From the NCBI GenBank assembly GCA_905477785.1, contig CAJQGR010000080.1, forward strand, positions 1 through 33,304: DNA of 33,304 nt. The letters run 5' to 3'. The position numbers were made by a program, and so were the translations under genes. Under the pieces are notes generated by a model that worked only from the letters and a program-made list of their open reading frames with translations, ran no database searches and was not told where the DNA came from. Positions within the stretch are counted from its first letter, which is position 1. The number at the start of each line of letters is the position of its first letter. Shown piece by piece: positions 1-33,304 of the stretch. The stretch is from an uncultured Hellea sp. (GTDB lineage: Bacteria; Pseudomonadota; Alphaproteobacteria; Caulobacterales; Maricaulaceae).

Positions 1-83
1 GCCTGGCCAAATGCCTTAGCCGCCCTTGCTATAGATGACCCAATTAATCCGCCGCCTATAATTAATAGCTTATCAATACTCAT
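1..83 (-). CDS. tyrA: Prephenate/arogenate dehydrogenase, N-terminal fragment
   Basis: Only the first 27 or so codons are in the window; the gene runs off the left edge. The translation begins MSIDKLLIIGGGLIGSSIAR, a Rossmann dinucleotide-binding start (GGGLIGSS) typical of the TyrA/TyrC prephenate dehydrogenase family, which oxidatively decarboxylates prephenate or arogenate in tyrosine synthesis. The ATG overlaps the stop codon of the upstream chorismate mutase gene by one base (TGATG), which suggests translational coupling. The chorismate mutase neighbour is what favours TyrA over other Rossmann oxidoreductases. The fragment alone could belong to another NAD(P)-dependent enzyme. Confidence 0.6.
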   Translation of the reverse strand, partial: MSIDKLLIIGGGLIGSSIARAAKAFGQ

Positions 84-820
84 CACAACCTTCCAATCGG
101 CTGTGGTATACACCCAATAATTTTAGTTCCTTTAGGCTCCTGAGTTTCAAATCTATCAACACTTAATAGAATTTGTGTTTCGGTTTCTGCCCTCTTTATC
201 GCGCCAGGTATTTCCATCCCTTTATTACTTATAAATAATGTTTGGTCAGACCCAGAAGGTTGTATACTCGCCGTTGATACAGCTACTGCTAGAGGCCAGC
301 ATTCAGCGCCTGTCCTCGGTAGTCCTGCTAGTATATGCATATCAGGCATTGCACCACTTGGACCCAAAGATGACCACCAAGAATTCATCCCTCCAGGTGA
401 GGGTAAGATCGCCACGCCTTCATCATCAGCATATGCTGCTGCTAAAGCAGAACTCGCAGTAGGATAAGAAATAGTTGGTATTGCTGCTCCAAAACGGTCT
501 CTTACCAAAGTCCATACATCTAAAGCACCGCCTTCCAAAGCAATATGAAGTTTCATAGGTCCTTGCAGAGCGATAGATGCACTCATTAATTCAGCCCAGA
601 TTCTGGATACAAGTGCGGCTGGAATATTCTCAGTGTCCTCAGCTAACTCTCTTACATGTGAATCTTCTCTAGACGGACGCCATAGCTGCACACCCGACTT
701 AGCCTCTCTAACTGCAGCTGCCAGTTTAAGACGGTCCGCGATTAAGGAAAGCAAAGCACTATCCACTCTATCTATTTCAGCTCTAACATTTTCAATTGTT
801 ATTAATGATTTTTTAGTCAT
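83..820 (-). CDS. Chorismate mutase (AroQ type) with unassigned C-terminal domain
   Basis: Converts chorismate to prephenate for phenylalanine and tyrosine synthesis, in the cytoplasm. Residues ~6-90 form an all-helical AroQ domain. R13, R30 and K41 have the same spacing as the E. coli P-protein active-site residues R11, R28 and K39. At 245 residues it is far longer than a stand-alone AroQ (~90). Residues ~92-245 begin MKLHIALEGGALDVWTLV and look like a small alpha/beta domain. I suspect a relic or relative of the prephenate dehydratase fold, but I see no TRF motif, so dehydratase activity is not supported. The gene overlaps the upstream methyltransferase gene by 8 nt and the downstream tyrA-like gene by 1 nt, so all three are probably one transcript. 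Confidence 0.8.
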   Translation of the reverse strand: MTKKSLITIENVRAEIDRVDSALLSLIADRLKLAAAVREAKSGVQLWRPSREDSHVRELAEDTENIPAALVSRIWAELMSASIALQGPMKLHIALEGGALDVWTLVRDRFGAAIPTISYPTASSALAAAYADDEGVAILPSPGGMNSWWSSLGPSGAMPDMHILAGLPRTGAECWPLAVAVSTASIQPSGSDQTLFISNKGMEIPGAIKRAETETQILLSVDRFETQEPKGTKIIGCIPQPIGRL

Positions 821-1562
821 ATTCTCTTTGTTCAGTTAAAGTTTTATTTGCTAGTGGGTTACTACTAATTATAGTATTAATTCTTATTGATTCAGGTGTC
901 CCATTAGGTTCGGCATAAAGACGCTTGATAGCTTCTACAAGCACTACTCTTGAAAAGTATGGAAATATAATTTCACTCAGATTTTCATATATATACAGAA
1001 ATCTATTTTTTATTGATAGATTTCTATAAGGTAAGTGTATAATTCCTGTAAGGTTAGTCGTCTGAAAACCAGAATTTACCAAGGAATTCTTTAATTCTTT
1101 TCTAGAAAATGATATCTCTTCACTAAAAGGTCCCATATTTTTTATCCATCCCCCTGAACTATTAGAAGCAATAATAATAATTTGTCCTTCTGGCCGTAAA
1201 ACACGCCAAAATTCTTTTAAAAGTAAGTCAAAATTTGATGGGTCTACGTTACTATGTACACAAAGAATTTTATCAAATCGTGAGTCTGAAAATGGTAAAT
1301 ATAGATCTTCTGTTATACATGAAGTTGCATGCATATCACCACTATCGACCCTATTAAGGTTTACTTTAGGTAGCGCTAAGATAATTCTATTTGCAGTTTT
1401 CTTGTAAGAACTCAAATATTTCTCACAAAAACCATATCCCAAAACGTCCTGACCTGAAAGATCATGCCATCTTGAATTTAATTTTCTTGATAAAATATCA
1501 CTTAGAAGGATACCAGAAGGTGATTTATAAAACACATCTAACTTATGAGGGTCTGCGCGCAT
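813..1562 (-). CDS. SAM-dependent methyltransferase, class I (Methyltransf_11-like)
   Basis: A 249-residue cytoplasmic protein with a class I methyltransferase core. LYLPFSDSRFDKILCVHSNVD followed by LLKEFWRVLRPEGQIIIIA matches the post-motif region of Methyltransf_11 enzymes. The glycine-rich SAM loop is atypical: it reads DVLGYGFCEKYL instead of VLDxGxGxG. I recall a similar VLGxGY loop in an alphaproteobacterial family that often sits beside hydroxyacylglutathione hydrolase genes. The C-terminal VVLVEAIKRLYAEP segment also recalls that family. The substrate is unknown. No clear Shine-Dalgarno precedes the ATG. The overlap with the chorismate mutase gene implies co-expression but does not show a pathway link. 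Confidence 0.65.
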   Translation of the reverse strand: MRADPHKLDVFYKSPSGILLSDILSRKLNSRWHDLSGQDVLGYGFCEKYLSSYKKTANRIILALPKVNLNRVDSGDMHATSCITEDLYLPFSDSRFDKILCVHSNVDPSNFDLLLKEFWRVLRPEGQIIIIASNSSGGWIKNMGPFSEEISFSRKELKNSLVNSGFQTTNLTGIIHLPYRNLSIKNRFLYIYENLSEIIFPYFSRVVLVEAIKRLYAEPNGTPESIRINTIISSNPLANKTLTEQREYD

Positions 1563-1642
1563 GCAATAAGCTTAGCTAGGGTTTTCAAAAAACTAAACAA
1601 AAAAAATGAATGGCACCTTAAAAATAACCTTAATCAGAATAT

Positions 1643-2059
1643 TTATTCATCGCCATGTCTCAGAAAAGCACTAAGTAGTGTTAATCTGGATACTACATCC
1701 ATTAAGCACATTAACATTATTAGGAAAAACACAGATGTAGCAAAAGCTGGAAAAATAAGAAATTCGACAATACTAATGACGAAAATAAATATCGATGAAG
1801 CATGACTTAGAACATTTATACTACTTATTGATCTTGATTTCATAAATTCAATGAAAAGCATTATTATCGAGCAACATATCAATGCATGACCAGGTGTAAT
1901 ATTCCAACTAGCGCTTAAACCAATAGGAATAACTAAAAAATCAGTATCTAATCGTAACCTAATAGCCTCTACAGAAGAAAAAGCCAGACCCCCTAGGGCC
2001 AATATATTGTATATAACTACAGGAACAGCCATCCACGGAAATAATTTCAAAAAACTCAA
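1643..2059 (-). CDS. Small integral membrane protein, unknown function
   Basis: A 138-residue protein that I do not recognise with a function. Four hydrophobic segments, at about residues 7-30, 52-72, 85-105 and 107-130, suggest a four-helix inner-membrane protein with few charged residues. The start codon is TTG at 2059, supported by an AGAGG Shine-Dalgarno five bases upstream; no ATG fits as well. It lies 81 nt downstream of a GT2 gene on the same strand, so it may serve envelope glycan or lipid work, but that rests on position alone. I compared it by eye with the lipid A biosynthesis N-terminal (LAB_N) family, which often neighbours such GT2 genes, and saw no match to its W/Q/R pattern. 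Confidence 0.6.
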   Translation of the reverse strand: MSFLKLFPWMAVPVVIYNILALGGLAFSSVEAIRLRLDTDFLVIPIGLSASWNITPGHALICCSIIMLFIEFMKSRSISSINVLSHASSIFIFVISIVEFLIFPAFATSVFFLIMLMCLMDVVSRLTLLSAFLRHGDE

Positions 2060-2140
2060 TCTAACCTCTTAATATTTTATAGCATTAAGATACTTACCAT
2101 ATAATTTTTTTAAGAAATAACAATTAGTAAAGCGTCACCT

Positions 2141-2872
2141 TTAAAACTCGTCAAGTCCACCATGCCTACGATGACGTTTGCCCAGCCACATTACACCCAG
2201 AAGGTCACTAAGAGATACTATTAATCTTCCCCAGTTGGTATATTTTGATCTACCAAATTTTCGTTCTCTATGATTTACCTCACAAAATTCAATTTTAAAA
2301 CCGGAACGCATTACTAATGCAGGGATATAACGGTGCATATGATCAAAAAATGGTAAGTCTAAATACACAGACCTTTTAATAACCTTAATTCCGCAACCAG
2401 TGTCGTCAGCTTCATCATTGAGAAGTCTTTTTCGTATTTTATTCCCCAGCTTAGATGCCAGCTTTTTTGCATTACTATCTAATCTTTTAACTCTTTGACC
2501 CGAAACAAGAGCTAAATCTGCTGGAGCAGACACTCTAGTTAATTGATTATATAGCTTAGGGATATCTCTCGGATCATTCTGACCGTCACCATCTAAAGTT
2601 ACTATGTATGCGCTCTCCGCCATCTGTACACCCGAAAGAATAGCGCGAGATTGGCCTGCATTATTATTGTGAGATAATCCCCTTATTTCTGGATAATTAT
2701 TTTTTAACTCTCTAATTTTTTCCTTTGTTTGGTCTGTGCTAGCATCATCAACAAAAATTACTTCATATTTCTGCCCATCAAGAGAAGTAGTAATTTCATG
2801 TGCAAGATTAACAATATTTTCGCTCTCATTAAATACTGGAATTACAATCGATATATCAGGTGAGGTTTTCAT
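2141..2872 (-). CDS. GT2 glycosyltransferase, DPM1/ArnC-like
   Basis: A cytoplasmic-face GT2 enzyme that most likely moves a sugar from a nucleotide donor to undecaprenyl phosphate. It starts with the GT-A pattern ISIVIPVFNESENI, has D42-D43 in VDDASTDQT, and carries the metal-binding stretch TLDGDGQNDP at residues 92-101, the hallmark of the dolichol/polyprenyl-phosphate mannosyltransferase branch. Residues ~157-206 (DTGCGIKVIKRS ... NHRERKFGRSKY) match the conserved RxxGxSKY region of that branch. At 243 residues it lacks the two C-terminal transmembrane helices of ArnC. An ArnT-like transferase that would use a lipid-linked sugar is encoded divergently 76 nt away, a sensible partner. Confidence 0.85.
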   Translation of the reverse strand: MKTSPDISIVIPVFNESENIVNLAHEITTSLDGQKYEVIFVDDASTDQTKEKIRELKNNYPEIRGLSHNNNAGQSRAILSGVQMAESAYIVTLDGDGQNDPRDIPKLYNQLTRVSAPADLALVSGQRVKRLDSNAKKLASKLGNKIRKRLLNDEADDTGCGIKVIKRSVYLDLPFFDHMHRYIPALVMRSGFKIEFCEVNHRERKFGRSKYTNWGRLIVSLSDLLGVMWLGKRHRRHGGLDEF

Positions 2873-2917
2873 AGACTTAATTTGACATGTGTAAGGCTTT
2901 CAAGCAAGTTTCTCTTT

Positions 2918-2945
2918 AAAATACTTCTCCATTTATTAATGGCAA
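2918..2945 (-). promoter_or_regulatory. Candidate sigma70-type promoter for the GT2 gene
   Basis: Reading the minus strand, TTGCCA (2945-2940) is followed after 16 bases by TATTTT (2923-2918), a reasonable -35/-10 pair about 45 bases ahead of the GT2 start at 2872. It lies in the short divergent region shared with the ArnT-like gene. The match is judged by eye in AT-rich DNA, so it is tentative. Confidence 0.3.
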
Positions 2946-2948
2946 ATA

Positions 2949-4667
2949 ATGATAATAAATCTACACACAAGACATGAGTTAAAGAGTATCATCGCATTAA
3001 TTACTCTTTGCTTATTCATGTTCCTTCCTGGTATTTCAAACTTACCAGTTATAGACCGTGATGAAGCTCGTTTTGCACAAGCAAGTGTACAAATGGCAGA
3101 AACTGGGGATTTGATGGACATCAAGTTTCAAGACCAATCGCGTTATCAAAAGCCATCAGGCATTTATTGGTTACAAACGGTTTCAATAAAATTACTATCA
3201 AATAAATCTGAACGTAAAATTTGGGTTCAGAGAATACCTTCTATTATAGGTGGAATAATAGCAGTTTTGGCTACCTATTGGTCAACAACAAATTTAGTAA
3301 ATAATAAGGCGGGCTTTATTGCTGCGTCAATGCTAGCGCTATCATGTTTAATGGTTTTTGAGTCTCATGTTGCAAAAACTGATGCAATTTTGGTTGGCTT
3401 GTCTGCACTAAGCTTTGGTGCAATTATTTCATTGAGAAACTATGGAAGAAATCTTTCATGTTGGATTCTATGGTTATCATTAGGCTTAAGTATTCTAATA
3501 AAAGGACCGATAGTGATAATAATTACTTCCTTAACACTCATCAGTCTTGCCATCTGGGAAAAAGAAAATAAATGGATGAAGAGAATAATAAAACCAATTC
3601 CTATTATATCTTTTGTATTAATCTGGGTCCCATGGGCAATTTTTATGTGGCTAAATACAGATGGTGAATTTTATACTGCAAGCTTAAACAATGATTTTGG
3701 TGCTAAACTTTTTAAATCACAAGAAAGTCATTCAGGGCCCATAGGCTATTACTTTCTGAGTATTTGGTTAACTCTTTGGCCCACTTGTTTAGTGATTTTA
3801 CCTACAATTGGCTTTGCTATAAAAGTGGTGAATGACAAGAAAATTTTTGAGGAACAAATATCTCAATCTGTTCGCTTTTGTATAGCAGCTATAATGCCAT
3901 ATTGGTTTTTAATTGAGATTATTCCAACAAAACTCATGCATTACGCCTTACCGGTATTTCCAGCTATTTGCTCATTATCTGCAATAGCTCTTACACACCC
4001 TCTGATGAAAACTAATTTTTTAAAGTTACGCAATGCTAATATTATAATTTTTTTATTGATAAGTTTTACTCTAACTCTTCTTATATCTGCCATACAATTG
4101 AATTATATTGCTAAAGACACAAAACATGTTTTTTTTATTATTTCCATAGGATTTAGCATTATATGTCTTCTTTCATTTTCTGCTATATCCATGTGGAAAG
4201 TCAAATTTAATTTTGGTTTAATATCAGCTTGTATAGCCACTATTCTATTGTCCTTTGTGACCTATAAAGCAACGCTCCCCAGGCTACCCATGTTTCAAGT
4301 ATCTGAACAAATAATGGCTGAATTTAAAAAAAATGAAATATTGCTTCCACGCTATGGAGGGCCACCAGTACTATCACCACATTTCAAAGAACCCAGTCTT
4401 GTATATAACTTAGGTCAAGAAATTAATATTTCAGGAGATATTGATATTGAAAAAATTAATAATACTCCCAATCAACAAGTATTTATACTTGATTATAAAA
4501 ACAACTCTTCCATAAAACTAGAAAAAAATATAATTGCTAAAGCGAAAAAGGATAGTTTTTGTACTAAATCAATACCTGTCATTAAGGGCTATAATTACTC
4601 AAAAGGCAAATCAGTCGATATAAGAATACTCTATAACTCTAAGTGCAATAAAAATAGTTTAAACTAA
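2949..4667 (+). CDS. ArnT-like membrane glycosyltransferase (GT83/PMT family)
   Basis: A 572-residue polytopic inner-membrane protein of the GT-C fold that transfers a sugar from an undecaprenyl-phosphate donor to a periplasmic acceptor such as lipid A or another glycan. The first periplasmic loop carries the family signature: NLPVIDRDEARFAQ with acidic residues D36, D38 and E39, then RYQKPSGIYWLQ around residues 65-76, as in ArnT. About a dozen hydrophobic segments fill residues ~12-440, and the rest (~445-572) is a hydrophilic C-terminal domain with a lysine-rich end. Length is close to E. coli ArnT (550). The substrate cannot be read from sequence; 4-amino-arabinose is not established because no arn pathway genes are nearby. 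It converges on the next gene with only 2 nt between stops. Confidence 0.82.
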   Translation: MIINLHTRHELKSIIALITLCLFMFLPGISNLPVIDRDEARFAQASVQMAETGDLMDIKFQDQSRYQKPSGIYWLQTVSIKLLSNKSERKIWVQRIPSIIGGIIAVLATYWSTTNLVNNKAGFIAASMLALSCLMVFESHVAKTDAILVGLSALSFGAIISLRNYGRNLSCWILWLSLGLSILIKGPIVIIITSLTLISLAIWEKENKWMKRIIKPIPIISFVLIWVPWAIFMWLNTDGEFYTASLNNDFGAKLFKSQESHSGPIGYYFLSIWLTLWPTCLVILPTIGFAIKVVNDKKIFEEQISQSVRFCIAAIMPYWFLIEIIPTKLMHYALPVFPAICSLSAIALTHPLMKTNFLKLRNANIIIFLLISFTLTLLISAIQLNYIAKDTKHVFFIISIGFSIICLLSFSAISMWKVKFNFGLISACIATILLSFVTYKATLPRLPMFQVSEQIMAEFKKNEILLPRYGGPPVLSPHFKEPSLVYNLGQEINISGDIDIEKINNTPNQQVFILDYKNNSSIKLEKNIIAKAKKDSFCTKSIPVIKGYNYSKGKSVDIRILYNSKCNKNSLN

Positions 4668-4669
4668 CC

Positions 4670-5554
4670 TTAGTTGGTCTTTTTATCATGAAAAAAAATT
4701 GCTTTGCATATAAAATAAAGGGTCATAAACGGTAAGGCCATATAAATGAGAATAATCTCTAATTTATACTTCCTGTGCTTAATGAAATATTTTTTAAATC
4801 CATTCAATTTTTCTAACTCAACTTTAATTTTTTTAACTTCGCTAGTTGCTCCATAATGCATTGCTGTTGCATCGGGCAGAAAGTATACATCTCCTCCATT
4901 TTTAATAACACGTTTACATATATCTAAATCCTCTACATGAAGAAAAAAATCTTCATCAAAGCCGTTAATAATTTTAAAAGAAGGCTTATCTATCATCATA
5001 AAGGCCCCGCTAACAGCCGAGCAGGGGATTGCACCACTAGTAGGTATTGGGTTCTTTTCTTTATGAATTATTTTTTTTTCTAAATGCAAAACTGTCAATA
5101 ATGAAGAAAATAGTGTTACCTCTCCTCTTCTTGCGCTTCTTTGCTCTTCGCCTCTTGAATTGATCAACATACCGCCTGTGATCCATGGCCTTTTTAATTT
5201 TTTTCCGAAATTCATTAGTTTTGTTGCAGAGTTTTTAGCTACTAATGCGTCGGGATTTAAAAATAATAGAAAATTACCAGTAGCAAGTCCTGCGCCATAA
5301 TTGCAAGCCCTGGAAAACCCTATATTTCCATGACCCGTTATTAACTTTATATGTGCATAAGGCTTTATTAGTAAAAGAAGGTTTTTCCTTGCTAGTGCAG
5401 GGTTACCATTATCAACGATAATAAGCTCAGAAATTTGCGTATCCAATATTACATGGTTTATCGCTTCAAACAAAGCCGGACCAGTCATATATGATACCAT
5501 TATAGCACTTATAGAAGATCCGTTAATATTTTTTTTGCTAACTTCTTTAGCCAC
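4670..5554 (-). CDS. GT2 glycosyltransferase, rhamnosyltransferase-like (WbbL type)
   Basis: A 294-residue nucleotide-sugar-dependent glycosyltransferase, probably acting at the inner membrane in O-antigen or other surface polysaccharide assembly. It has the GT2 order: ISAIMVSYMTGPALFEAI, the nucleotide aspartate in IIVDNGNP (D48), GHGNIGFSRACNYGA (residues ~74-88), the DXD equivalent FLNPDALV (~99-104), and FDEDFFLHVEDLDICKRV with the acidic ED catalytic stretch. This set is typical of the dTDP-rhamnosyltransferase branch, though donor specificity is inferred. A short hydrophobic C-terminal segment (~residues 268-288) may anchor it. The start is GTG at 5554, chosen because AAGGA lies eight bases upstream. 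It sits 80 nt downstream of the O-antigen ligase-like gene. Confidence 0.82.
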   Translation of the reverse strand: MAKEVSKKNINGSSISAIMVSYMTGPALFEAINHVILDTQISELIIVDNGNPALARKNLLLLIKPYAHIKLITGHGNIGFSRACNYGAGLATGNFLLFLNPDALVAKNSATKLMNFGKKLKRPWITGGMLINSRGEEQRSARRGEVTLFSSLLTVLHLEKKIIHKEKNPIPTSGAIPCSAVSGAFMMIDKPSFKIINGFDEDFFLHVEDLDICKRVIKNGGDVYFLPDATAMHYGATSEVKKIKVELEKLNGFKKYFIKHRKYKLEIILIYMALPFMTLYFICKAIFFHDKKTN

Positions 5555-5634
5555 AAAATTTATCCTTACAAATTATATCCTCGCGTGTTCATATATGTAA
5601 TATGAGACATCGTGGTGTTACAAATTAAAAGTTA

Positions 5635-6858
5635 TTAATAGTCTTGTTTATCAGAAAAACTAACTAACTTAGTAACACCTAACACCAAAAAGACAGAAGA
5701 CCACCACCATAGTTGCCAAGCCCCAATTGATAAAGATGAAATTGTGATTGATGCTACAATGACTCCGCTAAAGGCTACAGATGATTTTTTATTACTTGTA
5801 ATTTTTTTTAAAGGCCTAATTGAAGAAAATAAAAGAATTGCAGCAAAAACTGCTCCGACAAGACCAGTTTCAGTCCATATTTGGATGCCTAAATTATGAG
5901 GGTGCAGGGAAAGCAAAGTTAGTTCCCTTCCATCCTTGGCAAAAAATGTATCATTAAATGTTCGAGATGCATCAAAACCAGCGCCTACTAAAGGGTGTTC
6001 AGAAATTATATTCCAACAGTAACCCCACATACGTAAACGATGGTCCCAAGACATAGGAAGGTCAGTTAAACCCGGCTCTGTAATTAAAAAAGATAAGTAA
6101 GCTAAAATTGGTGCAAAGAGTATTAATAAAACAGCAATATAGATAAAAAAACTAGGTGCAATCTTTGGGTAAATATAACTAAACCACATAGATAACAAAA
6201 CAGCTATCACAGAGAAAATTCCTGTTGTAAGGTTATTTAAGACGGCAGAAAATATAATTAAAAACACTATTATTACTGATGCAATTAAAGATAAAGTTTT
6301 AGAGTAGCGACTAAAAATAAAAACTAAAATAGGACTTACCAATAAAACTAAAAATATAATGGCATGACCCAAATTCATCTCAGTTTGTGCCAATCGGTAT
6401 AACCTATCTTCAGATGTGTACAGTGAGTCTATAGCCATTGTTATCGAATAATGTGTTTTAATATCTACAAATAAAACTATTGCTTCAAGGAAACCTATAA
6501 TCAAAATAAGGCTTATAAGTTTTTTAGTATTCTTTTTTGAGACTAATTCAAAAAAGAATACTGACCAATATAAAGCAAAACTCATTATTAATATTTTAAA
6601 ATAATTCGTAAAAATAACATCTGGTTCATATGGACTCCACATTGAAGATAAACATAACCATAAAGTAAATACGACTAGAGCTTGTTGCACTTTGGTAAAT
6701 TCAAATCGTCCAGATATCAAACACAATATTGAAGCAACTAATCCCATAGAAAAGACAAGTGGAACAAATCCTAACCCGCCAGAATGTGCAACAATTGGAG
6801 TTAACACCAGAACTATAACTAGCAAATTATAGTTGAATTTTTCTATATTTAGCATCAT
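5635..6858 (-). CDS. O-antigen ligase / Wzy_C family polymerase-like protein
   Basis: A 407-residue protein with about ten to twelve transmembrane segments and one large periplasmic loop at about residues 255-325. The loop contains the family signature: HRLRMWGYCWNIISEHPLVGAGFDASR and then LHPHNLGIQIWTETGLVGAV, with the conserved histidines H319 and H321. WaaL-type members join O-antigen to the lipid A core; relatives (Wzy, PglL) polymerise glycans or glycosylate proteins, and the two roles cannot be separated here. The ATG is only 15 nt behind the thrS stop, so it probably rides on the thrS transcript. The following GT2 gene supports a role in surface polysaccharide. Confidence 0.82.
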   Translation of the reverse strand: MMLNIEKFNYNLLVIVLVLTPIVAHSGGLGFVPLVFSMGLVASILCLISGRFEFTKVQQALVVFTLWLCLSSMWSPYEPDVIFTNYFKILIMSFALYWSVFFFELVSKKNTKKLISLILIIGFLEAIVLFVDIKTHYSITMAIDSLYTSEDRLYRLAQTEMNLGHAIIFLVLLVSPILVFIFSRYSKTLSLIASVIIVFLIIFSAVLNNLTTGIFSVIAVLLSMWFSYIYPKIAPSFFIYIAVLLILFAPILAYLSFLITEPGLTDLPMSWDHRLRMWGYCWNIISEHPLVGAGFDASRTFNDTFFAKDGRELTLLSLHPHNLGIQIWTETGLVGAVFAAILLFSSIRPLKKITSNKKSSVAFSGVIVASITISSLSIGAWQLWWWSSVFLVLGVTKLVSFSDKQDY

Positions 6859-6873
6859 GCAACTAAATTTTTA

Positions 6874-8817
6874 TTAACGCATATCAGGCGGTAACGCTTC
6901 AATAGGAAGGGTTTTTAAAGCATTTTTTAAATCAACAACCTCTAATTCCCGCGTACCTAAACGGCGCAATGCTAATTTATTGTTTTCTACCTCTTTCATC
7001 CCCACTACTGCAATAATAGGTACTTTTTTATCTGCACTGTGTTCACGTATTTTATAGTTTATTTTTTCATTTCTTAAATCAGTTTCAACCCTAAGTCCCT
7101 TGGAGCTTAGCATCTCTGCTACGCTCGTAGCATATGCATCTGCTCCAGAAGTTACAGTTGCTATAACAATCTGAACTGGACTAAGCCATATTGGAAATTT
7201 ACCTGAATAATTTTCAATTAGAATTCCAAGAAATCGTTCCATAGAACCAAGAATTGCTCTGTGTAGCATCACAGGACGGTGACGTTTATCATCTTCACCA
7301 ATATAACTAGCTTCTAAACGATCAGGTAAAACAAAATCTACTTGCAAGGTACCACACTGCCAATCACGCCCTATTGCATCTCGTAAAATAAATTCAAGTT
7401 TAGGGCCGTAAAAGGCACCTTCTCCTGGATTCAATTCAATTTCCAGACCCACTGCCTCAACTGCCTCCATAAGGGCTTTTTCAGATTTATCCCATGTCAA
7501 ATCATCACCCGCTCTAACATCAGGGCGGTCAGAAAATTTTACTTTTAAATCAGTAAATCCAAAGTCGTTGTAAATGCACTTTAAAAGCTCAATGAAAGCA
7601 CCAGTTTCTTTAGATATCTGGTCTTCTGTACAAAAGATATGAGCGTCATCCTGCGTAAAACCACGCACACGCATTATTCCATGAAGCGCACCTGTCGGTT
7701 CATTTCTATGACAACAACCAAATTCTGCCATTCGTAGAGGCAAGTCTCTATAAGATTTCATACCCTGATTAAATATTTGAACATGAGCGGGGCAATTCAT
7801 AGGTTTTAAAGCATGAACTTCATCATGAGCTCCGTGACTAACCTCGCTTACAAACATATTATCTCGAAATTTATCCCAGTGACCACTTTTTTGCCAAAGC
7901 TTATTATTAATCAATAAAGGAGTCTTGACTTCAAGATAGTTAGCTTTTTTCAACTGACGACGGACATAGTCCTCAACTTCTCTCCAAAGAGTTGCACCTT
8001 TGTCATGCCAGAATACCATTCCTTGGGCTTCAGGTTGCATGTGAAACAATTCAAGTTGTTTTCCTAGTTTACGGTGATCTCTAGCCTCTGCCTCAGCTAA
8101 CATATGCAAATAAGATTCAAGGTCTTCTTGATTTGCCCATGCAGTACCATAAATTCTCTGGAGTTGGGCTTTATTAGAGTCTCCACGCCAATAGGCACCA
8201 GCTACTTTCATTAATTTAAAAGCTTTCCCGATTTTACCAGTGCTAGGTAAATGAGGCCCTCTGCATAAATCAAACCACTTCCCTTGTTTATATAAAGTAA
8301 TGGTTTCTGATTCTGGTAAGTCTTTAATTAATTCTGCCTTAAAATTTTCACCTAATTCCCTAAATATTTTAACAGCCTCCTCTCGTTTAACCTCGATGCG
8401 TTCAAATTTATCATTTCTATCAATGATAAATGCCATTTTTTTCTCTATCGCAGCAAAATCTTCATCACTGAAAGGCTCATCTCGGGCAAAATCATAATAA
8501 AATCCATTTTCAATTACAGGACCAATAGTTACCTGTGTTCCCGGGAAAATCTCTTGTACTGCTTCTGCTAAAACATGCGCAGCATCATGACGGATTAATT
8601 CCAACCCTTCTGGATCATTCTTAGTTATTAATTCCAGATCTACATTTTTATTTATCGAATAAGACGCATCAACTAATATTCCGTCAATTTTGGCTGCAAG
8701 TACTTTTTTACTCAGACTTTTAGATAGCAATTTTGCGACATCAATTGCTGTAATACCTCTAGCATATTCGCGAGTCTTTCCATCTGGAAATGTCAAAGTT
8801 ATATTTTTTGTTGACAC
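6874..8817 (-). CDS. thrS: Threonyl-tRNA synthetase
   Basis: Charges tRNA-Thr with threonine in the cytoplasm. All domains are present over 647 residues (E. coli ThrS has 642): an N-terminal TGS domain (~1-63); an editing domain with H77 and H81 in HDAAHVLAEA and C185/H189 in CRGPHLP; the class II catalytic core, with zinc ligands C342 (MNCPAH), H393 (DDAHIF) and H519 (MLHRAILGS); and the C-terminal anticodon-binding domain (~550-640). The start is GTG at 8817, with GGGGA eight bases upstream. It follows yidD by 73 nt, a gap that may hold its own promoter, and is followed 15 nt later by the O-antigen ligase-like gene. I see no T-box leader. Confidence 0.98.
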   Translation of the reverse strand: MSTKNITLTFPDGKTREYARGITAIDVAKLLSKSLSKKVLAAKIDGILVDASYSINKNVDLELITKNDPEGLELIRHDAAHVLAEAVQEIFPGTQVTIGPVIENGFYYDFARDEPFSDEDFAAIEKKMAFIIDRNDKFERIEVKREEAVKIFRELGENFKAELIKDLPESETITLYKQGKWFDLCRGPHLPSTGKIGKAFKLMKVAGAYWRGDSNKAQLQRIYGTAWANQEDLESYLHMLAEAEARDHRKLGKQLELFHMQPEAQGMVFWHDKGATLWREVEDYVRRQLKKANYLEVKTPLLINNKLWQKSGHWDKFRDNMFVSEVSHGAHDEVHALKPMNCPAHVQIFNQGMKSYRDLPLRMAEFGCCHRNEPTGALHGIMRVRGFTQDDAHIFCTEDQISKETGAFIELLKCIYNDFGFTDLKVKFSDRPDVRAGDDLTWDKSEKALMEAVEAVGLEIELNPGEGAFYGPKLEFILRDAIGRDWQCGTLQVDFVLPDRLEASYIGEDDKRHRPVMLHRAILGSMERFLGILIENYSGKFPIWLSPVQIVIATVTSGADAYATSVAEMLSSKGLRVETDLRNEKINYKIREHSADKKVPIIAVVGMKEVENNKLALRRLGTRELEVVDLKNALKTLPIEALPPDMR

Positions 8818-8848
8818 TTATTCTATCCCCATAACATATGCGAATATA

Positions 8849-8854
8849 ATTATA
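8849..8854 (-). promoter_or_regulatory. Candidate -10 element for thrS
   Basis: A consensus TATAAT reads on the minus strand about 32 bases ahead of the thrS GTG, in the yidD-thrS gap. No good -35 hexamer stands 16-18 bases upstream (the best is TGTATA), so this is only a weak promoter candidate that could let thrS be expressed apart from yidD. Confidence 0.25.
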
Positions 8855-8890
8855 CGCACACAATTCTTACCTATACACTAATATAGGAAA

Positions 8891-9190
8891 TTAATCATCA
8901 TTAGTCTTGCACCAAATTCCATATTTCCATGGGGCCCAAAAATGTCGTTTTTTAATTATTTTGGGAACGTTATCAACCCCACTTGTACCAAACCAATGGC
9001 AGCGGGATAAGCGCGCTAAAGTTTGCCACCCGCCTATCCATGCTCCATGGCGCTTAATTGCTTCTCTTGAATACTCTGAACAAGAAGGGCTATGTCGGCA
9101 TTTGATGCCAAAAAAAGTAATAATAGGTGATAAAAAATATTTATAAAACAATAAGAGCAATAACATAATATTTTTCATAAAATATTTCAT
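8891..9190 (-). CDS. yidD: Membrane protein insertion efficiency factor YidD
   Basis: A 99-residue small protein thought to help YidC and Sec insert inner-membrane proteins. The N-terminus is amphipathic/hydrophobic (LLLLLFYKYFLSPIITFF), followed by the family signature CRHSPSCSEYSREAIKRHGAW with C31 and C37, then GGWQTLARLSRCHWFGTSGVD, all typical of the haemolytic YidD domain. GGA lies six bases before the ATG. In many bacteria yidD sits beside rnpA/yidC; here it lies between an IscU-like scaffold and thrS, an arrangement I associate with alphaproteobacteria. Confidence 0.95.
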   Translation of the reverse strand: MKYFMKNIMLLLLLFYKYFLSPIITFFGIKCRHSPSCSEYSREAIKRHGAWIGGWQTLARLSRCHWFGTSGVDNVPKIIKKRHFWAPWKYGIWCKTNDD

Positions 9191-9214
9191 TTCAGTTCCA
9201 TAATTATTAAAGAA

Positions 9215-9640
9215 TTATTCCAAATGGATACTTTTGAGTGCTTCAACCGCAGCATTAAATGCTAAAAGTGTAGATGTATGCCTAGCAGGGTAGTCAGAAA
9301 CACCTCTAAGCAGTTCCAACTCAGAAAAACGAGAGGGAAAACTTACATCTGATCCATTAAGCATTAATATAAGAGAGTTTCTAGCTGAAACCACTTCTTT
9401 AACTTCTGCATTTACAATATTTTTATATAATATTGCAGCTGAACTTTGTCCCAAAGCACAGGCTTGCACTCTTAAAGCAATTGACTTCACTCTTCCATTA
9501 TCAACTTTAAGATCAATCTCTAACCATGACCCGCATAGTTTGGAAACTCTTCGTGCAAAGCAATCAGGATTCTCTAATCTTTCATTTTTCAAATTAGCCG
9601 ATAGTTTAAGAATATCCGTATTGTATAGATTATCAAGCAT
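9215..9640 (-). CDS. IscU/NifU-N-like iron-sulfur scaffold-related protein
   Basis: A 141-residue protein with the IscU/NifU N-terminal fold. MLDNLYNTDILKLSANLKN matches the family start. C36 (KLCGSWLE) and C61 (QACALGQSSA) match the first two cluster ligands of IscU. At the third ligand site the protein reads ARHTSTLLAF: the histidine (H121) is retained but the cysteine position is threonine (T122). Related alphaproteobacterial proteins, from memory, share this ARHxST motif, so this is a divergent branch rather than a random mutation. No iscS, iscA or hscA lies nearby. It is 24 nt upstream of yidD and probably its transcriptional partner. Whether it still assembles clusters is open. Confidence 0.8.
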   Translation of the reverse strand: MLDNLYNTDILKLSANLKNERLENPDCFARRVSKLCGSWLEIDLKVDNGRVKSIALRVQACALGQSSAAILYKNIVNAEVKEVVSARNSLILMLNGSDVSFPSRFSELELLRGVSDYPARHTSTLLAFNAAVEALKSIHLE

Positions 9641-9717
9641 ACGCCCATATAGCTTAGGTAAATAATTTAATAAACTGATTAAGTCAGAATTAATAATATT
9701 GGATTAATAGAAAATAA

Positions 9718-10647
9718 ATGATTAAATATAAAGACATTAAATCAACAGAAGCTCTATTAATTTTCCTGAAACACTTATCAGGTGAAAGACGGCTTTCTAT
9801 TAAAACAGTTGAAGCATATCAGAATGATATCACTGCCTTTCAGCGTTTCATAACTGATCATTTAGGTCATGAGCTATACATTTCTGATCTTATGAAATTA
9901 AAAGCAGTTGAATTTAGATCTTTTTTATCATTTCAACAGCGAAAAGTTAAACCACTATCAGGAACCTCTATACAGCGCCAACTATCAGCAATTAGAAGTT
10001 ATTATAAATATTTAGAACGTCGATGGGGTATTAAAAATGAAGCTCTAAGATTAATCAAAGGACCAAAAGTAAAACATACAATACCTAAAGCTCTGAGCAT
10101 TTCCGGCTCTAAGGAGCTTATTTCTACCAGTAGTAACAATAATTCTGAACCTTGGATTGAAGCACGTAATACCGCTGTATTAATACTCTGTTATGGTGCG
10201 GGTTTACGAATTTCCGAAGCAATTAATTTAACATATAACCAAACTCCGTTAGAAAACACATTAAAATTAACAGGAAAAGGAGCTAAGGATCGTATAGTTC
10301 CGATACTGCCCATAATTAGAAAAGCTATAAATGATTACCTTGTCCTTCTACCTTATGAATTGGGTAAAGATGAACAAATTTTTAGAGGCTTAAGGGGCGG
10401 GGTGTTGCGGGCTGAAATAATTCAAAAAGAAGTAAGAGCATTAAGAGAAATATTGGGACTACCAGAAACAGCGACGCCACACGCACTTAGGCACAGTTTT
10501 GCAACACACTTATTGGAAGCCGGAGGTGATTTGAGAACAATTCAAAAGCTGCTTGGGCATTCAAGCCTTTCTACAACACAGAGGTACACAGAGGTAAATA
10601 GTTCAGTTTTAAAAAGTGTTCATAAAAACGCTCACCCAAGAGCTTAA
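9718..10647 (+). CDS. xerC: Tyrosine recombinase XerC/XerD
   Basis: A 309-residue site-specific recombinase that would resolve chromosome dimers at dif with its partner at the divisome. The N-terminal SAM-like DNA-binding domain covers ~9-105, and the catalytic domain ~120-305. The active-site set is complete: R164 (GLRISEA), K187 (TGKGAKDR), H255 and R258 (HALRHSFATHLLE), H281 (LGHSSL) and nucleophile Y290 (TQRYTEV). The length and the ending TEVNSSVLKSVHKNAHPRA fit the chromosomal Xer group, not an integron or phage integrase. No mobile element or attachment site surrounds it. XerC versus XerD is not certain. It diverges from the IscU-like gene and converges on ilvA. Confidence 0.88.
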   Translation: MIKYKDIKSTEALLIFLKHLSGERRLSIKTVEAYQNDITAFQRFITDHLGHELYISDLMKLKAVEFRSFLSFQQRKVKPLSGTSIQRQLSAIRSYYKYLERRWGIKNEALRLIKGPKVKHTIPKALSISGSKELISTSSNNNSEPWIEARNTAVLILCYGAGLRISEAINLTYNQTPLENTLKLTGKGAKDRIVPILPIIRKAINDYLVLLPYELGKDEQIFRGLRGGVLRAEIIQKEVRALREILGLPETATPHALRHSFATHLLEAGGDLRTIQKLLGHSSLSTTQRYTEVNSSVLKSVHKNAHPRA

Positions 10648-10658
10648 AAGCTTCTGTC

Positions 10659-12185
10659 TCAGTTTCTCAAAAAATAATCATATGCGATATTTTCAGTTTC
10701 ATCAGTCATTGGGTATCCTATATCAGATAGACTAAATTCTAAACTATCGCTCTGGTTATTATCTACTTTGAAACCGCAAAGCACATGCCCAGTTGACGCT
10801 CCATGATTTCTATAATGAAAAAGAGAAATATCCCAGTCATTATTCAAACTCGTCAGAAAATTTATTAAAGCACCAGGTCTTTCTGGAAAGTCAAAACGAT
10901 ATATTTTTTCACTAAAGTTTTTGGCAGATCTACCCCCAACCATGTGCCGCAAATGTCGCTTAGATAATCTATCTTCAGATAAATCTACAATATTAATATC
11001 ATTTTCCTTCATAGAATTAATTATACTATAACGCTCATCAGAAGATTGAGTTTTTACTCCCACAAATATTCGCGCAACTTTATCAGATGAGTATCTGTAA
11101 TTAAATTCACTTATATCCCTCTTGTCTAAAGTTTTTACAAACTCAAGAAATGCACCTTTTTTTTCAGCTATTTCCGCGGCAAAAAGCATTTCTTGGCCGG
11201 ATCCAAGTTCTGCCTGTTCAACAATATTTCCAATTCTATCAAAGTTTACATTGGCTCCAGATATTGTAGCTACTGATATTCCTTTTGGAGCAGTGCCCAT
11301 GCTCACTTGCTTAAGAAAACCTGCTAAAGCTAAAGCACCCGCAGGTTCAACTAAAGTTCTTGTTGCCTCAAAAATATCTTTAACTGCTGAACAAATCTCT
11401 GCATTCGTTACTGTTATAGTCTCGTCAACAACAATCTGACATATTTCAAATGTATTAGAACCAACTGTTTTTACTGCAACTCCATCCGCAAAACCATCAA
11501 CTTTATCGAGCTTTACAGGACGCCCTGACTTTAAAGAAGTTTGGAGTGTGGCTGCACCTTCAGGCTCAACGGCAATTATTTTTATATCAGAAGATATTGA
11601 TTTTACCCACGTGCCAATTCCTGAAATTAATCCGCCGCCTCCAGTACATACATAAATCGCATCTGGAGCATGGGTCATTTGCTCTAAGATCTCTTTTCCA
11701 ACTGTACCCTGCCCTGCAATAACGTCTAGCTCATCGAAAGGATGAATAAATATAGCGCCTGTTTCTTTTGAATAACTTAGGGCCGCCTCACAAGATTCAT
11801 CATAATTTTCTCCGACTAATCGCGTCTCTGCACCTGCTGCACGCACAGCATTGATTTTTATTTTTGGTGTAGTTATAGGCATGAATATAACTGCTTTAGT
11901 TTGGTAATATTGGGCTGCAGCTGCCATTCCCTGCGCATGATTTCCTGCACTAGCAGCACAAACACCTTTCAACTTTTCAGCATAGCTCAAATTTGAAATT
12001 CTATTAGCTGCACCGCGAATTTTAAAGCTAAATACATCTTGTAAGTCTTCTCGTTTTAACCATATTTCTCTACCAGATTCATAACTTAGTTTTTCCGCTA
12101 ATTGACAGGGTGTCCTTTTTGCAAGGTCATACACGTTAGCATTTGCTATACGTTCTTTTAAATTTTTGAGGTTAACTTTGGACAT
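10659..12185 (-). CDS. ilvA: Threonine deaminase (biosynthetic)
   Basis: Deaminates threonine to 2-oxobutyrate, the entry step to isoleucine. The fold-type II PLP domain covers ~1-320: K55 in FSFKIRGAANR is the Schiff-base lysine, AASAGNHAQG (~78-87) is the substrate loop, and CTGGGGLISG holds the PLP phosphate. Two C-terminal ACT-like regulatory domains follow (~325-410 and ~420-505), with FPERPGALINFL and GRSAKN visible, so allosteric isoleucine inhibition and valine activation are likely, as in E. coli IlvA. At 508 residues it matches the long biosynthetic form rather than catabolic TdcB. It is the last gene of the operon, and its ATG overlaps the end of leuB by 14 nt. Confidence 0.96.
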   Translation of the reverse strand: MSKVNLKNLKERIANANVYDLAKRTPCQLAEKLSYESGREIWLKREDLQDVFSFKIRGAANRISNLSYAEKLKGVCAASAGNHAQGMAAAAQYYQTKAVIFMPITTPKIKINAVRAAGAETRLVGENYDESCEAALSYSKETGAIFIHPFDELDVIAGQGTVGKEILEQMTHAPDAIYVCTGGGGLISGIGTWVKSISSDIKIIAVEPEGAATLQTSLKSGRPVKLDKVDGFADGVAVKTVGSNTFEICQIVVDETITVTNAEICSAVKDIFEATRTLVEPAGALALAGFLKQVSMGTAPKGISVATISGANVNFDRIGNIVEQAELGSGQEMLFAAEIAEKKGAFLEFVKTLDKRDISEFNYRYSSDKVARIFVGVKTQSSDERYSIINSMKENDINIVDLSEDRLSKRHLRHMVGGRSAKNFSEKIYRFDFPERPGALINFLTSLNNDWDISLFHYRNHGASTGHVLCGFKVDNNQSDSLEFSLSDIGYPMTDETENIAYDYFLRN

Positions 12186-13227
12186 AATTTGCTATCCAAG
12201 AACCTACTTGCTGAGTAGATAGAAAGCCGCCAAGGTCGGCGGTTATTTGATTTTCTGTTAAAGCTAATTTTACCGCCCTTTCTATTAAAGATGCTTCAAT
12301 ATCCATACCAAATGAAAGTCGAAGCATCCAAGCGACCGATAAAATCATTGCTAAAGGATTTGCCTTATTTTGACCCGCAATATCAGGGGCACTTCCATGA
12401 ATCGGCTCATACATACCAACGGTTCCATCTGATACGGAAGCTGAAGGAATAACACCCATGGATCCTGTGAGCACAGATGCTTCATCCGTTAATATATCAC
12501 CAAACATATTTTCAGTTAAAATGACATCAAAGCTTTGAGACTTTGTAAGCATATGCATAGTCATAGCATCAACTAACAAATGCTCAACTTTAACATCATT
12601 ATATCTTTTAGAAACTTCAGTTACTGTCTCTCTCCACAATCGCGAAGTCTCTAGTACATTAGATTTATCAACAGAAGTAACCTTCTTTTTACGCTGTCTT
12701 GCCAAATCAAAGGCTTTTATAGTTATACGTTCAATTTCTTCCTTTGAATATCGGCATTCATCATAAGCACCTAAACTATCACGTCCCTTTTTACCAAAAT
12801 ATATTCCGCCTGTGAGCTCACGCATAACTATGAAATCAGTTCCCCTTATGCGTTCATGCTTCAAAGGCGATTTGCTAATTAATTCTTCATATGGTTTACA
12901 TGGACGAATATTTGCATATAGATTTAACTTTTTTCTTAAAGGTAATAACGATCCTAATTCTGGTCGCTCAGAACCTTTCAGATGATCCCACTTAGGTCCC
13001 CCTACAGCACCAAGTAAAATAGCTCCTGTTCTTTCACAAGATTCAAATGTTTTTTTAGGAAGAGGTTCTCCCATTGCATCAATTGCTGCACCCCCGATAA
13101 GGTGCTGCTCTATTTCTAAATTATGACCAAACTTACTAGAGATCGCTTGCAACACACTAATTGCGGCACTCCCTACTTCGGGCCCTATTCCATCACCAGG
13201 GAGATATGTAAAATTTATTTTTGCCAT
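12172..13227 (-). CDS. leuB: 3-isopropylmalate dehydrogenase
   Basis: Oxidatively decarboxylates 3-isopropylmalate to 2-oxoisocaproate with NAD+ in leucine synthesis. The 351 residues begin with LPGDGIGPEV and carry GGPKWD (~76-81), the substrate arginines in LYANIRPCKPY and FIVMRELTGGIYFG, the metal aspartates in VDAMTMHML and FGDILTDEASVLTGSMG, and the NAD loop EPIHGSAPDIAGQNKANP. The last of these is the NAD-type signature of LeuB rather than isocitrate dehydrogenase. It lies 6 nt behind leuD and overlaps ilvA by 14 nt, so its translation is probably coupled to both. Confidence 0.97.
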   Translation of the reverse strand: MAKINFTYLPGDGIGPEVGSAAISVLQAISSKFGHNLEIEQHLIGGAAIDAMGEPLPKKTFESCERTGAILLGAVGGPKWDHLKGSERPELGSLLPLRKKLNLYANIRPCKPYEELISKSPLKHERIRGTDFIVMRELTGGIYFGKKGRDSLGAYDECRYSKEEIERITIKAFDLARQRKKKVTSVDKSNVLETSRLWRETVTEVSKRYNDVKVEHLLVDAMTMHMLTKSQSFDVILTENMFGDILTDEASVLTGSMGVIPSASVSDGTVGMYEPIHGSAPDIAGQNKANPLAMILSVAWMLRLSFGMDIEASLIERAVKLALTENQITADLGGFLSTQQVGSWIANYVQS

Positions 13228-13233
13228 ATAATT

Positions 13234-13809
13234 TTATCTATCTTCAAATTCAGAAATTTGGTCACTTTGTGCAAGTAAATAACCCATTTCATCAAGTCCT
13301 TCGAGTAAGCAATAACGAGAAAAACTATCTATTTCAAAAGAATGAGAGCCCATTCCACTTGGGAGCTCGACTAAGCAAGTTTCCAGATTTACAGTTACGT
13401 ATACCCCTGGATTTCTAAGAAGCCACTCATGAACATCTATATTTATAGTAACAGGCAATAGTCCATTTTTTAGAGCATTCGCTTTAAAGATATCAGCAAT
13501 ACTTGAGCTAATTATTACACGAAATCCATAATCAGTAAGTCCCCACGGGGCATGTTCACGTGATGAACCACAACCAAAATTGTCTCCCGCAACAAGTATT
13601 TTACATGACTTGCCACTTACTGAGTTTAGTTCATGATTAGTTAAGGTTCCATCATCAGTATATCTCAAGTTGGAAAAAACATGTACACCCAATCCATTCT
13701 GCGTTGTCATGGATAAAAATTTAGCGGGCATTATCTGATCAGTATCAATATTACTTGATGTCAAGACTAATGTCCTTGAAGAAACTAATTTTAGTGGTTC
13801 TATGGTCAT
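13234..13809 (-). CDS. leuD: 3-isopropylmalate dehydratase, small subunit
   Basis: The swivelling-domain subunit that pairs with LeuC to isomerise 2-isopropylmalate to 3-isopropylmalate. At 191 residues it is near the usual ~200. SSNIDTDQIMPAKFL (~18-32) and GDNFGCGSSREHAPWGLTDYGF (~75-96) are the standard LeuD signatures, and the latter supplies substrate-binding serine and arginine residues. Its ATG overlaps the end of leuC by 4 nt, consistent with the 1:1 heterodimer needing coupled synthesis. leuB follows after 6 nt. Confidence 0.97.
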   Translation of the reverse strand: MTIEPLKLVSSRTLVLTSSNIDTDQIMPAKFLSMTTQNGLGVHVFSNLRYTDDGTLTNHELNSVSGKSCKILVAGDNFGCGSSREHAPWGLTDYGFRVIISSSIADIFKANALKNGLLPVTINIDVHEWLLRNPGVYVTVNLETCLVELPSGMGSHSFEIDSFSRYCLLEGLDEMGYLLAQSDQISEFEDR

Positions 13810-15200
13810 TTTATTTTCTTTGAATTACGAGGATCTTCGAGTATTCCCGCTATAGCAGTCGAAGCCGCCGTTTCAGGGGATGCCAATATAGTTCGCACAC
13901 CCGGTCCCTGACGCCCCATAAAATTACGATTAGAGGTGGAAACTATGAGTTCTCCCGGTAAACCTATATCTCCGTTCATACCCAAACACATTGAACATCC
14001 AGCTTCACGCCATTCAGCACCTGCATCCATAAATATTTTATCTAAGCCCTCTTTCTCAGCAAGAGCTTTTATTTGAGCGCTTCCAGGTACAACTAAAGCT
14101 TTCACATGAGATGCTATTTTCTTTTTATTAAAAACACTAGCTGCAGCTCTAAGATCGTCCATACGGGAATTAGTGCAAGATCCAATAAATACCTTATCAA
14201 CCTTTATACCTAATATTTTATCACCTTCATTAATTTGCATATAATTAAGTGAATCTTTTTCTGCTGAATTATTCGACTTCGGAATAAATGAGTCTATTGG
14301 AATACCCATCCCAGGGTGGGTACCATATGTAACCATTGGTTTTATCATATCAGCCTCAATATTAACTTCTTTATCAAATAAAGCACCTTCATCAGTAGAT
14401 AAAGACAGCCATTCAGCACAACTATTCTCATAATTTGGAGGAGTATATTTACGGTTTTTAAGAAACTCAAAAGTTACTGCATCAGGCGCAATCATGCCAC
14501 AGCGAGCGCCCGCTTCAATAGACATATTGCAAACAGTCATCCGGCCATCCATGCTCATCTCTTCAAAAACATTTCCACGATACTCAATAGCATAACCAGT
14601 TCCACCGCCAATTCCTATTAATGAAATTATATGTAGAATAACATCCTTTGGCGTAACTCCTCTATTGAGCTTTCCATTGACATTTATTGCCATAGTTTTA
14701 GGTTTTCTCATCAAAATACATTGATTTGCTAGAACATGCCCTACCTGAGTAGTTCCAATTCCAAACGCAATTGCACCAAATGCGCCATGAGTTGAAGTAT
14801 GGCTATCACCACAAACAATAGTTGCACCAGGGTGGGTTGCTCCCAGCTCGGGACCCATGACATGAACAATACCGCGGTACTCGCTATCCCAGCCATGTGT
14901 CTCAATACCAAATTTTTTAGTATTCTTGAGTAATGTCTCCACTTGTATACGAGCCTCATCGGAAACATAGGGACGAGAGCCATCATGATTCACGAGAGTT
15001 GGGGTAGAGTGATCAATCGTTGCTAGAGTTAAATCTGGTCTTCTGACACCCAGACCTCTATTACTTAATAAAGTGAATGCTTGAGGAGAGGTAACCTCAT
15101 GAATAAGATGCAAATCTATAAAGATAGTAGCGGGGTGTGTTTCTGTTTCAGGAACAACAACATGCTTCAGCCAAACTTTATCAAAGAGTGTTTTTCTCAT
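13806..15200 (-). CDS. leuC: 3-isopropylmalate dehydratase, large subunit
   Basis: The aconitase-family catalytic subunit holding a [4Fe-4S] cluster. The 464 residues match the family length. The N-terminal TLFDKVWLKHVV, then VCGDSHTSTHGAFGAIAFGIGTTQVGHVLA (~130-160), and the cluster cysteines in FIGSCTNSRMDDL and GCSMCLGMNGD (CxxC) are all present, with the terminal RNFMGRQGPG motif. It begins one base after the leuA stop and overlaps leuD by 4 nt. No residue expected for activity appears lost. Confidence 0.97.
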   Translation of the reverse strand: MRKTLFDKVWLKHVVVPETETHPATIFIDLHLIHEVTSPQAFTLLSNRGLGVRRPDLTLATIDHSTPTLVNHDGSRPYVSDEARIQVETLLKNTKKFGIETHGWDSEYRGIVHVMGPELGATHPGATIVCGDSHTSTHGAFGAIAFGIGTTQVGHVLANQCILMRKPKTMAINVNGKLNRGVTPKDVILHIISLIGIGGGTGYAIEYRGNVFEEMSMDGRMTVCNMSIEAGARCGMIAPDAVTFEFLKNRKYTPPNYENSCAEWLSLSTDEGALFDKEVNIEADMIKPMVTYGTHPGMGIPIDSFIPKSNNSAEKDSLNYMQINEGDKILGIKVDKVFIGSCTNSRMDDLRAAASVFNKKKIASHVKALVVPGSAQIKALAEKEGLDKIFMDAGAEWREAGCSMCLGMNGDIGLPGELIVSTSNRNFMGRQGPGVRTILASPETAASTAIAGILEDPRNSKKIK

Positions 15201-15201
15201 A

Positions 15202-16755
15202 TTAATGCTGTGCAGCTATCGAAGCTTGGCGCACGGCCCTCCGTTCAATCCTGTTGATAACATCAAGATAAGCCTTTGCTCCCGCAAGAACAGTATCTGT
15301 ACTTGCTCCCCGGCCTTGATAGTTTTCAAATTCAGTTGACACACTGACTGAAGCTTCGGCCATTGCATCTTTACCCTCAGAGACAGATTGAACCGTAAAG
15401 CTTTCCAAATGTAATGGATGGCCGGTTATTTGGGAAATTGCCAAAAAAACGGCATTTACTGGTCCCGCAGCCTGAATAATCGTCTCTTCTAAGTTACCAC
15501 TTTCATGCAATAACTTAACCTTTGCACTCGGGGAGGTATTATCATCAGAACCAGCTGAAACAGAAAGGCTTTCTAATTTCCAAGGTCCTTGAGTTCCCAC
15601 TGCCTCACCAAGTATCAAAGCTTCTAAATCAGCATCAAAAACTTCTTTTTTTGAGTCTGCTAGTTCTTTAAATGCTACAAAAACTGACATTAATTGGTTG
15701 TCTGACAGATCAAAGCCAATCTTTTCTGCACGGCTTTTTAAAGCAGCTCTTCCTGAATGCTTGCCTAAAACCAAGTTATCAGTCGAAACACCTACATCCT
15801 CAGGTTTCATGATTTCGTATGTTTCGCGATTGGCTAAAACACCGTGCTGGTGTATTCCACTTTCATGAGCAAAAGCATTTTTTCCTACTATTGCTTTATT
15901 ACGTGGCACAGGGTTTCCTGTTAATGTAGCGAGTAATTTTGAAGCTCCATATATACCCTCAGTTTTAATATCAGTAGAGAGGCCGTAAAAATCCTTACGC
16001 GTATTTAGTGCCATAACAACCTCTTCGGTAGCGCAATTTCCAGCTCTTTCGCCAATTCCATTAAGGGCGCATTCCACCTGCCTGGCTCCACCCCTAATAG
16101 CCGCAAGCGAATTTGCAACAGCTAGGCCAAGATCATCATGACAATGTGCTGAAAATATAGTATTATCGCACCCTTCAATTTGACTTGTAAGAAATTCAAA
16201 TAATCTTTGTATCTCCTCAGGAGTTGTATAGCCAACAGTATCAGGAATATTAATTGTTGTAGCTCCCGCTTTTATTGCAGCCTCAACAACTTTTTTAAGG
16301 TAATCCCTTTCAGTACGAATTGCATCTTCACATGAAAATTCAACATCATCAGTAAAGTTTCTCGCTAGTTTTATGCCAGAAATCGCACGATTTACAATTT
16401 CATCTTTGGACATTTTTAGTTTATATTCACGGTGTAAGGGAGAGGTGGCTATAAAGGTATGAATTCGGCCTGAGTTTGCTGGCTTAATTGCTTTACCGCT
16501 CGAGCGAATATCGTTTTCGTTACAGCGCGCTAAAGAGCATATTGTACTATTTTTAATATTTTCAGCTATTGTTTTAATTGCTTCAAAATCACCTGGTGAT
16601 GCAGCTGCAAACCCTGCCTCAATTACATTAACACCTAGACCCTCTAAAGCTTGTGCCATAGCAAGTTTTTGTCCAGATGACATTGAGAAACCTGGTGCTT
16701 GTTCACCATCTCTTAGGGTGGTGTCAAAAATTATAACTTTATTTTTATCCATCAT
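15202..16755 (-). CDS. leuA: 2-isopropylmalate synthase
   Basis: Condenses acetyl-CoA with 2-oxoisovalerate, the committed step to leucine. The 517 residues have the TIM-barrel DRE-metallolyase domain (~1-280) with FDTTLRDGEQAPGFSM, the metal-binding HCHDDLGLAVANSLAA, and GIGERAGNCATEEVVMAL. A linker with GKHSGRAALKSR and a C-terminal LeuA dimerisation/regulatory domain (~390-510) follow, the latter containing FTVQSVSEGKDAMAEASV and the GRGASTDTVLAGAKAYLDVIN stretch. That domain is where leucine feedback normally binds, so allosteric inhibition is expected. The linker and regulatory domain argue for LeuA rather than homocitrate or citramalate synthase. It lies 35 nt behind the small-subunit gene. 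Confidence 0.96.
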   Translation of the reverse strand: MMDKNKVIIFDTTLRDGEQAPGFSMSSGQKLAMAQALEGLGVNVIEAGFAAASPGDFEAIKTIAENIKNSTICSLARCNENDIRSSGKAIKPANSGRIHTFIATSPLHREYKLKMSKDEIVNRAISGIKLARNFTDDVEFSCEDAIRTERDYLKKVVEAAIKAGATTINIPDTVGYTTPEEIQRLFEFLTSQIEGCDNTIFSAHCHDDLGLAVANSLAAIRGGARQVECALNGIGERAGNCATEEVVMALNTRKDFYGLSTDIKTEGIYGASKLLATLTGNPVPRNKAIVGKNAFAHESGIHQHGVLANRETYEIMKPEDVGVSTDNLVLGKHSGRAALKSRAEKIGFDLSDNQLMSVFVAFKELADSKKEVFDADLEALILGEAVGTQGPWKLESLSVSAGSDDNTSPSAKVKLLHESGNLEETIIQAAGPVNAVFLAISQITGHPLHLESFTVQSVSEGKDAMAEASVSVSTEFENYQGRGASTDTVLAGAKAYLDVINRIERRAVRQASIAAQH

Positions 16756-16790
16756 GGTGCATTCTCTAGGTATTATCTAATTTCTTACAT

Positions 16791-17093
16791 TTAAGCTCTT
16801 TCAGCATGCTTTCGCCTACCTACTTTTTCAGCACTAACCACATTATAGAGTCGCTCTAATTGTTTACATAATGTATCTAGATTATTAGGCCCACCTGTAT
16901 CTTCAATATGAACCAGTAAATCAAAATCACCATCCACACGCTGAGTGCAATGCACGTCTCTATAATCATAACCACGGCGTTCAATGGTTCCTAAGGCCCT
17001 TATTAAAGTACCACTAACATCATGAAGTACAATTTTAAGTTTGCCATGAACACCAGAAGGTTCAAATGTCTTATCTCGCTGTAATTCTACCAT
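16791..17093 (-). CDS. Acetolactate synthase small subunit, short IlvM-like ACT protein
   Basis: The regulatory subunit of acetohydroxyacid synthase. It is only 100 residues, against ~160-180 for usual IlvN/IlvH, so it holds one ACT-like domain (~17-85: KIVLHDVSGTLIRALGTIERRGYDYRDVHCTQ) and lacks the second half. Size and single-domain form resemble E. coli IlvM, partner of IlvG. The reading frame ends cleanly with no sign of a frameshifted second half: leuA starts 35 nt later. It lies 10 nt behind the large-subunit gene. Whether valine inhibits this pair cannot be read; IlvGM of E. coli is valine-insensitive. Confidence 0.82.
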   Translation of the reverse strand: MVELQRDKTFEPSGVHGKLKIVLHDVSGTLIRALGTIERRGYDYRDVHCTQRVDGDFDLLVHIEDTGGPNNLDTLCKQLERLYNVVSAEKVGRRKHAERA

Positions 17094-17103
17094 TTAATTA
17101 TTC

Positions 17104-18831
17104 CTAGCGTTCCATCATATCGGCATTACTTCGCCCCGGCGGCACAAGCGGCCAAACATTTTCATATGTGTCTATTTTTACATGCATCAATATTGGGCCT
17201 GTTGCAGAGAGCAATCGTTCAATGCCATCATCAACTTCATCGCCTTTTGTGATAGTGAAGGCATCAATCTGGAAAGCTTTCGCAACCATTGCAAAATCAG
17301 GGTTATCATCTAAATTTACTTCTGAATAATTTTTTTCAAAGAAAACCTCTTGCCATTGACGAACCATACCTAGGGCTGAGTTATCCAGTAATACAATCTT
17401 TAAAGGAATATCATATCTAAATAGAGTAGCCAATTCTTGTATATTCATCATTATTGATCCGTCACCAGATACTGTTATTACAGTACGGTTTGGAGCACCC
17501 AACTTTGCTCCGAGGCCAGCAGGCAAACCAAAACCCATAGTTCCCAAGCCACCAGATGTAATATGATCTTTTGGGTTATCAAAATAGCAGTGTTGAGCTA
17601 CCCACATCTGATGTTGTCCAACATCGCATGTAATTATCGCGCTTCTATCGACACGTCTCGAAAGATCATGAAGTAACTTGGGAGCATAAACTCCACCTGT
17701 TTTCATATTTTCTATTGGGGACTTATAATCCCATTCATGTTCGTCCCGACGTGAAAAACAAATATGCCTCCAATTCTCACATTGTGCCTCCCCTGGGTTT
17801 AATGCAGCTAAGTTCTTTTTCAGTGAACCATCGAGGTATACATCAGTTTTTCTAAGTTTATTTATCTCAGCTATATCTATGTCCAAATGAATGACTTTAG
17901 CATTAGGAGCAAAAGTGTCTAACTTACCAGTCGCACGATCATCAAATCTAGCTCCAGCTACGATAAGCAAATCACACTCTTGAACGGCATAATTTGCTGC
18001 TTTTAATCCATGCATGCCTAACATACCTAAAAAACTAGGATGATCTGAAGGCAGTGAACCAAGCCCCTTTAAAGTTGATACAACTGGAATATTTGTTCGG
18101 TCAACAAGATCTCGCAACTCCTGAACGCCATCACCCTGAGCTATGCCGCCACCAATATAAAAAAGGGGTTTTTTTGATTTTTTAATTAGATCTTCAGCTT
18201 TTGATATATAATCACTTTGGCCCATTTCTGGCTTTATTTTTGGATAAGGCCGCCACTTGTGTCGTTCTGTTGTGAGTGCATTGGCTACATCTTTTGGGAG
18301 GTCTATTAGAACTGGTCCAGGTCTGCCTTCAGCTGCTATAAAATAAGCTTCAGCTACCATACCAGGAAGATCTGCTGGATCACGAGCAATATAACTGTGC
18401 TTGACAATTGGTAGAGTAATTCCAAAAATATCAACTTCTTGAAAAGCATCGGTGCCCATTAAATCGGAGGTAACTTGCCCAGTTACAAAAACAACAGGAA
18501 CAGAGTCTAAATATGCATCAGCAATCGCTGTAACTAGATTGGTGGCTCCTGGGCCAGATGTAGCAAATGCCGTTCCAGTTTTTCCAGTAGCTCTAGCATA
18601 ACCAATTGCAGCCATCCCACAACCCTGCTCGTGACGGCACAATATATGCCGCAAAGAAGTTACCTTTGGTAAAACATCATAAACTGGCATAATAGCACCT
18701 CCCGGATACCCAAAAATAGTATCCACACCTTGAGCTGCAATTGATTCCAATAACAAAAGAGCACCTGATTTTGGCTCACGATTGGCCAATATTTTCGTTT
18801 GTTGTCGTTCAAATTGAGTTGCTGTGGTCAT
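17104..18831 (-). CDS. ilvB: Acetolactate synthase large subunit (IlvG/IlvB)
   Basis: The TPP-, FAD- and Mg-dependent catalytic subunit that forms acetolactate and acetohydroxybutyrate for Val/Leu and Ile. The 575 residues show the N-terminal TPP domain with catalytic E68 in RHEQGCGMAAIGYARATGKTG, then TSGPGATN and GTDAFQEVDIFGIT; the central FAD domain (~205-350); and the C-terminal TPP-binding domain with GDGSIMMNIQELATLFRYDIPLKIVLLDN. By eye the TDAFQEVD and RPGPVLIDLPKD stretches resemble E. coli IlvG as much as or more than IlvB/IlvI. That fits the short IlvM-like subunit encoded 10 nt downstream. It is the third gene of the operon, 31 nt after ilvC, with AGG seven bases before the ATG. 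Confidence 0.95.
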   Translation of the reverse strand: MTTATQFERQQTKILANREPKSGALLLLESIAAQGVDTIFGYPGGAIMPVYDVLPKVTSLRHILCRHEQGCGMAAIGYARATGKTGTAFATSGPGATNLVTAIADAYLDSVPVVFVTGQVTSDLMGTDAFQEVDIFGITLPIVKHSYIARDPADLPGMVAEAYFIAAEGRPGPVLIDLPKDVANALTTERHKWRPYPKIKPEMGQSDYISKAEDLIKKSKKPLFYIGGGIAQGDGVQELRDLVDRTNIPVVSTLKGLGSLPSDHPSFLGMLGMHGLKAANYAVQECDLLIVAGARFDDRATGKLDTFAPNAKVIHLDIDIAEINKLRKTDVYLDGSLKKNLAALNPGEAQCENWRHICFSRRDEHEWDYKSPIENMKTGGVYAPKLLHDLSRRVDRSAIITCDVGQHQMWVAQHCYFDNPKDHITSGGLGTMGFGLPAGLGAKLGAPNRTVITVSGDGSIMMNIQELATLFRYDIPLKIVLLDNSALGMVRQWQEVFFEKNYSEVNLDDNPDFAMVAKAFQIDAFTITKGDEVDDGIERLLSATGPILMHVKIDTYENVWPLVPPGRSNADMMER

Positions 18832-18862
18832 TTTTGTGCCTAATGCTGTAGTTTAATAAAAA

Positions 18863-21573
<2,711 letters not shown>

Positions 21574-21591
21574 ACAATTCTCCCTAAGCAT

Positions 21592-21618
21592 AAAAAAACC
21601 CGCTCGGTTAAGAGCGGG
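21592..21618 (-). terminator. Rho-independent terminator/attenuator before ilvD
   Basis: On the minus strand CCCGCTC (21618-21612) pairs perfectly with GAGCGGG (21605-21599) around a six-base loop and is followed by seven T residues. It ends one base before the first in-frame ATG of ilvD and about 19 bases before its likely GTG start, so it lies inside the ilvD leader, not behind a gene. That placement makes it an attenuator for the ilv-leu operon. Its 5' arm can instead pair with GCGGG at 21652-21648. Confidence 0.92.
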
Positions 21619-21652
21619 TAAACTAGGCTTATAACATTTACCTAAATCCCGC
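21614..21652 (-). promoter_or_regulatory. Possible antiterminator stem of the ilv attenuator
   Basis: Segment 2, GCGGGATTTAGG (21652-21641), can pair with segment 3, CCTAGTTTACCCGC (21627-21614): GCGGG with CCCGC and TTAGG with CCTAG (one G-U), with a small internal loop. Segment 3 contains the 5' arm of the terminator, so the two structures exclude each other. The leader-peptide stop codon lies inside segment 2, so a ribosome that finishes the peptide would cover it and favour termination. A small hairpin CTGCT-TAAT-AGCAG (21674-21661) precedes it. Confidence 0.7.
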
Positions 21653-21770
21653 TTTTTTTACTGCTATTAAGCAGCACTCTTAAAATCAGGTTTATTCCAA
21701 TCATAAAATTTATAAGACATCGTACGACATTACCTTCGTCTGTATTGTAATATTTCTGGGTTATCATCAT
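21642..21770 (-). CDS. ilv-leu operon leader peptide
   Basis: A short ORF of 42 codons from the paired ATGs at 21770/21767 to TAG at 21644-21642. Residues 19-34 read [16 protein letters not shown], in which ten of sixteen are Leu, Ile or Val. That is the expected composition of a control peptide for a branched-chain amino-acid operon. The stop sits inside antiterminator segment 2. The start is less certain: neither ATG has a good Shine-Dalgarno, and an internal ATG at 21704 would give a 20-residue peptide that keeps most of the run. By analogy with enterobacterial ilv and leu leaders, ribosome stalling when any of the three aminoacyl-tRNAs is scarce would let transcription proceed. The protein itself probably has no other role. 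Confidence 0.68.
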
Positions 21771-21797
21771 TTCATTTTCAAATTTAAATGTATAAAT

Positions 21798-21826
21798 ATT
21801 CTAAACAATCGCCTTAGGCAACACAA
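21798..21826 (-). promoter_or_regulatory. Probable promoter of the ilv-leu operon
   Basis: On the minus strand TTGTGT (21826-21821), a 17-base spacer and TAGAAT (21803-21798) form a good sigma70-type pair. The start would be near 21791, about 20 bases ahead of the leader-peptide ATG and about 200 bases ahead of ilvD. The spacer contains the inverted repeat GCCTAAGGC, a possible operator. The promoter lies about 60 bases beyond the metB stop, so the ilv operon can be transcribed independently of metX-metB. Confidence 0.55.
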
Positions 21827-21886
21827 AAATTTACCCTAAAATAATCATTTTTTGGATAATAGTTATAAATTCATGCCTTAAATAGA

Positions 21887-23032
21887 CTAAATTAAGGTAA
21901 AAGATGCCGATAAGTCTTGAATTATGTCTTCAGAACTTTCAAGGCCAATAGAAATTCTAAGTAAACTTTCTTTTATCCCAGCAGTGCACCTTAAGGTTTC
22001 AGATATACCGCCATGCGTCATCGTTGGTGGATACGAAATTAAACTCTCAACACCTCCGAGGCTTGGGGCCAGTTGAAATACCTTTAGACTTTCTATGACT
22101 TTCTTGGCCTCGTTAAAGCCTCCATTAACTTCAAACGAAATCATTGCACCGGGTCCACTTTGTTGTTTTTTACACAATCTATAACCAGAGTCCGATGGTA
22201 AACCTGGATAATATACTTTAGTAATCTTAGGGTGTTTGTGAAGAAATTGCGCTACTTTCATTGCGCTTGACTCTTGGCTATCCATTCTTGGATGTAAGGT
22301 GCGCATCCCGCGTAAAGTCATATAACTATCAAAGGGCGAGCCTGTAACACCGAGACAGTTTGCCCACCATGTTAATTGATCACCATGCTCTTGTTTTTTT
22401 GAAATAATAGCACCGCCAACTACATCGCTATGCCCATTTAAGTACTTGGTAGTAGAATGAATAGAAAAATCAGCGCCTAAATCCAGTGGCCTTTGACGAA
22501 CGGGAGATAGTAATGTGTTATCTACAGCTACAAGAGCACCAACTGATTTTGCAAACTCACAAATTTCTGAAATATCTACCAATCTAAGCAATGGGTTTGA
22601 CGGAGACTCAAGCAATAAAAGCGCGGGTTTTTCTTTAAAAACCTCACTTACTTCGTTTGCATCTAAAAAGTCTATAAATCTAACTTTTAATCTACCTTGC
22701 TTAGCCCTGTGACTCAAAAGACGGTGCGTTCCTGCATAACAATCATTAGGGGCAACTATTAGTTCATTCGCTTTAAATAGATTCGTCACTAAGTCTATTG
22801 CAGACATGCCTGAAGATGTGACAACGCACGAAAACCCATTTTCTAATTTTGTTAATGCTTCAGCTAATTCATTTCTGTTAGGGTTTGCTGTTCTGCCATA
22901 GTCGTATTTACCTTTTTCCGATATTGTATCAAAGCAATACGTAGAACTTAGATAAATAGGAGGACTCACTGATTTATAAGCCGGGTCGTCGCCCATTCCT
23001 GCCTGTATTAGTGATGTACGTTTTGAAGTCAT
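21887..23032 (-). CDS. metB: Cystathionine gamma-synthase
   Basis: A PLP enzyme that joins an O-acyl-homoserine with cysteine to give cystathionine (transsulfuration route to methionine). The 381 residues match E. coli MetB (386) closely by eye: YGRTANPNRNELAEAL, TSSGMSAIDLVTNLF, APNDCYAGTHRLL, LLLESPSNPLLRLVDI, the PLP lysine K196 in HSTTKYLNGHSDVVGG, WWANCLGVTGSPFDSYMTLRGMRTL, and SLGGVESLISYPPTMTHGG. These favour MetB over MetY, MetZ or MetC, although close homologues can share cystathionine gamma-lyase or sulfhydrylase activity. It follows metX by 46 nt to its ATG-adjacent stop region (metX stop at 23063, metB ATG at 23032), so the two share the SAM riboswitch transcript. Confidence 0.9.
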   Translation of the reverse strand: MTSKRTSLIQAGMGDDPAYKSVSPPIYLSSTYCFDTISEKGKYDYGRTANPNRNELAEALTKLENGFSCVVTSSGMSAIDLVTNLFKANELIVAPNDCYAGTHRLLSHRAKQGRLKVRFIDFLDANEVSEVFKEKPALLLLESPSNPLLRLVDISEICEFAKSVGALVAVDNTLLSPVRQRPLDLGADFSIHSTTKYLNGHSDVVGGAIISKKQEHGDQLTWWANCLGVTGSPFDSYMTLRGMRTLHPRMDSQESSAMKVAQFLHKHPKITKVYYPGLPSDSGYRLCKKQQSGPGAMISFEVNGGFNEAKKVIESLKVFQLAPSLGGVESLISYPPTMTHGGISETLRCTAGIKESLLRISIGLESSEDIIQDLSASFTLI

Positions 23033-23062
23033 ATTTTCACCTCTATAAAATATATAATTTTA

Positions 23063-24016
23063 TTAATTCAGACTTTGACAGAATTTTAATAGGCGAGGTG
23101 CCATTGCATCATATTCCTTCAAAAATGCATCGTGGCCATAAAGTGATGTAAAAGTGAACAGCTCAGAATCCCCCCCCAAACGATCGCGTAATTCCCTAAC
23201 ATTAGCCAAAGGAGAGAGTTGATCAGATGTTGCCGACATAAGTAAAGTGGGGGTTTTTATTAATTCAGGCTCTACATTATGCAAATCAATGGATTCTGAT
23301 AACGCTAAAAATCGTCTTGCATCCATGAGTTCCGCAAATGCATTACCACGTGAACCTAAATATTCACATATATCAAACTTTGAAGGAAATTTTTGTGTTT
23401 CAATGAGATCAAACCTACCATCAAACTCTTCTGCAGTACGATAAGTAGTCATTGCAAGCTCTCGAGCAAGTTTCATTCCTTTAGCTGGTGATCCAGCCTC
23501 TATACCAAGCATTACAGCTCGCCTCTGAATACCTCGCCATGCCACTCCTATTGGGTAAGGTTTATGTGCAGCTCCTATCACACAAATATTATCAACCATA
23601 TCCGGAAAATCATGAGCGAAGGCAAGGGCGGTCATACCCCCATATGAAGAACCAATTATGGCGTTTACACAGCCAATATTATTGAATAGCAACAATTCCT
23701 TCAATCGATCCGCTTGATCGTGAGTAGTTATAGACTTAGGTCGACTTTCACTTTCAATGGATGGGGCAAAATCAAAACCTATGACTGAATACTTATTGAG
23801 ATCAATTGGACCGTCAGGCCTAACTAGTGTCGACCACCAACCTCGGTCAAGCCTTCCGCCATCAGCGACAAACCTAGAAGCAGAAATTCCTCCCATTATT
23901 ACTATTGTTGGTCCATTCTCATTACCATAGAGACGACCCAAAACTTCGTCGTTTTCTATTACACACCCTCGCTGCAGAGTGTTATCACCTAATTTAACTC
24001 TAATATCCCGCGGCAT
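23063..24016 (-). CDS. metX: Homoserine O-acyltransferase, MetX-like alpha/beta hydrolase
   Basis: Activates homoserine by acylation for methionine synthesis. I choose ATG 24016, with GGAG eight bases upstream, over GTG 24022, which stands only two bases from it; this gives 317 residues. The alpha/beta-hydrolase triad is visible: nucleophile S124 in IGSSYGGMTALAFAHDFPD, D265 in SATSDQLSPL and H295 in YGHDAFLKEY. The internal stretch TTYRTAEEFDGRF is the MetX signature. It is shorter than typical MetX (~350-380), and the usual GSxxGSTGP region is replaced by FAPSIESESRP. Acetyl- versus succinyl-CoA use cannot be decided. The SAM-I riboswitch just upstream and metB downstream strongly support the role. 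Confidence 0.88.
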   Translation of the reverse strand: MPRDIRVKLGDNTLQRGCVIENDEVLGRLYGNENGPTIVIMGGISASRFVADGGRLDRGWWSTLVRPDGPIDLNKYSVIGFDFAPSIESESRPKSITTHDQADRLKELLLFNNIGCVNAIIGSSYGGMTALAFAHDFPDMVDNICVIGAAHKPYPIGVAWRGIQRRAVMLGIEAGSPAKGMKLARELAMTTYRTAEEFDGRFDLIETQKFPSKFDICEYLGSRGNAFAELMDARRFLALSESIDLHNVEPELIKTPTLLMSATSDQLSPLANVRELRDRLGGDSELFTFTSLYGHDAFLKEYDAMAPRLLKFCQSLN

Positions 24017-24024
24017 AGCCACTA

Positions 24025-24170
24025 CTCCGATTTTAATGCCAATATGCGGGGAAAGATTAAAAGCTTTTAGCTAGCAACATCTTTCGGAATAAACCGCAGG
24101 AATTGGCACCGACTGAAAAAACAAGGTTGCCCCGACTTTCTGAGGGCCTGTCCCTAGGTCGGTCTTGATG
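24025..24170 (-). promoter_or_regulatory. SAM-I (S-box) riboswitch controlling metX-metB
   Basis: The aptamer reads on the minus strand from CATC (24170) to GATG (24078), which form the closing helix P1. Inside are the S-box signatures in order: ATCAAGA, P2 arms CCGAC and GTCGG enclosing AGGGACAGGCCC and GAAA, then GGCAACC, then GGTGCCAATTCC, and a short P4 (CGG...CCG) before AAAGATG. Together these match the SAM-I class rather than SAM-II or SAM-V. Downstream, GAAAGAT (24085-24079) can pair with ATCTTTC (24057-24051), which excludes P1. When P1 forms, the freed TTCC can pair with the GGAG Shine-Dalgarno (24028-24025). No T-run hairpin of note is present, so translational repression by SAM is the likely mode. 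Confidence 0.93.
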
Positions 24171-24178
24171 AATATAGG

Positions 24179-24207
24179 GATATGACTGATACAACAGCAG
24201 ACGTCAA
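24179..24207 (-). promoter_or_regulatory. Candidate promoter for metX-metB
   Basis: On the minus strand TTGACG (24207-24202) lies 17 bases before CATATC (24184-24179), just ahead of the riboswitch aptamer and just past the stop codon of the DUF983 gene. The -35 is good and the -10 is weak. The position fits a transcript that begins a few bases before P1. Confidence 0.4.
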
Positions 24208-24210
24208 GTA

Positions 24211-24591
24211 TTAGGAAGTTGGTGCATCAGTAGCCCAAATAAGCGCAATAAAGAAACCTTTTACTCGAGGTAAAACAAATAAACAGATAATGACACCAAT
24301 CACAATCAGCACCAACGTTCGTATCCAGTCAGGTAGATCTAATTTAAAAGCTATCAGATAAAAAAATGGAGCGATAAAATGACCAGAAATCAGCATTGAG
24401 GCCCAAGCAGGTGCATCGTCTGCTCTTACATTTATCCATTCGGTCTCACAAACTTTACAAATATCAACTTGTTTGAGGTAACTTTTAAACAGTTTTGTTT
24501 TTCCACACTTAGGGCAAGAGCCCATAAATCCTCTCTTTAGTACACCAAATTTATTTGTATTTATAAATTTATTCATAATCAATAATAGCAT
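24211..24591 (-). CDS. DUF983 zinc-ribbon membrane protein
   Basis: A 126-residue (or 121 from the second ATG at 24576) inner-membrane protein of unknown function. An N-terminal zinc ribbon has two CxxC knuckles: C26/C29 (GSCPKCGKTKLF) and C45/C48 (ICKVCETEW). It is followed by the family motif RADDAPAWASMLISGHFIAP and two transmembrane segments (~62-83 and ~90-112). This is the standard DUF983 layout, common in alphaproteobacteria and sometimes found near cytochrome oxidase genes; none is present here. No clear Shine-Dalgarno decides between the two starts. It is on the same strand as metX, but metX has its own leader, so co-regulation by the riboswitch does not apply to it. Confidence 0.88.
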   Translation of the reverse strand: MLLLIMNKFINTNKFGVLKRGFMGSCPKCGKTKLFKSYLKQVDICKVCETEWINVRADDAPAWASMLISGHFIAPFFYLIAFKLDLPDWIRTLVLIVIGVIICLFVLPRVKGFFIALIWATDAPTS

Positions 24592-24619
24592 TATTCAATG
24601 ATTAAATATAATGGCCTTA

Positions 24620-24646
24620 TTGACACATCTACCTCACAACCATACT
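24620..24646 (+). promoter_or_regulatory. Candidate promoter for the homoserine dehydrogenase gene
   Basis: TTGACA (24620-24625) is a consensus -35. CATACT (24641-24646) follows after 15 bases, which is short. The pair stands in the 73-base divergent gap before the gene start at 24665. Other -10 choices at better spacing match less well. I see no riboswitch or hairpin in this gap. Confidence 0.28.
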
Positions 24647-24664
24647 CATTATACCTCATATTAA

Positions 24665-26332
24665 ATGAAAGAAAATCAAATGCCAGTTCCAATTATTGTC
24701 TTAAATTTTGGCCATAGCGTTTTACGTAATCTTGATGACTACACTGAAGCTGCTAGTGAAATATACCGCCATTACAGACAAGGCCAAAATGTAGTAGCTG
24801 TAACTTCAGCCCAAGGAGATCAAACTGATATCCTACTAGCAGAGGCAAGACAAATTGGGCCAGATGAAGATGCAAAAAATCTACCCGAGTTAATTCAGCT
24901 AGGAGAAAGGCGCTCAGCTGCTCTCCTCGCACTAGCTCTGGAAAGAATTGGGGCTCCAGCATTCGTAAGACAAGCAAGGGACTTAGGTCTCAAAGCGAAA
25001 AAATCTACGCTAGTAGATTTGAATACAAATCAATTAGAAATAGATCTTAAAAATCATGACATTGTTGTCATGCCCGGCCACGTAGCCATAGGCGAAAAAG
25101 ATAGAACTGTTTTACTTGCCGAGGGCGGTGCCGATATGACAGCTATCTATGTCGCGAAGCGGCTTGGTGTTAAAGCGAAGTTACTTAAGGATGTAGAAGG
25201 TGTTTTCGAACGTGACCCTAAGTCTTCAGGGCCACAACCAAAACGTTACAATAAAATTTCCTATGACGATGCAAAAAAAGTTGCTGCACCCTTGATATCA
25301 CCTAAAGCTTTAGAATTTGCAAAAAAACATCAGATTGAGTTTGATTTAGGAACGCCTGGTATCTCAAGTGGTACTACAATTGGAAAATTGACAGGTAAGC
25401 TGACCGAAACAACTACCCCAAAAAAACTCAGAATAGCTATGATGGGCTGTGGAGTTGTAGGAGGCGGTGTTTACCGAAGAATAAAGTCTCATTCCGAACG
25501 CTTTGAAGTCGTAAAGATATTAGTTAGAAATACATCTAAATATATAGATCAGGGCTACAAACCAGAAGAACTAACAACGAATTTTCAAGAAATATTAGAA
25601 TCAAATCCAGATGTATTTATTGACGTTTCTGGCCCTGTTGAACCTGCATTAGAGTACTGCAAATTAATGATAGAAAATAAAGTGCATATAATAAGTGCCA
25701 ACAAGCAAGCAATAGCTGAGGGTGGGCTACCATTAATAAATTATGCTAATAATAAGAACACACAACTTTTATTTTCCTCTGCTGCTGGCGGAGGAATGCC
25801 TGTACTTGAAATGTGTATTCGAGAGAAAGGGCGTATTACTCGAGTAGAAGCTTTATTAAATGGAACAACAAATTACATGCTTGATGAAATTAGTTCAGGA
25901 AAGACTTATGCTGACGCTTTAGCAGATGCACAAAGAAAGGGCTTTGCAGAAACAGATCCGACCGCAGATGTATCAGGTTTAGACTCAGCAGCTAAAATCC
26001 GTTTAGTTGCATTGTTAGGATTTGATGAACAGATTGATACAAATGATATTCAAAGAGATACTATTGAAAATTTTTCTTTAAGCTCGCCTCCACTTGGCGC
26101 AATAAAACGCATATCAACATGCTGGAAGGATATAAATGGCTTCTCCTCCAAACTTGAACTCAAAGACTTATCTCTGAATAACTTTATAGCTCAAGCAGAT
26201 GGTGAAGAAGCTCATGCTATTTTTTACTTCGAAGATGGCGATCAATACAAAATTCGTGGAAAAGGGGCTGGCCGTTGGCCAACCACTGAATCTGTGATGG
26301 CTGACTTGTATGATATTTCAAACCTAGAATAA
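24665..26332 (+). CDS. Homoserine dehydrogenase with degenerate aspartokinase-like N-terminal domain
   Basis: Reduces aspartate semialdehyde to homoserine. Residues ~255-555 are a full homoserine dehydrogenase: Rossmann MMGCGVVGGGVYRRI, SANKQAIAEGG, SSAAGGGMPVLEM, LLNGTTNYMLDEI, and FAETDPTADVSGLDSAAKIRLVAL with the catalytic acidic and lysine residues. Residues ~8-245 resemble the amino-acid kinase fold of aspartokinase: NFGHSV at 14-19, GGADMTAIYVAKRLG (~154-168) and KDVEGVFERDP (175-185). The N-terminal ATP-site KFGG motif is changed to NFGH, losing the key lysine, so kinase activity is doubtful. The two ACT domains that separate kinase and dehydrogenase in ThrA/MetL are absent. The start could also be ATG 24680. 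The metX-metB neighbourhood fits the pathway. Confidence 0.9.
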   Translation: MKENQMPVPIIVLNFGHSVLRNLDDYTEAASEIYRHYRQGQNVVAVTSAQGDQTDILLAEARQIGPDEDAKNLPELIQLGERRSAALLALALERIGAPAFVRQARDLGLKAKKSTLVDLNTNQLEIDLKNHDIVVMPGHVAIGEKDRTVLLAEGGADMTAIYVAKRLGVKAKLLKDVEGVFERDPKSSGPQPKRYNKISYDDAKKVAAPLISPKALEFAKKHQIEFDLGTPGISSGTTIGKLTGKLTETTTPKKLRIAMMGCGVVGGGVYRRIKSHSERFEVVKILVRNTSKYIDQGYKPEELTTNFQEILESNPDVFIDVSGPVEPALEYCKLMIENKVHIISANKQAIAEGGLPLINYANNKNTQLLFSSAAGGGMPVLEMCIREKGRITRVEALLNGTTNYMLDEISSGKTYADALADAQRKGFAETDPTADVSGLDSAAKIRLVALLGFDEQIDTNDIQRDTIENFSLSSPPLGAIKRISTCWKDINGFSSKLELKDLSLNNFIAQADGEEAHAIFYFEDGDQYKIRGKGAGRWPTTESVMADLYDISNLE

Positions 26333-26387
26333 ATTTTACAACTATCCGTGTTAGCTCTACGTATTATACAATTGGATATATCATTAT

Positions 26388-27833
26388 TTGAAACAAGCAT
26401 CTAAAGAGTTATTTATTCTAAACGAACCAATAATAGTTTTATTTCGACGCGATCTGCGGGTGTTTGATAATCCTGCATTACACTCAGCGGCTAATACTGG
26501 ACGCCCCCTAATATGCGCTTATATATGGGAAACGGAACAAAATCGCGAGATGGGGGCCGCTAGTAAATGGTGGTTATATTATAGTCTACAATCATTAAAA
26601 TCAGATTTAAATAAAATTGATTTAAACTTAACAGTTCGCAAAGGTCTTACATCTCAGGCTCTTGATATTCTCATAAAACAAACTGGGGCCTCCAGCATTT
26701 ACTGGAACAGAAGGTATGAAATTGAAAATATAGAGACGGATACAGAAATAAAATCAGACCTTACAAAAAGAGGGCTTTCTGTAAAAAGTTTTAACGCTAA
26801 TCTACTTTCAGAACCTTGGTCAATTAAAACTAAAACAGGTAATTACTATAAAGTTTTTACTCCGTATTGGCGAGAAGCAAAGAAGCACATAAATACTGAA
26901 CCCTTACCGAAGCCTAATAGCGCTCTAAGCTACCATGAAATATTAGAATCTTTAGATCTAGATAGTTTAAATTTACTTCCTAAAAATAGTAACTGGGGTA
27001 ATAAAATCAAACCTTATTGGACAGTTGGGTCTGAAGGAGCACTGAATGCATTATCAAATTTTGCAAACGGCCCGATCAAAAATTATGAAGAAAATAGAAA
27101 TAGGCCAGACATAGACAATGGCACTTCAAAGCTTTCACCACATCTTGCATTCGGGGAGATATCTCCAAGGCAAATATGGCATTTTTTTAAGAACGACCTG
27201 CAAATGGCAGATAAATACTTAACAGAAATTGGATGGAGAGAGTTCTCTTACGTTCTTCTTTATAATAATCCCAAATTAGCGGATGATAACTTTAAAAAGA
27301 AATTTAATAATTTTAGATGGCAAAAAAATAATGTTTTACTGGATGCGTGGAAAACAGGCAATACGGGCTACCCTTTTGTTGACGCCGGCATGCGGCAGCT
27401 CTGGAAAACTGGATGGCAACATAACCGAGTGAGAATGGTTACTGCTAGTTTTTTAATAAAGCACTTATTGATAGACTGGAGAGAAGGAGAAAAATGGTTC
27501 TACAATACACTTGTAGATGCTGACCCAGCTAGCAATGCATCAGGGTGGCAATGGGTTGCTGGAAGCGGAGCTGATGCATCTCCATACTTTAGAATATTCA
27601 ACCCTTTTTCTCAAGGTGAAAAATTTGACCCTGACGGAGAGTATATTAAAAAATTTATACCTGAACTCAAAAATCTACCAAAAAAATACATTCATAGACC
27701 CTGGGATGCACCAACAGAAATACTACAAAAAGCCAATGTAAAACTTGGTAGCAACTACCCTAAGCCGGTAGTAGAGCATAAATTTGCCAGAAAAAGAGCG
27801 CTCCAGGCTTACGCAGCCCTAAAGTCTGAATAA
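26388..27833 (+). CDS. phrB: Deoxyribodipyrimidine (CPD) photolyase
   Basis: Splits UV-induced cyclobutane pyrimidine dimers using blue light and FADH-. The 481 residues resemble E. coli PhrB (472) throughout: the N-terminal antenna domain begins IIVLFRRDLRVFDNPAL (~15-31), and the FAD domain has LSPHLAFGEISPRQIW, EIGWREFSYVLL, GYPFVDAGMRQLWKTGWQHNRVRMVTASFLIKHLLIDWREGE, and ASGWQWVAGSGADASPYFRIFNP, including the tryptophans of the electron path. The start is TTG at 26388; no ATG or GTG occurs between the preceding in-frame stop and the conserved region, so this non-ATG start is forced. It lies 55 nt after the homoserine dehydrogenase gene on the same strand. Confidence 0.95.
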   Translation: MKQASKELFILNEPIIVLFRRDLRVFDNPALHSAANTGRPLICAYIWETEQNREMGAASKWWLYYSLQSLKSDLNKIDLNLTVRKGLTSQALDILIKQTGASSIYWNRRYEIENIETDTEIKSDLTKRGLSVKSFNANLLSEPWSIKTKTGNYYKVFTPYWREAKKHINTEPLPKPNSALSYHEILESLDLDSLNLLPKNSNWGNKIKPYWTVGSEGALNALSNFANGPIKNYEENRNRPDIDNGTSKLSPHLAFGEISPRQIWHFFKNDLQMADKYLTEIGWREFSYVLLYNNPKLADDNFKKKFNNFRWQKNNVLLDAWKTGNTGYPFVDAGMRQLWKTGWQHNRVRMVTASFLIKHLLIDWREGEKWFYNTLVDADPASNASGWQWVAGSGADASPYFRIFNPFSQGEKFDPDGEYIKKFIPELKNLPKKYIHRPWDAPTEILQKANVKLGSNYPKPVVEHKFARKRALQAYAALKSE

Positions 27834-27881
27834 TTTTTCTTTCTGATAAAAATAGAATTAAAACAACATTGAGGAAACCAA

Positions 27882-28460
27882 ATGAAATACTTACTTCTGA
27901 TATTATTTTTGAATATTTCTCAAACAGGAAATATACTGGTAACTAAAAACCTAGATTATGCCATTCTTGCGGGTGGGTGTTTCTGGTGTGTAGAAGCGGA
28001 TTTTGAAAAGTTAAATGGAGTTGTAGAGGCTATTTCAGGCTATACAGGTGGTGATATGAATTACCCAACATACAGAAACCACGGGAGACATATCGAAGCT
28101 GTAAAGATATCTTTTGATCCAGAAGTGATTAGCTACTCTGAAATTTTAAATCATTATTGGTATAATATAGATCCGACAGATACAGATGGGCAGTTTTGCG
28201 ACAGGGGTAATTCCTACAGGGCCGTGATATTTGCAAAAGCTGACCAATTAGAGGAAGCAAGAATATCAAAAAAAAAGATATCAAAGGATAAGCCCTTTAA
28301 GGCACCAATATCTGTACCTATACTGAATTCAAAAAGGTTCTGGGTCGCAGAAGATTACCATCAAGATTATTACAAGAAAAAACCTATAAGATATAATTAT
28401 TATAGGAAAGGTTGCAAACGAGATGCAATACTAAAACGCCTCTGGAAAAAAGTGGGTTAG
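27882..28460 (+). CDS. msrA: Peptide methionine-(S)-S-oxide reductase, probably exported
   Basis: Repairs oxidised methionine S-sulfoxide in proteins. The core has the catalytic C33 in AGGCFWCVEADF, SGYTGGDMNYPTY, HIEAVKISFDPEVISY, the DPTDTDGQFCDRGNSYRAVIF block and WVAEDYHQDYYKKKP, all MsrA signatures. A resolving cysteine is likely the one in RKGCKRD near the C-terminus. The first ~18 residues (MKYLLLILFLNISQTGN) are hydrophobic and resemble a signal peptide or membrane anchor, so the enzyme may act in the periplasm. A strong GAGGA Shine-Dalgarno stands six bases before the ATG. It lies 48 nt after the photolyase gene, so the pair may form a light and oxidative damage unit. Confidence 0.93.
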   Translation: MKYLLLILFLNISQTGNILVTKNLDYAILAGGCFWCVEADFEKLNGVVEAISGYTGGDMNYPTYRNHGRHIEAVKISFDPEVISYSEILNHYWYNIDPTDTDGQFCDRGNSYRAVIFAKADQLEEARISKKKISKDKPFKAPISVPILNSKRFWVAEDYHQDYYKKKPIRYNYYRKGCKRDAILKRLWKKVG

Positions 28461-28497
28461 TTAATCAATATAAAAGTCAAGGCCAGAACTTATAAAT

Positions 28498-29988
28498 TTA
28501 CCCATAAGGTCGTCCTTTCCTAGGTGTATATCCATAGCCAGCCCAAACTCTAAGTATACGACGTTTTCTGCCGCCTAAATCAATATTAAGGTCTGGCAAA
28601 CGAACTAAATTTTCAAAATCACTTTTTAACAAAAGCTCATCCTGATTATAGTAGTTCAAAAGCAATATAGGCCCATCCTGACTTTGAAGTGGATAGGTCA
28701 TTTCAGCATGACTTAATGGATTTTTGCCAAACGTCCACATTCTCAAGGGTAATTTGTCATTCAGTCCATAATAAAAAAGACTATAGAATACTGTTCGCTT
28801 ATCAATAGCTACAAATTCATATGAACTATTATTGTGTCCCTTATCTATAATGTTTTCTACTGCGCTTACTGTTTCTGGCCAAGAAATCTGTCGCTTAACC
28901 AAATTGGTTAGACCCATCTTATTAGTCATATTGACATTTGAAATAATTATCAGTCCAGATAAACAAATTCCAGTTTGAAGCACTATGCCGCTTAGCACCC
29001 AAGTTTTTACTTTTGGACTCCATAGAGTCAAAAACTTAGCCAAGATAATTGAGCCTGAAACATAAGCCGTAACAGCCCAGTTAGCATTCGCTCGAGAAAG
29101 TAAAGCTTGCAAAGAAATTAGAGCTAAGGGGGTTATTGTCAAAATTAAAAGTAAATTTATAGTTTTTTTATCCAAAACATCGCTAGATTTTATTAAGATT
29201 ATTATTGCCAAAATTAGAACAATTAAACTTATAGGCCCAAAAACACCTAGCTGGTCAATCCAAAAAGTTAATAGCTCTATTGGATGCAATGCTAGTCCAT
29301 TTTTCATATTAGCATTATCAAGGGTATGTGAAAATGTCACAAAATTATTTGTATAATTCCATATTATATTTGGTAAAATTATACACGATGAAATAAGTAC
29401 AATTATTAGACCCTTATAAGACAAAAATATCTGCCTTGAAATTTTATCGAATATAGTTGCTAAAATCAAAGCAAACACAAAATAAATCATAGCATATTTT
29501 GAAAGTAGGCCTAGACCAATTGCAATTGATATAATTACCGCCCAAAATAATGATTTTTCTTTACGAAGGTGCAGCCACGCATTTAATGCTATCACCCAAA
29601 ATAATAGAAGTGCGACATCAGTACTAACAATGGTAGAAGATACCCATACAGCTGGCATTAAAAAATAGATGGCCGCAGCCCAAAATCCAGTTTTTTCATC
29701 AAATGCGAACTTAGCTGTTCTAAAAATTAAAAATGCAATTAAAGAGTGTAATAAGGGTGAAGAAATTCGGACCGCCCATTCTATATCCCCAAATATACTT
29801 GTTGTGATAAAGATAATAAATGCAACAAATGGGGGTTTACTATAATAGCCCCAATCAAGGTTTTTCGACCATACCCAATACTGGGCTTCATCCCCATGAA
29901 GACCTAAAGGTGATAAATATAAAAATATTAATCTCAAAATAAAGAATATTGAAATTAACCATAATGTTCGCGCTTGATAAATATTCAT
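28498..29988 (-). CDS. GT39/GT83-type membrane glycosyltransferase (PMT_2)
   Basis: A 496-residue polytopic inner-membrane GT-C protein that would use a polyprenyl-phosphate sugar to modify a periplasmic lipid or glycan. The first loop has the signature LGLHGDEAQYWVWSKNLDWGYYSKPPFVAFI: D33/E34 and K51-P52-P53 are the catalytic-loop markers of the PMT_2/ArnT group. About eleven hydrophobic segments extend to ~residue 360, with a soluble C-terminal part (~365-496) that includes a basic end. It is distinct from the ArnT-like protein at 2949-4667, so the cell has at least two. It converges with msrA and diverges from murI. The substrate is unknown. Confidence 0.8.
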   Translation of the reverse strand: MNIYQARTLWLISIFFILRLIFLYLSPLGLHGDEAQYWVWSKNLDWGYYSKPPFVAFIIFITTSIFGDIEWAVRISSPLLHSLIAFLIFRTAKFAFDEKTGFWAAAIYFLMPAVWVSSTIVSTDVALLLFWVIALNAWLHLRKEKSLFWAVIISIAIGLGLLSKYAMIYFVFALILATIFDKISRQIFLSYKGLIIVLISSCIILPNIIWNYTNNFVTFSHTLDNANMKNGLALHPIELLTFWIDQLGVFGPISLIVLILAIIILIKSSDVLDKKTINLLLILTITPLALISLQALLSRANANWAVTAYVSGSIILAKFLTLWSPKVKTWVLSGIVLQTGICLSGLIIISNVNMTNKMGLTNLVKRQISWPETVSAVENIIDKGHNNSSYEFVAIDKRTVFYSLFYYGLNDKLPLRMWTFGKNPLSHAEMTYPLQSQDGPILLLNYYNQDELLLKSDFENLVRLPDLNIDLGGRKRRILRVWAGYGYTPRKGRPYG

Positions 29989-30074
29989 CTCTCTTGCTAT
30001 TTTGATATTTATTCTGATAATTAAATACTCTGCACAATAAGAGTTTAGTAATCTAGTAGTACTACGAAGAAATT

Positions 30075-30887
30075 ATGAAAAAAATAAGTACGGGCCATGC
30101 ATTAATATTTGACTCAGGAGTTGGCGGTCTTTCGGTTGTAACTGAAATTATAAAGCTAAATCCAAACCTTAGATTAACTTATATAGCAGATGACAATTTT
30201 CGTCCCTACGGTGAGAAAACTGAATTTCAATTAAAAAATCGTTTGCCCAGGTTGTTATGGGAGCTAACAGAAACATTTAAACCTGATCTTGCCGTAATCG
30301 CTTGCAACACAGCTTCCACTACAGCGCTTGAAGAAATAAGAGGGGTACTATCAATTCCTGTTATAGGCGTAGTGCCCGCAATCAAGCCAGCAGCAACTTT
30401 ATCAAGGACAAAAACTATAGCCGTACTCGGAACACCAGGTACTGTTAAACGGCGATATGTTGATGAATTGATAAATGAGCATGCTTCAGATTGTCGTTTT
30501 ATTCTACAAGGCTCTGTTAATTTAGTAGATATAGCAGAGAAAAAAATGATAGGCGAAAAGATCAATAAGGAATGGATAAAAACAGAAATAACACCAATGT
30601 TTAGCGGACAGTATGGTGCTGATATTGATGCAGTGGTGTTAGCATGTACCCATTTTCCACTTTTACTTGAAGAACTAAAGTCCTCGGTGAACCAGACTGT
30701 AAGTTGGATAGACAGTGGTGATGCCGTAGCACGTAGAGTACTTAGTATAATACAAACATTAAATCTAAAACCTAAAAAATTCGAAACCAATAAAGTTTTT
30801 TTAATAGGACCTAATGCATGCAGTAATCGTTTTAAAGCATTTAAATCCTATGGTTTCGAAAAGGTTACAGGGTTATTATTAGACTAA
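30075..30887 (+). CDS. murI: Glutamate racemase
   Basis: Makes D-glutamate for peptidoglycan. The 270 residues contain IFDSGVGGLSV (D13, S14), the first catalytic cysteine C77 in IACNTASTTALEEI, PVIGVVPAIKPA, AVLGTPGTVKRRYV, and the second catalytic cysteine C191 in VVLACTHFPLLLEEL followed by WIDSGDAVARRV. That is the complete cofactor-independent two-cysteine aspartate/glutamate racemase set, and it favours MurI over aspartate racemase. The 3' end overlaps the convergent yqaA-like gene by 9 nt. A GTAGTACTAC palindrome lies just upstream of the start; I assign it no role. Confidence 0.96.
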   Translation: MKKISTGHALIFDSGVGGLSVVTEIIKLNPNLRLTYIADDNFRPYGEKTEFQLKNRLPRLLWELTETFKPDLAVIACNTASTTALEEIRGVLSIPVIGVVPAIKPAATLSRTKTIAVLGTPGTVKRRYVDELINEHASDCRFILQGSVNLVDIAEKKMIGEKINKEWIKTEITPMFSGQYGADIDAVVLACTHFPLLLEELKSSVNQTVSWIDSGDAVARRVLSIIQTLNLKPKKFETNKVFLIGPNACSNRFKAFKSYGFEKVTGLLLD

Positions 30888-31478
30888 CGTCTTTACAAGA
30901 ACCCAAATCCCAACGACCCCAATAAATAATAAAAATGTCAATTTAGCAAAATGTTTTTTGATAAATTCTTCTGCCTGAAAGCCGAATAAATGAACGATAT
31001 ATGCAACAATAAAGAATCTTAGAAACCTTGATACCGTACTAGCAATAACAAAAACACCAAAATTAACCTTTAAACTGCCCGACATGATAGTCATAACTTT
31101 ATAAGGAAAAGGTGTTAGTCCCGCTCCGAAAACAGCAACGCCCCCATATGTTTCAACATTTGAAGAGAACTGTTCAATATAGTTTGACTTTCCTAAAACA
31201 TCTAATATTGGCTTTGCTAGCATATCAAAGAACCAAAGGCCTAAAAAGTACCCTCCTATCCCTCCTAAAACTGAGAAAACAGAAGCAACTATAGCTATCT
31301 GTAGCCATTTACTCCGGTTCGACTGCACCATTGGGATAACCATTAAGTCTACCGGCAATGGAAAAATTGAACTTTCCAAAAAAGAAACAAGCGCAAGCCA
31401 ATATACAGCTAACCTATGCCGCGCTAAATTTTTTATACCCTCATAAGACCTTAAGATAAAATTAGAATTAATAGTCAT
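30879..31478 (-). CDS. YqaA/DedA-related (VTT domain) inner-membrane protein
   Basis: A 199-residue membrane protein of the SNARE-associated/VTT superfamily, YqaA subfamily. Relatives in the wider DedA group are linked to lipid flipping and envelope integrity; for YqaA itself no role is established. The features are SFLESSIFPLPVDLMVIPMV (~32-51, with the acidic E plus FPxPxD re-entrant loop), GGYFLGLWFFDML, and VFGAGLTPFPYKVMTIMSGSLKVNFGVFVIASTVSRFLRFF (the second G-x-T-P-x-P-K re-entrant motif with a conserved arginine). Four to five hydrophobic segments are seen. Its stop overlaps the end of murI by 9 nt. No promoter is obvious in the 100 bases upstream, which it shares with the tRNA-Leu gene. 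Confidence 0.85.
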   Translation of the reverse strand: MTINSNFILRSYEGIKNLARHRLAVYWLALVSFLESSIFPLPVDLMVIPMVQSNRSKWLQIAIVASVFSVLGGIGGYFLGLWFFDMLAKPILDVLGKSNYIEQFSSNVETYGGVAVFGAGLTPFPYKVMTIMSGSLKVNFGVFVIASTVSRFLRFFIVAYIVHLFGFQAEEFIKKHFAKLTFLLFIGVVGIWVLVKTLV

Positions 31479-31578
31479 TAGAAAGCTATAGCATTAAAAA
31501 ACTGAAAGACATGTAAAAAAGAAATAAAAGTGTATAGCCTTTTTTATTAAGCTCATTTATACGTCGCTACTCTATTAA

Positions 31579-31662
31579 GCGGGTGTGGCGGAATTGGTAG
31601 ACGCGCCGGATTCAAAATCCGGTTCCTTTGGAGTGTCGGTTCAAGTCCGACCACCCGTACCA
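31579..31662 (+). tRNA. tRNA-Leu (anticodon CAA)
   Basis: A cloverleaf fits by hand: acceptor arms GCGGGTG and CACCCGT (one G-U), D-arm region GCGGAATTGGTAGACGC, and anticodon arm CCGGA-TTCAAAA-TCCGG with anticodon CAA, which reads UUG. There is a long type II variable arm (TTCCTTTGGAGTG), as expected for leucine, and a T arm TCGGTTCAAGTCCGA. The discriminator A and an encoded CCA end it at 31662. It appears to be a single tRNA gene. Confidence 0.97.
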
Positions 31663-31752
31663 TAGTATAAAAAACGAAGGTTTTAAATTTTAGAAGTTCT
31701 TTTTCATTACTTACCCCCAGATTTATTCAAATTAATTATCCAATACTGAACC

Positions 31753-31780
31753 AAAAAAAAGCGGCCCTAAAAAGGGCCGC
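31753..31780 (-). terminator. Rho-independent terminator after groEL
   Basis: On the minus strand GCGGCCCT (31780-31773) pairs with AGGGCCGC (31768-31761) around a TTTT loop, followed by eight T residues (31760-31753). It stands about 44 bases past the groEL stop codon, so it ends the groEL transcript. It also separates it from the opposing tRNA-Leu gene. Confidence 0.93.
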
Positions 31781-31823
31781 TAATAAGTTCATTGAAGAGA
31801 GGTAATAAAAAAAACCTAAGTTT

Positions 31824-33304
31824 TTACATCATACCTCCCATACCTCCCATACCTCCCATATCAGGCATAGCAGGGGCTGCTGATTCTGGCTTCGGTGCTT
31901 CCACTATAGCAACTTCCGTTGTCAATATCAGAGAAGCCACTGAAGCAGCATCCATGAGTGCTGTACGAACAACTTTTACAGGGTCAATGATACCTTTTTT
32001 AACCATATCACCATATTGATCATTTTGAGCATCATAACCGTAATTAGCTTTATTTTCAGCAATCACATTACCCACAACAACGGCACCTTCAACACCGGCA
32101 TTGTCAGCGATTTGACGTAATGGGTACTGAAGTGCTGCTACGACGATTTCAATTCCTGATTGCTCATCATCATTGATACCTTTCACACTAATATTACGTG
32201 AAGCGCGCAATAGAGCTGTACCACCACCAGGCACTATACCTTCTTCAACAGCAGCGCGAGTAGCATTCAGAGCATCGTCAACACGGTCTTTACGTTCCTT
32301 AACTTCAATCTCAGTACTACCGCCAACTTTAATTACAGCAACACCACCTGCAAGCTTTGCTAGACGTTCCTGTAATTTTTCACGATCGTAGTCTGAAGAA
32401 GTATCTTCTGCCTGCTGACGTATTTGCTCAACTCTAGCTTTGATGTCTTTTTTCTTTCCCTGACCATCAACGATGACTGTGTCATCTTTGGTAATATGAA
32501 CATGCTTTGCAGTACCAAGATCCTTGATAGTTACATTATCTAACTTAATGCCAAGATCTTCAGAAATAACAGTACCATTGGTCAAGATAGCTATGTCTTG
32601 TAGCATAGCCTTACGGCGGTCCCCAAATCCAGGTGCTTTAACAGCAGCTATCTTCAAACCACCTCTAAGTTTATTAACTACTAAGGTTGCTAATGCCTCG
32701 CCTTCAATATCTTCAGCAATAATTAAAAGTGGCTTACCTGTTTGAACAACAGCCTCTAGGATTGGCAACATTGGCTGTAATGAAGTAAGTTTACCTTCAT
32801 TCAACAGAATATAAGGATCGTCTAGCTCTGTTTTCATTTTTTCAGCATTTGTAATGAAATAAGGAGATAAATAACCACGATCAAACTGCATACCTTCAAC
32901 GACATCTAGTTCAGTTTCAGCGGTCTTTCCTTCTTCAACAGTTATAACACCTTCATTACCAACTTTACCCATAGCGTCTGCAATCATTTTTCCGATTGAA
33001 GCTTCACCGTTAGCGGAAATAGTTCCAACTTGTGCTATTTCAGAAGACTTAGTGATTTTAGTTGCTTTCTTTAATAAGTCTCCTGCTATTTCACCAGCTG
33101 CTTTATCAATACCGCGTTTTAGGTCCATTGGGTTCATGCCCGCAGCAACACGTTTAAGTCCTTCACGAACAATAGCCTGTGCTAATACTGTAGCCGTTGT
33201 TGTACCATCACCAGCTTTGTCATTGGTTTTAGATGCAACCTCACGAAGCATCATTGCTCCTAAGTTTTGGTAACGATCTTCAAGCTCTATTTCTTTGGCC
33301 ACAG
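31824..33304 (-). CDS. groEL: Chaperonin GroEL (60 kDa), 5' end outside window
   Basis: The ATP-driven folding chamber subunit. The visible part, about 493 residues, begins inside the equatorial domain at the V-A-K-E-I-E-L-E-D stretch, so roughly the first 55 residues of the ~545-residue protein, and groES if adjacent, lie beyond the right edge. The codon that looks like an ATG-type start near the edge is really internal (GTG for Val in VAKEIELED). [19 protein letters not shown] is the ATP-binding block, [12 protein letters not shown] and the apical [20 protein letters not shown] follow, and [18 protein letters not shown] belongs to the returning equatorial domain. The C-terminus is the flexible [11 protein letters not shown] tail, coded by three near-identical repeats at 31827-31859. 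Confidence 0.98.

Follow-up and report, generated by a model that had tools for sequence, protein, structure and literature searches.

A probable leader-peptide attenuator ahead of a nine-gene ilv-leu operon in Hellea and its relatives

The ilv-leu operon and the region ahead of it

The window, i.e., the whole stretch of 33,304 nt that was analysed, comes from an uncultured Hellea sp., and its contig is part of a genome assembly of 1.83 Mb that is 97% complete. The ilvD of the window was 94-95% identical to Hellea (Alphaproteobacteria) records, which were its nearest named matches. Nine genes follow each other on the minus strand in the order ilvD-ilvC-ilvB-ilvM-leuA-leuC-leuD-leuB-ilvA. Family matches identified ilvD (19903..21591), ilvC (18863..19891), the ilvB/ilvG-type large subunit of acetolactate synthase (17104..18831), leuC (13806..15200), leuD (13234..13809), leuB (12172..13227) and the final gene, ilvA (10659..12185); the ilvM/ilvN-like regulatory (small) subunit (16791..17093) had a weak family match in a conserved position, and leuA (15202..16755) was the sole full-length strong match in the source genome. 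Over the 10,933 bp that they span, the genes are separated by -14 to 35 nt, which bears out the nine-gene operon of about 11 kb that had been proposed in an earlier sequence-only reading of this DNA. A convergent xerC/xerD-like gene lies after ilvA (9718-10647, plus strand), while ilvE was found on a different contig. The ilvB match is likewise the only one in the source genome, where neither a second acetolactate synthase large subunit nor a second full-length strong leuA match was found.

The leader lies between metB (21887-23032) and ilvD, and all of its elements are on the minus strand. A promoter-like pair, TTGTGT-17-TAGAAT (21798..21826), is located directly 3' of a conserved AT-rich block, GGGTAAATTTTTG, and its register is identical in the two sister species (L032, L033) and in the Hellea genomes L034, L035 and L038. 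The AT-rich block GSYAAATTTTTNNCTTG, which overlaps the promoter (~21815-21841), is found in the same place in most of the relatives and seldom occurs at other sites in the genomes; it may serve as an operator or as an upstream element of the promoter. The leader peptide ORF, ATGATGATAACC...GGGATTTAG, has 42 codons and a stop (21642..21770), and its regulatory codons (21669..21716), ten of sixteen of which encode Leu, Ile or Val, end in Val-Leu-Leu (GTG CTG CTT), codons -11 to -9 relative to the stop. The antiterminator 5' arm GCGGGATTTAGG (21641..21652) includes the leader stop TAG, and the 3' arm CCTAGTTTACCCGC (21614..21627) shares its CCCGC with the intrinsic terminator, CCCGCTC-TTAACC-GAGCGGG followed by seven T residues (21592..21618). 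The sequence-only reading had described the promoter-like pair, the 42-codon ORF with its Leu/Ile/Val run, the stop codon inside the arm, the competing stem and the 7-bp hairpin with its T tail, and each of these was present as described. The hairpin precedes ilvD, as had been claimed, but the start of ilvD had to be revised: the ATG at 21591 overlaps the T tail of the terminator and is out of frame in one sister species, and the GTG at 21573, which is preceded by AGGGAG, is more probably the start.

The terminator hairpin was the sole strong terminator-like site on the minus strand in the 14 kb that were scanned, and inside the operon the matches on this strand were weak and confined to leuB and ilvA. 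The antiterminator of the window was more stable than its shuffled counterparts (z -3.1). The predicted folding energies of the antiterminator and the terminator are the same (-14.7 kcal/mol each), and the equilibrium folding of the window leader favours the terminator; antitermination must therefore hinge on the order of folding during transcription. The peptide of the window is among the more diverged or eroded copies, with Leu, Ile or Val at 14 of its 42 codons and without a clear Shine-Dalgarno sequence. In its clade there are fewer control codons than in most of the relatives, yet the Val-Leu-Leu at -11 to -9 is retained.

Conservation of the leader peptide and of the RNA switch

Leaders were gathered through a search with ilvD, which covered whole genomes of the same family and named records; those with leaders included Hellea, Algimonas, Litorimonas and Robiginitomaculum, in addition to MAGs. 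The same leader was found ahead of the same operon in about 44 relatives, and a leader peptide such as MNPYRKEQDVKVKVASRAVPSIAPIVVVLLVSVVVLLINGAMSGI was present in nearly all of those having enough upstream sequence. Their layout is shared: the peptide ends within GCGGG-NNN-stop, which is followed by the competing arm and by CCCGCTC...GAGCGGGTTTTTTT. The gene order ilvDCBM-leuACDB-ilvA is conserved in the family. In Robiginitomaculum antarcticum, the terminator and ilvD are separated by an uncharacterised ORF of roughly 120 codons (L054, ~9627-10010).

In 43 leaders that were compared, the share of Leu, Ile and Val was 84-95% at codons -9 to -12 before the stop and 63-88% at codons -13 to -20, fell to 14-21% at codons -4 to -6, and was 10-30% at most positions further upstream than -20. 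The enrichment thus spans codons -8 to -20 (63-95%), with the stop codon lying inside the 5' arm of the antiterminator. This spacing is as expected if a stalled ribosome frees the arm and a terminating one covers it, an argument in which the size of the ribosome footprint is taken from general knowledge. Compared with ilvD, the leaders over-use the Leu codons CTT, CTC and CTA and the Val codon GTG, and under-use TTG, TTA and GTT. The dN/dS of the leader ORF was 0.2-0.56 in every clade tested, including 0.43-0.56 in the trio of the window, L032 and L033, in which the length of 42 codons and the frame are kept, with frequent stops in the other frames. At the N-terminus, several genera share the motif KVKVA(A/S/T)R (e.g., L034-L046, L074, L075, L083 and L101), which is missing from the window, its two sister species and the g12 clade; it is conserved even though attenuation requires the downstream codons alone.

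The RNA switch is conserved as well. The terminator was kept in all of the approximately 44 leaders, and in 42 of 44 the predicted antiterminator paired four or all five of the CCCGC bases; its z averaged -2.9 and was below -1.5 in 34 of the 44. The outer GCGGG/CCCGC helix is nearly invariant and shows little covariation, because a single CCCGC has to fit two partners. By contrast, the antiterminator's inner stem differs between relatives: it is TAGG/CCTA in the window, TAGAAT/ATTCTA in L041, GGGA/TCCC in L043, AGAAT/ATTCT in L096 and CGGGAA/TTTCCG in L083. In an alignment-free partner-swap test, in which the 3' half of the inner stem was exchanged with the halves from other species, the native partner was the best or near best (median rank 0.07; mean gain of the native pairing 3.6 kcal/mol; Wilcoxon p = 5.8e-7, an optimistic value because relatives are not independent samples). 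MAFFT-based pair counts across the leaders gave no covariation signal, which we attribute to the shifting of the inner stem between clades and to the outer helix having to match three strands. Comparing the related leaders, as the sequence-only reading had advised, confirmed the conserved Leu/Ile/Val codons, whereas the coevolution of the inner stem emerged from the partner-swap test and not from the pair counts. Clades with a more diverged ilvD (L070, L071 and L073) rebuild the architecture using other sequences; the same design was found in new letters as GCGGGGC/GCCCCGC in L070 and L071, and as CGGGCTCT/AGAGCCCG in L083.

Shuffling of synonymous codons revealed a small excess of structure in the control-codon region of 43 related leaders (mean z -0.54, t-test p = 1.7e-4, likewise optimistic), of which only two were individually below z -1.64. 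Neither a clear and consistent protector hairpin between segments 1 and 2 nor an arm pairing consistently with GCGGG was seen in these 43 leaders.

A predicted amino-acid sensor and its competing explanations

The leader combines a putative short ORF that is rich in codons for the products of the operon, an intrinsic terminator between this ORF and the first gene, a predicted antiterminator that excludes the terminator by engaging the terminator's own 5' arm, and suitably placed control codons. We are confident that it is a ribosome-mediated attenuator, sensing charged Leu, Val and Ile tRNA and gating the single ilvDCBM-leuACDB-ilvA operon. Its conservation across a family of marine bacteria indicates that it is very probably a genuine amino-acid sensor of the textbook type. 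When Leu, Ile and Val are plentiful, a ribosome trailing the RNA polymerase would reach the leader stop inside the 5' arm and cover GCGGG and TAGG, so that CCCGC would pair with the last GCGGG, the terminator would form and the transcript would end at about 200 nt. When charged tRNA is short, the ribosome would stall on the Leu/Ile/Val run; at codons -8 to -20 it would leave the arm exposed, which would capture CCTA...CCCGC first, and in the absence of a terminator, transcription would proceed through the nine genes. Because there is no clear protector hairpin, an untranslated leader might be expected to form the antiterminator first and to be read through, although its behaviour is uncertain. 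Stalling, termination in the cell and the relative weight of the three amino acids are inferred.

A simpler account would be that the hairpin merely terminates the upstream metX-metB transcript and that the ORF arises incidentally in AT-rich DNA. There is no other terminator-like site between the metB stop (21887) and ilvD, and when the 295-nt gap was shuffled 2000 times with its dinucleotides preserved, 2.4% of the shuffles contained an ORF with at least ten Leu, Ile or Val in sixteen codons, so that in such AT-rich DNA the run in the window is, taken alone, weak evidence. However, metX-metB lies upstream in only part of the family, and the leader and terminator persist in L056-L066, where metX-metB was not found upstream, and directly before ilvC in L134 and L136 (two genomes of one genus), where ilvD is missing from the head of the operon. 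This assigns the leader to the operon and not to metB, and since the ORF and the antiterminator are also both conserved, we regard this account as highly improbable; it is possible that the hairpin also ends metX-metB transcripts as a secondary role. The attenuator proposed in the sequence-only reading is thus supported at the two points that it had named as possible refutations: the homologous leaders have lost neither the control codons nor the competing stem, and the terminator occurs independently of metB.

Just as little credence can be given to a metabolite riboswitch or a protein-binding leader (e.g., a T-box or an Lrp-type site) in place of a translated sensor. The AT-rich block on the promoter, which is rare elsewhere, would be compatible with extra control at the DNA level, but no Rfam T-box or riboswitch match was obtained at the leader, even with permissive thresholds, and outside the switching arms there is little conserved unpaired sequence, the conserved content being codons. 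The leader peptide might also be a small functional protein to which attenuation is secondary or added. This would fit the retention of KVKVA(A/S/T)R over several genera and the dN/dS of 0.2-0.5, and there is a precedent for a trans-acting leader peptide, peTrpL of Sinorhizobium (PMC7298713). Nevertheless, the motif is absent from the window, the two sister species and the g12 clade, and conservation is much stronger in the Leu/Ile/Val run and in the RNA switch than in the motif, which makes this explanation improbable. Only slightly less doubtful is a second job of the peptide beside the two-pathway switch: because the motif is selected across genera outside the clade of the window and is unneeded for attenuation, the hydrophobic peptide, once released, might have an effect in trans, or it might serve as a nascent-chain signal.

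Relation to known attenuators and database families

The enterobacterial ilvGMEDA, ilvBN and leuABCD attenuators belong to separate operons, each with a protector hairpin between segments 1 and 2. The leader described here resembles them in its Leu/Ile/Val-rich peptide and in the competition between antiterminator and terminator; unlike them, it is one attenuator for both pathways and has its stop codon within the antiterminator arm. The enterobacterial type of attenuation that the sequence-only reading had invoked thus holds for the leader peptide and the switch but apparently not for the full four-segment anatomy: no clear segment-1 protector hairpin was found. The attenuator of Caulobacter crescentus ilvBN has tandem Ile and Val codons at which stalling prevents a Rho-independent terminator (PMC4117421). 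It is likewise alphaproteobacterial, with a leader of branched-chain codons and a Rho-independent terminator, but, compared by description, it governs ilvBN only, whereas here nine ilv and leu genes are led by ilvD. Leader peptides of alphaproteobacterial ilvB had been reported by Vitreschak in 2004, as cited in PMC1273637; as described there, they too are branched-chain leader peptides before biosynthetic genes in Alphaproteobacteria, and differ in lying at ilvB rather than before an ilvD-led ilv-leu operon. In Corynebacterium, expression of the ilvBNC operon is controlled by a leader that carries an upstream ORF and precedes the ilv genes (PMC11857589, PMC10272879); this system is actinobacterial, follows a three-hairpin model and covers three genes, and has the leader ORF before ilv genes in common with ours. 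No ilvD-led ilv-leu attenuator of the Hellea-Robiginitomaculum group was found in the open-access papers that were searched, which do not include the 2004 FEMS comparative paper. The kind of mechanism is already known from Caulobacter ilvBN and the enterobacterial ilv and leu operons, and the leader of the ilvD-led nine-gene operon would be a new instance of it. Its significance is that the whole Leu-Ile-Val pathway would be under one leader and not under separate ilv and leu leaders; in the source genome, this leader would gate the sole acetolactate synthase large subunit and the sole full-length strong leuA match. Moreover, the leaders range from copies dense in Leu, Val and Ile codons to the eroded one of the window, and together they constitute a natural test of the minimum number of control codons.

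Among the Rfam families of amino-acid operon leaders, none was above the gathering threshold, the best being Trp_leader with 13.5 bits compared to the 41 needed. Since there is no Rfam model, a curated family could be used to annotate the leader across the Hellea-Robiginitomaculum group. With our covariance model, the leader was the one strong match in the source genome (66 bits), and the next match (26.6 bits) was an ordinary gene-end terminator. The other matches were considered as further attenuators and rejected, the next three that were inspected being gene-end terminators. Of the 137 family genomes searched, 66 gave a match at E <= 0.01, with 14 of 19 genera represented; this number can be read neither as a strict lower bound nor as a strict upper one, because many low scorers are ordinary gene-end terminators and some diverged leaders score low or are missed. 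The high-scoring matches in relatives that were inspected or lay at a mapped ilvD were leaders of the operon.

Farther upstream, a SAM-I (S-box, RF00162) riboswitch match was found before metX-metB in the window (24074-24174, minus strand), and also upstream of metX-metB in L032, L035, L038, L045 and L054 of the same family. For Alphaproteobacteria, PMC1273637 reports the SAM-II riboswitch class.
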